The notes under the pieces were generated by a model. That model was not told where the DNA came from. It ran no database searches and saw only the letters and a program-made list of their open reading frames with translations. From the NCBI RefSeq assembly GCF_002224485.1, contig NZ_CP022463.1, positions 2,679,990 through 2,743,989 on the forward strand: a stretch of 64,000 nt of DNA. The letters are read 5' to 3'. The position numbers were made by a program, and so were the translations under genes. Within the stretch, counting starts at the first letter, position 1; the number at the start of each line of letters is the position of its first letter. Origin of the DNA: Sinomonas sp. R1AF57 (GTDB lineage: Bacteria > Actinomycetota > Actinomycetes > Actinomycetales > Micrococcaceae). This document shows positions 1 through 64,000 of this stretch, in pieces.

Positions 1-202
1 TCGCCTGGGCCGCCAGCATCTGCTCGGCCTCGGTGTCCACCTTCGCGAAGACCACGTCGGAGTGCTTCTCGGAAGCGGCCTCGTAGGTCGGCGCGAACTG
101 GCGGCACGGGCCGCACCAGGACGCCCACCAGTCGACCAGGACGATGTCGTTGTTCTCGATGACGTCGGCGAACTGCTCGCCGGTGATGTTCTTGGTTGCC
201 AT
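1..202 (-). CDS. trxA: Thioredoxin (C-terminus cut by window edge)
   Basis: Small cytosolic thiol-disulfide oxidoreductase that reduces protein disulfides, normally recharged by thioredoxin reductase. The visible 67 residues begin MATKNITGEQ and carry the active site WCGPC at residues 29-33, inside the usual DWWASWCGPC context. The start codon at 202 is preceded by GAGGAGC at a good distance. The remaining C-terminal part, about 40 residues in a typical thioredoxin, lies beyond position 1. Identification is secure from the motif; which thioredoxin paralogue it is cannot be told. Confidence 0.95.
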   Translation of the reverse strand, partial: MATKNITGEQFADVIENNDIVLVDWWASWCGPCRQFAPTYEAASEKHSDVVFAKVDTEAEQMLAAQA

Positions 203-333
203 TCCCGCGCTCCTCACGTGTTTCTGCGGTCTTGGAAGTCTCAACGATACCCGTGGGGGTTTCATTCCCACGCGGCCCACCCGGTCGCGGACGCACCGGA
301 CCCGTCGTGGTTACCTTCCCCCGCAGCTGCCGC

Positions 334-1602
334 TCAAACGGCGGAAGGCTCGTGGGCGGTGACGTAGCGCCGGCCCGCCAGCGCGATCGCGATCGACACC
401 ACGAGCGCGGCCGCCGAGGCGTAGAACGGGACGGGGGCGCCGAAGGTCTCCCCGAGCCACGTGGCGATGAAGGGGGCGAGCGCCCCGCCCATCCAGCGCA
501 CGAAGTTGTAGCCCGCACTGGCCACCGGGCGCGGAGCGTCGGAGATGCCCATCGCGAGCTCGGTGTAGACCGTGTTGTTCACGCCCAGCAGCGCGCCGGC
601 CACGATGGTCAGCACGACGACGGCCGGGACCGCGTGGACCGCGGCCGCTACCGCGAGGCCCACGAGGACGAGCGCGAGGCCTGACAGGGTTCCGGCGAGG
701 ACGGTGACGTCGCCGAACCGGGCCTGGAGCGGCGGGGCGAGGAACACCGAGCAGACCGCGAGGGCGACGCCCCAGCCGAAGAACACGGCGCCGATCCCGT
801 ACGCATCCATGCCGAGGATGAACGGGACGAAGGCGAGGACGGTGTAGAAGCCGAAGTTGTAGAAGAACGCGCTGCCCGCCACCGAGCGGAGCCCTGCGTG
901 GCCGAGGGCCTTGAGCGGGTCGCGGAACCTGGTCTTCCGGGCAGCGGCCGGGGTCTTCGGGAGCGTGGCCAGGATGGCGATGAACGCCACGGCCATGAGG
1001 GTGGCGGTGCCGAAGAAGGGCATGCGCCACTGCCATCCGCCGAGGAGGGCGCCCGCGAGCGGGCCGAGGGAGAGCCCGAGGCCCAGTGCGGCCTCGTAGA
1101 GGATGATCGCGGTCGCCGTCCCGCCCGAGGCCACGCCCACGATCACGGCCAGCGCCGTGGCCACGAAGAGCGAGTTGCCCAGGCCCCAGCCCGCGCGCCA
1201 CCCGATGAGCTCGCCCACGCTCTGGCTCGTGCCGGCCAGGCTCGAGAAGACGACGATGAGGGCGAGGCCGATGAGGAGGGTCTTCTTCCCGCCGATCCGC
1301 GAGGAGACCCATCCGGTCACGAGCATCATGACGGCCGTGACGAGGAAGTAGCTCGTGAACAGGAGGGAGACCTGGCTTGGGCTGGCATCCAGGTTCGCCG
1401 CGATGGCGGGGAGGATCGGGTCCACGAGGCCGATCCCCATGAAGGCGAACACCGAGGCCGCGGCCGTGGCCCAGACGGCCTTCGGCTGGCGGAAGAACGA
1501 GGCCTTCTCCGCGGCGAGGACCTCGTGGCCCGCCGGGTGACCCGTCTGGGGTGACGCCGGGGCACTGGTCTGGTGGGAGCGGACGCCGGGTTCGGCGGTC
1601 AT
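334..1602 (-). CDS. MFS transporter (probable drug exporter)
   Basis: A 422-residue inner membrane carrier with about 12 hydrophobic segments. It has a cytosolic N-terminal tail of about 40 residues and the GRIGGKK-type loop between segments 2 and 3 that marks the major facilitator superfamily. The first segment ends in GIGLVDPILPAIAANL, a pattern of proton-driven efflux carriers. Its start overlaps the stop of the upstream MarR gene by 4 bases, so the two are translationally coupled. A MarR-controlled exporter of toxic organic compounds is the most likely role. The substrate cannot be read from sequence. Confidence 0.88.
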   Translation of the reverse strand: MTAEPGVRSHQTSAPASPQTGHPAGHEVLAAEKASFFRQPKAVWATAAASVFAFMGIGLVDPILPAIAANLDASPSQVSLLFTSYFLVTAVMMLVTGWVSSRIGGKKTLLIGLALIVVFSSLAGTSQSVGELIGWRAGWGLGNSLFVATALAVIVGVASGGTATAIILYEAALGLGLSLGPLAGALLGGWQWRMPFFGTATLMAVAFIAILATLPKTPAAARKTRFRDPLKALGHAGLRSVAGSAFFYNFGFYTVLAFVPFILGMDAYGIGAVFFGWGVALAVCSVFLAPPLQARFGDVTVLAGTLSGLALVLVGLAVAAAVHAVPAVVVLTIVAGALLGVNNTVYTELAMGISDAPRPVASAGYNFVRWMGGALAPFIATWLGETFGAPVPFYASAAALVVSIAIALAGRRYVTAHEPSAV

Positions 1603-2051
1603 GCGGGCTTCTCCGTCTCTGTGAAGTACTGGTTGATCTTGTCCATGACCGGCAGCGCGGCGGCGAGGGCTGCGCGCTCCGCCTCGGTCAGGGTGGCGAT
1701 GGCTGCTGCCATGAGCTCATTGCGCCCGCCGTTGGCCTCGGCCGCGGCCCGGTCGCCGGCCGGGGTGCGGCGCACGACGACGGCGCGCGCGTCGAGCGGG
1801 TCGGCGCGCCTTTCGAGGAGCCCGGCCCGTTCCAGCCGAGCCACCTGCTCGGTCGCGGAAGGCACCTTCACGCCGAGGTTCTTGGCGATGACGCCCATGC
1901 GGAGCCCCTCGCCCTCGGCCATGTTCAGCACGCTCAGCTGGGCGGCGGGGAGGGTCGAGACCTCATCGAGCCTCCGCGCGACCCATACGCCGTGCCGGAG
2001 GGCTTCGCGGAAGGCGCCTGCGAGGGCAGTCACCTGGTCACCGGAACTCAT
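1599..2051 (-). CDS. MarR family transcriptional regulator
   Basis: A 150-residue winged-helix regulator. Residues about 35-100 form the MarR DNA-binding domain (STLPAAQLSVLNMAE, then GVKVPSATEQVARLERAGLLERR, with DARAVVVRRT in the wing). These proteins usually repress their own operon until a phenolic or oxidising ligand binds. It is the first gene of an operon with the MFS exporter (4-base overlap). Two near-palindromic TTAGGT/ACCTAA sites lie immediately upstream of its start, consistent with autorepression and with control of the divergent glycosyltransferase. Family assignment is firm; the ligand is unknown. Confidence 0.92.
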   Translation of the reverse strand: MSSGDQVTALAGAFREALRHGVWVARRLDEVSTLPAAQLSVLNMAEGEGLRMGVIAKNLGVKVPSATEQVARLERAGLLERRADPLDARAVVVRRTPAGDRAAAEANGGRNELMAAAIATLTEAERAALAAALPVMDKINQYFTETEKPA

Positions 2052-2052
2052 A

Positions 2053-2082
2053 TTTAGGTACCCTAATTGTTAGGTTACCTAA
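2053..2082. promoter_or_regulatory. Tandem MarR-type operators
   Basis: Two near-perfect palindromes stand side by side in the divergent promoter region: TTTAGGTACCCTAA at 2053-2066 and TTAGGTTACCTAA at 2070-2082, about 17 bp centre to centre. The first touches the marR start codon region, so bound protein would block marR-MFS expression. It could also affect the gene starting at 2139. Assignment to this MarR protein rests on position and symmetry only. Confidence 0.6.
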
Positions 2083-2138
2083 AATCAAGCCCTGGCCCGC
2101 CGCCCCGTACACTCGGTGCACCGGCAGGAGGGGGTCCC

Positions 2139-3200
2139 GTGAGCAGTTTCCTGTTCGTCACGTGGGAGGGCGGCGGCAACGCGGTGCCCTTCCTCGCCCT
2201 CGGGCAGGAGCTCGTGGCCCGCGGGCATGAAGTCACGGTGATGGGCCATCCCTCCCAGGCCGCGGCCTTCGCTGCCGCGGGGGTTCCGTTCCTCGGGTCG
2301 CCGGGCGCCGCGGCGCTGGCCGGCACGTCGCCGCTCGCGCTCCTGAAGGTCATCACGAGCCCGGGCATGCAGCAGGACGTCCTCGCCGAGGTGGCCGCGC
2401 GGCCGGCGGACGTCGTCGTCGTGGACGTGGTCCTGTTCGGGGTCATGGACGCCCTGCGCCGCGTCGGCCGGGAGTACGTGGTCCTCGAGCACACCCTGGA
2501 CGGCATGCTCCGCAGGATGCTCCCCGTGGCGCAGGCCGCCCTGCTCCCCGTGGGCCTGCGCCCGATGGACCTGCTCGACGCCGGCCGGCCGGTCATGACG
2601 GCGTCGATCCCGGAGTTCGACCGCGGCCACGGCAACGTAGTCCACGTCGGGCCGATGGTCCGCGGCGTCCCCGCGCGCCCGGAGACGCCCACCGTGCTGA
2701 TCAGCCTCAGCACGGCCGGCTTCCCAGGCCTGGCCGCGACGTTCCAGCGCGTCCTCGACGCGGTCGACGGCGTTGCGGCGCGCCTGATCGCCACCACGGG
2801 GCCCTCGCTGGACCCGGCGGCGCTCCGCATCCCCGACGGGGTCGAGGTGCACCGGTGGCTCCCGCATGAGGAAGTCCTTCCGCACGTGTCGCTCGTGGTC
2901 TCGCACGGCGGGCACGGGACCGCGATGGCGGCGCTCACCCACGGCGTCCCGCTCCTGGTCCTCCCCCTCAACCCGACGACGGACCAGCCCTGGGTGGGGC
3001 GCGCCGTCGAACGCGCCGGGGTGGGCAGGAGGCTCCGCCGCACCTCGCCGCCGAGGAGGATCCGCGCGGCGGTCGAGCAGCTCCTCGGCGACGGCCCGCA
3101 CCGCGCCGCGGCCGCAAGCATGGGCGAGCGCGCGAGGGCCCTGGACGGGCGGACGCGCGGGGCGGACCTCCTCGAGTCGGTGGCGGCCGGAAGCCTGTGA
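2139..3200 (+). CDS. Glycosyltransferase, GT1/UGT-like (macrolide glycosyltransferase type)
   Basis: A 353-residue GT-B fold glycosyltransferase. The N-terminus (SFLFVTWEGGGNAVPFLALGQ) is the acceptor-side Rossmann start. The C-terminal half carries the nucleotide-sugar motif HGGHGTAMAALTHGVP near residue 257, then LPLNPTTDQPWVG. This pattern is typical of UDP-glucose or dTDP-sugar transferases acting on lipophilic acceptors. The GTG start at 2139 is chosen because GGCAGGAGGGGG precedes it at the right spacing; a reading frame open further upstream runs into the operator. It is divergent from the MarR-MFS operon, so it may inactivate the same toxic compound that the MFS exports. That link is inference. 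Confidence 0.82.
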   Translation: MSSFLFVTWEGGGNAVPFLALGQELVARGHEVTVMGHPSQAAAFAAAGVPFLGSPGAAALAGTSPLALLKVITSPGMQQDVLAEVAARPADVVVVDVVLFGVMDALRRVGREYVVLEHTLDGMLRRMLPVAQAALLPVGLRPMDLLDAGRPVMTASIPEFDRGHGNVVHVGPMVRGVPARPETPTVLISLSTAGFPGLAATFQRVLDAVDGVAARLIATTGPSLDPAALRIPDGVEVHRWLPHEEVLPHVSLVVSHGGHGTAMAALTHGVPLLVLPLNPTTDQPWVGRAVERAGVGRRLRRTSPPRRIRAAVEQLLGDGPHRAAAASMGERARALDGRTRGADLLESVAAGSL

Positions 3201-3252
3201 GAGGGCGCTGCCAGTGATCCCGCGCCTAGACGGAGGGGACTAAAATGTACTG

Positions 3253-3750
3253 ATGGGTACAGATGAACTCCTGGCGCTGATCCAGGAACACCACTCGGAG
3301 GGTCTGGCCCACCTGCGCGCCAGCCTATGGTCCCCCTCCGGACGCGACGGCCCCGACCGGGGGCCGGATTGGCGGCGACCCTCCATGGGGCCCGTCAGGT
3401 CCGTGGAGGACCGGTCCCTGAGCGTCACGCTCGATGCCCGGGTGAGCACCTACTCGTGGTTCGCCTCCGATCCGTCGCTGACCGGGGACCTCTACACCGT
3501 ATCGATGAGGACCGATCACAGACTGCTGGGCCAGCGGACGGCGCTGGGCCACAGCGAGGCCGACGCCTGGGCGCTGGCGGTGCTCGGGGCGGAGAATGCG
3601 CGGCTGATCTACTGGTCCGTGGCGGTCGCCGGCCTGATCACCACCCTCTGCCACCACCTGTACGTGGATCCCGAAGGCCAGACGGCGCGGCTCCCGCGGG
3701 GAAGCTCTCTGGCGGAGCGGTCGGCGCGCATCTCGGATTCACTGGACTGA
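3253..3750 (+). CDS. Conserved-looking hypothetical protein
   Basis: A 165-residue protein that I do not recognise. It is acidic and histidine-containing at the N-terminus (MGTDELLALIQEHHSEGLAHLRASLW). A middle stretch contains YSWFASDPSLTGDLYTVS, followed by one hydrophobic helix (LIYWSVAVAGLITTLCHHLYV) near residues 117-137 that could be membrane-embedded or buried. Codon use and GC match its neighbours. It sits between the glycosyltransferase and the tRNA-Tyr gene, and a strong bidirectional terminator follows its stop. No function is proposed. Confidence 0.6.
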   Translation: MGTDELLALIQEHHSEGLAHLRASLWSPSGRDGPDRGPDWRRPSMGPVRSVEDRSLSVTLDARVSTYSWFASDPSLTGDLYTVSMRTDHRLLGQRTALGHSEADAWALAVLGAENARLIYWSVAVAGLITTLCHHLYVDPEGQTARLPRGSSLAERSARISDSLD

Positions 3751-3778
3751 GCGGTCAGCCCGCGTGGCAGGAAAGCAG

Positions 3779-3808
3779 AACACCCCCGGTCCGAAGACCG
3801 GGGGTGTT
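3779..3808. terminator. Bidirectional hairpin terminator
   Basis: A perfect 13-bp stem with a CGAA tetraloop (AACACCCCCGGTC / GACCGGGGGTGTT). It lies between the stop of the hypothetical gene on the plus strand and the 3' end of tRNA-Tyr on the minus strand, so it can end both transcripts. The T-rich tail is weak, as is common at high GC. Confidence 0.8.
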
Positions 3809-3819
3809 CTCTCACAACG

Positions 3820-3901
3820 TGGCAGATGAGGGATTCGAACCCCCGTAGGCAATGCCAGCTGATTTACAGTCAGCCCCCTTTGGCCGCTCGGGTAATCTGC
3901 C
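3820..3901 (-). tRNA. tRNA-Tyr (GTA anticodon)
   Basis: The minus strand reads GGCAGATTACCCGAGCGGCC at the 5' end, an anticodon arm GCTGA-CTGTAAA-TCAGC with anticodon GTA, and a T arm GGGGGTTCGAATCCC. The acceptor arms GGCAGAT and ATCTGCC pair. CCA is not encoded. The roughly 82-base length leaves room only for a short variable arm. Its terminator is the hairpin at 3779-3808. Confidence 0.95.
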
Positions 3902-4016
3902 AAGATCCACACACGGTTCACCGGCCATCCGGTGTCCTGCGGTGCGAGCAAGACAACCTTACAGAACATTCGGCCACGCGTCGAATCGGGGCTCGGGCAG
4001 GGGCTGTGGCCAAGTT

Positions 4017-4313
4017 TCAGGCAGTTCCGGCGCCGCTGGCTGCGGCGTCCGAGAGGATCTGCTGCCTCAGCTGGGCCTCGAGGAACGCCGCCTGCTCTCC
4101 GGTGATCTGACGGAGCGCCACAGCGCGCTGGAGGTCCGCGTGGACGCCGTCGAGCCGGACCGTGGGCGCCGGGGCCGGGGACATCACGACGCCGGCTGCG
4201 AGCGTCGCCGCCGCCACGACGCCGCCCGCGGCGGCGGCCGCCCTCCCCGCGAAGGTGCGCTTCGCCGTCGTCGGTCCCTCAGCGCCTCCGGGGCGCGCGT
4301 CTGTCGAAGACAC
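4017..4313 (-). CDS. Small single-pass membrane or secreted protein
   Basis: A 98-residue protein of unknown function. The GTG start at 4313 is preferred over an upstream TTG at 4409 because GGGAGGAATCC lies directly before it. Residues about 22-45 form an alanine/valine-rich hydrophobic segment ending in SPAPAP, which could be a signal anchor or a signal peptide. The exported tail contains an amphipathic helix (LQRAVALRQITGEQAAFLEAQLRQQ split over residues 60-85). It is divergent from yajQ. No family is recognised. Confidence 0.55.
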   Translation of the reverse strand: MSSTDARPGGAEGPTTAKRTFAGRAAAAAGGVVAAATLAAGVVMSPAPAPTVRLDGVHADLQRAVALRQITGEQAAFLEAQLRQQILSDAAASGAGTA

Positions 4314-4492
4314 GGATTCCTCCCTTGCCAGCCTTTCGATGGATCCAACGATCCCAGCGGAGGTTGCGATCCCACTGGGCTTCGGCTGAGAGTGAACTGT
4401 GCGCCGCAACCCACGCTCACAGGGTCGCCGGAAGGGCGCAGGAGGCTAGTCTGGTGGCCAGCATCTGACCACGAACAGTTCCGGAGGCAGCC

Positions 4493-4978
4493 ATGGCAGA
4501 TTCGACATTCGACGTTGTGAGCAAGGTCGACAAGCAGGAGGTCGCCAACGCCCTCAACCAGGCGCAGAAGGAGATCGCCCAGCGCTACGACTTCAAGGGC
4601 GTCGGGGCGGAGATCGACTTCTCGGGCGAGAAGATCCTCATGAAGGCCAACGCTGAGGAGCGCGTCAAGGCCGTTCTGGACGTGTTCGAGTCGAAGCTCA
4701 TCAAGCGCGGCATCTCGCTGAAGTCCCTCGACGCCGGCGAGCCCTTCGCCTCCGGCAAGGAGTACCGCATCGAAGCCTCCATCAAGGAGGGCATCTCCCA
4801 GGAGCACGCGAAGAAGATCTCCAAGCTCATCCGCGACGAGGCACCCAAGAGCGTCAAGGCGCAGATCCAGGGCGACGAGCTCCGCGTCTCCTCGAAGTCC
4901 CGCGACGACCTGCAGTCCACGATCGCCCTGCTCAAGGGCTATGAGGACGTGGACCTCCAGTTCGTCAACTTCCGCTGA
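4493..4978 (+). CDS. YajQ family nucleotide-binding protein
   Basis: A 161-residue cytosolic protein of the YajQ (UPF0234) family. It begins [20 protein letters not shown] and contains the family pattern QRYDFKG near residue 35, plus [29 protein letters not shown] near the C-terminus. Some members bind cyclic di-GMP or act with transcription regulators; others are only known as nucleotide or RNA binders. The length matches the family. GGAGG precedes the ATG. It is monocistronic, with a strong terminator behind it. Confidence 0.93.
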
Positions 4979-4988
4979 CCGCTCCCCC

Positions 4989-5025
4989 GCGTCAGGCCCC
5001 GGCTCCGCGAGCCGGGGCCTGACGC
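4989..5025 (+). terminator. Terminator of yajQ
   Basis: A long GC stem: GCGTCAGGCCCCGGCT pairs with AGCCGGGGCCTGACGC around a CCGCG loop, 10 bases after the yajQ stop. It is followed by GTTCC rather than a T-run. It can also end the convergent ceramidase-like transcript. Confidence 0.75.
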
Positions 5026-5070
5026 GTTCCGGGCCTCCCTGCACACGGCGCGCCCGCCCGGCGGGCGGAG

Positions 5071-6414
5071 TCAGCCGAGCATGGCGGTGAGGGCGTTGAT
5101 GAGGGTGGTTTCGACGCCGTTGGTGCCGGCGCGGAAGTGGGCGATGTGGCCGTAGACGGTCATGGAGCCGCCGGCGATGCCGGGGGCGTCGGTGTCCCAG
5201 CCGCCCTCGTAGCTGCCGGCGGTCATGTAGGGGGAGAAGAACTCGTTGGTCGGGATGTAGCAGCAGGATTCGTTGGCGTAGCCGCCGATCCAGATCCCTG
5301 CCGATCCGCCGTACTTGGAGCGGAAGTAGGCGGCGTAGCCGCTGACCATCTCCCCGCCGACGAAGGCCATCCGCAGCGGGGTGCCGCCGCCGATGGTCCA
5401 GACCTGGAAGGGGGAGGGGACGCTGGTGGCGACGTTGCCGGAGTCGATCCTGGCCATCATCACCGCGGCGTGGCGCACGTAGTACGCCGGGAAGCCTCCG
5501 AGGTTGGGGAGCCTGGCCGCATATGCCGCGCGGAGGGCCGCGAGGTTGGCGTCCGAGGTGTCGATCTCGAGGGGGAGGTTGACTTCCTGGTACTTGGTGG
5601 TGATGGGGCCGGTGAGGGCGCGGCCGGCGCTCTGGGCGGCGTTGAGGACGGCGGAGCCCAGCGAGTCTCCCCATTGGTCGCGCAGGGTCCAGCTCGGGGA
5701 TCCTGAGGGGTTCTGGTCGCCTGCCGGGCCGAGGAGGAAGAGCGCGAAGGCGTCGGAGCGGTTCTCGATGTAGTTGCAGGCCCCGGCGGGGTAGTCGCCG
5801 TCGAAGAGGGAGCGGTCGCCCGCGGCGACGGGGTGCGTGCCATAGCCGAAGACAACCACGGCTGGCGTGCCGTTCGACCGCCGGCAGACCAGTACGGGCA
5901 CATCGGTCTCGACGTACTTCAGGCCCACGCGGTTCACCGACCAGGTCTGCTGGATGACCTGGTAGTCCAGGGTCACGTTGGTCTGCCCGGCGTTGAGCGC
6001 GCTCTGCGCGGCCTCGACGATCCGGTCCTCGAGCCACGACGAATAGGCCCGGATCTGGTCGAGCTGGACCATCCCATACGTCGTGAACGGGTGCAGCGCG
6101 TCCACAAGCGTCGGACCGTTGTGCGTGTGGGTGGCCTGCAGCAGGATGTCCGAGGTTGCCCAGTTCGCGAGCGCGAGGAGCCGCGGCCGGATGCGCTGGT
6201 GCATCGTCCGCGGGATCGCGAGGACGTCGACACTCAGGATCAGGCGCGGGGCCCCGTTCTCACGGATCACCACCGCGCGGACCCACAGCGGCTGGTACGG
6301 AGTGCTGCTCGTGGCGAGCCGGCCGCCGTCCGGCGTCCCGTAGCCGGCCATGTAGGGGTTGGAACTCAGCGTGGGCGTGATGTCGACCTTCGCCGTCGCC
6401 ACAGTGAACGCCAT
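5071..6414 (-). CDS. Neutral/alkaline ceramidase-like hydrolase
   Basis: A 447-residue protein of the alkaline non-lysosomal ceramidase N-terminal domain type, zinc amidohydrolases that split ceramide or related amides. The opening FTVATAKVDITPT and PYMAGYG, then DVLAIPR, ATHTHNGPT (zinc-binding histidines near residues 105-110) and FGYGTHPV, follow the family order. The ATG at 6414 is chosen because GAGGGGAG precedes it; the frame stays open upstream, but those residues do not resemble the family. No signal peptide is visible from this start, whereas characterised bacterial neutral ceramidases are exported. It also lacks their C-terminal domain. Substrate is uncertain. Confidence 0.75.
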   Translation of the reverse strand: MAFTVATAKVDITPTLSSNPYMAGYGTPDGGRLATSSTPYQPLWVRAVVIRENGAPRLILSVDVLAIPRTMHQRIRPRLLALANWATSDILLQATHTHNGPTLVDALHPFTTYGMVQLDQIRAYSSWLEDRIVEAAQSALNAGQTNVTLDYQVIQQTWSVNRVGLKYVETDVPVLVCRRSNGTPAVVVFGYGTHPVAAGDRSLFDGDYPAGACNYIENRSDAFALFLLGPAGDQNPSGSPSWTLRDQWGDSLGSAVLNAAQSAGRALTGPITTKYQEVNLPLEIDTSDANLAALRAAYAARLPNLGGFPAYYVRHAAVMMARIDSGNVATSVPSPFQVWTIGGGTPLRMAFVGGEMVSGYAAYFRSKYGGSAGIWIGGYANESCCYIPTNEFFSPYMTAGSYEGGWDTDAPGIAGGSMTVYGHIAHFRAGTNGVETTLINALTAMLG

Positions 6415-6612
6415 GCGCGCTCCCCTCGGGTCATCTGCCTTCGGGAGCGCGGCCCTCACGGGCGAGCCCATCGGCATCTCGATGTGAAATCGCTCCATTA
6501 GACCACGCGGGCGGGCAGCTCCCCTGCAGCCCGGCGCGTCACGTGGATGCACCCTCACGCAATAGCGCACGAAACAGTTGCGTAATCGAGCCATGCGCCA
6601 CTACTGTCCGAG

Positions 6613-6631
6613 TTAGGCAAGCCTCACCAAA
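6613..6631. promoter_or_regulatory. DtxR/IdeR-type iron box upstream of efeO
   Basis: TTAGGCAAGCCTCACCAAA matches most positions of the 19-bp actinobacterial iron-box consensus TTAGGTTAGGCTAACCTAA. It lies 30-48 bases ahead of the efeO ATG, where an iron-loaded DtxR/IdeR repressor would cover the promoter. This fits iron-repressed expression of efeO-efeB. Confidence 0.7.
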
Positions 6632-6660
6632 GAAATGCACCCCCTGACCGAAGGACAGCC

Positions 6661-7581
6661 ATGCCCTCGACCGCCCAGCCGGCCGCACGCCGTCGTGCGC
6701 GCCACACAGCCCTCCGTACCGCAGCCCTCGCCACCGCCGTCGCCGCGACGCTCGCCCTCGCCGCGTGCGGCGGCGACACGACGGCCTCGCCGGCAGCGTC
6801 CCCCTCCGCCACCAAGGCGCTCGACACCGAGACCGCCGCGCTGCTCGAGAAGGGCGAGGGGACCTTCACCGCGTTCATCAAGGCCGAATCGGAGAGGCTC
6901 CTTGAAGGCACCAAGGCCTTCGCCGCCGAGTTCGAGGAGGGCGATGCCGACAAGGCCCGCGCGCTCTACGCGAGCACCCGCATGCACTGGGAGCGGATCG
7001 AGCCCGCTGCCGAGAAGTTCACGGAGTTCGACGCGAAGCTTGACACCCGCGAGGCGGACCTCGAGCCGGGCGAGGAGTGGACCGGCTGGCACCGCGCCGA
7101 GAAGGACCTCTTCCCGCCGGCCGGCTACACGGCCATGACGAAGGCCGAGCGCGAGAAGATCGCCGATGCGCTCGTCGCGGACACCGAGGGCCTCCACAGG
7201 AACATCGAGACGGTGACGTTCGAGTCCGCTGAGCTCGGCGCCGGCGCGAAGGAACTCCTCGACGAGGTGGCCCGCGGCAAGGTCACGGGCGAGGAGGAGG
7301 CCTTCTCGCACACGGACCTGTGGGACTTCAGGGCCAACGTGGACGGCGCGAAGGCCGCCTACGAGGCCCTCAGGCCGGCCCTCGCCCGCACCGACGCCGC
7401 CCTCGTCGCGGACCTCGACGCGAAGTTTGCCGCGGTCGATTCGGGGCTCGCGAAGCATGCCGCGGGCGAGGGCTTCGTGGCCTACACCGACCTCACGCCC
7501 GCCCAGGTCCACGAGCTGGCCGGCCTCGTCGACGCGCTCGGCGAGCCGCTCTCGAAGCTCACCGCGGCCGTCGCGGCGTGA
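6661..7581 (+). CDS. efeO: EfeO-like iron uptake lipoprotein (imelysin/M75 domain)
   Basis: A 306-residue lipoprotein of the EfeUOB ferrous iron uptake system. A basic N-terminus and hydrophobic stretch lead to the lipobox LAAC near residues 32-35. The M75 domain follows, with the paired motifs ALYASTRMHWERIEPAAE (HxxE metal site near residue 110) and GWHRAEKDLF. It lacks the N-terminal cupredoxin domain of the E. coli protein, as many Gram-positive EfeO/EfeM proteins do. efeB starts 13 bases downstream. The permease gene efeU is not next to it: the upstream neighbour is a divergent ceramidase-like gene. Iron control is suggested by the box at 6613. Confidence 0.9.
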   Translation: MPSTAQPAARRRARHTALRTAALATAVAATLALAACGGDTTASPAASPSATKALDTETAALLEKGEGTFTAFIKAESERLLEGTKAFAAEFEEGDADKARALYASTRMHWERIEPAAEKFTEFDAKLDTREADLEPGEEWTGWHRAEKDLFPPAGYTAMTKAEREKIADALVADTEGLHRNIETVTFESAELGAGAKELLDEVARGKVTGEEEAFSHTDLWDFRANVDGAKAAYEALRPALARTDAALVADLDAKFAAVDSGLAKHAAGEGFVAYTDLTPAQVHELAGLVDALGEPLSKLTAAVAA

Positions 7582-7594
7582 CGGAGGCCTCGGC

Positions 7595-8878
7595 ATGACG
7601 CAGGGACGCACGACGCCGCCGCTCTCCCGCCGCGGCCTGCTCGCCGCGGCGGGTGCGACCGGGGCGGGGGCAGCGGGCCTCGCCCTCGGCTGGGCGGGGC
7701 ACGGCGCTGCCCTCGCGACGCCCGCGAGCGCGGTCGGGGACGTCATCCCCTTCCACGGGGAGCACCAGGCCGGCATCGTCACGCCCGCCCAGGACCGGCT
7801 GCACTTCGCGGCCTTCGACGTCGTCACCGACGACCGCGCCGCGCTCGTGAAGCTGCTCCAGGACTGGACCGCTGCCGCGGAGGTGCTGACGGCCGGCCGC
7901 GAGACGGGCGCTACCGGCGCGGCCGGCGGGCACCCGGCGGCCCCGCCCGAGGACACGGGCGAGGCCCTCGGCCTGTCCGCGTCCCGGCTGACCCTCACGT
8001 TCGGCTTCGGCCCGAGCCTCTTCGTCAAGGACGGCGCACCGCGCTTCGGCCTCGAGGGCCGCCGGCCCGCGGCTCTGGCCGAGCTGCCGCATTTCCCCGG
8101 CGACGCCCTCGAGCCGGCCCGTACCGGCGGGGACCTCATGGTGCAGGCCTGTGCGGACGACCCGCAGGTGGCCGTGCATGCGATCCGCAACCTCGCGCGG
8201 ATCGGCTTCGGGACGGTGCGCGTGCGCTGGTCCCAGCTCGGCTTCGGCCGCACCTCTTCGACGACGCGCTCGCAGGAGACCCCGCGCAACCTCTTCGGGT
8301 TCAAGGACGGAACGGCGAGCCTGCGTGCCGAGGACTCCGACCTGCTGCGCGACCACGTCTGGGCCGGCTCTGGGGAGACGGCGGGCGAGGCGTGGATGGA
8401 GGGCGGCTCCTATCTGGTAGCGCGGCGCATCCGGATGCACATCGAGATCTGGGACCGCACGAGCCTGGGCGAGCAGGAGGCCCTCATCGGCCGGACGAAG
8501 GCCGCCGGCGGTCCACTCTCGGGCGGCGGCGAATTCGAGGCGCCGGACTTCGCGGCAAAGGGAGCCAACGGGCGACCGGCTATCGCGAGGGACGCCCACG
8601 TCCGCCTCGCGCACCCTGGGCAGAACAAGGGCGTGCACATGCTCCGTCGCGGCTACAACTACACCGACGGCAGCGACGGTCTGGGGCACCTCGACGCCGG
8701 GCTGTTCTTCCTCGCATTCGTCAGGGATCCCCGTACCCACTACGTGCCGATGCAGATGGCGATGGCGAAGTCCGACCGCCTCGCGCTCGAGTACCTCAAG
8801 CACACCGGCTCGGGCCTCTTCGCGGTGCCGCCGGGCGTGCGGCCTGACGGCTTCATCGGTGAGGGACTCTTCGCCTGA
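7595..8878 (+). CDS. efeB: EfeB deferrochelatase / DyP-type peroxidase, Tat-exported
   Basis: A 427-residue heme peroxidase of the DyP family, class of EfeB. The ATG at 7595 opens a twin-arginine signal (PLSRRGLLAAAGATGAGAAGLA), so it is exported folded with heme. The DyP GxxDG motif appears as FGFKDGTASLR near residue 235, and the proximal histidine lies in NKGVHMLRRGYNYTDG near residue 347. EfeB is thought to oxidise ferrous iron or extract iron from heme for EfeO-EfeU. It is co-transcribed with efeO (13-base gap) and converges with panE. Confidence 0.93.
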   Translation: MTQGRTTPPLSRRGLLAAAGATGAGAAGLALGWAGHGAALATPASAVGDVIPFHGEHQAGIVTPAQDRLHFAAFDVVTDDRAALVKLLQDWTAAAEVLTAGRETGATGAAGGHPAAPPEDTGEALGLSASRLTLTFGFGPSLFVKDGAPRFGLEGRRPAALAELPHFPGDALEPARTGGDLMVQACADDPQVAVHAIRNLARIGFGTVRVRWSQLGFGRTSSTTRSQETPRNLFGFKDGTASLRAEDSDLLRDHVWAGSGETAGEAWMEGGSYLVARRIRMHIEIWDRTSLGEQEALIGRTKAAGGPLSGGGEFEAPDFAAKGANGRPAIARDAHVRLAHPGQNKGVHMLRRGYNYTDGSDGLGHLDAGLFFLAFVRDPRTHYVPMQMAMAKSDRLALEYLKHTGSGLFAVPPGVRPDGFIGEGLFA

Positions 8879-8901
8879 CCCCCGGACAGCGGGGGCGCGG
8901 C

Positions 8902-9909
8902 TCAGCCGAGGCGCGCCGCGACCTCCGCGGGCGTGAAGAAGCGGCGCGTCCGCTCGACCTCGTGGACGAGCTCGGTGAGGGCGGCGTTGACCGGCGCCTC
9001 CACGCCGACCGCGCGCGCCCGCTCCACCACGGCGCCGTTGAGGTGGTCGATCTCGGTCGGCGCGCCGCGCTGGACGCTCTGCAGGGTCGAGCCGAGGACG
9101 GGCTCCGTGCCGAGCCGCCGGGCCATGATGCCGAGGAGGACGCGTCCGACGGCGCGTGGCGCGGACCCGAGCACGGCGAGCGTGAGCGGGGTCATGCCTT
9201 CGAGGGAGCCGAACGCGAGCCCCTGCTTCCGGCCCACGCGGATGGCCTCCCGGATGCTCTCGAGGACGACCGCCCGCAGTGTCCGGTCCCCGAGGGTGGC
9301 CTGAACGCTCATCCCGGTGACGGCGGGCATGGCGTTGATCTGGTTGACGACGAGCTTGGTCCACTGGCAGCCGGCGAAGTTCCGCACGGCACGGGCCGGG
9401 ATCGCATCGGCCAGCGTGCGGGCGGCGGCGACGGCGTCGGGGCTGGGCTCGCCGTCGCCGGCGCCGAGGTACAGCGGACCGGGGACCAGGACACGCACCT
9501 CGCCGGCGGCCGGACAGTCCGCGCTGAAGAAGGCGATGGCCCCGACGGTGGGCGCGCCGGTCGTCAACGCGCCGTGCCGGACGGACTCCGCGCGGACCAC
9601 GCCGTCGAGCCCGTTCTGCACGACCACGAGCGGAACGCCATCGAGGAGCGCGGCATTCGCACGGATCGCCTCCTCCTCGTCCTGGGCCTTGACGCAGAGC
9701 AGTGCGAGGTCGGGCCGCATCGCGAGCCGTTCCGCGACCGCGACGCGGGCGACATGCTTGCCCCACGCCCCCGACAGCCGGATCCCGTCGGACTGCATCG
9801 CAGCGAGCCGCTCGCCACGGGCCGTCGCCTCCACCGTGTGCCCGGCCCTGTCCAGCAGGGCCGCAAGGGTCGCACCGATCGCCCCCGCTCCGATGACAGC
9901 GATCCGCAT
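8902..9909 (-). CDS. 2-dehydropantoate 2-reductase family protein
   Basis: A 335-residue NADPH-dependent ketopantoate reductase-like enzyme, the family of the pantothenate step before pantoate. The Rossmann motif MRIAVIGAGAIGATLAALL opens the protein. LLCVKAQD, VVQNGLDG, the catalytic lysine context FAGCQWTKLVVNQINAMPA near residue 185, and SLQSVQRGAPTEIDHLNGAVV near the C-terminus are diagnostic. It is the last gene of a four-gene packed operon (2 bases after htpX). Several paralogues often exist per genome, so a role in pantothenate synthesis is likely but not certain. Confidence 0.85.
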   Translation of the reverse strand: MRIAVIGAGAIGATLAALLDRAGHTVEATARGERLAAMQSDGIRLSGAWGKHVARVAVAERLAMRPDLALLCVKAQDEEEAIRANAALLDGVPLVVVQNGLDGVVRAESVRHGALTTGAPTVGAIAFFSADCPAAGEVRVLVPGPLYLGAGDGEPSPDAVAAARTLADAIPARAVRNFAGCQWTKLVVNQINAMPAVTGMSVQATLGDRTLRAVVLESIREAIRVGRKQGLAFGSLEGMTPLTLAVLGSAPRAVGRVLLGIMARRLGTEPVLGSTLQSVQRGAPTEIDHLNGAVVERARAVGVEAPVNAALTELVHEVERTRRFFTPAEVAARLG

Positions 9910-9911
9910 CG

Positions 9912-10790
9912 TCAGCGTCCCAGCGGCCGGCCGGCCATCCCCTCCAGCCGGGCGATGCGCTCGGCCATGGGCGGATGCGTCGCGAAGAGCTTGGCCATCC
10001 CGGCGCCCCGGAACGGGTTCGCGATCATGAGGTGGGAGGTGTTGACAAGCTTCTGGTCCTGCGGGAGCGGCGCCATCCGCACGCCGCCCTCGATCTTGCG
10101 CAGCGCAGAGGCCAGCGCGAGCGGGTCGCCGGTGAGCTGGGAGCCGTCCTCGTCGGCGTCGTACTCCCGGGTGCGGGAGATCGCGAGCTGGATGAGCGAG
10201 GCCGCGAACGGCGCGAGGAGGCTCAGGGCCAGCAGGGCGATCGGGTTGACGTTCCGGTCCCGGTCGCTGCCGCCGCCGAAGAACATGGCGAACTGGGCGA
10301 CGGAGGTGATGACGCCGGCCACCGCCGCGGCGATCGACGAGGTGAGGATGTCGCGGTTGTAGACGTGCATGAGCTCGTGGCCCAGGACGCCGCGCAGCTC
10401 GCGGGCGTCGAGCAGCTGCAGGATGCCCTCGGTGCAGCACACGGCAGCGTTCTGCGGGTTGCGGCCGGTCGCGAACGCGTTCGGGGACTGCGTGGGCGAG
10501 ACGTAGATGCGGGGCATGGGCTGGTCGGCACGCTGCGAGAGCTCCCGCACGATCTGGTAGAGCCCGGGCGCCTCCGCCTCGGTCACCGGGTAGGCATGCA
10601 TCGAGCGGAGCGCGATCTTGTCGCTGTTCCAGTAGCTGTAGAACGTCATCGCGAGGCCGATCGCCGCAAAGATCCAGATCGGGGCGGCGCTGCGCGTCCC
10701 GACTCCCACGAGCGCCCCGATGCCGAGAAGGACCGCCCAGAGCACGCCGAAGAGCGCCGCGGTCTTGAGTCCGTTGTTGTGGTTGTGCAC
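9912..10790 (-). CDS. htpX: Zinc metalloprotease HtpX
   Basis: A 292-residue integral membrane M48 peptidase that degrades misfolded membrane proteins. Two N-terminal transmembrane segments are followed by PRIYVSPTQSPNAFATGRNPQNA. The zinc site is GHELMHVYNRD near residue 135, and the third ligand lies in SRTREYDADEDG near residue 205. The GTG start at 10790 is chosen for the upstream CAGGAGGTCAGG; a longer open frame overlaps the preceding gene. It lies 17 bases after an alpha/beta hydrolase gene and 2 bases before panE. Confidence 0.94.
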   Translation of the reverse strand: MHNHNNGLKTAALFGVLWAVLLGIGALVGVGTRSAAPIWIFAAIGLAMTFYSYWNSDKIALRSMHAYPVTEAEAPGLYQIVRELSQRADQPMPRIYVSPTQSPNAFATGRNPQNAAVCCTEGILQLLDARELRGVLGHELMHVYNRDILTSSIAAAVAGVITSVAQFAMFFGGGSDRDRNVNPIALLALSLLAPFAASLIQLAISRTREYDADEDGSQLTGDPLALASALRKIEGGVRMAPLPQDQKLVNTSHLMIANPFRGAGMAKLFATHPPMAERIARLEGMAGRPLGR

Positions 10791-10807
10791 CCTGACCTCC
10801 TGCTGTC

Positions 10808-11581
10808 TCAACGATCCGGCACGGGCCAGCAGTTCCATTCCCCGAGCACACCCTCCAGGAGTTCCAGGAAGGCGGGGTGGCCGAGGATGCGGAAGTGCCC
10901 CACCACCGGCAGGCGCACGTTCCGGGCACCCTCGAGTTCGGTGCCGCGCGAGACGATCGGGTCCACCGCGCCGGCCACGGAGACGATCCTGCTGTTGACC
11001 GACTGCTCCCTGGCGAGGGCCGCGAGCGCCGGCAGCGCCGGGTTGAAGGCCCGCAGCGAGGGGGTCGGCGCGAAGCGCGAGTACGGGTGGCCCGCGAACG
11101 GCGTGGAGGCCGCCACCATCCCCGCCGCGAGGCCGGGGTGCGACACCATCAGCTCCTTGCCGATGAGGCCGCCCTTCGAGTGCGCGACGACGAGCGCGTC
11201 CGCGATCCCGAGCTCCTCGAGGCGGGCCGCCACGAGGTCAGCCGATTCCTTCAGCGGGCGCAGGTTCCAGCCCAGCTCCTCGACGATGGCCACCTCGTGG
11301 CCGCGCCGCTCGAGCCACAGTCGCAGGGGGTCCATGAACGCGGCCGGCTCGTAGATCCCCGGGATGAGCACGACGGCGGGTGGGCGGCGCACGCTGGGAG
11401 GCGCCGGCGTCGTGCGCACCACGCGCGAGCCGTCGGGTCCAAGCGCAGCCGCCCCGCGGCGTCGTGCTCCGAGCGCGCCCAACTGGCGGACGGTCACGTA
11501 GGCCGCGTCGCGGGCCAGTCCCTCGGCCAGCCATGCGGCCCGGCCGAGCCGCTCCCGCGGCTTCCGGTTCGATGGGCTCAC
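10808..11581 (-). CDS. Alpha/beta hydrolase, lipase-like
   Basis: A 257-residue alpha/beta hydrolase. VVLIPGIYEPAAFMDPL supplies the oxyanion loop. The nucleophile elbow is VVAHSKGGLIGKEL, with serine near residue 140. The acid lies in AGAVDPIVSRG and the histidine in VVGHFRILGHPAF. The layout resembles bacterial triacylglycerol lipase or PGAP1-like esterases. The GTG start overlaps the stop of the upstream hydrolase gene by 4 bases and has GAGGAGAAGG before it. No signal peptide is visible. Substrate unknown. Confidence 0.82.
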   Translation of the reverse strand: MSPSNRKPRERLGRAAWLAEGLARDAAYVTVRQLGALGARRRGAAALGPDGSRVVRTTPAPPSVRRPPAVVLIPGIYEPAAFMDPLRLWLERRGHEVAIVEELGWNLRPLKESADLVAARLEELGIADALVVAHSKGGLIGKELMVSHPGLAAGMVAASTPFAGHPYSRFAPTPSLRAFNPALPALAALAREQSVNSRIVSVAGAVDPIVSRGTELEGARNVRLPVVGHFRILGHPAFLELLEGVLGEWNCWPVPDR

Positions 11582-12330
11582 GCCTTCTCCTCGGCGCGGT
11601 CCGCCTCCTGCACGATGCTGCGGGCGACTTCCCGGGCGCCGCGGAACATCAGGACATGGGCCTCCCGGTCCAGGACCGCGGTCCGCGCCGACCGGGCGAG
11701 GCCGGCGAGGGTGCGAAGCCAGGAGGGCGGGCTGATCGGATCGCGGCGGCCGGACATGAGCAGGATGGGTGCCTCGACGAGCGGGATCCGCTGCTCGATC
11801 CGGTGCCGCATCATCTCGCGCAGCGTCCGCACGTACCAGGGGACGCCGCAGCGGATGTAGTCGCCGAAGACGATCGGCGTCACGCCGAAGGGCTCGATGA
11901 TGCTGTCCCACGTCAGCCGGAGGGCCTGGCGCGGGACCGTGCGCTCGCGGACGTTGACGGTGGGCCCCAGCAGCACAATCGGGCGGGGGCTGGGCCGGTC
12001 GATGGCCATCTCGACGACCACTTGGGCGCCCATCGAGTGGCCGATGAGGACGGGGTCGCGGATCCCGAGCGTGTCCAGGGCCTCCCATGCCGTCTCTGCG
12101 AAGTCTTCGATGGAGAGCGGCCTGCGGGGCGTGAGCGACTTGCCGAAGCCGGGGAGCTCGACCACGTGGACCCTGCCGTGCGCCGCGAGCACCTCGGCGA
12201 GCGGACGGTAGTAGAGCGATGAGACCCCGATGCCGTGCACGAGGACGTAGTCGCGGCTGCCCGCGCCGCCCGAGTAGACCCAGAGCTCGCGGCCGCCCTC
12301 GACCACCTGCCGTTCGCCGAACCGGCGCAT
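11578..12330 (-). CDS. Alpha/beta hydrolase
   Basis: A 250-residue alpha/beta hydrolase and first gene of the operon with a second hydrolase, htpX and panE. DYVLVHGIGVSSLYYRP is the HG oxyanion motif. GHSMGAQ near residue 98 is the GxSxG nucleophile elbow. MSGRRDPISPP holds the acid, and DREAHVLMF holds the histidine. The ATG at 12330 follows GGGAGG. Family members include esterases and C-C hydrolases; the substrate cannot be inferred. Confidence 0.83.
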   Translation of the reverse strand: MRRFGERQVVEGGRELWVYSGGAGSRDYVLVHGIGVSSLYYRPLAEVLAAHGRVHVVELPGFGKSLTPRRPLSIEDFAETAWEALDTLGIRDPVLIGHSMGAQVVVEMAIDRPSPRPIVLLGPTVNVRERTVPRQALRLTWDSIIEPFGVTPIVFGDYIRCGVPWYVRTLREMMRHRIEQRIPLVEAPILLMSGRRDPISPPSWLRTLAGLARSARTAVLDREAHVLMFRGAREVARSIVQEADRAEEKA

Positions 12331-12403
12331 GCGCCTCCCTCTCTCTGGCCGTCTCCCAAGACTAGCCACCGCTGGCGGCCCGGGCTCCCAGCCACCCCAC
12401 AGG

Positions 12404-12443
12404 ATCGGTAAGGCTCGCCTTATTGTGAACTTGTCAAAATAAG
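12404..12443. promoter_or_regulatory. Adjacent DtxR-like box and Fur-family palindrome
   Basis: Two operator-like elements share the fur promoter. ATCGGTAAGGCTCGCCTTA at 12404-12422 matches the actinobacterial iron box at about 14 of 19 positions. It overlaps by 4 bases an interrupted 25-bp palindrome at 12419-12443, in which CTTATT pairs with AATAAG and TGA with TCA around a 5-bp centre. The second is the kind of A/T-rich site bound by FurA/CatR-type regulators. It ends 16 bases before the ATG, so autoregulation is likely. The iron-box match is weaker than the palindrome. Confidence 0.6.
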
Positions 12444-12458
12444 TGCTTGAATGGAGCC

Positions 12459-12911
12459 ATGCATCCGAGCTCAGAGCACACCGAATGGGCTTCGGCCCTG
12501 CGCGCTCACGGCCGACGCGTGACCAAGCAGCGTCTCGCCGTGCTCGACGCCGTCGAGGCCCACCCGCACTCGCCGGCCGACGCCATCCTCGCCGCCGCAC
12601 GCGACGAGCTTCCGGACATCACCCCGCAGTCCGTGTACGTGGTGCTCGGCGACCTCACCGACCTCGGCATGCTGCGCCGCTTCGAGCCCCCGCACTCCCC
12701 CGCGCTGTACGAGACGCGCGTCGGGGACAACCACCACCACGCGATCTGCTCGGCCTGCGGCCGGGTCGAGGACGTGGACTGCGCAGTGGGCCATGCCCCC
12801 TGCCTGACCCCGAGCGACACGCACGGGATGACGATCATGATCGCCGACGTCACGTACGTGGGCATCTGCGCGGACTGCGCCGCGAAAGGGGCTCCCGCCC
12901 CCACGGCCTGA
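12459..12911 (+). CDS. Fur family regulator (peroxide/iron sensing type)
   Basis: A 150-residue metalloregulator of the Fur superfamily. The winged helix covers about residues 10-80 (RVTKQRLAVLDAVEAHPHSPADAI, QSVYVVLGDLTDLGMLRRFE). The metal region has VGDNHHHAICSACGRVEDVDC, and the second structural zinc pair is CADC. It sits 66 bases ahead of the catalase gene in the same direction, the arrangement of CatR/FurA-type catalase repressors, so peroxide sensing is more likely than general iron control. The ATG at 12459 is preferred over an in-frame TTG at 12447; ribosome binding is weak for either. Confidence 0.88.
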   Translation: MHPSSEHTEWASALRAHGRRVTKQRLAVLDAVEAHPHSPADAILAAARDELPDITPQSVYVVLGDLTDLGMLRRFEPPHSPALYETRVGDNHHHAICSACGRVEDVDCAVGHAPCLTPSDTHGMTIMIADVTYVGICADCAAKGAPAPTA

Positions 12912-12977
12912 GCCGCCACGAGCTTTCCAGCCACACGACAACCAGTACAGGCGCGCAGCGCCTCGAGAAGGAGAGAC

Positions 12978-14468
12978 ATGACGCTCAACTACTCCACCAC
13001 CCAGTCCGGGGCCCCGGTCGTCTCGGACGCCCACGCGCAGTCCGTCGGCGCCGACGGTGCGATCATCCTCACCGACCACTACCTGGTCGAGAAGCTCGCG
13101 CAGTTCAACCGCGAGCGCGTCCCGGAGCGCGTCGTCCACGCCAAGGGCGGCGGGGCATTCGGCGTCTTCAAGACCACTGAGGACGTCTCGGCGTACACGA
13201 AGGCCGCGTTCCTGCAGCCGGGCGAAGAGACCGAGATGCTCATCCGCTTCTCCTCGGTGGCCGGCGAGAACGGCTCCCCCGACACCTGGCGCGACCCGCG
13301 CGGCTTCGCGGTGAAGTTCTACACGAGCGAGGGCAACTACGACCTCGTCGGCAACAACACCCCGGTGTTCTTCATCCGCGACGGCATCAAGTTCCCCGAC
13401 TTCATCCACTCCCAGAAGCGCCTCCCGGGCAGCCACCTGCGCGACGCCGACATGCAGTGGGACTTCTGGACCCTCTCCCCCGAGTCCGCGCACCAGGTCA
13501 CCTGGCTCATGGGCGACCGCGGCCTCCCGAAGACCTGGCGGCACATGCAGGGCTACGGCTCGCACACCTACCAGTGGATCAACGCCGAGGGCGAGCGCTT
13601 CTGGGTGAAGTACCACTTCCACACGAACCAGGGCGTCGAGAACCTCACCGGCGAGGAGGCCGAGCGCCTGGCCGGCGAGAACGCCGACTACTACATCCAG
13701 GACCTCTACGAGAACATCGCGGAGGGCAACTTCCCCAGCTGGGACCTCTTCGTCCAGGTCATGCCGTACGAGGACGCCAAGACGTACCGCTACAACCCGT
13801 TCGACCTGACCAAGGTCTGGTCCAAGAAGGACTACCCGCTCATCAAGGTCGGCACGATGGAGCTCAACCGGAACCCGGAGAACTACTTCGCGCAGATCGA
13901 GCAGGCTGCCTTCGCGCCGTCGAACTTCGTCCCGGGCATCGCCGCCTCGCCGGACAAGATGCTCCAGGCGCGCATCTTCTCCTACGCGGACGCGCACCGC
14001 TACCGCGTGGGCACGAACCACGCGCAGCTGCCGGTCAATGCCCCGAAGAGCGAGGTCCGCAACTACAGCCAGGACGGTGCGGGGCGCATCACCTTCAACT
14101 CCCCGAGCACCCCGGTGTACGCGCCGAACTCCGTGGGCGGCCCCGCGGCGATCGAGCCCGCTGCCGGCACCGTGGGCGGCGGCTGGGAGAACGACGGCGC
14201 GCTGACCCTCTCCGCGCACTCGCTCCACGCCGAGGACGGCGACTTCGTCCAGCCGGGCATCCTCTACCGCGAGGTGTTCGACGACGGCGAGCGCGCCCGC
14301 TTCCTCTCCACCATCGCCGGGGCGGTCGGGGGCGTGAAGAGCCCGGAGATCAAGGAGCGCGCGATCCAGTACTGGACGAACGTCGACTCCGAGCTGGGCG
14401 CCAAGCTCCGGGTGGAGCTCGGTCGCCAGGACGTCTCCCAGGCCGAGGCGGCCAACAAGATCGGCTGA
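12978..14468 (+). CDS. katA: Monofunctional heme catalase
   Basis: A 496-residue small-subunit catalase that splits hydrogen peroxide into water and oxygen in the cytosol. The distal histidine lies in [12 protein letters not shown] near residue 53. The distal asparagine region is [14 protein letters not shown]. The proximal heme tyrosine lies in [17 protein letters not shown] near residue 335. The length is that of the clade 3 enzymes. GAGAAGGAGAG precedes the ATG. It follows the Fur-family regulator and is probably de-repressed by peroxide. A strong terminator follows. Confidence 0.97.
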
Positions 14469-14482
14469 CCCCTCAGACGCTG

Positions 14483-14515
14483 AAGGGGCCCCGTTCGCTG
14501 TGAACGGGGCCCCTT
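14483..14515 (+). terminator. Terminator of katA
   Basis: A 14-bp stem AAGGGGCCCCGTTC / GAACGGGGCCCCTT with a GCTGT loop and a short T tail, 14 bases after the catalase stop. It may also serve the convergent tetR-type gene. Confidence 0.88.
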
Positions 14516-14561
14516 TCGCGTCCGTGGGCGGCCCGGCGGAGCGGCGCTCCGGCGGCGGCGC

Positions 14562-15161
14562 TCAGGACGCGGCGCTACGGGCAGGCGCGGAGAGCTGCTG
14601 CACGAACGCCTCGGCGATGAGGTCGAAGGACTCCAGGACGGCCCGGCGCTCCCCGGTGATGACGAAGTCGTACAGGAGCCCCATGATCGCGCCGACGTAG
14701 GCGCGGGCAACCGACGCAGCCTGCGCCGCGGGCACTCCCTGCGACACGAGCCAGCCCGCCAGGAAGGCCCGCCAGTGCTCGTAGGCGTCCACGCCTGCCC
14801 TCCGCGGGTTCTCGGCCACGACATCCTGCACCGACGCCTCGAACTCGAGGCGCTGGAGGTGCCGCCCACGGTGGTCGAGCGAGAGCTCGAACGCGCGGCG
14901 CGCCCACGCGACGAGATCCGCCCGGCCCGTCCGGGGGATGCCGTCGGCCTCGATGCTCTGGAACCGCTGGGCGATCCCGCGGATGATCTCACCCACGAGC
15001 TGGTCGCGGTTGCCGAAGTGGTAGACGAGGACGTAGCTGCTGATGCCGAGTCCCTCGGCGAGTCGACGGAACGTCAAGTCAGCGAGCGTCGAATCCAGCA
15101 GATAGTCAAGGATCTGCTCGAGGAGCTCCTGCTTGCGTTCCGGCCGTGGAGGTCGTGCCAT
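14562..15161 (-). CDS. TetR family transcriptional regulator
   Basis: A 199-residue TetR regulator. The helix-turn-helix spans about residues 10-55 (LLEQILDYLLDSTLADLTFRRLAEGLGISSYVLVYHFGNRDQL, split over two helices). The C-terminal ligand domain is helical. It converges on katA and is followed upstream by the end of an amino-acid permease gene on the same strand, about 90 bases away, so a transcript from the permease could read into it. The regulated gene and ligand are unknown. Confidence 0.9.
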   Translation of the reverse strand: MARPPRPERKQELLEQILDYLLDSTLADLTFRRLAEGLGISSYVLVYHFGNRDQLVGEIIRGIAQRFQSIEADGIPRTGRADLVAWARRAFELSLDHRGRHLQRLEFEASVQDVVAENPRRAGVDAYEHWRAFLAGWLVSQGVPAAQAASVARAYVGAIMGLLYDFVITGERRAVLESFDLIAEAFVQQLSAPARSAAS

Positions 15162-15252
15162 GCCTCTATCCTAGACAGGAACGCTCACCTTTGTGACAGA
15201 TCCTGCAAAACGAGTCGTCGTTCAGTTCATACCCAAGGGCCACGCCCGACGG

Positions 15253-16767
15253 CTAGCGCCGGGCCTCGGGCTGGGCAACGGCGTCCCTCTCGTGCGCGAA
15301 GCGCTCGTTCAGCCGCGAGTGCCGCTGCCCGTAGAGGAAGTAGATCGCCAGCCCCGCGACAAGCCAGACCGCGAAGTAGATCCAGGTCTCCACCGCGAGG
15401 TTCGTCATGAGGTAGAGGCACAGGATCGCCGAGACCACCGGGACGACCTTGCCGAACGGAACCCGGAACGCGGGCTTGAGGTCGGGGCGCTTCCGGCGCA
15501 GCACGAGGATGCCGAGGCTGACGACGACGAACGCCGAGAGCGTCCCGATGTTGATCATCTCCTCGAGCACGTCCACGTTCGTCAGGCCGGCGACCAGGGC
15601 GACCGCCGCACCGCAGATGACCTGCAGGCGGGCCGGGGTCGCGCGCTTCTCGCTCGTCACCGAGAGGGCACGGGGAAGCAGTCCGTCGCGACTCATCGCC
15701 AGGATCACCCGCGCCAGGCCCATGAGGAGGACCATGATGACGGTCGTGAGGCCCACGAGCGAGCCGAAGGCGATGACCTTGGCGGCGTCGGTGTTGCCGA
15801 CGGCCTCGAAGGCGGTGGTCAGAGTCGGCGCCTTCGCCTCGGCGAGCGTGGTGTAGGGCACCATGCCGGTGAGCGCGAGCGAGACGAGGATGTACAGGAG
15901 CGTCACGAGCGCGAGGCCGCCGAAGATGCCGCGCGGCAGGGTCTTCTGGGGGTTCTTGACCTCTTCGGCGCTCGTGGCCACGACGTCGAAGCCGATGAAC
16001 GCGAAGAAGACGAGCGCGGCGCCGCCGAACACGCCGAAGAGCCCGTACTGGGCGGGCGCGGAGCCGGTGAGGAAGGAGAAGAGGGACTGCTGGAGGACCT
16101 CTGTCCCGCCAGTGCCCTTCGTGGCGACGGCGTCGGGGATGAACGGGGCGTAGTTCTCGGCCTTGACGTAGAAGAAGCCGACCACGATCACGAACAGCAC
16201 GACGGCGACCTTGATCACGGTGAACACGTTGCCGACGCGGGCCGAGAGCTTGGTGCCGAGCACGAGGAGGACCGTGAAGATCGCAACGATGAGGAAGGGG
16301 CCCCACACGAGCTCGACCGGCCCGAGCTGGATGCTCGGGGGCACGTCGAGTCCGGCGAGCGAGAACACCTTGCTGAGGTAGATGCCCCAGTACTTGGCGA
16401 TCACCGCGGCCGCCGTGAAGAGCTCGAGGATGAGGTTCCACCCGATGATCCAGGCGAGGAGCTCGCCCATGGTGGCGTAGGTGAAGACGTACGCCGATCC
16501 CGCTACCGGGATCGCGGTGGCGAACTCGGCGTAGCACATGATGGCCAGGGCGCAGGTGACGGCGGCGATGGCGAAGGACAGCGTCACGGCGGGACCGGCG
16601 AAGTTCGCGGCGGCCTTGGCGCCTACGGAGAAGATCCCGGCGCCGACGGCGACGGCGACGCCCAGGATCATAAGGTCCCACGTGCTCAGGGACCGCTTGA
16701 GTCGGCGGCCGGGCTCGTGCGAATCGGCGATCGTGGTCTCGATCGGCTTCGTTCGGAGGATCTGCAT
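15253..16767 (-). CDS. APC superfamily amino acid permease
   Basis: A 504-residue amino acid carrier with about 12 membrane segments. The family opening LSTWDLMILGVAVAVGAGIFSVGA and the segment GFDVVATSAEEVKNPQKTLPRGI are typical of cationic-amino-acid-type APC transporters (YfnA/CAT group). The ATG at 16767 is chosen because CAGGAGTCTGGT precedes it. Upstream lies a GTCTC/GAGAC palindrome that could be its operator. Substrate likely an amino acid or amine; specificity not readable. Confidence 0.9.
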   Translation of the reverse strand: MQILRTKPIETTIADSHEPGRRLKRSLSTWDLMILGVAVAVGAGIFSVGAKAAANFAGPAVTLSFAIAAVTCALAIMCYAEFATAIPVAGSAYVFTYATMGELLAWIIGWNLILELFTAAAVIAKYWGIYLSKVFSLAGLDVPPSIQLGPVELVWGPFLIVAIFTVLLVLGTKLSARVGNVFTVIKVAVVLFVIVVGFFYVKAENYAPFIPDAVATKGTGGTEVLQQSLFSFLTGSAPAQYGLFGVFGGAALVFFAFIGFDVVATSAEEVKNPQKTLPRGIFGGLALVTLLYILVSLALTGMVPYTTLAEAKAPTLTTAFEAVGNTDAAKVIAFGSLVGLTTVIMVLLMGLARVILAMSRDGLLPRALSVTSEKRATPARLQVICGAAVALVAGLTNVDVLEEMINIGTLSAFVVVSLGILVLRRKRPDLKPAFRVPFGKVVPVVSAILCLYLMTNLAVETWIYFAVWLVAGLAIYFLYGQRHSRLNERFAHERDAVAQPEARR

Positions 16768-16826
16768 ACCAGACTCCTGGTGTTCAGGGGGATGACACAA
16801 ACCCGTCAACTGTACGCGTCCAGCAC

Positions 16827-16859
16827 GCGAGACCTTCAGAACGTCTCAGCATGCGAGAC
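16827..16859. promoter_or_regulatory. GAGAC/GTCTC palindrome cluster ahead of the permease
   Basis: GTCTCAGCATGCGAGAC at 16843-16859 is a near-perfect palindrome centred on GCATGC. A further GCGAGAC copy stands at 16827-16833. The cluster lies 60-92 bases upstream of the permease start, where a regulator such as the TetR protein encoded beyond the permease could act. Evidence is symmetry and position only. Confidence 0.45.
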
Positions 16860-16872
16860 ATAGCGGGCGTGG

Positions 16873-17841
16873 TCAGTCCCCGGCGGACGGAGACCCGAAG
16901 GTCACCGGCGCGGCGGCGCCGGCCATGCCGGCCGTCGCGGTGATGCCGTCCTGCGACTGCCCCGCAGCGCTCCACACCAGACTGACCGGCGGCAGCGCGC
17001 CGCCGTTCGGCACGCCGGCGCGCCTGCACTCCACGTCCCCCGGCCTCTCGGCCTGGCAGGTCCAGCCCTCGGCGCTCACCGCCATGGACCCGATCGCTCC
17101 CGAAGGGTACACGATGGAGAGCGTCACCGTGGCGGGCGGCCGCTGGTCCCCGGCCGGATCGGCGGAGACGCTGAAGGTGTCCGTCCGGGTCCCGGCGGCG
17201 GCGTCCCAGGCCTGCACGAGGACGCCGGAGAGGACGTAGGAGGGGCTGGCGGTCGGGGTCGGTGACGGCGCCGTGCTCGGCGGGGACGCACCGGAGTCCG
17301 TCGTCGTCGGGGTCGGCGCGGCAGAGGCAGGTGGGGGTGCGGGCGTTCCTCCGGCCGACGGCGGTCCGGCGGCCTCAGCGGGCGACGACGGCGCGCCCGT
17401 CTGGGTGGGCGTGGACGATGGTGATGCAGCGGCCTCCGCGGCGGCCGCGGGGGTGGCAGCCACGGCGGGCGGCGTGGTGGGCAGCACGGGGGCAGGGGAC
17501 GCTGCCTTGGCCGGCAGTTCGGGCAGGGAGATCCCAGGGAGCGCCTCAGGCGCCATCGTGCTGGAGGGATCGGGGACGATGGTCGGTGCCACGGCAGGCA
17601 CGGGGGCTCCCACGATGGTCGGCGCGTCGACCGCGGGGACGGCCTGCGGCGTCGGGCTCCCCTGACGCGGCCCAGTGGCCAGGGCGACGGCGACCACGGC
17701 TGCCCCCACTGCGCCGGCGAGGACGGCGTTGCCGACCCCGGCCCCCCAGCGGACGCGGCCCAACCGCGCGCGGGCCCCCGAGGCGCCTGCCGCGGGGGAC
17801 GCCGCCGCTGCGCCGCTTCCGTGCCGGGCGGTCACTGCCAT
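16873..17841 (-). CDS. Membrane-anchored protein with long Pro/Ala/Ser/Thr linker
   Basis: A 322-residue protein of unknown function. A basic, alanine-rich cytosolic tail of about 35 residues precedes one transmembrane helix (GNAVLAGAVGAAVVAVALAT, residues 37-56). About 150 residues of low-complexity proline, alanine, serine and threonine follow. The C-terminal domain of roughly 110 residues is beta-rich (YVLSGVLVQAWDAAAGTRTD, DVECRRAGVPNGGALPPVSLVW) with two cysteines that could form a disulfide outside. The plan is that of an anchored extracellular domain on a cell-wall-spanning stalk. GGGGGAAGGA precedes the ATG. Confidence 0.65.
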   Translation of the reverse strand: MAVTARHGSGAAAASPAAGASGARARLGRVRWGAGVGNAVLAGAVGAAVVAVALATGPRQGSPTPQAVPAVDAPTIVGAPVPAVAPTIVPDPSSTMAPEALPGISLPELPAKAASPAPVLPTTPPAVAATPAAAAEAAASPSSTPTQTGAPSSPAEAAGPPSAGGTPAPPPASAAPTPTTTDSGASPPSTAPSPTPTASPSYVLSGVLVQAWDAAAGTRTDTFSVSADPAGDQRPPATVTLSIVYPSGAIGSMAVSAEGWTCQAERPGDVECRRAGVPNGGALPPVSLVWSAAGQSQDGITATAGMAGAAAPVTFGSPSAGD

Positions 17842-17953
17842 CGGCGCGTCCTTCCCCCGGTCCCTCCCGCGGACTGCGGCAGAGGTTAGCGCCGATTCTA
17901 AGCCCGGGCGGCGCGGGCGTTACCTCCCGGTGCAGGACCGTTCGGAGGGCAGG

Positions 17954-19402
17954 TCAGCCGACGTTCTTGCGCGAGATGCGCACCATGTCCTCGCGCGGCA
18001 CGACCTTGACCCGCTCCCGGGTGATCCGCTCGCCCTCGGCCCCGGCCTGGCCGTCGGCCGCCTGTCCGGCCCAGGCCTGGCCGAGGGCCCGCTCATGGGC
18101 GTCGAGCTCGTTCCAGCCGGCCCACGTGGTGTACTCGATGCCCCGTTCCTCGAGCAGCGCGATGATCGCATGCTCGTCGGGGTTCTCGGCCGGCGGCAGG
18201 GAGTCCCGGTCCTCGAGGAGGCAGCCGATGGTCTCGAGCGCGTCGCCCTTGGTGTGGCCGATGAGGCCCACGGGACCGCGCTTGATCCACCCGGTCGTGT
18301 AGATGCCCACCAAGGGGTTGCCCTCCTCGTCGAGGACGCGCCCGCCCTCGTTGGGGATCACGCCGCGGCGCTCGTCGAAATGGATCTCGGCGAGCTCGGA
18401 CCCACGGTACCCGATGGCCCGGTACACCGCCTGCACCGGGTAGTCCTCGTACGTTCCGGTCCCGCGGACGTTGCCGGTGCCGTCAAGCTCCATGCGCTCG
18501 AAGCGGATCCCTGCGACCTTCCCCGGCGTCTCGGGCGAGTCGTAGATCTCCACCGGGCTCTGCAGGAAGTGAAGGTGCAGGCGGCGGGACGCCCCCGTGT
18601 CCTGGTCCTCCGCGATCCAGTTGGCGAGCGTGTTGACCATGGTCTTGACCTGGTTGTTCGTCTTGATCGCCTCGTCGGAGGCGTCGTCGAACTCGAAGTC
18701 CTCGGGGTAGAGGACGATGTCCACGTCGCGCGAGTGCGAGAGCTCGCGCAGCTCGAGGGGGGTGAACTTCACCTGGGCCGGACCGCGGCGGCCGAACACG
18801 TGCACGTCGGTGACCGGGCTGGCCTTGAGGGCGCGGTAGACGTTGTCCGGGATCTCGGTCACGAGCAGGTCGTCGGCGTGCTTCGAGAGCATCCGGGCGA
18901 CGTCGAGGGCCACGTTGCCGTTGCCGATGACCGCGACCTCCTTCGCCGTCAGCGGCCAGTCGCGGGGGACGTCCGGGTGGCCGTCGTACCAGGAGACGAA
19001 GTCCGCGCCGCCGAAGGAGCCCTCGAGCTCGACGCCCGGGATCTCGAGCGGTGCGTCCTTGAGGGCGCCCGTCGCGAAGATCACGGCGTCGTAGAAGCCG
19101 CGGAAGTCCTTAAGCGTGAGGTCCCGCCCGTAGGTGACGTTGCCGATGAAGCGGATGTCGCCCCGGTCCAGGACCTTGTGCAGCGCGTTCACGATGCCCT
19201 TGATGCGGGGGTGGTCCGGCGCCACGCCGTAGCGGATCAGCCCGTACGGCGCGGGGTACTGGTCGAACAGGTCGATGCTGACCTCGACGTCGCCGTCCTT
19301 GACCTCGTTCGACTTGGTCAGGATGTCCGCCGCGTACACCCCGGCTGGGCCGGCGCCGATGATGGCGACGCGCAGCGGGCGGGAAGCGGGAGCCTCAGGC
19401 AC
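17954..19402 (-). CDS. fprA: Ferredoxin/flavodoxin-NADP reductase, FprA type (copy 1)
   Basis: A 482-residue flavoprotein of the adrenodoxin-reductase/FprA family, which moves electrons between NADPH and ferredoxin. FAD is bound at IIGAGPAGVYAADIL near residue 15. The family-specific YGLIRYGVAPDHPRIKGI follows. The NADP motif is AVIGNGNVALDVARML, and the C-terminal GWIKRGPVGLIGHTKGDA is highly conserved. The GTG at 19402 follows GGAAGGAACTGAA. A close paralogue with the same motifs is encoded at 25900-27366. Possible partners are the sulfite reductase or cytochromes P450; this is inference. Confidence 0.93.
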   Translation of the reverse strand: MPEAPASRPLRVAIIGAGPAGVYAADILTKSNEVKDGDVEVSIDLFDQYPAPYGLIRYGVAPDHPRIKGIVNALHKVLDRGDIRFIGNVTYGRDLTLKDFRGFYDAVIFATGALKDAPLEIPGVELEGSFGGADFVSWYDGHPDVPRDWPLTAKEVAVIGNGNVALDVARMLSKHADDLLVTEIPDNVYRALKASPVTDVHVFGRRGPAQVKFTPLELRELSHSRDVDIVLYPEDFEFDDASDEAIKTNNQVKTMVNTLANWIAEDQDTGASRRLHLHFLQSPVEIYDSPETPGKVAGIRFERMELDGTGNVRGTGTYEDYPVQAVYRAIGYRGSELAEIHFDERRGVIPNEGGRVLDEEGNPLVGIYTTGWIKRGPVGLIGHTKGDALETIGCLLEDRDSLPPAENPDEHAIIALLEERGIEYTTWAGWNELDAHERALGQAWAGQAADGQAGAEGERITRERVKVVPREDMVRISRKNVG

Positions 19403-19531
19403 TTCAGTTCCTTCCGGACGGGATGCAGGCGGCGGCGGACCGCGCACAACGCCCCAGTCTAGTTCCCAGCGTTCACCGGCGCTTCACACGTAGCAGGGAA
19501 TAGGCGAGGGACCCTGGATGTTGTCGCGCGA

Positions 19532-20509
19532 GTGACCGAAAAGCAGATCGCCGACTCCCCCGCGCCCACCAGGCCCTCTGACGCCGCAGTGGGGTCCCGC
19601 CCAGCGAAGTCAGCCGGCCTGCTCTTCGGCATCGGAGCCTATGGCCTCTGGGGCCTGCTTCCGCTCTACTTCATCACCCTCGCACCCGCCGGACCGGTGG
19701 AGATCGTCGCTGACCGGGTGCTCTTCTCCCTCGTCGTCTGCTTCGCGCTCATCGCGGTCATGCGCTCGTGGCGCGCGCTCGCGGCCGCGTTCGGCAATGG
19801 CCGCGTGTTCGGTCCGCTGGCGCTCGCGGCGGCACTCATCGCCGTCAACTGGCTCACCTACACGTTCGGGGTGCTCAACGGCCAGGCGATCGAGGCGGCC
19901 CTCGGGTACTTCATTAACCCGCTCGTCTCCGTGCTGCTCGGCGTGCTCATCCTCAAGGAGCGGCTGCGGCCCCTCCAGTGGGCGGCCGTCGGAATCGGCA
20001 CGCTCGCCGTCGTCGTGCTCACCGTCGCCTACGGGCAGGTGCCCTGGATCGCGCTGATCCTCGCCTTCAGCTTCGGCTTCTACGGGCTCGTGAAGAACCG
20101 CGTCGGCTCGAAGGTCGACGCCGTCACGAGCCTCACTGTCGAGACGGTCGTGCTCGCGCCCCTCGCGGCAGGCGTCGTCGTGTGGCTCGCCGCCGCCGGT
20201 ACGCTCACGCTCACGGGGAACGGGGCCGGACACTTCTGGCTGCTCGCGGCGAGCGGCATCATCACCGCGACCCCGCTCCTCTTCTTCGGCGCCGCAGCCC
20301 GCCGGCTGCCCATGACCACGGTCGGCCTCCTGCAGTACATCGCGCCCCTGACCCAGTTCGTCCTCGCGGTGACCGTCCTCGGCGAGCACATGCCGGCAGA
20401 GCGGTGGGTTGGCTTCGGGATCGTGTGGCTCGCCCTTGCGGCCCTCACCGCGGACATGCTCCTCGTGTCCCGTCGGCGCCGGACGGCCCTTCGCTCCCGC
20501 GCGGCCTGA
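19532..20509 (+). CDS. rarD: RarD-type EamA permease
   Basis: A 325-residue membrane protein with ten predicted helices in two EamA repeats. The signature GIGAYGLWGLLPLYFI, then LTYTFGVLNGQAIEAALGYFINPLVSVLLGV and GLLQYIAPLTQFVLAV, identify the RarD branch. It is named for a chloramphenicol-sensitivity phenotype but has an unknown natural substrate. The GTG start leaves an about 27-residue polar N-tail. It is divergent from fprA copy 1. Confidence 0.9.
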   Translation: MTEKQIADSPAPTRPSDAAVGSRPAKSAGLLFGIGAYGLWGLLPLYFITLAPAGPVEIVADRVLFSLVVCFALIAVMRSWRALAAAFGNGRVFGPLALAAALIAVNWLTYTFGVLNGQAIEAALGYFINPLVSVLLGVLILKERLRPLQWAAVGIGTLAVVVLTVAYGQVPWIALILAFSFGFYGLVKNRVGSKVDAVTSLTVETVVLAPLAAGVVVWLAAAGTLTLTGNGAGHFWLLAASGIITATPLLFFGAAARRLPMTTVGLLQYIAPLTQFVLAVTVLGEHMPAERWVGFGIVWLALAALTADMLLVSRRRRTALRSRAA

Positions 20510-20548
20510 GCCGGCGCAGGACGGACCCTCGACGGCCGGCCCCGAGCA

Positions 20549-21316
20549 TCAGCCCTGCGTGTGGCGCCTGCGCACCGGACCGAGGTCCCGGTGACCCGCG
20601 CTCAGCTCCCGGAACAGCAGCATCGAGATGACCGTGTGCGCCGCGAGGTACACGGCCGCTGCCCCTGAGCCGACCAGCGCCACCGCGAGCGTGGCTCCGC
20701 CGGCCACGAAGGTGATGAGCGCAGCGAGGACCGCGGTGACCATGGTGTTGAAGCACAGCAGGAAGAACGCGGTGCTGGACACGGCGTGCAGCACCACCGG
20801 CCGCCGTGCGCCGAGCGTGTAGGTCGCAAACACGCCCTCGTGGTCGTCCGAGGCGGACGTCACGAACGCCTCCTCGATGCCGGGAGCCAGGTCCCGGTAC
20901 GCTGCGCGCAGGCGGTTCATCCCCGCGATCAGCAGGTGGTCCTCCTGGCTGCCGATGGTGACCCGGAGCAGGGTCAGCGTGCCGAGGACCAGGATCACCG
21001 AGGCGAGCCCGATCGCCATGACCCAGAAGCCTCCGCCGAAGCCCGTCCCCTGCGCTACGAGCGCGAGCACCACGAGGGCCGCCGAGGAAACGGTGAGGTG
21101 GATGCTGATGCGGCTCATGAGCTCGCTCCAGAGCATGCTCCGCGTGCCGAGCAGGCTCCAGTGCTCCGTGGCGAGGATCTGGGCAACCACCGCCGGCGGG
21201 GCCTGGGCTGCGCTCGGTGTCTGGGCTGCGTCCGGGGTCTGCGCGGCGGGCTGCTCGGACCGGACGGCGGGAAGGGGACCCGGAGGAGGGGCGACGGCGC
21301 GGGGTTCAGCGCTCAT
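20549..21316 (-). CDS. Four-helix membrane protein of unknown function
   Basis: A 255-residue protein. About 45 N-terminal residues are proline/alanine/glutamine-rich and probably disordered. Two transmembrane helices lie near residues 75-120, then a soluble loop (LRAAYRDLAPGIEEAFVTSASDDHEGVFATYTLG), then two more helices near residues 180-235. The stretch ATEHWSLLGTRSMLWSELMSR before the first helix looks conserved in kind. No domain is recognised. It converges with rarD. Confidence 0.65.
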   Translation of the reverse strand: MSAEPRAVAPPPGPLPAVRSEQPAAQTPDAAQTPSAAQAPPAVVAQILATEHWSLLGTRSMLWSELMSRISIHLTVSSAALVVLALVAQGTGFGGGFWVMAIGLASVILVLGTLTLLRVTIGSQEDHLLIAGMNRLRAAYRDLAPGIEEAFVTSASDDHEGVFATYTLGARRPVVLHAVSSTAFFLLCFNTMVTAVLAALITFVAGGATLAVALVGSGAAAVYLAAHTVISMLLFRELSAGHRDLGPVRRRHTQG

Positions 21317-21405
21317 GCTCCATGGTCGTCCCGTGACCCGGACCCCGTAAAGCCCGGGCCGCGCGCCCTCCCCGGGCGCACGACGGCGGCGGCGAGCCGA
21401 GCGCG

Positions 21406-21840
21406 TCAGGCGGCGGGCGGCGTCGTGCGCACCACCACGGAGGCGAGCCGGACATCTGCCGAGGCGCGGACGATGCGGACGATGACCGCGGCATCGACGA
21501 CCTCGCGGACCAGGCGGTCGAGGTCCCCGGTCGCGGTTCCCTCCGCCTCCGCCTCGACGTCCAGGACGATGCCGGTGGAGCGCGTCAGGGCATCGTCGAA
21601 GGACCCGTCCGCCCGCACCTCGACCCGCCCGAGCAGGATCCCGCGGGCGGCCGCAGCGCCGTGGAGGTCATTGAAGACGCAGGTCGCGAGGGCGAGGTGC
21701 AGGAGGTGCCCCCCGGACGGCACGGCGAAGGCCACCTCGGCAGCGCCCGTCCGGTGGTGCCGGATGAGCAGGGGGTCGGTGGGGGCGGCTTCGCCGCCGG
21801 TGCCGGGCGCCGCCGTCGTGATCCGCGCCGCGAAGTCCAT
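21406..21840 (-). CDS. OsmC family protein
   Basis: A 144-residue OsmC/Ohr-fold protein; characterised members reduce organic hydroperoxides with a pair of cysteines. The helix HLLHLALATCVFNDLHGAAAARGI near residues 52-75 carries one family cysteine. A second conserved cysteine is not evident in the C-terminal part, so peroxidase activity is doubtful. It starts 10 bases after the universal stress protein gene in the same direction, suggesting one stress operon. Confidence 0.72.
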   Translation of the reverse strand: MDFAARITTAAPGTGGEAAPTDPLLIRHHRTGAAEVAFAVPSGGHLLHLALATCVFNDLHGAAAARGILLGRVEVRADGSFDDALTRSTGIVLDVEAEAEGTATGDLDRLVREVVDAAVIVRIVRASADVRLASVVVRTTPPAA

Positions 21841-21850
21841 CGCGCCCGCC

Positions 21851-22726
21851 CTAGCCGAGCGGGTGGGACTCGACGCGCTCGTAGTCGCGGGGCACCACGA
21901 CCATCGGGACAGGCAGCGAGCGGAGGACCTTGTTCGCGGTGGAGCCGAGGAACAGCTGGTTCTTCTGCGCGAGCCGGCTCGAGCCGACGATGACGATCTC
22001 GCCGTCGAGCCAGTCGATGCTGTCCACGGCGTCCTCGAAGGTGCGCCCGTGCGCCACCTCCACTGTGGCCTCGTGGCCTTCGGGGAGCCGGTGCGCGGCC
22101 TCGGTGAGCACGGTGTTGGCGTGGCGGTGGGCGGCGTTGATGTTCTCCCCGAAGTCGTCCGCCCGCGCGTCCAGCTCGACGAGGGAGACGAAGCGCAGGG
22201 GGACGTTGCGGCGTCCGGCGGCGATGAGGGCGACCTCGACCGCGGCCTCCGCGCCTTCACGGCGCCCGATGAACGCGGTGATCCGCTCGAGGGGGTCGGT
22301 GTGGTGGAACCCGCGGGGTGCCAGCGCGACCGGGACGGGCGAGGCGTGGAGGAGCGCGTTCGCGACCGAGCCCACGGTGTAGCGCTTGAAGAGGCCGTTG
22401 CTCGCGGCGCCGATGACAATGAGCGCGGCCTCGAACTCGACCGCGGCCTCGATGAGGGTCGCGGCGAAGGAGTGGCCCTGCCGGATGTGGAAGCGGGCCT
22501 CGACATCGGCCGGCACGAGGGCCAGCCCCTCGGTCTGGGCCTGGAGCGCCTGCTGCTGCTGGGCGCTGAGCTTCTTGCCGTCCTCGTTCACCTCGGCGAA
22601 GGGCACGTCCTCGCCGAGCACGAGCATGAGGTCCAGCGAGGCGCCCTGCGCGCGGGCGACCGCGACGCCCAGGGCCACCGCGTCTGCGCCGCGATGGTCC
22701 GGCTGGTATCCGACAACGTAACGCAT
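21851..22726 (-). CDS. Universal stress protein, tandem UspA domains
   Basis: A 291-residue cytosolic protein with two UspA domains, about residues 1-140 and 148-285. The first ends in VIGAASNGLFKRYTVGSVANALLHASPVPVAL, and the second in IVIVGSSRLAQKNQLFLGSTANKVLRSLPVPMVVV. Both show the ATP-binding G-x2-G-x9-G(S/T) pattern. Such tandem proteins respond to starvation or hypoxia in actinobacteria. GGAGGGTGG precedes the ATG. It heads a probable operon with the OsmC-like gene. Confidence 0.93.
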   Translation of the reverse strand: MRYVVGYQPDHRGADAVALGVAVARAQGASLDLMLVLGEDVPFAEVNEDGKKLSAQQQQALQAQTEGLALVPADVEARFHIRQGHSFAATLIEAAVEFEAALIVIGAASNGLFKRYTVGSVANALLHASPVPVALAPRGFHHTDPLERITAFIGRREGAEAAVEVALIAAGRRNVPLRFVSLVELDARADDFGENINAAHRHANTVLTEAAHRLPEGHEATVEVAHGRTFEDAVDSIDWLDGEIVIVGSSRLAQKNQLFLGSTANKVLRSLPVPMVVVPRDYERVESHPLG

Positions 22727-22760
22727 GGGCCACCCTCCGTGGTCGAGTCACGGCAGACGG

Positions 22761-22790
22761 CGAGGGCGCCCGGATGCCCGGGCGCCCTCG
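22761..22790 (-). terminator. Hairpin terminator downstream of gabT
   Basis: CGAGGGCGCCCGG pairs with CCGGGCGCCCTCG around a 4-base loop, between the gabT stop and the universal stress protein start on the minus strand. No T-run follows. Confidence 0.65.
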
Positions 22791-22834
22791 TCCGGCCTGC
22801 GGCTGATACCGCAGACTCTACCGGTGATCGCGGC

Positions 22835-24196
22835 TCAGGCGACGGAGCGGATCGCTGCCTCGAGCACGTCGAGCCCGTCGTTGAGCAGCTCGTCGTTGAT
22901 GACGAGAGGCGGCAGGAGGCGGATCACGTTGCCGTAGGTGCCGCAGGTGAGGATGATGACACCCTCCTTGAGGCAGTACTCGGCGATCTTCTTGGTCGTC
23001 TCGGCGTCCGGCTGCTTGTCGCCCGAGGCGCTGCCGGCCTTCACGAACTCGAGGGCGAGCATGGCGCCGCGGCCGCGCAGCTCGCCGATGATGTTCTTCT
23101 CGCCGAGCTCGGCCTGGAGCCTGCCGAAGCGCTCCTTGACGATGGCCTCGATCTCGCGGGCGCGGCCGCGCAGGTCCTGGGTGTCCATCGTCTCGATGGC
23201 CGCGAGCGCGGCGGCGCAGGCGACCGGATTGCCGCCGTAGGTGCCGCCCAGGCCGCCGGCGTGCACGGCGTCGAGCAGCTCCGCGCGGCCCGTGACGGCC
23301 GAGAGCGGCATGCCGCCCGCGATCCCCTTGGCGGTGGTGATGAGGTCAGGGACCACGCCCTCGTGCTGCACCGCGAACCACTCTCCGGTGCGGGCGAAGC
23401 CCGACTGGACCTCGTCCGCGATGAAGACGATGCCGTTCTCCTTGGCGAACTCGGCGAGGCGCGGCAGGAAGCCGTCCGCCGGGACGATGAAGCCGCCCTC
23501 GCCCTGGATGGGCTCGATGATGATCGCGGCGACCTGGTCCGCGCCGATCTGCTTGCTGATCATGAGGATGGCGCGCTCGGCGGCCTCCTTGCCCGTGATC
23601 TGGGCGTTCTCCTCGCGGAACGGGTAGCTCATCGGGGCGCGGTAGACCTCGGGGGCGAACGGGCCGAAGCCGTGCTTGTAGGGCATGGCCTTGGCCGTCA
23701 GGCCCATCGTGAGGTTGGTGCGGCCGTGGTAGGCGTGGTCGAACGCGACGACCGCGTTGCGGCCCGTGGCGACACGGGCGATCTTGATCGCGTTCTCGAC
23801 GGCCTCGGCGCCGGAGTTGAACAGGACGGTGCGCTTGGCGTGGTCGCCCGGGGTGAGCTCGTTGAGCTTCTCGGCCACCGCGACGTAGCCCTCGTAGGGG
23901 GAGACCATGAAGCAGGTGTGCGTGAAGTGCTCGACCTGCTCCTTCACCGCACCCACGACGGCGGCGTCGGACGCGCCCACCGTCGTCACCGCGATGCCCG
24001 AGCCGAGGTCGATGAAGGAGTTGCCGTCGACGTCGTGGATGATGCCGCCGTCGGCATCGGCGACGTAGACCGGGACGGACGAGGCGACACCGGCGGCGAC
24101 AGCGTTGGCGCGGCGGGCCGCGAGCTCGAGCGACTTCGGGCCGGGGAAGTCGGCGAGGACCTTGCGCTTCTGCTCGAGGCGGTACTGGATATCCAT
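22835..24196 (-). CDS. gabT: 4-aminobutyrate aminotransferase
   Basis: A 453-residue PLP enzyme that moves the amino group of GABA to 2-oxoglutarate, giving succinate semialdehyde. Class III motifs occur in order: NSGAEAVENAIKIAR near residue 120, the FDHAYHGRTNLTMGLT loop, FIADEVQSGFARTG, and the PLP lysine in TTAKGIAGGMPLSA near residue 290. AAAGGAACTG precedes the ATG. It is divergent from a PucR regulator across an intergenic region with a 13-bp perfect inverted repeat, so GABA-responsive control by that regulator is likely. Confidence 0.93.
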   Translation of the reverse strand: MDIQYRLEQKRKVLADFPGPKSLELAARRANAVAAGVASSVPVYVADADGGIIHDVDGNSFIDLGSGIAVTTVGASDAAVVGAVKEQVEHFTHTCFMVSPYEGYVAVAEKLNELTPGDHAKRTVLFNSGAEAVENAIKIARVATGRNAVVAFDHAYHGRTNLTMGLTAKAMPYKHGFGPFAPEVYRAPMSYPFREENAQITGKEAAERAILMISKQIGADQVAAIIIEPIQGEGGFIVPADGFLPRLAEFAKENGIVFIADEVQSGFARTGEWFAVQHEGVVPDLITTAKGIAGGMPLSAVTGRAELLDAVHAGGLGGTYGGNPVACAAALAAIETMDTQDLRGRAREIEAIVKERFGRLQAELGEKNIIGELRGRGAMLALEFVKAGSASGDKQPDAETTKKIAEYCLKEGVIILTCGTYGNVIRLLPPLVINDELLNDGLDVLEAAIRSVA

Positions 24197-24250
24197 GGGT
24201 GCAGTTCCTTTCGTCCGTTCAAAAGTATGCGAGCGGCGCCACAGAGTGAA

Positions 24251-24296
24251 TGGCCGATCGCACCAGTTGATCGAAGAGCTGTAGTGCGATCGGCCA
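24251..24296. promoter_or_regulatory. Long perfect inverted repeat between gabT and pucR-type gene
   Basis: TGGCCGATCGCAC at 24251-24263 is repeated exactly in reverse as GTGCGATCGGCCA at 24284-24296, with a 20-bp spacer. The centre-to-centre distance of 33 bp is close to three helical turns, so a dimer or tetramer could bind both arms on one face. It fills the 118-base divergent promoter, the natural site for the PucR-family regulator. Confidence 0.75.
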
Positions 24297-24314
24297 GCAC
24301 GAAACCCTATAGTT

Positions 24315-25754
24315 GTGAGCATGGCCCTGACCCTCGCCGACCTCCTCGCACGCCCCAGCCTGGGGCTCCGCCTCGCCGGCTCCGCGACCGCGACGCTCGA
24401 GCGGGAGATCCAGTGGGTCGCCGTCACCGAGCTCGAGAATCCGGCGCCGTTCCTGACCGGCGGCGAGCTGGTCCTCACCACCGGAGTCAGGCAGCGCACG
24501 GCCGTCGACCAGCGGAGGTTCGTGCGCGTCCTGCAGCGGGCGGGGGCGCTCGGCATCGGGTTCGGCGTGCGCCTCGGGCACGACGAGATCCCCCCGGCGC
24601 TCATCGCGGAGGCGAACCGGTGGGGCCTGCCCGTGATCGAGGTGCCCTACCAGACCCCGTTCATGGCGATCGGCAAGCTCGTCGCTGACTCCCACTCGGC
24701 GGACCACTACGCGAGCCTCGAGCGCCTCATCGCAGGCCACCAGGTCCTGGCCCGCTCGCTCCTGACCGGCGGCGGCCTCGAGGACCTGCTCAAGCGGCTC
24801 GGGTCGATGCTCGGCACGGACCTCGTGCTCACCCAGTTCACGGCCCAGCTGTACTCCTCGAGCCCGGACGCCGGCGTGCCCTCGATGGACCGTTGGGTCG
24901 CCTACCCGATCCCGACCGGCCGCCGCGACGCGTGCACGCTGTGGGCCAAGAAGCCGTTCGAGGACACCGGGATCGTCTCCTACGCCCAGAACCTGATCAG
25001 CCTCGAGCTGAACAACCTCACGAAGCAGCGCGAGGCCCAGCGGGCCCTCGCCGGGCAGGTGATGAACGACGTCGTGCGCGGGACCCTCGAGCCGGACGAG
25101 GCCTCGCGGCGCCTCGCCGGCGTGGGCGTGAACTCGACCAAGCGGAACGTGGTCCTGCTCGCGGAGTCCGCAGCGCACCACAGGAACCTGCGCGGGACCA
25201 CGCTCCCGGCCGCCCTCGATGGCGCCGTGAGCGCGATGGTGGACCGGGACCTCGTGGTCATCGTGGAGGACGACGGCGCGCGCGCACCGAAGCTCGCCCG
25301 CCTCCTCGCCGACCACCTCACCGAGGCCGGGATCCACGCCACGACCGGGATCGGCGGGGCGTACACCAAGCCCAACGGGCTGCGCTGGAGCTACTTCGAG
25401 GCGAAGGAGGCCACCGGGCGTGGGCTCGACGTCAACGAGCCGGAACGGCTCAGCCTCACGTCGCTGCTGCTCGCGAGCGAGGACGTGCCGCTCGCCGACA
25501 TGGCCGGGGAGGCGATCGGGCCGCTCGTGCGCTTCGACACGCAGCATGGGGCGGAGCTCGTGCACACGCTCGAGACGTACTTGGCGCACAACGGGTCCGT
25601 GGCCCAGGTGGCGGAGGAGCTCAACCTGCACCGCAACACCGTGCGCTACCGGCTCGGGCAGATCGCCGAGCTCACCGGGTACGACCCGGCCGTCACCGCC
25701 GACCGCGTCCAGCTGTACCTGGCCCTCGCGGTGCGGAAGATCGCCAGGGCCTGA
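24315..25754 (+). CDS. PucR family transcriptional regulator (GABA utilisation)
   Basis: A 479-residue regulator. The PucR N-terminal domain covers about residues 5-125 (LTLADLLARPSLGLRLAG, NPAPFLTGGELVLTTG). A GGDEF-like central region follows. The C-terminal helix-turn-helix is near residues 425-470 (HNGSVAQVAEELNLHRNTVRYRLGQI). Such proteins activate purine, proline or GABA catabolic genes. Its divergence from gabT and the inverted repeat between them suggest it senses GABA or a product. A GTG at 24315 or ATG at 24321 are both usable starts. Confidence 0.9.
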   Translation: MSMALTLADLLARPSLGLRLAGSATATLEREIQWVAVTELENPAPFLTGGELVLTTGVRQRTAVDQRRFVRVLQRAGALGIGFGVRLGHDEIPPALIAEANRWGLPVIEVPYQTPFMAIGKLVADSHSADHYASLERLIAGHQVLARSLLTGGGLEDLLKRLGSMLGTDLVLTQFTAQLYSSSPDAGVPSMDRWVAYPIPTGRRDACTLWAKKPFEDTGIVSYAQNLISLELNNLTKQREAQRALAGQVMNDVVRGTLEPDEASRRLAGVGVNSTKRNVVLLAESAAHHRNLRGTTLPAALDGAVSAMVDRDLVVIVEDDGARAPKLARLLADHLTEAGIHATTGIGGAYTKPNGLRWSYFEAKEATGRGLDVNEPERLSLTSLLLASEDVPLADMAGEAIGPLVRFDTQHGAELVHTLETYLAHNGSVAQVAEELNLHRNTVRYRLGQIAELTGYDPAVTADRVQLYLALAVRKIARA

Positions 25755-25768
25755 CCTCTCCGCCCCCT

Positions 25769-25887
25769 GCGCCGAGGTCACCCCCTCTGGCGCCGAAGTC
25801 ACCCCGTGTGGCGCCGAAGTCACCCCTTGTCGAGCGCCCAGAACTGGCACCGGGGTGACCTCGCGCCCACACGGGGTGATGTCGGCG
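25769..25887. repeat. 21-bp-pitch repeat, three direct and two inverted copies
   Basis: GCGCCGAAGTCACCCC or a one-base variant stands at 25769, 25790 and 25811, exactly 21 bp apart. The reverse complement core GGGGTGA recurs at 25852 and 25873, again 21 bp apart. The block fills the 145-base gap between two converging genes, pucR-type and fprA copy 2. It can fold into a long stem and may end both transcripts, but the strict pitch is not expected of a simple terminator. Confidence 0.8.
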
Positions 25888-25899
25888 GAGGTGGTGGGG

Positions 25900-27366
25900 T
25901 CAGCTGGGGATGGCTGCCCCGTTGGAGATCTGCACCATCTCCTCGCGGGAGACGACCTTGACGCGCTCGCGCGCCACCTCGCCCTTGTGCGTCACGGCCG
26001 GGGCAGCGGCGGAGCCGAGGGCCTTCTCGTGGGCGTCGAGGGCGATCCAGCCCTCCCACGTCGTGAACTCCACGCCGCGCGACGCGAGCAGCTCGGTCAC
26101 GGAGTCCTCAGCGGGCTCGTCAGCGACGGGAAGCTCCTCGCGCGCCTCGAGCAGGTGCCCGATCGTCTCGAGGGCATCGCCCTTGGTGTGGCCGATGAGG
26201 CCCACCGGGCCGCGCTTGATCCAGCCCGTCGTGTAGACGCCCGGGACGAACGCGCCGTCGGCACCCAGGACGCGGCCGCCGTCGTTCGGGACGACGCCGC
26301 GACGGTGGTCGAACTCGAGGTCCGGCAGGGACGAGCCGAAGTAGCCGATGGCGCGGTAGACGGCCTGGACGGGGTAGTCGGTGAACTCGCCGGTGCCACG
26401 GACGTTCCCGGTGCCGTCGAGCTCCTGGCGCTCGAAGCGGATCCCGGCGACCTTCCCCGGGGCCTCGGGCGAGTCGACGATCTCGACCGGACTCTGCAGG
26501 AAGTGCAGGTGCAGGCGGCGGGACGCGGTCAGCTCGGAGAGGTCCTCGGGCTGCTCCGCGATCCAGTTGGTCAGGGTGCCGACCATGGTCTTGACCTGGT
26601 TGTTGCTCTGGATCTCGCGGTCCGAGGCCTCGTCGAACTCGAAGTCCTCCGGGTACAGCACGATGTCGACGTCGTGCGAGTGGGAGAGCTCGCGCAGCTC
26701 GAGCGGGGTGAACTTGACCTGCGCGGGGCCGCGGCGGCCGAACACGTGCACGTCGGTAACCGGGGACTCCTTGAGGATCCGGTAGACGTTGTCCGGGATC
26801 TCGGTGACGAGCAGCTCGTCGGCGTGCTTCGAGAGCACGCGCGCGACGTCGAGCGCCACGTTGCCGTTGCCGATGACGGCGATCTCCTTCGCCTCCAGCG
26901 GCCACTCGCGCGGCACGTCGGGGTGCCCGTCGTACCACGAGACGAAGTCGGCAGCTCCGAAGGAGCCCTCGAGCTCGACGCCGGGGATGTTCAGGTCCGC
27001 GTCCTTGATGGCACCGGTCGCGAAGATCACGGCGTCGTAGTGGCGCTGGAGGTCCGCGAGCGTCAGGTCCGTGCCGTAGTCGACGTTGCCGAAGAAGCGG
27101 ATGTCGCCCCTGTCGAGCACCTTGTGCAGGGCGTTGACGATCCCCTTGATCCGGGGATGGTCCGGCGCCACGCCGTAGCGGATCAGCCCGTACGGCGCCG
27201 GGTAGCGGTCGAACAGGTCGATGCTCAGCGTGAGCTCCCCCGAGGAGACCGGAGCGCTCTTGGTCAGGAGGTCCGCGGCGTACACGCCGGCGGGGCCGGA
27301 CCCGATGACGGCGATGCGGAGCGGGCGGGCGGCGGTGCCGCGGGGGTCAGGGGCGGTGTTCGACAC
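25900..27366 (-). CDS. Ferredoxin/flavodoxin-NADP reductase, FprA type (copy 2)
   Basis: A 488-residue paralogue of the protein at 17954-19402. It has the same FAD motif (VIGSGPAGVYAADLL), YGLIRYGVAPDHPRIKGI, the NADP motif AVIGNGNVALDVARVL, and GWIKRGPVGLIGHTKGDA. The two agree over nearly their whole length, so one arose by duplication. This copy lies 67 bases downstream of the siroheme synthase gene in the sulfonate/siroheme operon direction, which suggests it supplies electrons to sulfite reduction. The GTG start follows AAGGAACC. Confidence 0.92.
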   Translation of the reverse strand: MSNTAPDPRGTAARPLRIAVIGSGPAGVYAADLLTKSAPVSSGELTLSIDLFDRYPAPYGLIRYGVAPDHPRIKGIVNALHKVLDRGDIRFFGNVDYGTDLTLADLQRHYDAVIFATGAIKDADLNIPGVELEGSFGAADFVSWYDGHPDVPREWPLEAKEIAVIGNGNVALDVARVLSKHADELLVTEIPDNVYRILKESPVTDVHVFGRRGPAQVKFTPLELRELSHSHDVDIVLYPEDFEFDEASDREIQSNNQVKTMVGTLTNWIAEQPEDLSELTASRRLHLHFLQSPVEIVDSPEAPGKVAGIRFERQELDGTGNVRGTGEFTDYPVQAVYRAIGYFGSSLPDLEFDHRRGVVPNDGGRVLGADGAFVPGVYTTGWIKRGPVGLIGHTKGDALETIGHLLEAREELPVADEPAEDSVTELLASRGVEFTTWEGWIALDAHEKALGSAAAPAVTHKGEVARERVKVVSREEMVQISNGAAIPS

Positions 27367-27403
27367 TAGGTGGTTCCTTCGGTGTGGTGATCCATTGCTG
27401 AGC

Positions 27404-27435
27404 AGATGTCGTTATGGGTGCTCAGAACGACATCT
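27404..27435. repeat. Isolated 10-bp inverted repeat at the end of the siroheme synthase gene
   Basis: AGATGTCGTT at 27404-27413 is exactly complementary in reverse to AACGACATCT at 27426-27435, with a 12-bp loop. It covers the stop codon of the siroheme synthase gene and the gap to fprA copy 2. It could be an attenuating or stabilising hairpin in a shared transcript or a dispersed palindromic element. There is no T-run. Confidence 0.55.
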
Positions 27436-28681
27436 ACGGAGCAGTCGATGACAGGTGGGGGGCGCGGGCGCGGCGAAGGTCCGAGGGCGCGTACGGGCTC
27501 ACGCGCACGACGTCGCCAATGACGATCACGGCCGGGTTCGCGACTCCGACGGCGCGGGCCCGATCTACGATCGTACCCAGTGTCGCGATGGTGACGCGCT
27601 GCTCCGGTGTCCAGCCGCGCTCGACGATCGCGACCGGCGTCGTGCCGGCCAGGCCGCGGGAGCGCAGGACGGCGACGGAGTCGGCCAGCCGGCGCACGCC
27701 CATGAGCAGGACGATCGTGTGGTCGGGCCGGGCGGGCAGCTCGGCGAGCTCGTCGTGGCCGGTCGCGACCGAGAAGCCGGTGGCGAGGCCCCGGTGCGTG
27801 ACCGGGATCCCGGCGGCGGCGGGGACGGAGACGGCGCTCGTGACGCCGGGCACCACCTCGACGTCGACGCCATGGCGCCGGCAGTACTCGGCCTCCTCGC
27901 CCCCGCGGCCCAGGACGTACGGGTCGCCGCCCTTGAGCCGCACGACGACGTTCCCGGCCGTCGCCTCGCGCACGAGGATCTCGTTGATCTCGTGCTGCGT
28001 GGCCTGGTGCGCGCCGGGGGCCTTGCCGACCTCGATGACGCGCACGGAGTCGGAGAGCTCGGCCAGGAGGCCGCGCGGGCCGAGCCTGTCGGCCACGACG
28101 ACGTCGGCCTCGGCCAGGAGCTGGCGGCCGCGGACGGTGATGAGCCCCTCGGCGCCGGGGCCGCCGCCCACGAGGGACACGCGTCCGGCCGGGGAGGGCG
28201 CGCGGTGGCGCCGCAGCGGCAGCTTGCCCTCGCGGAGCGCGGAAACGATCGCGTCCTTGAGCGCCTTGGCCCGCCGCGGGTCTCCCCCGGCGTTCACGGC
28301 GACGGTGACGTCGTCCACCCGGGCCGTCGCAGGGGTCCACGCCGCGGAGGCTTCGTGGTCCGCGGCGTTGACGCACCAGATGCGGCGCTCCTCCGCCTCG
28401 GCGGCCACGCGGGCATCCACGCCGGGCACGCCGGTCGCGGTCTGGACGAACCACACGCCGTCGAGGTCGCGCGTCTCGTACCCGCGGCGCACCCACGCGA
28501 CGAGTCCCGCCTCGGCCAGGCGCACGACGTCGTGCCCCGCCTCGGGCGCCACGACGGTCACCTTCGCGCCGGCGTCGAGCAGGCCCTGCGCGCGTCGCGC
28601 GGCGACCTTGCCGCCGCCGACGACGAGCACGTCCCGCCCGAGGAGGCGCAGCGAGGTGGGGTACAGGTCGATGCCGCTCAT
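27434..28681 (-). CDS. Siroheme synthase: precorrin-2 dehydrogenase fused to uroporphyrinogen-III methyltransferase
   Basis: A 415-residue bifunctional cytosolic enzyme. Residues about 5-150 form a SirC/Met8-like NAD domain (RDVLVVGGGKVAARRAQGLL) that oxidises precorrin-2. Residues about 165-400 form the SUMT (CobA) domain, beginning VSLVGGGPGAEGLITVRG and containing VVRLKGGDPYVLGRGGEEAEY and GVTSAVSVPAAAGIPVTHR, which methylates uroporphyrinogen III. Iron insertion may be done by the CbiX protein at 43680. Its start overlaps the ABC permease stop by 4 bases, so siroheme supply is coupled to sulfur uptake. Confidence 0.92.
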   Translation of the reverse strand: MSGIDLYPTSLRLLGRDVLVVGGGKVAARRAQGLLDAGAKVTVVAPEAGHDVVRLAEAGLVAWVRRGYETRDLDGVWFVQTATGVPGVDARVAAEAEERRIWCVNAADHEASAAWTPATARVDDVTVAVNAGGDPRRAKALKDAIVSALREGKLPLRRHRAPSPAGRVSLVGGGPGAEGLITVRGRQLLAEADVVVADRLGPRGLLAELSDSVRVIEVGKAPGAHQATQHEINEILVREATAGNVVVRLKGGDPYVLGRGGEEAEYCRRHGVDVEVVPGVTSAVSVPAAAGIPVTHRGLATGFSVATGHDELAELPARPDHTIVLLMGVRRLADSVAVLRSRGLAGTTPVAIVERGWTPEQRVTIATLGTIVDRARAVGVANPAVIVIGDVVRVSPYAPSDLRRARAPHLSSTAP

Positions 28682-29598
28682 CGCGTGCCTCCTGCCAGGA
28701 GTCCGCGGCGCGTCAGCAGGCGCCGCTCGACGGGTCCGAACACGGCGAGCTCGATGAGGACACCGACGCCGAGGATGATGAGGATGGCGCTCATGACCAC
28801 GCCCATGTCGCTCAGGGTCCGGCCCTGGTCGAGCAGGGAGCCGAGTCCGAAGCCCATCGTGCCGCCCACGGCGATGATCTCCGCGGCCATGAGGGAGCGC
28901 CACGAGAAGGCCCAGCCCTGCTTGAGCCCCGCGACGTAGCCGGGCAGGGCCGCGGGGAGGATGACCTGGAGCGCAAGCTCGGTGCGCGATGCCCCGAGGA
29001 CCGTCGCGACCCGCCGGTACTGCGGCGGCACCTGGTCGATGCCCGAGACGAGCCCGTTGACGATCGAGGGGATCGCGCCCATGAGCACCACGAAGTACAC
29101 CGTCGCGTCGGTGAGGCCGAACCAGATGATCGCCGCCGGGACCCACGCGACCGACGGGAGCACCTGCAGGCCCGAGATGAGCGGCCCGAACGCGCGGCGC
29201 AGGGTCTTGACCTGGCCGAGCAGCAGGCCGAGCGGGGTGGCGACGACGACGCTCACGGCGAAGCCGAGGAGGCCGCGCTGCAGCGACGTCCAGACCGCCT
29301 CCTGCACCGTGCCCTCGGCCCAGAGCTGGGCGAGGGAGCCGAGGACGTCGAGCGGGCCGGGGACGAGGTCCCGGCGCTTGAGGCCGAGGCCGACGTACAG
29401 CTGCCACGCGAGCAGCAGCACGACGACGGCCGCGAGGGGCAGGAGCGCCCGGCTCCAGTCGCGGCGCCGCCTGACGGTGTCGGACTGGAGCTCGTCGAGG
29501 CCGGCTTCGAGGGCACGCAGCTCGGCCGCGTCGACGGAGCCGGCGGCGTGGACGGAAACGCCCGTGGGCTCCTTCTCGAGGGTTGAGTTACTTGCCAT
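28678..29598 (-). CDS. ABC transporter permease, SsuC/TauC type
   Basis: A 306-residue inner membrane permease with about six helices after an about 50-residue cytosolic tail. The permease EAA-type loop reads VLGASRTELALQVILPAALPGYVAGLKQGWAFSWRSLMAAE, a pattern of the sulfonate/nitrate/taurine importers. It overlaps the ATPase gene by 11 bases and the siroheme synthase gene by 4. Together with the ATPase and binding protein it forms a complete importer. Context favours an organosulfur or sulfate-like substrate. Confidence 0.9.
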   Translation of the reverse strand: MASNSTLEKEPTGVSVHAAGSVDAAELRALEAGLDELQSDTVRRRRDWSRALLPLAAVVVLLLAWQLYVGLGLKRRDLVPGPLDVLGSLAQLWAEGTVQEAVWTSLQRGLLGFAVSVVVATPLGLLLGQVKTLRRAFGPLISGLQVLPSVAWVPAAIIWFGLTDATVYFVVLMGAIPSIVNGLVSGIDQVPPQYRRVATVLGASRTELALQVILPAALPGYVAGLKQGWAFSWRSLMAAEIIAVGGTMGFGLGSLLDQGRTLSDMGVVMSAILIILGVGVLIELAVFGPVERRLLTRRGLLAGGTR

Positions 29599-30313
29599 GG
29601 CGTGCGATCTCCTCGCGCAGTCGTGAGGTGAGCTGCCCGGTGAGGGCGGCGGCAGCGGCGGCGTCGTGCTTCGTCGCCTCGGGCACCGCCCACTCGGCGA
29701 CGACCCGGCCTGGCCGGGACGAGAGGAGCAGGACCCGCTGGCCGAGGCGGACGGCCTCGCGGACGTTGTGGGTGACGAAGATGATGGTCCGGCCGGTCTC
29801 ACGCCAGATCCGGCTGAGCTCCTCGTGGAGGAGGTCGCGGGTGATGGCGTCGAGGGCCGCGAACGGCTCGTCCATGAGGAGGACCTGCCGGTCCTGCGAG
29901 AGGGCCCGGGCGAGGGCGACGCGCTGGCGCATGCCCCCTGAGAGCTCATGCGGCCGCTTGTCGCCGGCCTCGCCGAGGTGGACCAGGTCGAGGAGCTCGA
30001 CGGCCCGTGCCCGCCGCTCGGCCTTTGGGACGCCGCGGAGCCTGAGCGCGAGCTCGATGTTCCCGCGTGCGGTGAGCCACGGGTAGAGGGCGGCGTCCTG
30101 GAACATGAACGCCGCGCCGTCGGCCGGCACCTCGAGCGCGCCCGCGGTGGGCCGCTCGAGGCCGGCGATGATGTTCAGCAGCGTGGACTTGCCGCAGCCG
30201 GAGGCGCCCAGCAGCGCGACGAACTCGCCTTGGGCGATGCTCGCGTTGACGCCGTCGAGGACGGGGGCGCCATCGCCGAAGCGCTTGCCGAGGTTTTCGA
30301 GAAGTACGGTCAT
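29588..30313 (-). CDS. ABC transporter ATPase, SsuB/TauB type
   Basis: A 241-residue nucleotide-binding subunit. Walker A is GASGCGKST near residues 36-44. The Q-loop is FMFQDAALYPWLTARGNI. The signature is ELSGGMRQRVALARAL, followed by Walker B VLLMDEPFAALD and the switch histidine in FVTHNVREA. It belongs to the sulfonate/nitrate/taurine subgroup. Its start overlaps the binding-protein stop by 4 bases. Confidence 0.94.
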   Translation of the reverse strand: MTVLLENLGKRFGDGAPVLDGVNASIAQGEFVALLGASGCGKSTLLNIIAGLERPTAGALEVPADGAAFMFQDAALYPWLTARGNIELALRLRGVPKAERRARAVELLDLVHLGEAGDKRPHELSGGMRQRVALARALSQDRQVLLMDEPFAALDAITRDLLHEELSRIWRETGRTIIFVTHNVREAVRLGQRVLLLSSRPGRVVAEWAVPEATKHDAAAAAALTGQLTSRLREEIARHGK

Positions 30314-31461
30314 CGGGTGGCCTCCTCGAGCCAGTGCAGGTCGAACAGGCCGGTGAGGTCGGCCTCCTTCGTGACGCCGGCGGTGACGCCGTCGTGGAGG
30401 AGCTTCGGGTACGCGCCGGCGAGCGGATCGGTCGTGAAGGTGATGTTGGCCAGGGCCCGCTCGATCACGTCGGCGGGGAGCTCGGAGCCGGAGGCGGCCT
30501 TGAGGCCGGCGTTGACGGTGCTCGCCTTCTCGGCCGCGCTGGCCCTGCTGAGCCAGTCGACGGCGGCGACGTGCCCCTTCAGGAGCGCCTCCACAGTCTG
30601 GGGGTGCTCGGCGGCGAACGTCCTGTTGACGATGAGGACGGTGGTCGGGAACAGCCCCGGCTTGCCGGTGCCCGTCCCGTCCCAGAGGTCCTTCTCGTCG
30701 ACCAGGACCTTGGCCCCGGCCTGCAGCACGAGGCGGGACGCCCACGGCTCGGGCAGCCACGCGCCGTCGAGCTTCCCGTCCTGGAAGAGCTTGAGGGTCT
30801 GGGCGTTCTCGGTGGGGTTGACGGTGACGTCTCCGCCGCCGTTCGGGGTCGTGGCCAGGCCCTTCGAGGCGAGGTAGGCGCGCAGGGCCACGTCCTGCGT
30901 GCCGCCGAGCTGCGGCGTGGCCAGGACCTTGCCCCTGAGCTGGTCCGGGGACGTGATCTCCGGCCTCACCACCAGCTGGGCGCCGCCGGCGGCAGCCCCG
31001 GCGATGACGGCGATGGACTGTCCGTTGCTCTTGACGAAGGAGTTGATGGCCGGGTTCGGACCGACGTAGGCCGCGTCGATCGCCCCGGCGTTGAGGGCCT
31101 CGATCGCCGCGGGGCCGGCGTTGAACACCTGGGTGGCCATGGTGTCGGTCCCGGCGGCCTTGAGCGCGTCGGCGACGAGCCCGTTCTGGACGCCGACGAG
31201 GGCCGGCGCGTGCGTGACGTTGCCGAAGTAGCCGAGCCGCAGCTGCGGCGCGGGCGTCCCGGCGGCGGCCGCGGACGCGGTCGGCTTCTCGCCCGGATTC
31301 ACGGCGGTCGCGATCGCGGCGGCCGCGCCCAGCAGGAGGACGACGGCGGCGGCGAGCCCGAGCTTGAACCCTCGCCCCCGCGTCGCCTCCCTCTCGGCGG
31401 AGTCGGCGGTGATGCGGATGGTGTCGGGGCGGCTGGCGGGCGTCTCGGTGCTCTGGGTCAT
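30310..31461 (-). CDS. ABC transporter substrate-binding protein, SsuA type
   Basis: A 383-residue solute-binding protein. Residues about 32-55 form an uncleaved or poorly cleaved hydrophobic anchor after a polar tail. No lipobox cysteine is present, which is unusual for a Gram-positive binding protein. The mature part (LRLGYFGNVTHAPALVGVQNGLV, AYVGPNPAINSFVKS, GAWLPEPWASRL) matches the sulfonate/nitrate-binding SBP fold. The ATG at 31461 is chosen over an upstream one for its GAGGA. It heads the operon with ATPase, permease and siroheme synthase. Confidence 0.9.
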   Translation of the reverse strand: MTQSTETPASRPDTIRITADSAEREATRGRGFKLGLAAAVVLLLGAAAAIATAVNPGEKPTASAAAAGTPAPQLRLGYFGNVTHAPALVGVQNGLVADALKAAGTDTMATQVFNAGPAAIEALNAGAIDAAYVGPNPAINSFVKSNGQSIAVIAGAAAGGAQLVVRPEITSPDQLRGKVLATPQLGGTQDVALRAYLASKGLATTPNGGGDVTVNPTENAQTLKLFQDGKLDGAWLPEPWASRLVLQAGAKVLVDEKDLWDGTGTGKPGLFPTTVLIVNRTFAAEHPQTVEALLKGHVAAVDWLSRASAAEKASTVNAGLKAASGSELPADVIERALANITFTTDPLAGAYPKLLHDGVTAGVTKEADLTGLFDLHWLEEATR

Positions 31462-31615
31462 GAGGTGGTCCTCGGTCTCTCGCAGGGTCGGCAGGTCTCG
31501 GGTGGGGCCTATCGACGAGCCCGACATCGGGGCGTGCCGGCCACCGTGCGGGTGCGGTCCTGCGGGATCATGCGTTCAAGCATGGACGCGGCGGGTTCCG
31601 CCGGCCAAGGGTCCG

Positions 31616-31650
31616 GTCACGGGCGTTCACGCTGCGTCACGCGGCGTCAC
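31616..31650. promoter_or_regulatory. Four GTCAC-type repeats at exact 10-bp pitch
   Basis: GTCAC at 31616, TTCAC at 31626, GTCAC at 31636 and GTCAC at 31646 repeat at one per 10 bases, i.e. on one face of the helix. They stand 155-189 bases ahead of the sulfonate-type binding protein gene. A cooperative direct-repeat regulator is a natural reading; the regulator is not known. Confidence 0.5.
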
Positions 31651-31691
31651 AGACCGCCGGGCGGTGTCCGCGCCGTGCGGCGGGAATGCGA

Positions 31692-31720
31692 AAGGCGCGG
31701 CCCCCGAAGGGACCGCGCCT
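31692..31720 (-). terminator. Terminator of katG
   Basis: On the minus strand AGGCGCGGTCCC pairs with GGGGCCGCGCCT (one G-T pair) around a TTCG tetraloop, followed by TTCGC, 17 bases beyond the katG stop. Confidence 0.85.
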
Positions 31721-31737
31721 CTCGCAGGCTGCGGGGA

Positions 31738-34023
<2,286 letters not shown>

Positions 34024-34166
34024 TCACGAATTCTGGCCCCTTGGAGCACGTCTGGTACGAGCACGGCGGCCGGAGGACGCTCTCGGAGAAGGTGCGGCCG
34101 CGGCGCCGTACTGTGCACCTCTGACGCTAGCAGTGAGGGGCGCACGTCGTCTTGTTAGGTGTCCAT

Positions 34167-35099
34167 TCATTGGACGGCCCGGGCGAGCGCCGCGATGTCC
34201 GCCGGTGTCGTGCGGCAGCACCCTCCCACGAGACGCGCACCGAGGCCGAGCCACTCCCCGGCGCACGAGGCGAGCGTGGCGGCGTCGTGCTGAGCGCCCC
34301 AGGCCTTGGTGTCCGGGTCATAGGGCTCCCCGGCGTTCGGGTACACCGCCAAGGGGAGGTCCGTGGACCGGGCCAAGTGCGCGAGCCCGCGGCTCGCCAG
34401 GGTGGGCGGGACGCAGTTGATGCCGACGGCGGCCAGCCCGGGTCGGCCGGTCAGCTCGCCGGCGAGCCTGCTCACTGGCGTGCCGTCGCTGAGGTGCTCG
34501 GCGTCGCGGAGGGTCACGCTGAGCCACGCCGTGGCGCCGAGGTCCCCGACGAGGTCCGCGAGCGCGAGGGCCTCCTCACCGGAGGGGATCGTCTCGCACG
34601 CGAGGACGTCTGCGCCGGCCTCGAGCAGCGCCTCCGCCCGCGGGCGGTGGAAGGCGAGGAACTGCCCACGCGTGAGCCGGTAGTCGCCGCGGTACTCGGA
34701 GCCGTCGGCGAGGTACGCGCCGTAGGGGCCCACCGACCCGGCGATGAAGAGCTCCGGCGAGCCAAGCCGCTCGGCGAGGCGCCGCCGTCGTGCGCTGTCG
34801 GCGAGGCGGACGCTCAGGCGCACGACGTCGAGGGCCTCCTGGCCGCTGAGCCCTCGCCTCCTGAGGCCGGCCGGCGCGGCCTGGTAGCTCGCGGTGGTCG
34901 CGACGCGGGCGCCGGCGCGGAAGTAGTCGAGGTGGACGGCCTCGATGGTCTCGGGCGCCTCGAGGAGGACCTTCGCGGACCACAGCGGGTCCGCGAGGTC
35001 GAAGCCGCGGGTCTCGAGCTCGGTCGCGAGCCCGCCGTCGAGCACGAGGGTCTCCCCCGCGGCGAGCGCGGCGGCGACTGGGTTCGGCGTGGCCTCCAT
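34167..35099 (-). CDS. mmuM: Homocysteine S-methyltransferase
   Basis: A 310-residue zinc enzyme that methylates homocysteine to methionine, with S-methylmethionine or S-adenosylmethionine as donor. It opens LVLDGGLATELETRGFDL and has the long ETIPSGEEALALADL stretch. The zinc ligands are C229 in GINCVPP and C294-C295 in GGCCRTTP. It is monocistronic and upstream of katG in the same direction, about 190 bases apart. It ties into the sulfur-amino-acid theme of the surrounding region. Confidence 0.9.
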   Translation of the reverse strand: MEATPNPVAAALAAGETLVLDGGLATELETRGFDLADPLWSAKVLLEAPETIEAVHLDYFRAGARVATTASYQAAPAGLRRRGLSGQEALDVVRLSVRLADSARRRRLAERLGSPELFIAGSVGPYGAYLADGSEYRGDYRLTRGQFLAFHRPRAEALLEAGADVLACETIPSGEEALALADLVGDLGATAWLSVTLRDAEHLSDGTPVSRLAGELTGRPGLAAVGINCVPPTLASRGLAHLARSTDLPLAVYPNAGEPYDPDTKAWGAQHDAATLASCAGEWLGLGARLVGGCCRTTPADIAALARAVQ

Positions 35100-35119
35100 G
35101 GAACGAGGCTAGTGCGCGG

Positions 35120-35923
35120 TCAGCGGTAGTGGACGCTGACGCTCCCCGAGCCGGTCTTGGCCTGGATGCGGTTGGGCGCCTTCGGGTCGGAGGTCACGTT
35201 GACCTGACGGCTGCCCGAGCCGGTGTCCACGTCCACCGCGTAGGAGCCCTGCGGGACGCGGAGCGTGATGCTGCCGGACCCGGTCTCGGCGGCGAGGGAG
35301 CTCGCGGCACGGGCGAGGTCGAGGGTGATGCTGCCGCTTCCGGTGTGCGCGGTGACCTGGGAGGACTGGAGGTCCGAGGCGGTGATGCTGCCGGACCCCG
35401 TCTCGAGGCGCAGGGAGTCCGCGATCCCGCGGGCCGTGACGGTGCCGGAACCGGTCTTGGCGTCCGTGCCCCCGAGCCGTCCGGTTAGCGTGACCGAGCC
35501 CGAGCCCTGGTCGATCGAGACCGCGGTCCCGTCTGGCACGGAGAGGATGTAGTCGATCGAGCACCAGGACAGGAAGCCGGAGCAGCCCGCGGCGAGCCGC
35601 AGTGTCTGTGCGTCGACCGATTCCTCGGGCGCGGGCTGGGCGTTGAAGGGGCCCCAGTGGGCCTCGCGGGTCACCTCGATCCGGCCGGGCGTGCCGCCGG
35701 CGCGGATGTCGATGGTCCCGGAGCCGCCGCGGACTTCGACCCTCGAGATCTGCTCGGTGAAGGTCCGGTTCGTCGTGGCCGACTGCCCGAAGACGCCTCC
35801 GCCGGAGCTCAGGGCGAGGAAGCCCGCGGCGCCGGCAAGGATCAGGGTTGCGCCGAGGCCGAGGGCAAGCCAGGGCCACCACGGCCGGGGCCGCGGGGGC
35901 GCGGGCTGAGGCGCTGTGCTCAT
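35120..35923 (-). CDS. DUF4097-like cell-surface protein with GSGS repeats
   Basis: A 267-residue protein with one transmembrane helix near residues 15-37 (WPWLALGLGATLILAGAAGFLAL) and an extracellular part made of about seven imperfect repeats, each ending in TGSGSI/V. The spacing, about 18-25 residues per rung, is that of a right-handed beta-helix of the DUF4097/DUF2807 class seen in putative adhesins and in proteins near anti-sigma factors. Two cysteines flank LSW in the middle (GCSGFLSWCS). It lies 21 bases before mmuM on the minus strand. No specific function can be given. Confidence 0.75.
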   Translation of the reverse strand: MSTAPQPAPPRPRPWWPWLALGLGATLILAGAAGFLALSSGGGVFGQSATTNRTFTEQISRVEVRGGSGTIDIRAGGTPGRIEVTREAHWGPFNAQPAPEESVDAQTLRLAAGCSGFLSWCSIDYILSVPDGTAVSIDQGSGSVTLTGRLGGTDAKTGSGTVTARGIADSLRLETGSGSITASDLQSSQVTAHTGSGSITLDLARAASSLAAETGSGSITLRVPQGSYAVDVDTGSGSRQVNVTSDPKAPNRIQAKTGSGSVSVHYR

Positions 35924-36064
35924 GCTCCGACGGTAGGTGCCGCCGGCGTCGCGGCACCACGGCCGCAAGTCCCGTTTCGCCCATGCAGACGGCGCCCCTC
36001 ACCTCAGCATCCAGCGATAGCTACAAATCCCTGGGTTCCGTCTGGGCCGCCGCTCGCCCCTCGC

Positions 36065-36730
36065 CTAGTCTGCCGTCGCGTTGCAGGAAGCTGACGCGCT
36101 AGCACCGCTACCGGTGTTCTTGGCAACGCTCTTCCCATCGATGATGATCTCGCAAGAGACCGCGGCAGCCGTGTTCTTATAGTCAGAGGAATTCACGGAC
36201 ACTAGCGCGGACGTGAACCCGGTAGAAGAAATATCCTTCGTCCAGTCGGCCGAAACATCTGTCTGGCCCGTTCCGTCCGGCGCCCAATAGTGAACCGTCG
36301 CGGGAGCATTCGTAGTGACCTTGTACTCAATGGTGTGCTTCGCACTGGCCTGAGCCGAATACGTCTCAAGGCCTTTCGAGATGGCCTGCGACGCCGAAGA
36401 AATGGCAGTAGCCACCACGATGTTGACAACGATTGCGGAGATGAAGGCAACTACCGAAAGCGCCAGCCCGATGATCGCCATTGACTTACCGCCGCTGCGG
36501 CGGATAAGGGACACGACCGCGCAGACAATGCTGGCGATGGCCAAGGCAAACGCCACGAAATTCACCAGCGGAATGAAGCTGAAGATCAGAGCGAGCGCGC
36601 CGAGGACCAAAGCGATGATTGCGAGCGTCGAGGTGGGGCGGGACACTGGCGGCCCGTATGAGGGTCCAGGACCGGCGGGCATTCCGTAGTTACCGGGTCC
36701 GCTGACTGGAGGCGTCGGAGTCGTGGACAT
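36065..36730 (-). CDS. DUF4190-like membrane protein with exported C-terminal domain
   Basis: A 221-residue protein. The first 35 residues are proline/glycine-rich. Two transmembrane helices follow in the DUF4190 pattern (STLAIIALVLGALALIFSFIP, then FALAIASIVCAVVSLIRRSGGK), then a third helix near residues 85-108. The exported tail (HTIEYKVTTNAPATVHYWAPDGTGQTD, DWTKDISSTG) resembles the MmpS-type immunoglobulin-like domain. GC is clearly lower than in all neighbours, with many AT-ending codons, which suggests recent acquisition. It lies 142 bases ahead of the DUF4097-like gene. Function unknown. Confidence 0.72.
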   Translation of the reverse strand: MSTTPTPPVSGPGNYGMPAGPGPSYGPPVSRPTSTLAIIALVLGALALIFSFIPLVNFVAFALAIASIVCAVVSLIRRSGGKSMAIIGLALSVVAFISAIVVNIVVATAISSASQAISKGLETYSAQASAKHTIEYKVTTNAPATVHYWAPDGTGQTDVSADWTKDISSTGFTSALVSVNSSDYKNTAAAVSCEIIIDGKSVAKNTGSGASASASCNATAD

Positions 36731-36998
36731 GTCTTCCCCCTAGGAACCTTATGGATACGCCGCCGACGGCCCCACGCCGGCGGTCGGCTGTATCACAACT
36801 ATGGTGCTCCGGCGTCTGGGACGACACAACAACTTTTCAACATGGCCGCTGTTATCAACGACTGAAGTGGACTAGTCGGGATGCCCTAGGCCAGCGTTAC
36901 AGAGATGGTTATGGGGTCCCGTCCGGAGATCCGCCCGGGTCGTACCAACTCGCAGATGCAGACGCCGCCGCCACCGGCGAAGGTGGGCGGGCGCCGTC
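36731..36998. other. AT-richer intergenic stretch without a convincing gene
   Basis: The 268 bases upstream of the DUF4190-like gene share its lower GC. They contain one short inverted repeat (GCCGCCGAC... near 36770, partly matched by CCGGCGGTCGGC) and no ribosome-binding-site-led reading frame that looks conserved. It probably carries the promoter of the 36065-36730 gene and the junction of the foreign-looking segment with the repeat array. Confidence 0.5.
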
Positions 36999-37431
36999 GT
37001 GGTGTGGTTTCGACTCCGCTTCGCTGCGCTCAACCAGCGGCGGTTGAGCCGTGGTGTGGTTTCGACTCCGCTTCGCTCCGCTCAACCAGCGGCGGTTGAG
37101 CCGTGGTGTGGTTTCGACTCCGCTTCGCTCCGCTCAACCAGCGGCGCGGTTGAGTCGTGGTGTGGTTTCGACTCCGCTTCGCTCCGCTCAACCAGCGGCG
37201 CGGTTGAGTCGTGGTGTGGTTTCGACTCCGCTCCGCTCCGCTCAACCAGCGGCGCGGTTGAGTCGTGGTGTGGTTTCGACTCCGCTTCGCTCCGCTCAAC
37301 CAGCGGCGCGGTTGAGTCGTGGTGTGGTTTCGACTCCGCTTCGCTCAACCAGCGGCGGTTGAGCCGTGGTGTGGTTCCCACTCCGCTTCGCTCCGCTCAA
37401 CCAGCGGCGGTTGAGCGGAGCCGAAACCCTA
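36999..37431. repeat. Eight-unit palindromic repeat array behind cysN
   Basis: GTGGTGTGGTT begins a unit at 36999, 37051, 37103, 37157, 37211, 37265, 37319 and 37366, giving steps of 52, 52, 54, 54, 54, 54 and 47 bases. Each unit holds TTTCGACTCCGCTTCGCT and a stem CTCAACC-AGCGGC-GGTTGAG. The array ends in GGTTGAGCGGAGCCGAAACC, immediately touching the cysN stop codon at 37429-37431. Units 4-7 carry a 2-base GC addition in the loop. There are no unique spacers, so it is not CRISPR. Strong serial hairpins here would act as a terminator or RNA stabiliser for the cys operon. Confidence 0.93.
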
Positions 37432-38835
37432 GATCCAGTACCGCTCGTCCTCGGTGTCCCCGGGGTGCTGCCGGACCATGCCGGCGGCAAGGGTGTTGCC
37501 GTCCTGCGGGTCGACCACGAGGAACGCCCCGGTGCGGCGATGGGTCGCGTACGGCTCGAGCGGCAGCGGGGCGGCCAGACGGATCTGGACCTCGCCGATG
37601 TCGTTGAGCGCGAGCTCGGAGGCTGGCGCGACCGCGAACGTGTCGAGGTCCAGCTTGCCGCTGACGGCCCGCACGAGCCCGCGGACGGTCGAGGTCCCGT
37701 GCTTCACGAGCACCTTCGCGCCCTCGCGCAGCGGCTTCGAGGACAGCCACGCGAGCGACCCGTACAGGTCCGCCGTGCTCTCGGGGAGCGTCCCGGCGGC
37801 GGCGATCGTGTCGCCGCGGGAGACGTCGAACTCGTCGGCGAGGCGCAGCGCGACGGACTGCGGCGCGGCGGCCTCAGTCAGCGTCTGACCGGCGACGTCG
37901 ATCCCCACCACCGTGGTCTCGCGGGCGGCCTGGCCCGGGGTCACCACGGCGACGCGGTCGCCCACGCGCACGACGCCCTCGGTCACCTGGCCTGCGTACG
38001 CGCGGTAGTCGCGGAACGCCTCCTCGTCCAGGCCCGGCGCGAGCGCGCCCTGCGGCCGGATCACCGTCTGGACGGGGAAGCGGAACGCCTCATGCTCGTC
38101 GTCGAGCTCGTCCGTGCTCGGCAGCGACTCGAGCAGCTCGATGAGCGTCGGCCCCGAGTACCACGGGGTGCGGTCGGAGCGGTCCACGACGTTGTCGCCG
38201 TCGAGCGCGGACACCGGCACCGCCACGGCCTCGCGGAGGCCGAGCTCGGAAGCCAGCCGCGCGACGTCGGCCGCGATCTCGGTGTAGACGGACTCGGAGA
38301 AGTCGACGAGGTCGATCTTGTTCACCGCGACCACGACGTGCGGCACCCGCAGGAGCGCCGCGACGGAGAGGTGCCGCCGGGTCTGCTCGAGGACGCCCTT
38401 GCGCGCGTCGATGAGCAGCACGACGGCGTCGGCGGTGGAAGCGCCGGTGACCGTGTTCTTCGTGTACTGCACGTGGCCGGGGCAGTCCGCGAGGATGAAG
38501 GTGCGGCGGTCGGTCGCGAAGTAGCGGTAGGCGACGTCGATCGTGATGCCCTGCTCGCGCTCGGCGCGCAGGCCGTCAGTCAGCAGCGCGAGGTCCAGAC
38601 GGCGAGTTCCTTCGGCCTTCTCCCCGCCGAAGCCGCGCGCCTCGGAAGTCCGCGCGACGGCGTCGAGCTGGTCGGCGAGGATCGCCTTGGAGTCGTGCAG
38701 GAGCCTTCCGACCAGAGTGGACTTGCCGTCGTCGACGCTCCCGGCGGTCGCGAAGCGGAAGAGGGTGCCCTCGGTCAGGGTGGTCTCGGCAGCCTTGGTT
38801 TCGGCGAGCTCAGCCGGCGGAATCGGCGTGTTCAT
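37429..38835 (-). CDS. cysN: Sulfate adenylyltransferase subunit 1 (GTPase)
   Basis: A 468-residue GTPase subunit of ATP sulfurylase, which with CysD makes APS from sulfate and ATP. The G1 motif is GSVDDGKST at residues 32-40. G3 is DCPGHVQYTKN, and G4 is NKIDLVD. Elongation-factor-like barrel domains follow. No C-terminal APS kinase domain is fused, consistent with direct APS reduction by CysH. Its start overlaps the cysD stop by one base (TGATG). The stop codon abuts the palindromic repeat array. Confidence 0.96.
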   Translation of the reverse strand: MNTPIPPAELAETKAAETTLTEGTLFRFATAGSVDDGKSTLVGRLLHDSKAILADQLDAVARTSEARGFGGEKAEGTRRLDLALLTDGLRAEREQGITIDVAYRYFATDRRTFILADCPGHVQYTKNTVTGASTADAVVLLIDARKGVLEQTRRHLSVAALLRVPHVVVAVNKIDLVDFSESVYTEIAADVARLASELGLREAVAVPVSALDGDNVVDRSDRTPWYSGPTLIELLESLPSTDELDDEHEAFRFPVQTVIRPQGALAPGLDEEAFRDYRAYAGQVTEGVVRVGDRVAVVTPGQAARETTVVGIDVAGQTLTEAAAPQSVALRLADEFDVSRGDTIAAAGTLPESTADLYGSLAWLSSKPLREGAKVLVKHGTSTVRGLVRAVSGKLDLDTFAVAPASELALNDIGEVQIRLAAPLPLEPYATHRRTGAFLVVDPQDGNTLAAGMVRQHPGDTEDERYWI

Positions 38836-39800
38836 CAGAAGTACCCGTCCTTCTTGCGGTCTTCCATCGCCGCCTCGGAGATGCGGTCGTCCGCGCGGGT
38901 GGCCCCGCGCTCGGTGAGGGTCGACGCGGCGACCTCGCGCACGACGTCGGCCACGGTGTAGGCGTCCGAGAGCACGGCGCCGGTGCAGGACATGTCGCCC
39001 ACCGTGCGGTACCGCACGGTGCGCACGACGACGTCCTCCCCCTCGCGCGGCTGGCTCACCTCGCCGACGGCGCGCCACATCCCGTCCCGGACGAAGACGT
39101 CCCGGTCGTGGGCGTAGTAGATCGAGGGCAGCTCGATGTTCTCGCGCTCGATGTAGCGCCAGATGTCCAGCTCGGTCCAGTTGCTGATGGGGAACGCACG
39201 CACGTGCTGGCCCACGGTGTGGCGGCCGTTGTACAGGTTCCACAGCTCGGGGCGCTGGTTGCGCGGGTCCCACTGGCCGAACTCGTCGCGTAGGGACAGG
39301 ATGCGCTCCTTGGCGCGGGCCTTGTCCTCGTCGCGGCGGCCGCCTCCGAACACGGCGTCGAACCGGTTGCGCTCAATGGCGTCCAGGAGCGGGACGGTCT
39401 GGAGCGGGTTGCGCGTGCCGTCGGCGCGCTCGGCGAGCTCGCCGCGGTCGATGAACTCCTGCACGGAGCCGACCACGAGCTTGAGCCCGAGCCGGGCCAC
39501 GGTGCGGTCGCGGAAGTCCAGGACCTCGGGGAAGTTGTGGCCCGTGTCCACGTGCAGGACAGGGAACGGGATCTTCCCTGGCCAGAACGCCTTCGCCGCG
39601 AGGTGCAGCATCACGACGGAGTCCTTGCCGCCGGAGAACAGCATCGCGGGGCGCTCGAACTCGGCGACGACCTCGCGGATGATGTGGATCGACTCGGCCT
39701 CGAGGGCGTCGAGGAGGGGCAGCGCCCGGGGGTTGAGCGGGGCCGAAACCCCATTCTGGCTTCGGGCCGGCTCGACCAGCGTTTCTGTCGTGATGCTCAT
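38835..39800 (-). CDS. cysD: Sulfate adenylyltransferase subunit 2
   Basis: A 321-residue catalytic subunit of ATP sulfurylase. The PP-loop ATP pyrophosphatase motif SGGKDS lies at residues 56-61. HVDTGHNFPE, GGGRRDEDKARAKERI and PISNWTELDIWRYI are diagnostic. The C-terminus RKKDGYF is the family ending. Residues about 9-25 (EPARSQNGVSAPLNPR) are encoded by a half-copy of the palindromic repeat found behind cysN and in cysH, and they precede the conserved start of the fold. It overlaps cysH by 4 bases. Confidence 0.96.
   Translation of the reverse strand: MSITTETLVEPARSQNGVSAPLNPRALPLLDALEAESIHIIREVVAEFERPAMLFSGGKDSVVMLHLAAKAFWPGKIPFPVLHVDTGHNFPEVLDFRDRTVARLGLKLVVGSVQEFIDRGELAERADGTRNPLQTVPLLDAIERNRFDAVFGGGRRDEDKARAKERILSLRDEFGQWDPRNQRPELWNLYNGRHTVGQHVRAFPISNWTELDIWRYIERENIELPSIYYAHDRDVFVRDGMWRAVGEVSQPREGEDVVVRTVRYRTVGDMSCTGAVLSDAYTVADVVREVAASTLTERGATRADDRISEAAMEDRKKDGYF
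39730..39780. repeat. Palindromic-repeat-like segment inside cysD
   Basis: GGTTGAGCGGGGCCGAAACC at 39731-39750 differs by a single base from the unit end that touches cysN (GGTTGAGCGGAGCCGAAACC). A diverged second arm GGCTTCGGGCCGGCTCGACC follows at 39758-39777. It encodes residues about 9-25 of CysD in frame. Confidence 0.65.
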
Positions 39801-40609
39801 ACGTGGAGTCCGCATTCTGTCTTGTCGGAGCCGGACCAGCGGCCGGCTCGGGGGTCTTCTCCGGGGGCGACGGCGCGGGTACAGGGCGCGCAGCCGATGG
39901 AGGGGTAGCCCTGGGCAAGGAGGGGATTGACGGGCAGGAGGTTGTCCTCGGAGTACTGCACGAGCGCTTCGAAGGACCACGGGGCGACGGGGTTGACCTT
40001 GACGAGGCCGTTCTTCTCGTCCCACGTCACGAGCGACGTGTTCGTGCGCGTGGGGGCCTCGTCGCGGCGCACGCCCGTGAACCACAGCTCGTAGCCTGCG
40101 AGCGAGCGGTGCAGCGGCTCGACCTTGCGCAGGGCGCAGCAGCGGCCGGGGTCGCGGGCGAAGAGGTTTTTGCCCTCAGCGGCGTCCTGTTCGGCGACGG
40201 TCTGCTTCGGCGTCACGTCGACGATGGTGACGCGCAGGTTCTCGGCCACCTCGTTGCGGGTCTGGTACGTCTCCGGGAAGTGGTAGCCGGTGTCGAGGAA
40301 GAGGACGTCGACGCCCGGGAGCTGGTCCGCGACGAGGGCGGGCAGCACGGCGTCGGCCATCGAACAGGCGACGGCGGTCGCCTCCACCGCGAAGTTCCTC
40401 GCCACCCAGCCGATCACCTCCTCGGCGGACGCGTCCCAGCCGAGCGCGGCGGCGCCGGCCTCGGCCAGGGCCTTGAGCTCCTCGGCCGAGCGGCGGTTGA
40501 GCGCAGCCGAAACCCGGGGTTTCGGCTCCGCTTCTGCGTCTCGACTTCGCTTCGCTTCGCTCGACGAACGCCGCTCAACCACCGGAGTCGGAACCTGCTC
40601 GGTGCTCAC
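39797..40609 (-). CDS. cysH: Adenylylsulfate (APS) reductase, assimilatory
   Basis: A 270-residue reductase that turns APS into sulfite with thioredoxin as donor. The nucleotide site includes VLFLDTGYHFPETY. Cysteines C157-C158 (GRCCALRK) and C240/C243 (GCAPCTR) match the 4Fe-4S ligands of APS-type enzymes. KTECGLH near the C-terminus carries the catalytic cysteine C266. Residues about 10-40 are encoded by an inserted palindromic repeat and look unstructured (VVERRSSSEAKRSRDAEAEP). The fold proper begins near residue 41. The GTG start overlaps the sulfite reductase stop by 4 bases. Confidence 0.95.
   Translation of the reverse strand: MSTEQVPTPVVERRSSSEAKRSRDAEAEPKPRVSAALNRRSAEELKALAEAGAAALGWDASAEEVIGWVARNFAVEATAVACSMADAVLPALVADQLPGVDVLFLDTGYHFPETYQTRNEVAENLRVTIVDVTPKQTVAEQDAAEGKNLFARDPGRCCALRKVEPLHRSLAGYELWFTGVRRDEAPTRTNTSLVTWDEKNGLVKVNPVAPWSFEALVQYSEDNLLPVNPLLAQGYPSIGCAPCTRAVAPGEDPRAGRWSGSDKTECGLHV
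40492..40585. repeat. Complete palindromic repeat inserted in frame within cysH
   Basis: The segment runs from GGTTGAGCGCAGCCGAAACC at 40495-40514, through its inverse GGTTTCGGCTCCGCT at 40518, to CGCTCAACC ending at 40580. It includes TCGACTTCGCTTCGCTTCGC, as in the array behind cysN. It is a double-armed version of the same element, read through as codons 10-40 of cysH without stop or frameshift. Confidence 0.8.
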
Positions 40610-42363
40610 TGGAGTGCCTCTTCCTCGGCCGCGAGGGCCCACTCGGCGAACGTCTGGTTCTCGTCGGCGCGGTCCGCAAGGAACCGGCGGGTGACGCGCT
40701 CGACGTAGTCCGGCAGGTCCTCGGCCGTGACCTTGAGGCCTCGCACGGTGCGGCCGGTACCGGCCTCCTCGCGGGTGTCGGAGGCGAGGCCGCCGCCGAG
40801 GTGGACCTGGAAGCCCGGGGTCTGCCCGCCGTTGCCGTCGGGGAGGAGCTGGCCCTTGAGGCCGATGTCCGCCGTCTGGATGCGGGCGCAGGAGTTCGGG
40901 CAGCCGTTGACGTGCAGTGTCAGGGGCCGCAGGAGCTGGTTCGCACCGGCGTCGCCGGCGAAGCGCTTCTCGAGCTCGGCGATCGCCTCGGTCGCGGTGT
41001 CCTTCGTGTCCACGATCGCGAGCTTGCAGAACTCGATGCCGGTGCACGCGATGGTCGAGCGGCGCCACGGGCTCGGGTTCGCATACAGCCCGAGCTCCTC
41101 GAGGCCGGCGACGAGCGAGTCCACGCGGTCCTGATCGACGTCGAGCACCACGATCTTCTGGTGGGGAGTGGTGCGCAGCCGGGCGGAGCCGTGGGCCTCG
41201 ATGAGGTCGGCGAGCTTGACGAGCACATCGCCGGAGACACGACCCACGGTCGGCGTCGCGCCGATGTAGAAGCGCCCGTCCTTCTGGCGGTGCACGCCCA
41301 CGTGGTCCCCCGGCGTCGTGGGCGTCTCGGCGGCGGGGCCGTCCGGAAGCGGCGCGGAGAGGTACTCGGTCTCGAGGACCTCGCGGAACTTCTCGGCGCC
41401 CCAGTCCGCCACGAGGTACTTGAGGCGGGCGCGGTTGCGCAGGCGCCGGTAGCCGTAGTCGCGGAAGATGCTCGTCACGCCGACCCACACCTCGGCAGCC
41501 CGCGAAGGCTCGACGAACGCGCCGAGGCGGACGGCGAGGTGCGCCGACGTCGAGAGCCCGCCGCCGACCCACAGGTCGTAGCCGGGGCCGAGCTCCGGGT
41601 GCACGACGCCGATGAGGGCGAAGTCGTTGATCTCGTGGACCACGTCCTGGGACGGGTGGCCGGTGATGGCGGTCTTGTACTTGCGCGGGAGGTTCGCGAA
41701 GGAGTCGTCGCCGATGTAGCGGTCCGCGATCTCGCGGATCTGCGGGGTCGGGTCGAGGATCTCGTCGGCGGCGATCCCCGCGACCGGGGAGCCCAGGATG
41801 ACGCGGGGGACGTCGCCGCACGCCTCGGTGGTGCGCAGGCCCACCGACTCGAGGCGGCGCCAGATCTCCGGGACGTTCTCGATCTCGACCCAGTGCAGCT
41901 GGATGTTCTGCCGGTCGGTGATGTCCGCGGTGCCGCGGGCGAAGTCGCGGGAGATCCCGCCGATGACGCGCAGCTGCTCGGTGGTGAGCGCGCCGCCGTC
42001 GATCCGGACGCGCATCATGAAGTAGCGGTCCTCGAGCTCGTGCGGCTCGAGCGTGGCGGTCTTCCCGCCGTCGATCCCGGGCTTGCGCTGGGTGTAGAGG
42101 CCCCACCAGCGGAAGCGGCCGTGGAGGTCCGTCGGGTCGATCGAGTCGAACCCGCCCGCTGCGTAGGTCGACTCGATCCGCTCGCGGACGCTGAGGCCGC
42201 CGTCCTCCTGCTTCCACACCTCGTTGGAGTTCAGCGGAGCGGTGCCGTCCACCTTCCACTGCCCGTTCGGCTTGGCGGCGCGGGGACGCGCAGGCCGTGC
42301 CGTCTCGGCGCGAGCGGGGCGCTCGGTGCCGGCGGTGCGTGCGGGTGCAGCAGTCTCAGTCAT
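40606..42363 (-). CDS. Ferredoxin-dependent sulfite (nitrite) reductase, siroheme
   Basis: A 585-residue siroheme and 4Fe-4S enzyme that reduces sulfite to sulfide with six electrons. The two half-domains are visible (RFRWWGLYTQRKPGIDGG near residue 85, and FYIGATPTVGRVSG in the second). The cluster ligands are CTGIEFC near residue 440 and NGCPNSCAR near residue 485. The long N-tail (about 40 residues, Ala/Arg/Thr-rich) looks disordered. The operon with cysH-cysD-cysN argues for sulfite rather than nitrite as substrate. The ATG at 42363 is preferred because upstream residues do not look like protein. Confidence 0.94.
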   Translation of the reverse strand: MTETAAPARTAGTERPARAETARPARPRAAKPNGQWKVDGTAPLNSNEVWKQEDGGLSVRERIESTYAAGGFDSIDPTDLHGRFRWWGLYTQRKPGIDGGKTATLEPHELEDRYFMMRVRIDGGALTTEQLRVIGGISRDFARGTADITDRQNIQLHWVEIENVPEIWRRLESVGLRTTEACGDVPRVILGSPVAGIAADEILDPTPQIREIADRYIGDDSFANLPRKYKTAITGHPSQDVVHEINDFALIGVVHPELGPGYDLWVGGGLSTSAHLAVRLGAFVEPSRAAEVWVGVTSIFRDYGYRRLRNRARLKYLVADWGAEKFREVLETEYLSAPLPDGPAAETPTTPGDHVGVHRQKDGRFYIGATPTVGRVSGDVLVKLADLIEAHGSARLRTTPHQKIVVLDVDQDRVDSLVAGLEELGLYANPSPWRRSTIACTGIEFCKLAIVDTKDTATEAIAELEKRFAGDAGANQLLRPLTLHVNGCPNSCARIQTADIGLKGQLLPDGNGGQTPGFQVHLGGGLASDTREEAGTGRTVRGLKVTAEDLPDYVERVTRRFLADRADENQTFAEWALAAEEEALQ

Positions 42364-42474
42364 GCCTTCGAGGGTACGGAGCCTCCTCGGCGCGTCCCTA
42401 GGCCACTGCAACGCGCGGTCACGAGAGGACACATTTCGTCGCACTCGCGCGCAACATCGCGGGAAAGGCTTGAC

Positions 42475-43683
42475 TCACTTCCCGCTGAACGAGGTCCACG
42501 GGTGGGTCGCACCGTAGCGCATGAGCCACACGGCCAGCCCCGCGCACACCGCGTACCCGGCGCCCACGGCGAGCCACCCGGCGTCGAACGTTCCCGTCGC
42601 GTCGGCGAGCACGCCCATCATGAGCGGGCCGAGCGCGAAGCCCGTGTACATCCCGGCCGCGAGGACGCCCGACGCCGCGCCGATACGCTCGCGGGGCACG
42701 ACGACGAGCACGGCCGCGTTCATGATGACGTTCGCCCCCAGCACGGTCGCCCCGTGCAGGGCCACACCGACCCACAGGAGCGCCGGCACGTCCCACGCAC
42801 CGGCCGCGAGCAGGCAGAGCACACCCACGATGGCCCCCGCCGCGAGAGTGAGGAGCAGCACCGACGGCCGTGCTCCGAGGGCCATCCGCCGCCCCCAGAC
42901 GATGCGGGAGGAGACGCCCACGATCCCGGAGACGCCGGCCGCGGCCCCCGCGAGGACGAGGGGGAAGTCCAGCTCGCGCACGGCGAAGAGCGGCAGGTAG
43001 ACATTGGTGGCCTGCATGCCCATGCCCGCGAAGAAGGCGAACCCGGCGAAGAGCCAGACCGGGAACGGGAGTCGGCCGCCGTGGGCGCGCGCCGCCGTCG
43101 TGCGCGCTGCGGCGGAGTCCCCCGGCACTGTGGCGAGCCCGTACGCGAGGAGGGCCGCCGCGATCACGGCGGTGAGGCCGAACGACCACTGCCAGCCCAG
43201 CCACAGGGCGACCGCCGGGAAGAACAGGCCGGCGAACAGCTGGCTCGCCTGCACCCCGGACTGCTTGATGCCGATCCAGCCGGGCCGCTTCGCCTGCGGG
43301 ACCGAGGCGACGATGACCCGGTTTGTGGTCGGATTGGAGATCGCCTGCGACGGGCCGGCGAGGATGACCGCGACGAGCAGCACCCAGAAGCTGTGGGCGA
43401 GCGCCGCGATCACGAGCGCGAGCACGGTGCCGCCGAAGATCAGGACCAGCTGCGTGCGGGTCGTCGCGCGGTCGCTGAGCCGGCCGAGGGAGAAGCTGCT
43501 CACGGCCGCCGACGCGAAGACGGCCCCCGCCAGGAGGCCGAACTGCGACTGGGTGATGCCGAGGTCGGCGATGATGAGCGGGCTGAGCGCGCTCATGCCG
43601 TAGTTGAGCAGCGGGCCGACCCCCATGGCGCAGACGAGGACGAACAGGAGGGCCGCGGACGGCCCCTTGGTCTGCTGCGTCAC
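42475..43683 (-). CDS. MFS transporter in the sulfate assimilation locus
   Basis: A 402-residue 12-helix major facilitator carrier. It opens MGVGPLLNYGMSALSPLIIADLGITQSQFGLLAGA, and the loop 2-3 motif reads GRLSDRATTR. It belongs to the CynX/NarK-like group that moves small anions or organic acids. The GTG start overlaps the chelatase stop by 4 bases, and sir starts about 110 bases downstream. Position suggests sulfate, sulfite or a related anion, but this is inference. Confidence 0.85.
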   Translation of the reverse strand: MTQQTKGPSAALLFVLVCAMGVGPLLNYGMSALSPLIIADLGITQSQFGLLAGAVFASAAVSSFSLGRLSDRATTRTQLVLIFGGTVLALVIAALAHSFWVLLVAVILAGPSQAISNPTTNRVIVASVPQAKRPGWIGIKQSGVQASQLFAGLFFPAVALWLGWQWSFGLTAVIAAALLAYGLATVPGDSAAARTTAARAHGGRLPFPVWLFAGFAFFAGMGMQATNVYLPLFAVRELDFPLVLAGAAAGVSGIVGVSSRIVWGRRMALGARPSVLLLTLAAGAIVGVLCLLAAGAWDVPALLWVGVALHGATVLGANVIMNAAVLVVVPRERIGAASGVLAAGMYTGFALGPLMMGVLADATGTFDAGWLAVGAGYAVCAGLAVWLMRYGATHPWTSFSGK

Positions 43684-44402
43684 CTCGCCTCCGCGATGGC
43701 CGCGTCGTAGCGGTCGAGGGCGATCTGCGCGATGACCTCCGAGGGCAGCAGCGGCGCCGTGACGGCGTCCGCCCCGGCCTTGGCGAGCTGGTCGTGGAAG
43801 TAGCCCGGCGCAAGGAGGTAGGACGCGATGACGACGCGCACGCCGTCGCCCGCCGTGCCGTCCGCGGCGGTGGTGGCCTCCTCGGCGCGCAGCTCGGCGA
43901 CGGCCTCGGGGACGGTCGGGGAGGCGCTGGCCCCGTAGCCCGGCAGGATGCGGTTCGGGATGCGGTGCCGGAGCATGTCGGCGAGGCGCTCGACGTCCGC
44001 CGCCGCCTCGGGGTTGCTCGACCCGGCGGCGGCGAGCACGACGGCGTCGTCCGCTCCCAGCCCCGCCTCGCCGAGGCGCTGGGCGAGGAGGCCGGCGAGC
44101 CGCTCGTCGGGGCCCAGCGGGCCCGCGCTCAGGGTGCCGGGCCGGGAGGCGGCGGCCTTCGCGATGTCGACGCGCACGTGGTACCCGACGCTGAGCAGGA
44201 GGGGCACGACGACGGCGCGCGCCCCCTCGGGGAGGCCCGCCACCACCTCGGGAAGCTCGGGGCCGTGCACATCCACGTAGGCGTCGAGCACAGACAGCTC
44301 CGGGCGTGCCGCGCGGATCTGGTCGACGGCCGCGAGGATGGCCGCCCGCCCCTCCGCACTGCTGGTGCCGTGGGCGCACGCCACGAGGATGTCTTGGGTC
44401 AT
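43680..44402 (-). CDS. Sirohydrochlorin chelatase, CbiX family
   Basis: A 240-residue chelatase with two CbiX half-domains. The first has LVACAHGTSSAEGRAAI, with the metal-site histidine near residue 11, and VVVPLLLSVGYHVRVDI near residue 70. The second has VVLAAAGSSNPEA and VVIASYLLAPGYFHDQL. Inserting iron into sirohydrochlorin completes siroheme for the downstream sulfite reductase. It is the first gene of the cluster and divergent from a SUKH-like gene. Confidence 0.92.
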   Translation of the reverse strand: MTQDILVACAHGTSSAEGRAAILAAVDQIRAARPELSVLDAYVDVHGPELPEVVAGLPEGARAVVVPLLLSVGYHVRVDIAKAAASRPGTLSAGPLGPDERLAGLLAQRLGEAGLGADDAVVLAAAGSSNPEAAADVERLADMLRHRIPNRILPGYGASASPTVPEAVAELRAEEATTAADGTAGDGVRVVIASYLLAPGYFHDQLAKAGADAVTAPLLPSEVIAQIALDRYDAAIAEAR

Positions 44403-44473
44403 GGGGGGAGCCTACTCCCGGGGCTGTTTACGCCGCCGAAACGTGCGCCGGGGGCGCGACTAGGATGAGCAGC

Positions 44474-44905
44474 ATGAACGAGATGTTCCTGGAGAAGTTC
44501 CGTGCGCTTGTCCCCAAGTACCTCGAGGATCCCTGGCAGCCGGCAGACGGCCTCTCGGAGGACGAGCTCGATGCGGCGCTCGAAGAGCATGCGTTCACGA
44601 TCCCGCTGGTCCTGCGCGAGTTCTACCTCGCGCTCGGCGGCTCCGAGCTCATGGAGGCGTACCACTACTTCTGGGACCCCGAGGAGCTCGAGATCGACGA
44701 GGAGGGGTTCCTCATGTTCCTCGAGGACGAGGAGGAGCAGTTCACCTGGGGCTTCCGCGCCGGGGACCTGCGCGTCCCAGACCCGATCGTCTACCGCAAG
44801 AACAACGCCCGCGGCGAGTGGGTGTCGGAGGACGGCACCTTCTCCGAGTTCACCTTCGACATGTTCGAGTGGGTCTTCAGCGAGGACGACGAGCAGGCCG
44901 ACTGA
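44474..44905 (+). CDS. SUKH (SMI1/KNR4)-like small acidic protein
   Basis: A 143-residue, strongly acidic cytosolic protein. FTIPLVLREFYLALGGSELMEAYHYFWDPEELEI and WGFRAGDLRVPDP follow the general SUKH pattern (proline, aromatic, GG, W/F-rich), though the match is distant. SUKH proteins often serve as immunity proteins to polymorphic toxins, or as orphan regulators; no toxin gene is adjacent. The ATG at 44474 is preferred over 44465 because AGGATGAG sits at normal spacing. A possible small RNA and a DUF559-type gene follow. Confidence 0.6.
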   Translation: MNEMFLEKFRALVPKYLEDPWQPADGLSEDELDAALEEHAFTIPLVLREFYLALGGSELMEAYHYFWDPEELEIDEEGFLMFLEDEEEQFTWGFRAGDLRVPDPIVYRKNNARGEWVSEDGTFSEFTFDMFEWVFSEDDEQAD

Positions 44906-45037
44906 CGGGCCGGCTACCGTCCAGTAACCGTTCTGAAAACTGATTTACGTCTATCACTGGACTTTTTACAGATCTGTCATATGCTTGTTCATGGGTTCAC
45001 TACTAGCCTCCAGTGAATCCGGGTGCGAACGGAAAAC

Positions 45038-45073
45038 GGCCCCGGGAATCGGCAGAAGCCGAGTCCCGGGGCC
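45038..45073 (+). terminator. Hairpin terminator
   Basis: GGCCCCGGGAATCGGC pairs with GCCGAGTCCCGGGGCC (one mismatch region) around an AGAA loop, followed by ACCCGTTTAA. It could end the SUKH-like mRNA or a small RNA started near 44990. Confidence 0.75.
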
Positions 45074-45091
45074 ACCCGTTTAAGGGGTCCC

Positions 45092-45132
45092 GTTGAGGGG
45101 TCATATCCCCGCGTTGAGGGGTCATGTCCCTG
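45092..45132. repeat. Left arm: two 21-bp-pitch repeats
   Basis: GTTGAGGGGTCATATCCCC at 45092 and GTTGAGGGGTCATGTCCCTG at 45113 stand 21 bp apart, about 110 bases before the DUF559-type gene. Exact inverse copies lie on the far side of that gene. Confidence 0.88.
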
Positions 45133-45241
45133 GACGAAGCGCTGTGGAGGACAAGAGGGACTTCCCCGGGATGCCGGGGGCTAGCAGCGAGCCTGTGGAT
45201 AACTCAGAGCAGGAACTGGGAATCGGTGCCACGATGCGGCC

Positions 45242-46165
45242 ATGACCACGCCCACTGCCCTCGAGCTTCTGCTCAGCAAACCATTCACCTCAGTCGACGC
45301 ACGGCGTCACGGCCTGGACTACTTCGACCTGCTCCGACACGACGTGAGACATGCCAGCCGGGGACTGTACATGCCCGAAGGCGCCGAAACGGCCCTCGTT
45401 GACCGGGTCAGAACGCATCTGGAACTGACTCCGGGGGCGTGGGCGTCACACCGCACAGCCGCTTCACTGTACGGACTATGGCTGCCCCACCATCTCGACG
45501 ACCACTCGATGCTCCACCTCAGCAAACCCGCCCATCTGCCGAGGGTCAGGCGGGAGGGTGTCGTGGGGCACCGTGTCCGAGCACTTGCCGGAGAGGTCCT
45601 CGAGCACGGGCCCGGCGTCCTGGCCAGCTCGCCAGCGAGGACCTGGCTCGAGCTGGCGAATGAGCTCGGGCCCGTGTCACTCGTGGCCTTCGGAGACCAG
45701 CTCATCCGCCAGCCGCGGCCTGACTTCGAGGGCCGCTCGGAGCCCTACACCACCAGGAGTGCCCTCGCCGAGATGCTCCGCGGCCACCCGAAGATGAAAG
45801 GTGTCGCGAAGTGCCGGGCAGCCTTGGAAGACATGCGCGTCGGCGCCGACTCTGTCCCCGAGACCCTCTTACGGCTCTGCCTCCTCGCCCACGGTTTCCC
45901 CGAGCCTGAGCTGCAGATCGTCCTGAAGCCCTCTGACCGTTTCTCGCCCAGCGCCGACATGGGATACCCGGGGATCAAGGTCGCGATCCAGTACGACGGC
46001 GGCCATCACCTCGCCGACGACCAGCGCCGACGCGACGTCCGTCGCGATGCGGCATTCCGCGCCGCGGGATGGTCCGTCATCGTCGTCACCGCGGAAGATG
46101 CCAGAGATGACTTCGCCTGCGTCCGTGCCGAGCTCCGCGCCATCTTCGCCACTCGGGCCGACTAG
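45242..46165 (+). CDS. DUF559-type protein with PD-(D/E)XK nuclease-like C-terminus
   Basis: A 307-residue protein. The N-terminal about 190 residues resemble the winged-helix/AbiEi-like region often joined to DUF559 (FTSVDARRHGLDYFDLLRHD, SRGLYMPEG, SHRTAASLYGLWLP). The C-terminal about 110 residues form a Vsr-like restriction-endonuclease fold: SVPETLLRLCLLAHGFPEPE supplies an acidic residue, then D239, then IQYDGGHH at 249-256 and a final AGWSVIVVT strand. Q250 occupies the usual acidic position, so catalysis is uncertain. It is flanked by paired inverted repeats and follows a SUKH-like gene. It may be defence- or mobility-related; function is not established. Confidence 0.75.
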   Translation: MTTPTALELLLSKPFTSVDARRHGLDYFDLLRHDVRHASRGLYMPEGAETALVDRVRTHLELTPGAWASHRTAASLYGLWLPHHLDDHSMLHLSKPAHLPRVRREGVVGHRVRALAGEVLEHGPGVLASSPARTWLELANELGPVSLVAFGDQLIRQPRPDFEGRSEPYTTRSALAEMLRGHPKMKGVAKCRAALEDMRVGADSVPETLLRLCLLAHGFPEPELQIVLKPSDRFSPSADMGYPGIKVAIQYDGGHHLADDQRRRDVRRDAAFRAAGWSVIVVTAEDARDDFACVRAELRAIFATRAD

Positions 46166-46174
46166 AGCCCCCGG

Positions 46175-46215
46175 CAGGGACATGACCCCTCAACACAGGG
46201 ACATGACCCCTCAAC
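46175..46215. repeat. Right arm: two inverted 21-bp-pitch repeats
   Basis: CAGGGACATGACCCCTCAAC stands at 46175 and again at 46196, 21 bp apart. Both are exact reverse complements of the copy at 45113. The pair begins 10 bases after the DUF559-type stop codon and ends 8 bases before the stop of the convergent polyprenyl synthase gene. Confidence 0.88.
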
Positions 46216-46222
46216 CGCAGGG

Positions 46223-47326
46223 TCAGGCCTGGCGTTCCACCACGGCATCGGCGAAGGCCGCCAGCGAGTCCTTCACGACGCCTGCCGGCAGCGGCTCCAG
46301 GGCGGCCTTCGCGGCGTCGGCCCAGTCCCGCGCCACGGCCCACGCCTGCTCCGTGGCGGGGTGCGCGGCCAGTGCCTCGACGGCCTCGGCCAGGGCATCG
46401 TCGTCCGTGAGGTCACCGTCGACGAGGGCGACGACGCGCGCGGCGGAGGCATCGCCGTCGGCCGCGGCCTGACGCAGCAGCAGCACGGGTAGCGTCGGCA
46501 CCCCTTCGCGGAGGTCGGTCCCGGCGATCTTGCCCGAGGAGGCACGCCCACCGGTGACGTCGATGACGTCGTCGGCGAGCTGGAACGCGACGCCGACCTT
46601 CTCGCCGTACTCCACCAGGACGGACTCGAACTCGGCGGGCGCACCCGAGAAGATCACGCCGAACTGCCCCGAGGCGGCGATGAGCGAACCGGTCTTGTCG
46701 GCCAGGACGGAGATGTAGTGCGCCACGGGGTCCTCGCCCTCGCGGGGCCCGACCGTCTCGTGGAGCTGTCCGAGGCACAGCCGCTCGAACGTGCGCGCCT
46801 GGATGGCGAGCGCGCGGCCGCCGAGGTCGGAGACGAGGATCGAGGCGCGCGCGAAGATGAGGTCGCCGGCGAGGATCGCGACGGTGTTGCCCCATACCTC
46901 GTGCGCGGTAGGCGCCCCACGGCGGTAGGGCGCGGAGTCCATGACGTCATCGTGGTAGAGGGTCGCGAGGTGCGTGAGCTCGACGACTGCGGCGGCCTGC
47001 AGCACCTCGGCCCGCTCCGGGTCGCCGAGGTGGGAGGCGAGGATCGTCAGCAGCGGGCGGATGCGCTTGCCCCCGGCCTCCATGAGGTGCCTGCTGGTCG
47101 CGTCGGCCAGCGGGTCGGAGTTGGAGATGGCCTCGCGGAGGACCTTCTCGACGCGCGCCATGCTCGTGGTGATCGCAGGCCCCAGGACATCGTCCTCGGC
47201 AATCGCGGCAAAGCCGGCAGGCAGCTGCATGCCGACGGCGATCGCCGTGGTGGTGGGGGGCGGCTCGGCGGACTCGGGGCGGCCGTGCCCCGCGTGCGTC
47301 CAGCGGCTGTCTGCAGATTCAGTCAC
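46223..47326 (-). CDS. Long-chain trans-polyprenyl diphosphate synthase (menaquinone side chain)
   Basis: A 367-residue prenyltransferase that elongates allylic diphosphates to the menaquinone tail. The first aspartate-rich motif is TLYHDDVMDSA near residue 128, preceded by GGKRIRPLL. The second is FQLADDVIDVTGG near residue 258. KTGSLIAASGQFG lies between. The GTG start at 47326 avoids overlap with the upstream gene; an ATG at 47365 would overlap it. It follows menJ and menG, as expected for menaquinone synthesis. Chain length cannot be read with confidence. Confidence 0.9.
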   Translation of the reverse strand: MTESADSRWTHAGHGRPESAEPPPTTTAIAVGMQLPAGFAAIAEDDVLGPAITTSMARVEKVLREAISNSDPLADATSRHLMEAGGKRIRPLLTILASHLGDPERAEVLQAAAVVELTHLATLYHDDVMDSAPYRRGAPTAHEVWGNTVAILAGDLIFARASILVSDLGGRALAIQARTFERLCLGQLHETVGPREGEDPVAHYISVLADKTGSLIAASGQFGVIFSGAPAEFESVLVEYGEKVGVAFQLADDVIDVTGGRASSGKIAGTDLREGVPTLPVLLLRQAAADGDASAARVVALVDGDLTDDDALAEAVEALAAHPATEQAWAVARDWADAAKAALEPLPAGVVKDSLAAFADAVVERQA

Positions 47327-47336
47327 GGTCTCAAGC

Positions 47337-48668
47337 CTAGCTTTCGTGGCGCCGCGCGGACGCATCGCGGGGAGGGACGGTGTTGGACGTGGCGGGGACG
47401 AGCGATTCGAGGACCCGGATCGCGGCGTCGGGCAGGGTCCCGCCGGGACGGTCCGTGAGGTTGGCCAGCAGACGGACCACGAACCGCATGAGCGGCGGTA
47501 CCGGCATCCCGGTCGCGAGCGCCGCGCGCATCACGGCGGGGTGCCCGATCAGCGCGGCGAACATGCGGCCGAGCGTGAAGTGGCTGCCCCACTCGCGGCG
47601 CACCCGGTCTGCGTACGCGGCGAGGCGACGGTCGACGTCGGCCGCGTCCGCCCGCGCCCGGCCCGCCGCGCGCTGGGCTGCTGCCGCGTCGACGAGGTAC
47701 TGCGCCGCGAAGCGCCCCGACTCCATCGCGTAGGAGATGCCCTCGCCGTTGAACGGGCTCACCATTCCGCCGGCGTCGCCCAGGAGCGCCATGCCGGGGA
47801 CCACATGGGGGGTGCGGTTGAAGCCCATCGGCAGCGCGGCGCCGCGGATCGGACCCACCTGGTTCGCCTCGTCGAAGCCCCACTCCCCCGGCATCCCGGC
47901 AGTCCACTCGCGCAGCACCTGCCGGTAGTCGAGCCTGCCGAACTCCTTGGAGGAGTTCAGGATCCCGAGGCCCACATTGCAGGTCCCGTCGCCCACGCCG
48001 AACACCCACCCGTACCCGGGGAGCGGCTTGCCGTCGGCGCCCGGGAGCTCGAGCCAGCCCTCCATCCAGTCGTCCTCGTGGCGCGGGCTCGTGAAGTACG
48101 TGCGGTAGGCGACACCGAGGGGCCGGTCGTCGCGCTTCGCCAGGCCGCGGGACACGGCGGCGCGGGTCGAGTTGCCGTCGGCGGCGAGGACGACGTCGGC
48201 GCGGAACTCGCGCGTCTCCCCCGTCTTCTTCCCGTCCCCGTCGAGAAGCTGGGCGCGGGCACCCATGACGCGGCCGCCGTCGTCCGTGATGACCTCGGTG
48301 ACCGAGTGCCCCTCGAGGATCTGGGCGCCCGCGGCGCGGGCGTGCTCGGCCAGGGCCTCGTCGAAGCCGAGGCGGGTGCGGATGAGCCCGTAGTCGGGGA
48401 AGTCCCCGAGCGCGGGCCACGGGAGCTCGAGCGTGCGGCCGCCGGCGATGAGGCGCAGGCCGCGGTTGCGGCGCCAGCCGTCCTCGGCGGCATGCGGCAG
48501 GCCGAGGAGCTGCATCTCGCGCACTGCGCGGGGCGTGAGCCCGTCGCCGCAGACCTTCTCCCGCGGGAAGCGGGTCTTCTCGAGGACCGTGACGGGCACG
48601 CCGGAGCGCGCGAGGTAATGGGCAGCGGTCGAGCCGGCAGGGCCGGCCCCGATGACGAGGACCTCCAT
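47337..48668 (-). CDS. menJ: Geranylgeranyl reductase family protein, menaquinone reductase-like
   Basis: A 443-residue FAD enzyme that saturates one isoprene unit of the menaquinone tail in actinobacteria (MenJ of mycobacteria). The FAD motif is VIGAGPAGSTAAHYLARSG near residue 5. KVCGDGLTPRAV near residue 38, and LLGDAGGMVSPFNGEGISYAMESG near residue 290, are diagnostic for the geranylgeranyl reductase family. It lies between menG (10 bases upstream) and the polyprenyl synthase (10 bases downstream), which supports the menaquinone role over archaeal-type lipid or carotenoid functions. Confidence 0.85.
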   Translation of the reverse strand: MEVLVIGAGPAGSTAAHYLARSGVPVTVLEKTRFPREKVCGDGLTPRAVREMQLLGLPHAAEDGWRRNRGLRLIAGGRTLELPWPALGDFPDYGLIRTRLGFDEALAEHARAAGAQILEGHSVTEVITDDGGRVMGARAQLLDGDGKKTGETREFRADVVLAADGNSTRAAVSRGLAKRDDRPLGVAYRTYFTSPRHEDDWMEGWLELPGADGKPLPGYGWVFGVGDGTCNVGLGILNSSKEFGRLDYRQVLREWTAGMPGEWGFDEANQVGPIRGAALPMGFNRTPHVVPGMALLGDAGGMVSPFNGEGISYAMESGRFAAQYLVDAAAAQRAAGRARADAADVDRRLAAYADRVRREWGSHFTLGRMFAALIGHPAVMRAALATGMPVPPLMRFVVRLLANLTDRPGGTLPDAAIRVLESLVPATSNTVPPRDASARRHES

Positions 48669-48678
48669 GGGGCTCAGC

Positions 48679-49455
48679 TCAGCGCGACGCGCGGCGGGTG
48701 CGGCGCACCTTCGCGAGCGGACCGGTGGAGGATGCCGGCGAAACGGGCTTGTAGGCGCGGTGGACGGCCACGATCCCGCCCGTCAGGTTTCGGTAGGCGA
48801 TGTTCTCCCACCCGTCCATCGCGAGCCACGCGGCGAGGTTGTCCTGGTCCGGCCACGCCCGGATCGACTCGGCGAGGTACACGTACGCGTCCGGGTTCGA
48901 GGAGGCGCGGCGCGCGATCTCCGGCAGTGCGCGCATGAGGTACTCGAGGTACATGGTCCGCCAGATCGGGTTGACCGGCGAGGAGAACTCGGCGATGACG
49001 AGCCGGCCGCCCGGCTTCGTCACCCGCAGCATCTCGGCCAGCGCCTTGTGCGGCTCGTTGACGTTGCGCAGGCCGAAGCTGATCGTGACGGCATCGAAGG
49101 AGTTGTCGGCGAACGGCAGGTTCGTGGCGTCGCCGGCGATGAAGTCGATGTCGGGGCGGCGCCGCTTGCCGACCTTGAGCATCCCGAGCGAGAAGTCGCA
49201 GGCCACGACGTCGATCCCGGCGTCCGCGTAGGGCTCCGCGGAGGTGCCGGTCCCGGCCGCGAGGTCGAGGACGCGCTGGCCCGGCTTGGCCGCGACGGCG
49301 TCCACCACGACCTTGCGCCACCGGCGGGTCTGGCCGAGGGAGAGGAGGTCGTTGACGACGTCGTAGCGCGGTGCCACCTCGTCGAACATGGAGGCGACCT
49401 CGTCGGGTCGCTTGTCGAGGGATGCCCTGCTGCCTGCGCTGCTCACCCGCACCAT
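48679..49455 (-). CDS. menG: Demethylmenaquinone methyltransferase
   Basis: A 258-residue SAM methyltransferase of the UbiE/MenG family that carries out the last ring methylation in menaquinone synthesis. [30 protein letters not shown] is the family start. SAM is bound at [41 protein letters not shown] and the basic C-terminus follow. It is divergent from menF with a 34-base gap. The ATG at 49455 and GTGs at 49452 and 49446 are all possible starts; none has a clear ribosome-binding site. Confidence 0.92.
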
Positions 49456-49489
49456 TCTGCCAAAGATTACCGCGTAGTCTTGATCCATC

Positions 49490-50872
49490 ATGAGCCACCC
49501 TCTGCGCGCCCTCACGGTTGATCTGGGCCCCACCGGCCCGGGCACCACCGGCCAGGGCGACGTCCCCGACGATCTGGCGGCACTCCTGGGAGGGGCAGGC
49601 ACCCAGTGCTGGATCCGCCGCGGCGAGGGGCAGGTCGGCTTCGGGGAGGTGGCCCGCTTCACCGTCACCGGGCCAGAGCGCTTCATCGAGGCCGAGGCCT
49701 GGTGGAAGCACCTCGTGATCGAGGCGGACATCGAGGACCCGATCCAGCACCCTGGCACCGGTCTGGTCGCCTTCGGCAGCTTCGCCTTCTCCAAGACCTC
49801 CCACTTCCTCTCGCGGCTGATCGTGCCCGAGCTCGTCGTCGGCATCCGGGACGGCCGCGCCTGGGCCACCCTCGCGGCCGCCGACGGCAGGCGCCCCTCC
49901 GAGGACGAGGTGCGCGGCGCCGTCGTGCGCGCCCTCGCCGACCGCACGCGCGGCACCGAGGCGGCCGGACGCACGACGGCGCGCGCGGACCTCGCGGGCG
50001 GCAACGGGCAGGCGGGGGGCCGGGCCGCGCGCAGGCCCGTGCGCCTCGGACCCGGTTCGCTCGGGGAGCAGCGGTGGATGCACGCGGTCTCCTCGGGAGT
50101 CGAGCGGATCGCGGCGGGCGAGCTGGAGAAGCTCGTGCTCGCGCGGGACATCGTCGTGGAGGACGGCTCGGGGATCGACCGCGGCGGGGTGCTGCGGCGG
50201 CTGTCGTCCGCCTACTGGGACACGTGGGTCTACGGCGTCGACGGGCTGGTGGGCGCCACGCCCGAGATGCTCATCCAGGTGGAGGGGCGCACCGCGCAGG
50301 CGCGCGTGCTCGCCGGGACCCTCGACCGCCGTGACGCCTTCGGGAAGAGCGAGGACTACCCCGCCCGGGTGCTCGCGGGCTCGGCGAAGCAGCGGCACGA
50401 GCACGACATCGCCATCCAGTCCCTCACCGTGGCGCTCGAGCCGTTCTCGGAGGCCATGAACGCCCACGACGAGCCGTTCATCCTCGAGCTGCCGAACGTC
50501 TTCCACCTCGCGAGCGATGTGAAGGCGGAGCTCGCCGAGGTCGAGGGGCACGTACCCACCTCGCTCGCCCTCATCAACGCCCTGCACCCCACCGCGGCGG
50601 TGTGCGGGACGCCGACCCAGACCGCCGGCGCGATCATCCGCGAGCTCGAGTCGATGGACCGGGGGCCGTACGCCGGGCCGGTCGGGTGGCTCGACGCCGC
50701 CGGGAACGGCGAGTGGGGCATCGCGCTGCGCGGGGGCGTCATCGAGTCCCCGACGACGATCCGCCTGTACGCGGGCTGCGGGATCGTCGAGGCGTCCGTG
50801 CCGGAGACCGAGCTCGCCGAGACGTGGGCCAAGTTCCGCCCGATGCTCGAGGCGCTCGGCGTCGAGCGCTGA
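49490..50872 (+). CDS. menF: Isochorismate synthase
   Basis: A 460-residue chorismate-utilising enzyme that converts chorismate to isochorismate, the entry to menaquinone. The catalytic half has [72 protein letters not shown] and [23 protein letters not shown]. The latter stretches hold the magnesium-binding acids. The N-terminal about 190 residues are less conserved. It is divergent from menG and ends at a shared terminator. Confidence 0.9.
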
Positions 50873-50897
50873 CCGGGACCCGCAAGCGCACGGCAGA

Positions 50898-50929
50898 GAC
50901 CCCGCAACCGCCGTTGTGGTTGCGGGGTC
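50898..50929. terminator. Bidirectional terminator between menF and the amino-acid ABC operon
   Basis: GACCCCGCAACC pairs with GGTTGCGGGGTC around an 8-base loop, between two converging genes (menF stop 50872, ATPase stop 50937). Confidence 0.85.
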
Positions 50930-50936
50930 CCTGGCC

Positions 50937-51743
50937 TCAGAGCACCTTGCTCAGGAAGCCCTTGGTGCGCTCGTGCTGGGGGTTGGCGATGACGTCGCGC
51001 GGGTTGCCCGACTCGACGACCACGCCTCCGTCCATGAACGTCAGGGTGTCGCCGACCTCGCGTGCGAAGCCGATCTCGTGGGTCACGACGATCATGGTCA
51101 TCCCCGAGGCGGCGAGGTCCTTCATGACGTTCAGGACGTCCCCGACCAGCTCGGGGTCCAGGGCCGAGGTCGGCTCGTCGAAGAGCATGAGCTCGGGGTC
51201 CATGGCCAGGGCGCGGGCGATCGCGACGCGCTGCTGCTGCCCGCCGGAGAGCTGCGCCGGGTAGTGGTTGGCCCGGTCCGAGAGCCCCACCCGGTCAAGG
51301 AGCTCGAGCGCACGCTTCCGCGCGGACGCCCTGTCGTGGCCCTTGACCTGGACGGGCGCCTCCATCACGTTCTCGACCGCCGTCTTGTGCCCGAAGAGGT
51401 TGAAGCGCTGGAACACCATCCCGATGTTGCGTCGCTGCCGGGCGATCTCCTTGACCCGCAGCTCGTGCAGCCGCCCGCCGTGCTCGCGGTAGCCGATGAG
51501 CTCGTCGTCGACGAAGATCCGTCCCGCGCTGATCGTCTCGAGGTGGTTGATGCACCGGAGCAGGGTGGACTTGCCGGACCCCGAGGGCCCGATCAGGACG
51601 GCAACCTCGCCCTGGCGGACCGTCATGTCGATCCCGCGCAGCACGTGGTGCTGGCCGTAGTACTTGTGCACTCCCTCGATCCGGACCAGTTCGCCAGCCC
51701 CGGAGGGGATGCGGTGGGTGCCTTCGGGCGCCGGTGCGCTCAT
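50937..51743 (-). CDS. Polar amino acid ABC transporter ATPase
   Basis: A 268-residue ATPase of the GlnQ/HisP type. Walker A is GPSGSGKST near residues 51-59. The Q-loop is [18 protein letters not shown], the signature [16 protein letters not shown], Walker [21 protein letters not shown], and the H-loop [11 protein letters not shown]. It overlaps the permease gene by 4 bases and is the last gene of the three-gene importer operon. Confidence 0.95.
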
Positions 51744-52747
51744 CGTCCGCTCTCCTCGATGTCCTTGCCGGCCACGGTCGGGCCGCCGGGCATGGTGTCC
51801 GCCGCGGAGCCGAGACCCGCGGCCGCGGCCTTGGTCGCTGCGGGGTTGACCACCGCGGCGGGTGCGAGGTTGTCCACGCCCTTGCCGTAGTGCTTCTCGA
51901 TGAAGTGCTGGCCGACCATCAGGATGCTCGTGACCAGCAGGTACCACAGAGCCGCGACGATCAGCAGCGGGATCGGCAGGTAGGTCTTGTTCGCGAGCGA
52001 GTTCGTCACGAACGTCAGGTCGAGGGTGAACGGCACTGCCAGGACCAGCGAGGTGGTCTTGAGCATGCCGATCGTCTCGTTGCCGGTCGGCGGGACGATC
52101 ACGCGCATGGCCTGAGGGAGGATGATGCGCCGCATGATCTTGCCCCGGTGCATGCCCAAGGCCTCGGCGGCCTCCATCTGGCCCTTGTCCACGGACTTCA
52201 GGCCCGCACGGAAGATCTCGGCGAGGTACGCGGACTCGTTCAGGCCCAGCCCGATCACCGCGGGCAGGAACCCGCGGGTGGGATCCTCGAGGACCCAGGT
52301 GACCAGCGCCGGCCCGAACGGGACGCCCAGGGACACGGTCGGGTACAGGACCGTGACCAGGCCCCAGAAGATCAGCTGCGTGTAGACCGGGGTGCCGCGG
52401 AAGAACCACACCCACGCCCACGCGGACCAGCGGAAGATCGGGTTGTCCGACTGCCGCATGAACGCCAGGACGACGGCGAGCACGATCGCCAGGATCATCG
52501 ACAGGACCGTGAGCAGGAGCGTCCAGCCCACGCCGCGGACCACGTTGACGTCCAGGATGTAGAGCGCGACGGTGTCCCAGTGGAAGTTGGGGTTGGTGGC
52601 CAGGCTCTGGACGGCCAGGGCCAGCAGGAGCACGATGACGGCGGCGCCGACCCACCGGCCGGGGTGGCGCACCGGAACCGCCTTGATCAGTTCCGGTGCG
52701 CTTGCCGTGGAGGCTGGGGCGTCAGCCTTGTGAACAGTCATAGTCAT
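51740..52747 (-). CDS. Polar amino acid ABC transporter permease
   Basis: A 335-residue HisM/GlnP-type permease. The core (about residues 30-290) has the repeated [16 protein letters not shown] segment and the EAA loop [39 protein letters not shown]. Both termini carry extra alanine-rich cytosolic tails, about 40 residues each. A single permease gene implies a homodimer. Its start shares a base with the binding-protein stop. Confidence 0.94.
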
Positions 52748-53685
52748 CAGACTGCCGGGTTGACCTCAGACTTCGGAAGAGCGCCTTCGGCGTTGTTCCA
52801 CGAGTCCAGGATCTTCTTGTAGGTGCCGTCCTCCATGAGACTCGTCACCGTCTTCTGGATGAGCTGGGCGAACGCCGTGTCGCTCTTGGCCACGGCGATG
52901 CCCTGGGGGGCCGAGTCGTAGGTGTCGCCGAGCTTCTCGACGGCACCGTTGGTCTGCTGGACCGCGTAGCCGACGATCGGCGAGTCAGCGGCCATTGCAT
53001 CGAGCGAGCCGTTCACGAGACGCGTGTTGAGGTCCGTCTGCGCCTTGAGGGAGACGACCTCGATCGCGGGCTTGCCCGCGGCGGTGCACTTGGCGTTGCG
53101 CTCCTTGAGGTCCGGGTCCTCCTGGACGGTGCCGGTCTGGACGCCGACCTTCTTTCCGCAGATGTCATCGAGCGAGAACTTCTTCGGGTTGCCCTTCTGC
53201 ACGGCCCACGCGGTGCCGGCCTTGAAGTAGCTCACGAAGTTCACCGCGGCGAGGCGCTCGGAGTTGATCGTGAAGGAGGACATGCCGAGGTCGTACTTCG
53301 GGCCGAGGGCGGGCAGGATCCCGGTGAACTCCGCGGTCTGGACCTCGGTCTTGAGGCCGAGCTTGGCGCCGATGGCCTTGGCGAGGTCGACGTCGTAGCC
53401 CATCGGCGTGGCGTTGTCGCTTCCGCCGAGGAACTCTGCCGGCGCGTACGACGTGTCGGAGCCGACGACGAGCTTGCCCTTGGACTTGATCGCGTCCGGA
53501 ACCTGCGAGGCCAGGCTGTCGTCCTTCTTCACCGACGACGGGTCGAAGGACGCCGATGCCGACCCCGAGCCGCTCGGCTGTGCCGCTCCCCCGGTCTCGG
53601 AGGCGTTCGTGCAGGCCGTGAGCGCGAGGGCGCCGACGGCGAGGACCGCAGCGCCCTTGGCGGCGAGCTTCGCGGAGAAAGTCAT
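52747..53685 (-). CDS. Polar amino acid ABC transporter binding lipoprotein
   Basis: A 312-residue solute-binding lipoprotein, family 3. The signal GAAVLAVGALALTACTNAS carries the lipobox LTAC near residue 25. The mature domain (KLVVGSDTSYAPAEFLGG, YDVDLAKAIGAKLGLKTEVQ, FTINSERLAAVNFVSYF, GKKVGVQTGTVQED) is typical of cystine, arginine or glutamate receptors. It heads the importer operon. The ligand is not determined by these motifs. Confidence 0.93.
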   Translation of the reverse strand: MTFSAKLAAKGAAVLAVGALALTACTNASETGGAAQPSGSGSASASFDPSSVKKDDSLASQVPDAIKSKGKLVVGSDTSYAPAEFLGGSDNATPMGYDVDLAKAIGAKLGLKTEVQTAEFTGILPALGPKYDLGMSSFTINSERLAAVNFVSYFKAGTAWAVQKGNPKKFSLDDICGKKVGVQTGTVQEDPDLKERNAKCTAAGKPAIEVVSLKAQTDLNTRLVNGSLDAMAADSPIVGYAVQQTNGAVEKLGDTYDSAPQGIAVAKSDTAFAQLIQKTVTSLMEDGTYKKILDSWNNAEGALPKSEVNPAV

Positions 53686-53899
53686 ATCTCTACCTTTACT
53701 TGGAGGTACATGTCAGAGGTGCTAGGCGACGTCCCATCCTACCCTTGACCAGGGTGCGATGAGATGTGCATCACAGGCAACTTATGTTTCCCTATTGGAC
53801 AACACCCCTGAAGGGTAATCAAGCTCTGTCACGAGGAGGTTTCCGAAATCCCAGACACCCGCCCCATCGGCCGCGAGGCCCCAGCTCCCCCGCCTCCGT

Positions 53900-54065
53900 C
53901 GTTTCGGGTACGCGAACTTCCCCCTTCCGCCGTTTCGGGTACGCGAACTTCCCCCCTCCGCCGTTTCGGGTACGCAGAGGATCCGCCGCGCTAGGACGTC
54001 CCTCCAGGCGGAGCTCCCTCGCGTACCCGAAACGGCACAGGGGCGACTTTGGCGTACCCGAAACG
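53900..54065. repeat. 31-bp-pitch repeat, three direct and two inverted copies
   Basis: CGTTTCGGGTACGC stands at 53900, 53931 and 53962, exactly 31 bp apart. Its reverse complement GCGTACCCGAAACG stands at 54021 and 54052, again 31 bp apart. The block ends 12 bases before the menD stop codon and occupies most of the 393-base gap up to the amino-acid importer. The rest of the gap, 53686-53899, should contain the importer promoter; no further gene is seen. Confidence 0.88.
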
Positions 54066-54077
54066 GCACCCGAGACG

Positions 54078-55769
54078 TCAGTTGTGGCTCACGGCCCTGC
54101 CCACGGCGAGGCGGATCCGCTCGTGGAGGTCGCGCAGGGACGCCCTGTCCACCCGGGCCTCGATGATCTCCCGCCCCCGTCGCCGGGGAGCGCCGAGCGC
54201 CGCGGACGCCTCTGCCGCGGTGCGCACGAGCGTGTGCCGCACACCGTAGGCGGCCGCGAGCGCCCGGAGGTCGGCGCGGTGCGGCGTGCCGAAGAGGCGT
54301 TCGACGGCGGCCGCCGCCCCCGGGAGCGCCGGGTCGCCCACGCGCCCGTGCTCGAGCAGGCCGAAGATCGCCCCGCCGGCGTCGTTGAGCACGACGGCGC
54401 GCAGGTCCGGTTCCGCTTCCCCGTCGCCGAGGAGGAGCCCGCCGGCGTCGTGCAGGAAGGTCAGATCCCCGAGGAACGCGGTGGTCTCGGTGCGGCGCCC
54501 CAGCCAGAGGCCGGTGGCGGTCGAGAGGGTACCGTCGATCCCGGACAGGCCGCGGTTGGCGAAGACCCGGGCAGCCGGCTGCGGCGGAGGGGCCGCCGCG
54601 AGGTCGACATCGCGGATCCCGTTGGACGAGCCGAGCAGCAGCTGCCCCCGCGCGGTCTCCCACACGAGCTGGGCGAGCCTCGGCCCCGTCAGGGGCGCGC
54701 CGGGGCCGCCGACGATCCGGTCCACCGCCTCCTGCGCCGCGGCGCCGGCGAGGAGCCACGAGTCGAGCCACCCCTCGGCCCCGCGCCCGGCGAAGCCCGA
54801 GAGGATGTCGAGGTCGTCCACGAGCCGTTCCCGGCGTCGGCCCTCCCGGAACCACGCGACCGGGCGGGGGTGGTACAGCGCCGTCTGCACGCCGTCGCGC
54901 GCCAGGAGCGCCGTGACGGGCCGGGACAGGGTGGGCCGGCCGAACAGCACCACGCGCTCGATCCTCAGCCCGGGATGCCCGTCCAGGAGGAGCCGGTAGG
55001 GGCCCACGGCGTGGCCGCCGAAGCGGGCATTCGAGGACGGCTCCGCGAGCAGCGGGAGGCCGTGCGCTGCCGCGAAGGCCTCCGCGAGCGGGCCCGCGCC
55101 GTGGCCGGCGAGGACCACGGTGCGCCGCGGCGGCAGCCCGCCGAGGGCCGCGACCGGCGGCCGGCGGTAGGCGTACGGCTGGACGGGGGGCGGCTCCCAG
55201 CCTCCGCCGGCGGGCGGATCCCAGCCGGGTTCCGGCACGAGGGGGTCCCGGAAGCAGAGGTTGAGCTGGACGGGGCCGGCGGGGATCCCCTCGAGCGCGC
55301 CCGTCGCCGCGGAGAGTGCGGTCCGGACGGACGACGACGGCGACGCACCGGCCGCGACGCTCGTCGCGAAGCGCACGTGCTCGCCGAAGAGGTCGAACTG
55401 CTCGGTGGTCTGGTTCGCACCGGTCCCGTGGAGCTCCTCGGGCCGGTCCGCCGAGAGGACCACAAGGGGCACCTCGGCGTGGTTGGCCTCCATGACGGCG
55501 GGCAGCAGGTTGCCCACGGCCGTGCCGCTCGTGGTCGCGACGGCGGCCGGCCGTCCCGAGGAGAGGGCCGCGCCGAGGGCAGTGAAGGCGCCCACGCGCT
55601 CGTCGACCCGCACCACGAGCTCGAGGTGGCCCCGGCCCTCAGCCTCGGCCAGGGCGTAGGCGAGCGGGGCGCTGCGGGATCCCGGGCACACGACGACGCA
55701 GCGGACGCCGCCCGCGAGCAGCGCGTCGACTGCTGCGCGGGCGGCGTCCAGGGAACTGAGGGCACTCAC
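54078..55769 (-). CDS. menD: SEPHCHC synthase (menaquinone synthesis)
   Basis: A 563-residue thiamine-diphosphate enzyme joining isochorismate and 2-oxoglutarate. The opening VVVCPGSRSAPLAYALAEAE, then RVDERVGAFTALGAALSSGRPAAVATTSGTAVGNLLPAVMEANHAEVPLVVLSADRP with the cofactor glutamate, are MenD hallmarks. The C-terminal ThDP/magnesium motif is FLGDLTFLHDAGGLLLGD. The GTG start at 55769 matches the family start. It is transcribed toward the 31-bp repeat block and lies 16 bases after the PhoX gene on the same strand. Confidence 0.94.
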   Translation of the reverse strand: MSALSSLDAARAAVDALLAGGVRCVVVCPGSRSAPLAYALAEAEGRGHLELVVRVDERVGAFTALGAALSSGRPAAVATTSGTAVGNLLPAVMEANHAEVPLVVLSADRPEELHGTGANQTTEQFDLFGEHVRFATSVAAGASPSSSVRTALSAATGALEGIPAGPVQLNLCFRDPLVPEPGWDPPAGGGWEPPPVQPYAYRRPPVAALGGLPPRRTVVLAGHGAGPLAEAFAAAHGLPLLAEPSSNARFGGHAVGPYRLLLDGHPGLRIERVVLFGRPTLSRPVTALLARDGVQTALYHPRPVAWFREGRRRERLVDDLDILSGFAGRGAEGWLDSWLLAGAAAQEAVDRIVGGPGAPLTGPRLAQLVWETARGQLLLGSSNGIRDVDLAAAPPPQPAARVFANRGLSGIDGTLSTATGLWLGRRTETTAFLGDLTFLHDAGGLLLGDGEAEPDLRAVVLNDAGGAIFGLLEHGRVGDPALPGAAAAVERLFGTPHRADLRALAAAYGVRHTLVRTAAEASAALGAPRRRGREIIEARVDRASLRDLHERIRLAVGRAVSHN

Positions 55770-55785
55770 GCCCCCATCGTATGTA

Positions 55786-57861
55786 CTACTTCGCGTGCTG
55801 GGCCGGGAGGACCTGCACCACGGCCGGGCGCGGGGCGCGGACCTGGCCGGCGGCGGGCGTGCCGCCCTTCACGTAGTCCGGGAACAGCGAGTGCGGCTCC
55901 TCGAAGGTGCCCTCCTCGCCCGGGTGCTGGACCGAGACGTAGACGTGGCGCTCGGCGTCGTGGACGATCGGGCCGCAGGTCTCGGCGTCCCGCGGGACCG
56001 AGAGGAACTGCTCGACCTTGCCGCGCTCGGGGCCCTCGAGGGTGACGCGGAAGAGGCCGTCGTTGTAGCCGATCGAGCTCGGCGCGCCGTCCGTGGCGAG
56101 CCACATGTACCCGGAGGAGTCGAACGCCACGTTGTCGGGGCACGAGATCGGGGAGACCTTGTCCGTGGGGTAGCCCGCGAAGTACGCGGTCTTGTTCTTC
56201 GCCGGGTCGCCGGCGACGAGGAGCAGGTTCCAGCCGAACGCGGTGGCCGTCTGGTCGCCGCCGTCCTCGGTGATCTCGACGATGTGGCCGTCGCGGTTCG
56301 CGGTGCGCGGGTTGACCTCGTCCGCCGGCGCGTTGGTGCCCTTGCCGCGGTTCGAGTTGTTCGTGCAGACGACGTAGACCTTGCCCGAGGTGGGGTGCGG
56401 CTCGACGTCCTCGCAGCGGTCCATCTTGGTCGCACCCACCTTGTCGGCGGCCAGACGGGTGAAGACCAGGATCTCGGCCACGGTCATGTCCCTGAGCGCC
56501 TCGTGCCCGGGCTTGCCGCCGACGACGAGCGGGAGCCACTCGCCGCGGCCGTCGAACGCGCCATCGGACGGGAGTGCGCCGGAGCCGTCGATCTCGCCGG
56601 CGGAGTTGCCCGTGAACTTGGCGACGTAGAGGTCGCCCTCGGACAGGAGGGTCATGTTGTGGGCCCGGTCGCCCTCCCTGTACGTGTCCTTGGAGACGAA
56701 CTTGTACAGGTAGTCGAAGCGCTCGTCGTCGCCCGAGTACGCCACGGCCTTGCCGTTGGCCGCGATGCGGACGTTCGCGCCCTCGTGCTTGAAGCGGCCC
56801 AGCGAGGTGTGCTTCTTGGGGGTCGACGTCGGGTCCATCGGATCCACCTCGACGACCCAGCCGAAGCGGTTCTCCTCGTTCTCGTAGCCCGCGGTGCGGG
56901 TGTCGAAGCGCGGGTCGTCGAGCTCCCAGCCGCGGCCGGTCGCCTTGTCGGAGAGGCCGTAGCGCTTCTGGGCCGCCGAGGTGCCGGCGGAGCGGAAGTA
57001 GCCGTTGAAGTTCTCCTCGCCCGAGAGGATGGTGCCCCACGGCGTCGTGCCGCCGGAGCAGTTGCCGAGGGTGCCCTTGACCTTGCGGCCGGTCGGGTCG
57101 GCGGCGGTCTTCAGCAGCGCGGACCCGGCCGCAGGGCCGGTCAGCTCGTACTCGGTGTCGATGAGGAACCGGCGGTTGAGCGGGGCCCCCTTGACGTAGG
57201 TCCAGGCGCTGTTCTTGTCGCGGCGCGTGAGCTCGACGACGGAGAGGCCGTGGGCGGCGCGGGCGACGGCGCGGACCCGTGCCGGGTCGGCGTCGAGCTG
57301 CGCCTTCGGGAACATGATGCCCTCGTTGGTGTACTCGTGGTTCGTGAAGAGCACCGCGCGGCGGCCGTTCTCGCCGTCGATCCGGATGATGTCCGTGTAG
57401 TCGTTGTTGTAGCCGAACTGGCGGGCCTGGGCGGCCTCCGTCTGGTTCGCGATGTCGAACGCGGGAGAGTCGTTGAAGAGCGGGTCGCCCCAGCGGATGA
57501 CCGGCGTCCAGCTGTAGCCCGACGGGACGGTGAACTCGTCGACCGTGAAGTGGACGGGGCTGATCGGGGTGAAGTCGAGCTTGCTGGTGACGCCCTTGGC
57601 CGCGGGGGCGAGGCCGGCGGCTTCCGAGCGGCCGGCGCCCGCGCCCGTGAAGGCCAGCGTGAGCGCGCCGGCGAGGCCGAGGCCCAGAGCGGAGCGGCGC
57701 GAGATCGCCCCGGCGGCGATGTCGCGGAAGTAGCCGTTGTCCGAGGTGTTGCACACCTCGCCGAGGCAGGCGTTGTCGCACTTGAGCGCGCAGGTCACGG
57801 CGCTTCGCTTGCCGCGGACATGGCCCAGCATCGGCAGGAGCGTACGGCGGGATTCAGTCAA
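55786..57861 (-). CDS. PhoX family alkaline phosphatase (DUF839), Tat-exported
   Basis: A 691-residue calcium/iron-type phosphatase of the PhoX family, which releases phosphate from organic esters outside the cell. A long leader contains a twin-arginine motif ISRRSALGLGLAGALTLAF at residues 53-71. The body has FTNHEYTNEGIM, NCSGGTTPWGTILSGEENFNGYF, KHTSLGRFKHEGANV, RCEDVEPHPTSGKVYVVCTNN and CPDNVAFDSSGYMWLATDG, all conserved in PhoX. A Pho-box-like repeat lies about 80-97 bases upstream. The 52 residues ahead of the Tat motif contain four cysteines, which is unusual for a signal region. Confidence 0.9.
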   Translation of the reverse strand: MTESRRTLLPMLGHVRGKRSAVTCALKCDNACLGEVCNTSDNGYFRDIAAGAISRRSALGLGLAGALTLAFTGAGAGRSEAAGLAPAAKGVTSKLDFTPISPVHFTVDEFTVPSGYSWTPVIRWGDPLFNDSPAFDIANQTEAAQARQFGYNNDYTDIIRIDGENGRRAVLFTNHEYTNEGIMFPKAQLDADPARVRAVARAAHGLSVVELTRRDKNSAWTYVKGAPLNRRFLIDTEYELTGPAAGSALLKTAADPTGRKVKGTLGNCSGGTTPWGTILSGEENFNGYFRSAGTSAAQKRYGLSDKATGRGWELDDPRFDTRTAGYENEENRFGWVVEVDPMDPTSTPKKHTSLGRFKHEGANVRIAANGKAVAYSGDDERFDYLYKFVSKDTYREGDRAHNMTLLSEGDLYVAKFTGNSAGEIDGSGALPSDGAFDGRGEWLPLVVGGKPGHEALRDMTVAEILVFTRLAADKVGATKMDRCEDVEPHPTSGKVYVVCTNNSNRGKGTNAPADEVNPRTANRDGHIVEITEDGGDQTATAFGWNLLLVAGDPAKNKTAYFAGYPTDKVSPISCPDNVAFDSSGYMWLATDGAPSSIGYNDGLFRVTLEGPERGKVEQFLSVPRDAETCGPIVHDAERHVYVSVQHPGEEGTFEEPHSLFPDYVKGGTPAAGQVRAPRPAVVQVLPAQHAK

Positions 57862-57940
57862 GGGGAATCATCCTTACGGGTGCGATCGGATAGCGATGTC
57901 CTCCACCCGACCATTCCCAGCAAAAATCCAGCTAAGCCAG

Positions 57941-57958
57941 AGGTTAACTCAAGGTAAA
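57941..57958 (-). promoter_or_regulatory. Pho-box-like direct repeat upstream of PhoX gene
   Basis: On the minus strand TTTACCT and TTAACCT stand 11 bp apart (4-bp spacer), the unit length and pitch of actinobacterial PhoP boxes (consensus unit GTTCACC). It lies 80-97 bases ahead of the phosphatase start. The match per unit is partial. Confidence 0.45.
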
Positions 57959-57989
57959 TGCCGTGGGAGACCTGAGGCACACGCGGCCA

Positions 57990-59012
57990 TCAACGCCCGG
58001 CGAGGACCGCGTGGCACCGGCGGAGCCGCTCGATCCACCAGGCGCGCCGCTCCGCTCTCACGGCGAACCGGGCCAGCAGCCCGGGGTCCGGCTCCGACCG
58101 TCGGGCCAGCTCGGCACCGGCGGGGAGGTAGCCGGCCTCGGGCACGAGTGGCGACCGCACGACGTCGTGCGCCAGCAGGGCCCCGGTGCCGAGCCCGCAG
58201 GCGTACGGCAGCTGCGGGAGCGCGGCGGCCAGCGCGACGCCGGCGGCGAGCCCCACCGAGGTGTCGAGAGCCGAGCTCACGACGGCGGGCAGCCCGGCCT
58301 CGCGGACGATCTCGAGGGCGCGCCGCACTCCCCCGAGCGGGGCGGCCTTGACGACGATGAGGTCCGCTGCGCCGGCGCGGGCGACGCGCAGGGGGTCCTC
58401 GGCCTTCCGGACCGCCTCGTCCGCAGCGATGCGCACCGGGGTGCCGCGTGCCTCGAGCAGGGCGCGGACCTCGGCGAGGGCATTGATGCCGGGGACGGGC
58501 TGCTCGGCGTACTCGAGGCCGAACGGCTCGAGCTGCCCGAGCGCCTCGACGGCCTCCGGCACCGACCAGCCCCCGTTCGCGTCGACCCGCAGCTCCGCGT
58601 CCGGCAGCACCTCCCGCACGGCGGCGACCCTGCCGACGTCGTCCGCGATGCTCTGCCCGGCCTCGGCCACTTTGACCTTGACGGCGGTCACCGGCCCGAA
58701 GGCGGCGAGCACCTCGGGGACGCGCCCCGCGGGGACGGCCGGGACGGTCGCGTTGACGGGCACGCGCTCGCGCACCGGCGCGGGGAAGCCTTCCCACGCG
58801 GCCTCGACGGCGGAGGCGAGCCAGCGGGACGACTCCGCGTCGTCGTACTCGAGGAACGGGGCGAACTCGCCCCATCCGGCCGGCCCGCGCAGCACGAGCG
58901 CCTCGCGCTCGGTCACGCCGCGGAACCTGACGGTCAGCGGGACGCGCACGACGGCGGCCGCCGCCTCGAGCTCTGGCAGGTCGGGGAGCACGGGGCGCCG
59001 GGTGCAGCTCAT
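57990..59012 (-). CDS. menC: o-Succinylbenzoate synthase
   Basis: A 340-residue enolase-superfamily enzyme that dehydrates SHCHC to succinylbenzoate. The catalytic lysine pair lies in VTAVKVKVAEAG near residue 112. Metal ligands are in LRVDANGGW, EYAEQP and IAADEAV, and the second lysine is in LIVVKAAPLGGVRRAL. The length and the SALDTSVGLAAGVALAAALP stretch fit the actinobacterial MenC branch. Its start overlaps the M50 protease stop by 4 bases. Confidence 0.92.
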   Translation of the reverse strand: MSCTRRPVLPDLPELEAAAAVVRVPLTVRFRGVTEREALVLRGPAGWGEFAPFLEYDDAESSRWLASAVEAAWEGFPAPVRERVPVNATVPAVPAGRVPEVLAAFGPVTAVKVKVAEAGQSIADDVGRVAAVREVLPDAELRVDANGGWSVPEAVEALGQLEPFGLEYAEQPVPGINALAEVRALLEARGTPVRIAADEAVRKAEDPLRVARAGAADLIVVKAAPLGGVRRALEIVREAGLPAVVSSALDTSVGLAAGVALAAALPQLPYACGLGTGALLAHDVVRSPLVPEAGYLPAGAELARRSEPDPGLLARFAVRAERRAWWIERLRRCHAVLAGR

Positions 59013-59758
59013 GCGCCCACTGTACGCAGGGACCCCGTCAGCACGGCCCACGAGGCGACGCCGGCGAGGGCGATGACGGCGGCGAATGCGAACAGCCACA
59101 CGGCCGAGGGGACGCCGGTCTTTCGGGAGAGGATGAACGCGTCCGAGCTCGCCAGCTCCCGCCGGCGGCGCGTGTGCACTGAGACGAGGTTCCACCAGTC
59201 CCGCGCGGCGCCCATCACGAGCGCGAGCCCGACGGCGAGCGTCAGGTGGCCCTGGAGGTCGGCGGGCACCGCGGCGACGATGGCCGCGACTGCGATGATC
59301 GATCCGGCGAGGATGAGCACGCCGGCGAGGTTCCGGATGAAGAGGAACACGAGCGCGAGCACGATCACGGACACCGACAGCGCCGTCCTCCCCCACCCGG
59401 CCGCGGAGGCCCACACGAGCACGGCGCCGACGGCTGCCGGCGCCGGGTAGCCCCAGAAGCCGAACCACACGGCCCGGCCGCGGCCCACGCCGTGGGTCGT
59501 TCCGCCCTGGTCCATGCGCAGCGTGATGCCCGTGACCCGCATGCCGGTCGCGAGCCCCGCGAAGGCGTGGCCGAGCTCGTGGACCACGGTGACGAAGCGG
59601 CCGAAGAACCGCCACAGGACCGGGACGACGCACAGCGCCGCCGCTCCCCCGAGGATCCACAGCAGCTCCGCCGCGGGCACCACGAGCGGGCTCGAGCGCC
59701 CGAACCCGGAGAGGAACCCGTTGACGAAGGCCTGCCACCACTGTTCGATCACGGGCAC
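59009..59758 (-). CDS. M50 family membrane metalloprotease-like protein
   Basis: A 249-residue integral membrane protein with about six helices. The zinc motif HELGH lies in VTVVHELGHAFAGLATGMRVTGITL near residue 55. GGTTHGVGRGRAVWFGFWGYPAPAAVGAVL resembles the M50B-like family of actinobacteria. GTG codons at 59758 and 59752 are both possible starts; 59758 is taken for the AGG upstream. It is coupled to menC by a 4-base overlap. Substrate unknown. Confidence 0.8.
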   Translation of the reverse strand: MPVIEQWWQAFVNGFLSGFGRSSPLVVPAAELLWILGGAAALCVVPVLWRFFGRFVTVVHELGHAFAGLATGMRVTGITLRMDQGGTTHGVGRGRAVWFGFWGYPAPAAVGAVLVWASAAGWGRTALSVSVIVLALVFLFIRNLAGVLILAGSIIAVAAIVAAVPADLQGHLTLAVGLALVMGAARDWWNLVSVHTRRRRELASSDAFILSRKTGVPSAVWLFAFAAVIALAGVASWAVLTGSLRTVGA

Positions 59759-59842
59759 CGAGCCTACCGGCGGACGCTGGGAGGGGGCCGCGCGCCGTCG
59801 ACCTTCAGGAGCCGTCCAGCCGCGTGTGGCAGGCTGGAACGG

Positions 59843-60796
59843 ATGGCTGCACCCACCCACGCACGCTCCGAGGTCCCCGGCCCCCGCGGCCGCCGGGACC
59901 CGTCTGCACTGCTGTCTGGCGGGGATCGGAGGCGTGTTCCACGCCCTTCGGTTGGCGTCGGGCCGTTCCTGCTGGCCTCGCTCGCGGCCGTCGCCGCGCT
60001 CCTGTGCACCTACCTGTTCTTCGTCCGCACCACCACGGGGCAGTACATCGACGAATCCGCCCTCGTCGAGGCCACCGAGCTCTACGGGGCCGCAGGCAAG
60101 GCCTCGCTGCGGTTCCTCGACTTCCTCCCCGCGCTCTCGGTCGCCCTCGCGCTGGGGGCGCTGGGATACGCGGCGCTCGCACGACGGCGCTGGGCCGCCT
60201 CCGCCGTCGCCCTCGCCGCGGCGCTGTGCGCCAACCTCGCCACCCAGCTGCTCAAGAACGACATCCTGACCCGCCCCTACCGCGGCATCGAGACCTACAT
60301 GGAGAACTCGCTCCCCTCGGGGCACACGACCCTCGCCGCCTCCGCCGCGGCCGCGGTCTTCCTCGTCGCGTCCCCGCGCTGGCGCCCCCTCGTAGCCTTC
60401 GCGGGCGGGACCTACGCCGTGGCGACCGGCGTGTCGACCCTCGTGAACCAGTGGCACCGGCCGGCCGACGTCGTGTCCGCGTTCCTCGTCGTCGCGGTGT
60501 TCATGGCCCCCGCCGCGTGGCTCGTGCTGCGCACGGGCATGGTGTGGAACGAGTGGGACGGGTTCGGGCGCCACGTGGGCTCGTCACGGCTGTGGCTTGC
60601 CCTGCCGACCGCCGCGGGGCTCGCTGCGGCGGGAGTCGCCGTCGTCGCGCTCGTGCGGATCGCGCCGCTGGCGGGGCGGGAGGTGAGCACGACGAACTAC
60701 TTCTGGGCCGGCCTGGCGTTCATCGTGATCAGCGGCTACCTGGTCGCCGTAGGGGCATCGTGGCTCATGGCGCACGCTTCGCGTCCCCGCCGCTGA
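59843..60796 (+). CDS. PAP2 family membrane phosphatase
   Basis: A 317-residue phosphatidic acid phosphatase-type protein with about six helices. The catalytic pattern includes KNDILTRPYR, the central SLPSGHTTLAASAAAAV near residue 153, and NQWHRPADVVSAFLVV near residue 200. Together these supply the lysine, arginine, two histidines and aspartate of the PAP2 active site, facing the outside. Likely roles are recycling of undecaprenyl diphosphate or lipid phosphates. The ATG at 59843 follows AGGCTGGAACGG. It is divergent from the M50 gene. Confidence 0.9.
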   Translation: MAAPTHARSEVPGPRGRRDPSALLSGGDRRRVPRPSVGVGPFLLASLAAVAALLCTYLFFVRTTTGQYIDESALVEATELYGAAGKASLRFLDFLPALSVALALGALGYAALARRRWAASAVALAAALCANLATQLLKNDILTRPYRGIETYMENSLPSGHTTLAASAAAAVFLVASPRWRPLVAFAGGTYAVATGVSTLVNQWHRPADVVSAFLVVAVFMAPAAWLVLRTGMVWNEWDGFGRHVGSSRLWLALPTAAGLAAAGVAVVALVRIAPLAGREVSTTNYFWAGLAFIVISGYLVAVGASWLMAHASRPRR

Positions 60797-60828
60797 GACG
60801 GCGCCCCGCTTGGTCGGCCCGGCACGGC

Positions 60829-62025
60829 TCAGGCGCCGCCGGCCTGCCGCCGCTGGGCCCGGGGGACGGCCCACGCGAGCACGGCCGCCGCGGCCAGGCC
60901 GAGCCCGCCGGAGGCCGCGACCCCGGCCCCGAGGCCCAACGCTGCGGTGACGGCCGAGAGCAGGACTGGTCCCGCCGTCGTGCCCGCGTCCGCCATGAGC
61001 CGCCAGAGCCCGAGGAACTGCGCACGGCCGGGGCTCGGTGAGAAGTCCGCTCCGAGGGTCATGACCATTCCCGAGCCGATGCCGTTCCCCATGCCGAGCG
61101 CGCACGAGGCGGCAAGGAAGGGCCAGAACGTGCCCGTCCACGGCATGGCGATGAGGGAGAGTCCCATGAGGGTCATCGAGGGCACCGCGACGGCGAGTCG
61201 GCCCCGGGTGTCCATGGTCCGGCCGCCCGGATAGAAGAGCAGGAGGTCCATGCCCCCGGCGATACCGTAGACGAGAGCGGCGGTGGTCGCGTCGAGTCCG
61301 AGGTGGTCCGCCCACAGCGGGATGACGACCTGGCGGGACTGGCGCACCGCGGCAACGAACAGGACGCCGAGCCCGACCGTCGTCAGCACCCTCCAGTGCC
61401 CCGCCGCGACCTGCGCGAGGCGCGGCTCGGGCGCCCGCGGCCCGTCGCCGTCGTCCACGGCGAGGTCCCGCATCCACAGGGCGACCACCGATGCGCCGGC
61501 GAGCACCACCGCGCCGAGCCAGTAGGCGCCGCGCAGGCCCCAGAACTGGATCGCCGCCGCGCCGAGGAAGGGGCCGATGAAGATGCCGATGCGGCTCACC
61601 CCGCCGAGGGTCGAGAGCGCGCGGGCGCGGTAGTCCACCGGGACGGCCTCGGTGAGGTACTTCTGGCGGGCCAGCCCGGTCACGCTGCCCGACATGCCGA
61701 GCACGACGAGCGCGGGGACGAGCTGCCACAGTTCCTGGGCGAGGGCCGCGAGCACGAGGGCCACCGCGCCCGCCAGCTGGGCTCCGACGATCGCCCAGCG
61801 TTCCCCGAAGCGCAGGGTGAGGTAGGACGCGGGCAGGTTGAACAGGAGCGAGCCCAGCCCCACGAGCGTGACCGTCAGCGCAGCGACGGCCACGGACGCG
61901 CCGAGGTCCCGCGCCGACAGTGCGACGACCGGCAGCACGGCCCCCTCGCCGAGGAAGAACAGGACGGACGGGCCGAAGGCGGGGACGGCGATCGACAGGA
62001 GGGAGAACTGTCCGGGCCGCTGCAC
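60829..62025 (-). CDS. MFS transporter
   Basis: A 398-residue 12-helix carrier. GEGAVLPVVALSARDLGASVAVAALTVTLVGLGSLLFNLPASYLTLRFGERW holds the loop 2-3 motif in modified form. The second half repeats it as GGRTMDTRGRLAV. It most resembles multidrug-type facilitators (two 6-helix halves). The GTG start has GGGGGA almost adjacent. It converges with the PAP2 gene and is monocistronic. Substrate unknown. Confidence 0.87.
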   Translation of the reverse strand: MQRPGQFSLLSIAVPAFGPSVLFFLGEGAVLPVVALSARDLGASVAVAALTVTLVGLGSLLFNLPASYLTLRFGERWAIVGAQLAGAVALVLAALAQELWQLVPALVVLGMSGSVTGLARQKYLTEAVPVDYRARALSTLGGVSRIGIFIGPFLGAAAIQFWGLRGAYWLGAVVLAGASVVALWMRDLAVDDGDGPRAPEPRLAQVAAGHWRVLTTVGLGVLFVAAVRQSRQVVIPLWADHLGLDATTAALVYGIAGGMDLLLFYPGGRTMDTRGRLAVAVPSMTLMGLSLIAMPWTGTFWPFLAASCALGMGNGIGSGMVMTLGADFSPSPGRAQFLGLWRLMADAGTTAGPVLLSAVTAALGLGAGVAASGGLGLAAAAVLAWAVPRAQRRQAGGA

Positions 62026-62142
62026 TCCCCCACTCTAGTGACGCGCGCGGTCGCGCCTCCCCATTGCACGCACGGGGCGCAGTGGCTAGAGTAAATCCAG
62101 TCCTTGGACTAATCTCGTCTCTTGCCGGGCCGAGACCACGCC

Positions 62143-62178
62143 GGAGACGCGGCCGCTATTGGGGGCGGCCGCGCCTCC
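62143..62178 (-). terminator. Hairpin downstream of the MinD-like ATPase gene
   Basis: CGCGGCCGC (62148-62156) pairs with GCGGCCGCG (62165-62173), flanked by GGAG and CTCC that extend the stem with a small internal bulge. It lies about 65 bases beyond the ATPase stop and ahead of the MFS gene on the same strand. Confidence 0.6.
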
Positions 62179-62240
62179 GTGCTGCAGTGGGGCTCGGTTC
62201 GGGCTCGTGCTCGGTTGGGGCCAGCGGCCCCGGACGAGGG

Positions 62241-63806
62241 TCAGCGCTGGTAGCCGGAGACGATCGCGGCCGCGATCTCGCGGTACGCCTGGCGCGTCTC
62301 GGGGCGGAGCGCCGGGAGGGAGACGAGGTCGCCGTCAGCCATGGAGCGGTCGTGCGGCACGGTGATCAGGGCGCGGCACAGGCCCGAGAGGGTTGATTCG
62401 ATCGCGCCCTTGTCCACGCGCGCGGAGACGTCGTCCTTGTCGGTCACGACGACGATCGCGCCCTTCGCGAGGCGGTCGTAGCCGTGGGCCGACAGCCAGC
62501 GCAGTGTGTCCCGGGCCCGTTTGGCGCCGCTCACGGCATAGCCGGCGACCACGACGATGTTGTCCGCCTCCTGCAGGATGCCCCGCATGGCCGGCCGGCT
62601 CACACCCGTGCCGCAGTCGGTGAGCGTGACGCCGAAGTGCCTGGCCACGAGCGCGTGGACGCGGCGGTAGTCCTCTGCCGTCAGCGAGTCGGAGAGCTCG
62701 GGGTCCTGTTCCCCCGCGAGAAGGTGCAGGCTGCCGGCCTGGTGCAGGTAGGACACGAGGCGGGCACGCGAGGTGACCGAGTCGAAGTCCCGCAGGAGGC
62801 TCGTGATGGAGCGGCTGCGCTCGGATTCGTAGGCCCCCTCGCCGAGGGCACGCTCGACCAGGTCCCCTGCGTCGGGGTTCGCGTCGATGGCGCACGGGGG
62901 TTCCGGCCGCAGCTCGGCAAGGGTGAGCCCGACGCCCACAGTGGTCGAGGTCTTGCCGATGCCGCCCTTGAGGGACAGGAACGCGGTGTTCCAGCTGCCC
63001 TCGAGGCGCCGCGCGATCTGCCGCTCGAGCAGCTCCTCCCGGCGCTCCCGCTCGCTCGGGCCGAGGTTCACGGCACCGCCGGTGATGCGGTAGAGGAGGC
63101 CCCGCAGGCCCTTCGGCGGGTGGGCCGGGCCCGGGCGGACGAAGCCCGCCGGCTCCTCCGCGTGCTCAGGCGCAGCCGGCACTGGCGTGGGCTCGCGCAC
63201 CGGACGCGGCGGTGCTGGCCGTCCCGCCGGCGCAGGCGCGGCCGTCGGCGCAGGTGAGGTCTGGGCCGCAGGCGAGGCCTCAGGCACGGGCGACGCCTGT
63301 GGCGCAGGCTCGGGTGCCAGCCCGGCTGTGGGCCCCGCGCTCGGCTCCACAGATCGACTCCCACTGTCGCCAGTCCCCGGCGGGGGCTCGCCGACGGTGC
63401 GAGGCAGGCGCCTGCGGCCAGCGGCCACGGCGGTTGCGCGTGTCGCGGGCGTGGTCTCGGCGTCTGGTCGGCCGCCGGCGACCGGTTCGTCGCCGGTCAC
63501 AGGCAAGGCGCCGTCCCGGGTGCGCTGGGCGGTGTCCCCCGAGGGCTGGGCGGTGTCCGCCGGAGGTAGGACGGCGTCCGCCGGATTGGCGGCCGCCTCC
63601 GACGGCGCGGATGCGGCGGCCGCCCGGGGCGACCCGTCGGCGTCGTGCGCGCCGGTGGTCGCGGCGCCGGGCTGGGTGGGAGGAGCCGACTCGTCGACGT
63701 GCGCCGCCCGCCGCGCCGCTTCCTCGGCTTCGCGCAGCCGCCGGGCCTCCCGCCGAGTCATGGGCGCAGGGGAAGCAGCCTCAGGCTCGACTGGACCGTC
63801 CGTCAT
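62241..63806 (-). CDS. MinD/ParA-like ATPase with long disordered N-terminus
   Basis: A 521-residue protein. The first about 215 residues are low-complexity (Ala, Pro, Thr, Glu) after a short charged helix (TRREARRLREAEEAARRA). A linker contains LLYRITGGAVNLGPSERERREELLERQI. The ATPase domain starts near residue 270 with the deviant Walker A LSLKGGIGKTSTT, then CAIDANPDAGDLVERAL and LTDCGTGVSRPAM. The fold and linker resemble EspI-type and related MinD proteins of type VII secretion loci. The neighbouring gene beyond the window could settle that. Confidence 0.82.
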   Translation of the reverse strand: MTDGPVEPEAASPAPMTRREARRLREAEEAARRAAHVDESAPPTQPGAATTGAHDADGSPRAAAASAPSEAAANPADAVLPPADTAQPSGDTAQRTRDGALPVTGDEPVAGGRPDAETTPATRATAVAAGRRRLPRTVGEPPPGTGDSGSRSVEPSAGPTAGLAPEPAPQASPVPEASPAAQTSPAPTAAPAPAGRPAPPRPVREPTPVPAAPEHAEEPAGFVRPGPAHPPKGLRGLLYRITGGAVNLGPSERERREELLERQIARRLEGSWNTAFLSLKGGIGKTSTTVGVGLTLAELRPEPPCAIDANPDAGDLVERALGEGAYESERSRSITSLLRDFDSVTSRARLVSYLHQAGSLHLLAGEQDPELSDSLTAEDYRRVHALVARHFGVTLTDCGTGVSRPAMRGILQEADNIVVVAGYAVSGAKRARDTLRWLSAHGYDRLAKGAIVVVTDKDDVSARVDKGAIESTLSGLCRALITVPHDRSMADGDLVSLPALRPETRQAYREIAAAIVSGYQR

Positions 63807-63837
63807 GCTGCCCCCTCTTCCTCGCCCTGCCGGAACG

Positions 63838-64000
63838 TCAGCTCAGGCTGCTGGCCTTGAGCCGGCGGATGAACAGGCGGGACTGCTCGGGGCCGTACGG
63901 GAGGATCGGGACGGCCTTGGTGGCGTCGTCCGGAGTCTCGCGCGTGGCCTGCCTGGCCGAGCGCACCGCCGTCGCCATCGTATCCGCCATGGTGCGCACG
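63838..64000 (-). CDS. C-terminal end of a gene running off the window
   Basis: A 53-codon open frame enters from the right edge and stops at 63838, 32 bases ahead of the MinD-like ATPase start in the same direction. The visible end is VRTMADTMATAVRSARQAT and, later, PYGPEQSRLFIRRLKASSLS, with normal high-GC codon use. The family cannot be told from this tail; an operon with the ATPase is likely. Confidence 0.55.
   Translation of the reverse strand, partial: VRTMADTMATAVRSARQATRETPDDATKAVPILPYGPEQSRLFIRRLKASSLS

Follow-up and report, generated by a model that had tools for sequence, protein, structure and literature searches.

Short repeats matched to AbiEi-like, Vsr-type nuclease genes in Sinomonas and its relatives: a candidate nuclease-REP system

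What relation joins a gene to the short repeats that frame it, when the repeats on its two sides are inverted copies of each other and further copies lie scattered over the chromosome? The question is raised by a locus at 45092–46215 of the window, by which is meant the whole 64,000-nucleotide stretch of the Sinomonas sp. R1AF57 chromosome analysed here (NZ_CP022463.1, positions 2,679,990 to 2,743,989). The pairing of nuclease gene and repeat is well supported, and the reading favored here, at a probability of about 60 per cent, is of a nuclease-REP system that resembles a REPtron (REP sequences with their TnpA-REP, or RAYT) but in which the enzyme is unrelated.

A framed nuclease gene

The features of the locus are the following.

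45092–45111, forward strand: left arm, repeat copy 1, window type, two mismatches against the 20-mer
45113–45132, forward strand: left arm, repeat copy 2, window type
45242–46165, forward strand: nuclease gene, 307 amino acids, with a predicted AbiEi-like N-terminal and a predicted Vsr/I-Bth0305I-like (DUF559/MTES_1575) C-terminal region
45284–45664, forward strand: AbiEi antitoxin profile match (residues 15–141, E 6.5e-6), fold match 6y8q
45839–46159, forward strand: predicted nuclease domain (about residues 200–306, boundaries putative), conserved E207, D239, Q/E250 and R268, fold match 3r3p
46175–46194, reverse strand: right arm, repeat copy 3, exact
46196–46215, reverse strand: right arm, repeat copy 4, exact

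The sequence-only reading, which had described paired inverted repeats of 21-bp pitch around one complete nuclease-like gene, is confirmed: the pitch is 21 bp in both pairs, a single complete ORF (307 aa) lies between the arms, left copy 1 departs from the 20-mer by two mismatches, and both right copies are exact. The left pair ends 109 bases 5′ of the start codon, nine bases separate the end of the stop codon (46165) from the right pair, and the 41-nt arms are 93 per cent complementary. Four repeat matches were observed against a mean of 0.01 in the shuffled window, a number reached in none of 100 shuffles. Rfam returned zero matches up to E 0.1 for the region 43000–48000. The stretch 44955–45085, which includes a GC-rich hairpin (GGCCCCGGG...CCCGGGGCC), is a possible small RNA with no Rfam match up to E 0.1; by eye it seems conserved at orthologous sites that lack the cassette as well.

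The framed protein is predicted to be a fusion of an AbiEi-like DNA-binding region with a nuclease domain of Vsr/EDxHD type. Its AlphaFold2 model (mean pLDDT 91.6, pTM 0.86), for which the input alignment held 58 rows (the window protein and 57 of 76 stop-free named loci), has as its top Foldseek matches in the PDB the AbiEi antitoxin 6y8q, at E 1.5e-6 but with modest TM-scores of 0.33 and 0.45, and the I-Bth0305I catalytic domain 3r3p, at probability 1.00 and a TM-score on the target of 0.78 but with a weak E of 0.0099. PADLOC AbiEi profiles match all seven of the genome's own paralogs over the N-terminal half to two thirds. As to the label DUF559, which had been given to the gene at the outset, 46 of the 58 aligned members match DUF559 at E 0.01 (40 of 58 match MTES_1575) and the paralog at G000:2548431 (G000 being this genome) clears the Pfam cut-off at 25.6 bits, whereas the window protein reaches only 15.6 bits against DUF559 (PF04480; curated cut-off 20.6) and also falls under the cut-off for MTES_1575. 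NCBIfam profiles gave zero matches to the seven own proteins up to E 0.01. Among 107 proteins of the genus, E207 and R268 are present in every one and D239 in 106, and 99 have E or Q at position 250; judging by the predicted fold, these are probably catalytic residues. The nuclease gene is under purifying selection, with dN/dS of 0.10–0.21 over 21 pairs drawn from seven of the nine window-type orthologs.

Framing is a recurrent property of these genes. The framing score used here is the best ungapped inverted match (+1/−2) between the two 300-bp flanks of a gene, a gene being called framed at 16 or more, and with flanks of this length longer or one-sided frames receive low scores. In the genus 29 of 40 genes were framed compared with 1 of 240 shifted positions, and 21 of 60 further, mostly weaker matches were framed as well. 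Over all 107 genus genes, which are 100 among the matches listed and the seven own genes, the count is 55 against 5 of 318 swapped flanks, the 52 genes under 16 lying mostly among the weaker matches. In Arthrobacter, Pseudarthrobacter, Paenarthrobacter and their kin 41 of 68 genes were framed and none of 259 shifted positions, in a Micrococcaceae set whose gene count leaves out 12 Sinomonas loci, shifted positions of one of which (L181) are among the controls. Relatives occur at E 1e-15 in 91 of 118 genomes of the class, and when the best gene was taken from each of the 29 best-scoring of these 91 genomes, 22 of 29 were framed compared with 5 of 812 swapped pairs. Chance framing is ruled out by the shifted and swapped controls, and the link between nuclease and repeats, put forward earlier as an inference, is real. 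Arms of the window type do occur at many loci that lack a nuclease gene, one half of what had been named beforehand as grounds for suspecting chance, and sometimes lie around TetR or NUDIX genes, but the controls exclude that explanation.

Paralogs and their cognate repeats

The chromosome of this strain (3.94 Mb, a single contig) holds several members of the family. A search with the window protein gave nine matches, namely the window gene, the two pieces of a broken paralog and six further genes, and a profile search gave 13; across the genus there are 8 to 15 members per genome in all 15 genomes. The seven intact proteins, window and six paralogs, were aligned. Inverted arms or hairpins of differing sequence (CATCGACTGCTCCGTAAGTGTCG, CGTCAAGCCGACAATT, CGTCTCGGGTACGCGAAATC, CGCCGAGGTCACCCC, GTGCTGCC and the window type) flank six of the seven genes on both sides, and the seventh, at 2548431, is flanked on just one side, by an array of the CGCCGAGGTCACCCC kind, a family found also at the paralog at 1997331. 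Framing scores are 32 for the window gene and 25, 8, 29, 20, 43 and 11 for L035, L036, L037, L039, L040 and L041, the 8 of L036 arising because its called ORF (to 2475) overruns its own downstream arm (2462). Around the other PF04480 match in this genome, at 450749 (L002), no arms were seen by eye in the stretch inspected. Broken nuclease paralogs were noted at three loci (L034, L346, L348), split in G000 and partial in G005 and G006.

Repeats that belong with paralogs are also present elsewhere in the window.

25769–25887, strand not assigned: dispersed array of family GCCGAAGTCACCCC, the family adjoining the paralogs at G000:1997331 and 2548431 (compared by eye)
27434–27450, reverse strand: one-mismatch copy of the repeat framing the paralog at G000:253813 (= G000:2707423–2707439)
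53889–54067, strand not assigned: dispersed array of family CCGTTTCGGGTACGCGAA, the family framing the paralog at G000:1074515

The arms of the window gene had been likened to the blocks at 25769–25887 and 53900–54065; these turn out to be different families, each adjoining other paralogs, and a single repeat family behind all three blocks is rejected. The families differ in folding as well: hairpin z is −6.2 for 25769–25890 (the GCCGAAGTCACCCC array) and −13.0 and −10.9 for the long hairpins of the L035-type repeats, whereas folding of the window-type arms is weak (z −0.6 and −2.3). A 49–54-bp unit, GTGGTTTCGACTCCGCTTCGCTCCGCTCAACCAGCGGCG, repeated about nine times in tandem at 36952–37461, is possibly another such repeat family.

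On a tree of the 107 genus proteins, repeat type tracks clades. Among the 63 genes scoring at least 15, with arms counted as shared at 13 or more, the different-genome pairs that share arms number 15/22, 27/89, 10/98, 1/156, 0/101 and 0/1363 by rising protein distance, and same-genome pairs only 1/124. The Spearman correlation over different-genome pairs is −0.26; over all pairs it is −0.257, and 999 all-pair permutations gave nothing lower than −0.125. At up to one mismatch, the window repeat is found in all nine genomes that have the window subfamily and in none of the six that do not. Polyprenyl synthetase identity to the window's own is 87–91 per cent in the nine window-type genomes and 79–83 per cent in the others, so that this co-occurrence tracks an apparent single split of the genus and may stand for one gain or loss.

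The distribution of CATCGACTGCTCCGTAA cuts across that split: it has 14 copies in G000, 11 in G006 and 19 in G012, the only genomes with its cognate subfamily among the tree proteins, one copy each in G001, G005 and G009, and none in the other nine. The patterns for this family and for the window repeat were taken from G000, and counts elsewhere may consequently be low. GTYTCGGGTACGCRWA is confined to the seven genomes of its own subclade, at 1 to 16 copies, with a search pattern that by design omits its sister repeat GTTTCGGGTACGCATC, which is that of G002, G003 and its kin. CTTCTGAAGGTCACC has 82 copies in G002 and 19 in G004, where the cognate genes are L105 and L119. G000, with a broken gene, has 17 and G005, with a truncated one, has 12; repeats thus persist after gene breakage in two genomes. 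G003 has five copies (reversed control 1) and no cognate gene seen among the tree proteins, and the other ten genomes have at most two, the 2 of G001 equalling its reversed control. In another genus of the class TTGATCWTGGAG frames L266, L267, L271 and L283 and is present in 131 copies in G073, 87 in G055, 189 in G089 and 24 in G127, as against 0 to 3 in eight other genomes (reversed control at most 1). Among the 100 TTGATCWTGGAG sites listed for G073 there are 32 pairs of a forward followed by a reverse copy, with a spacing of 47 bp in 21 of them and of 58 bp in 9, and these are REPIN-like dimers. For the most part, then, repeats occur only in genomes that have the matching subfamily.

Dispersed repeats and a fixed gene

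With up to three mismatches the window-arm 18-mer occurs at 79 sites in G000, 26 of them exact, compared with 3 for the reversed control, a count of which part (GTTGCGGGGTCCCGTCCC) may be a related family; at up to one mismatch the window repeat has 48 sites and its reversed control none. The 79 sites fall into 40 clusters, which are singles, tandem pairs mostly of 21–22 bp, and inverted pairs in both orders. Placement was scored at up to one mismatch for 38 clusters of three families at 34 G000 loci, against crude gene calls from codon-position GC: 19 lie between convergent genes, 17 between co-directional genes, none between divergent genes and 2 inside a called ORF, so that 36 of 38 are intergenic by these calls. 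Of the placed clusters, two lie on the flanks of a NUDIX gene and another two on those of an inserted gene that resembles a transposase. Gaps of at least 40 bp in the window are 16 co-directional, 8 convergent and 8 divergent, and the divergent placement of 0/36 clusters compared with 8/32 gaps gives a Fisher p of 0.0014; for 32 of the 36 clusters the distance to a called 3′ end is at most 50 bp. At L328 (G000:1225860–1226895) a transposase-like gene, named by eye and partly masked, lies within an array of the CGTCTCGGGTACGC family.

The gene itself keeps to one site. In all nine genomes it lies between the CbiX/199-aa genes and the polyprenyl synthetase gene. Nuclease and synthetase are on opposite strands in eight of them and share a strand in G008 (G008:C8:57683–59913; L085, L257), where inversion between the inverted arms may have caused the flip. 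The other six genomes have the polyprenyl gene as well, and occupied and empty orthologous sites both exist: in four (L258, L259, L260, L263) the 199-aa gene is just beyond and the nuclease is absent between, and the 1.5 kb examined at L261 and L262 shows neither. No transfer between sites, target-site duplication or clean recent insertion was noticed. At L262 (G007) a long array of another unit, GGGGTTTCGGCGC, stands by the polyprenyl synthetase gene, at the site that the cassette occupies in other genomes. Cassette jumping as a mobile unit is not supported, and the window-type gene behaves as a fixed gene, its repeats as dispersed. The sequence-only suggestion of a gene captured in, or mobilized with, a palindromic repeat finds little support in a site that is the same in nine of nine genomes, though flipped in G008.

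Other genes are found inside such arms. In several genomes, G003 and G004 included, window-type arrays frame a TetR gene that adjoins a carbon–nitrogen hydrolase gene. The TetR match is present at 12 of 13 hydrolase loci (L333–L345; not in G012), in one orientation in seven and the opposite in five, and flanking inverted arrays at some of these loci could have mediated the inversion. The locus has no window-type arms in G006, G007, G012, G013 and G014, and in G001 its arrays are of the GTTGNGGGGTCCCGTCC type. The left TetR-side arrays of seven genomes were each set against the window-type nuclease arms from nine. In four (G002, G004, G008 and G010) the array fitted the arms of its own genome best, the best match being to those of another genome in the other three; for G003 and G011 it was to the very similar repeats of G004 and G010 (own score 39 vs 46 and 38 vs 41), and G005, with an own score of 20 that is below six other genomes, goes against an own-genome rule. 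The NUDIX gene (L315, 2066–2524; G000:615065–615523) has two forward window-type copies on its left and two reverse copies at its 3′ end, its called ORF running through the right pair.

These observations bear on several other explanations. The arms might mobilize any gene that comes to lie between them, as the earlier proposal of composite capture has it, and the same arms do frame TetR in G003 and G004 and NUDIX in G000, with TetR reversed between seven and five genomes and the nuclease flipped in G008, so that inversion between arms may occur. TetR, however, is at one locus with and without window-type arms and the nuclease is at a single site in nine genomes, which makes capture a very improbable account. 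Slightly less credit still is due to hitchhiking, in which the repeats are spread by another enzyme, for example a RAYT, and the nuclease genes just happen to lie in gaps rich in repeats: REP families elsewhere are linked to RAYTs (PMC8266576), but repeat type here tracks nuclease subfamily across genomes, and framing is all but absent at shifted positions of those stretches.

The AbiEi-like region invites two further explanations. It could bind the arms as its own operator, with the dispersed copies as a regulon and the nuclease domain secondary; AbiEi and Rv2827c are described in passages of PMC7319586 as repressing their own promoters through 23-bp inverted repeats, and the left pair is placed 109 bases ahead of the start codon. 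Yet arms also lie 3′ of the stop codon, none of the 36 classified dispersed clusters is between divergent genes, which disfavors a promoter-type regulon, and the predicted active-site residues are invariant or nearly so. Autoregulation is unlikely, if the least so of these alternatives. The regulatory pair of the sequence-only reading is possible at the gene itself, where AbiEi offers a precedent in binding inverted repeats of similar size, but leaves the dispersed copies unexplained. Alternatively, the nuclease might attack incoming DNA, with the repeats serving to mark self or to titrate it. AbiEi belongs to a known phage-defence toxin–antitoxin system (PMC7319586, PMC3985639), and the PADLOC AbiEi profiles match seven of seven own paralogs. 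The neighbors scanned at the window locus are nonetheless an SMI1-like gene (SMI1_KNR4, below cut-off), CbiX, a polyprenyl synthetase and a FAD-binding gene, with no DUF1814 toxin at E 0.001; plasmid or phage carriage is rare (4 of 72,556 plasmid records and 1 of 50,697 phages at E 1e-5); and 8 to 15 members in each of 15 genomes, many with their own repeat, would be odd for defence. A defensive role is improbable, and more so than autoregulation.

A candidate nuclease-REP system

The nuclease-REP reading draws on a close likeness to REPtrons. As three papers describe these (PMC8266576, PMC8049555, PMC3733652), short cognate repeats flank the gene and recur throughout the genome, the gene is mostly single copy and vertically inherited, several gene–repeat pairs can coexist, and the repeats lie chiefly in convergent or co-directional gaps. 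The same RAYT examples illustrate how a dispersed repeat population may be matched to a single-copy gene. The differences are that the enzyme here is AbiEi/Vsr-like by fold and profile rather than an HUH/Y1 tyrosine transposase, that the window 20-mer lacks GTAG, and that the window repeat is a tandem 21-bp unit which folds weakly. With the EDxHD homing endonuclease I-Bth0305I and with Vsr the protein shares a predicted catalytic-domain fold, and with I-Bth0305I, going by passages of PMC3943268, a nuclease with a separate DNA-binding part; unlike a homing endonuclease gene, the window gene has no intron or intein noticed around it and is paired with dispersed repeats. To the AbiEi antitoxin of type IV AbiE the likeness is in the predicted N-terminal fold and sequence profile of this region only, and the 20–21-bp unit is close to the 23-bp inverted repeats of which, in passages of PMC7319586, AbiEi binds two and Rv2827c four; the window protein differs in being joined to a nuclease domain, and the DUF1814 nucleotidyltransferase toxin is absent among the neighbors scanned at the window locus. 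By their description in PMC3733652, the CGTC-tagged REPs are also comparable, being dispersed families with no known dedicated transposase.

The most likely sequence of events can be outlined. A fixed gene (the window type, in nine genomes) encodes the predicted AbiEi-like region and Vsr/EDxHD-type nuclease domain and is framed by a matched short repeat, other copies of which lie close to the 3′ ends of genes, whether singly, in tandem arrays or in inverted pairs. The N-terminal region would recognize the cognate repeat and the C-terminal domain would nick or cut at it, and repair or strand exchange between copies would spread and homogenize the repeat within the genome, as the genome-specific variants suggest. 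After breakage of the gene the repeats linger, as in the two genomes above, and presumably decay. In this way the nuclease may bind, cut and spread its own repeat. A broader form of the proposal extends it to Actinomycetes as a class, as intragenomic replicators in which AbiEi-like targeting and a homing-type nuclease that cuts its own repeat, rather than a transposase, drive both spread and concerted evolution, with many orthogonal pairs per genome; the chances of this are about even.

In the literature on DUF559, REP, RAYT, REPIN and MTES_1575 no such system was found, within a search that left most subscription papers and bioRxiv outside its scope, and a prior description of a nuclease–repeat system of this kind may exist. 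One paper (RepRanger, PMC12306157) gives REP counts for Arthrobacter livingstonensis, and a term search of it found no word starting with 'nuclease' or 'RAYT', a match that would leave out 'endonuclease'.

REPs are present in many bacteria and their spread is said, in PMC8266576, to be poorly understood; the enzymes tied to them in the passages of the literature consulted are HUH transposases. If the nuclease-REP reading is true, a second and unrelated class of enzyme has matched repeats, and the REP lifestyle would have arisen more than once. The orphan repeats of Actinomycetes would gain a partner, many natural pairs of protein and DNA specificity would become available, and the self-copying of repeats would become testable with a simple nuclease.
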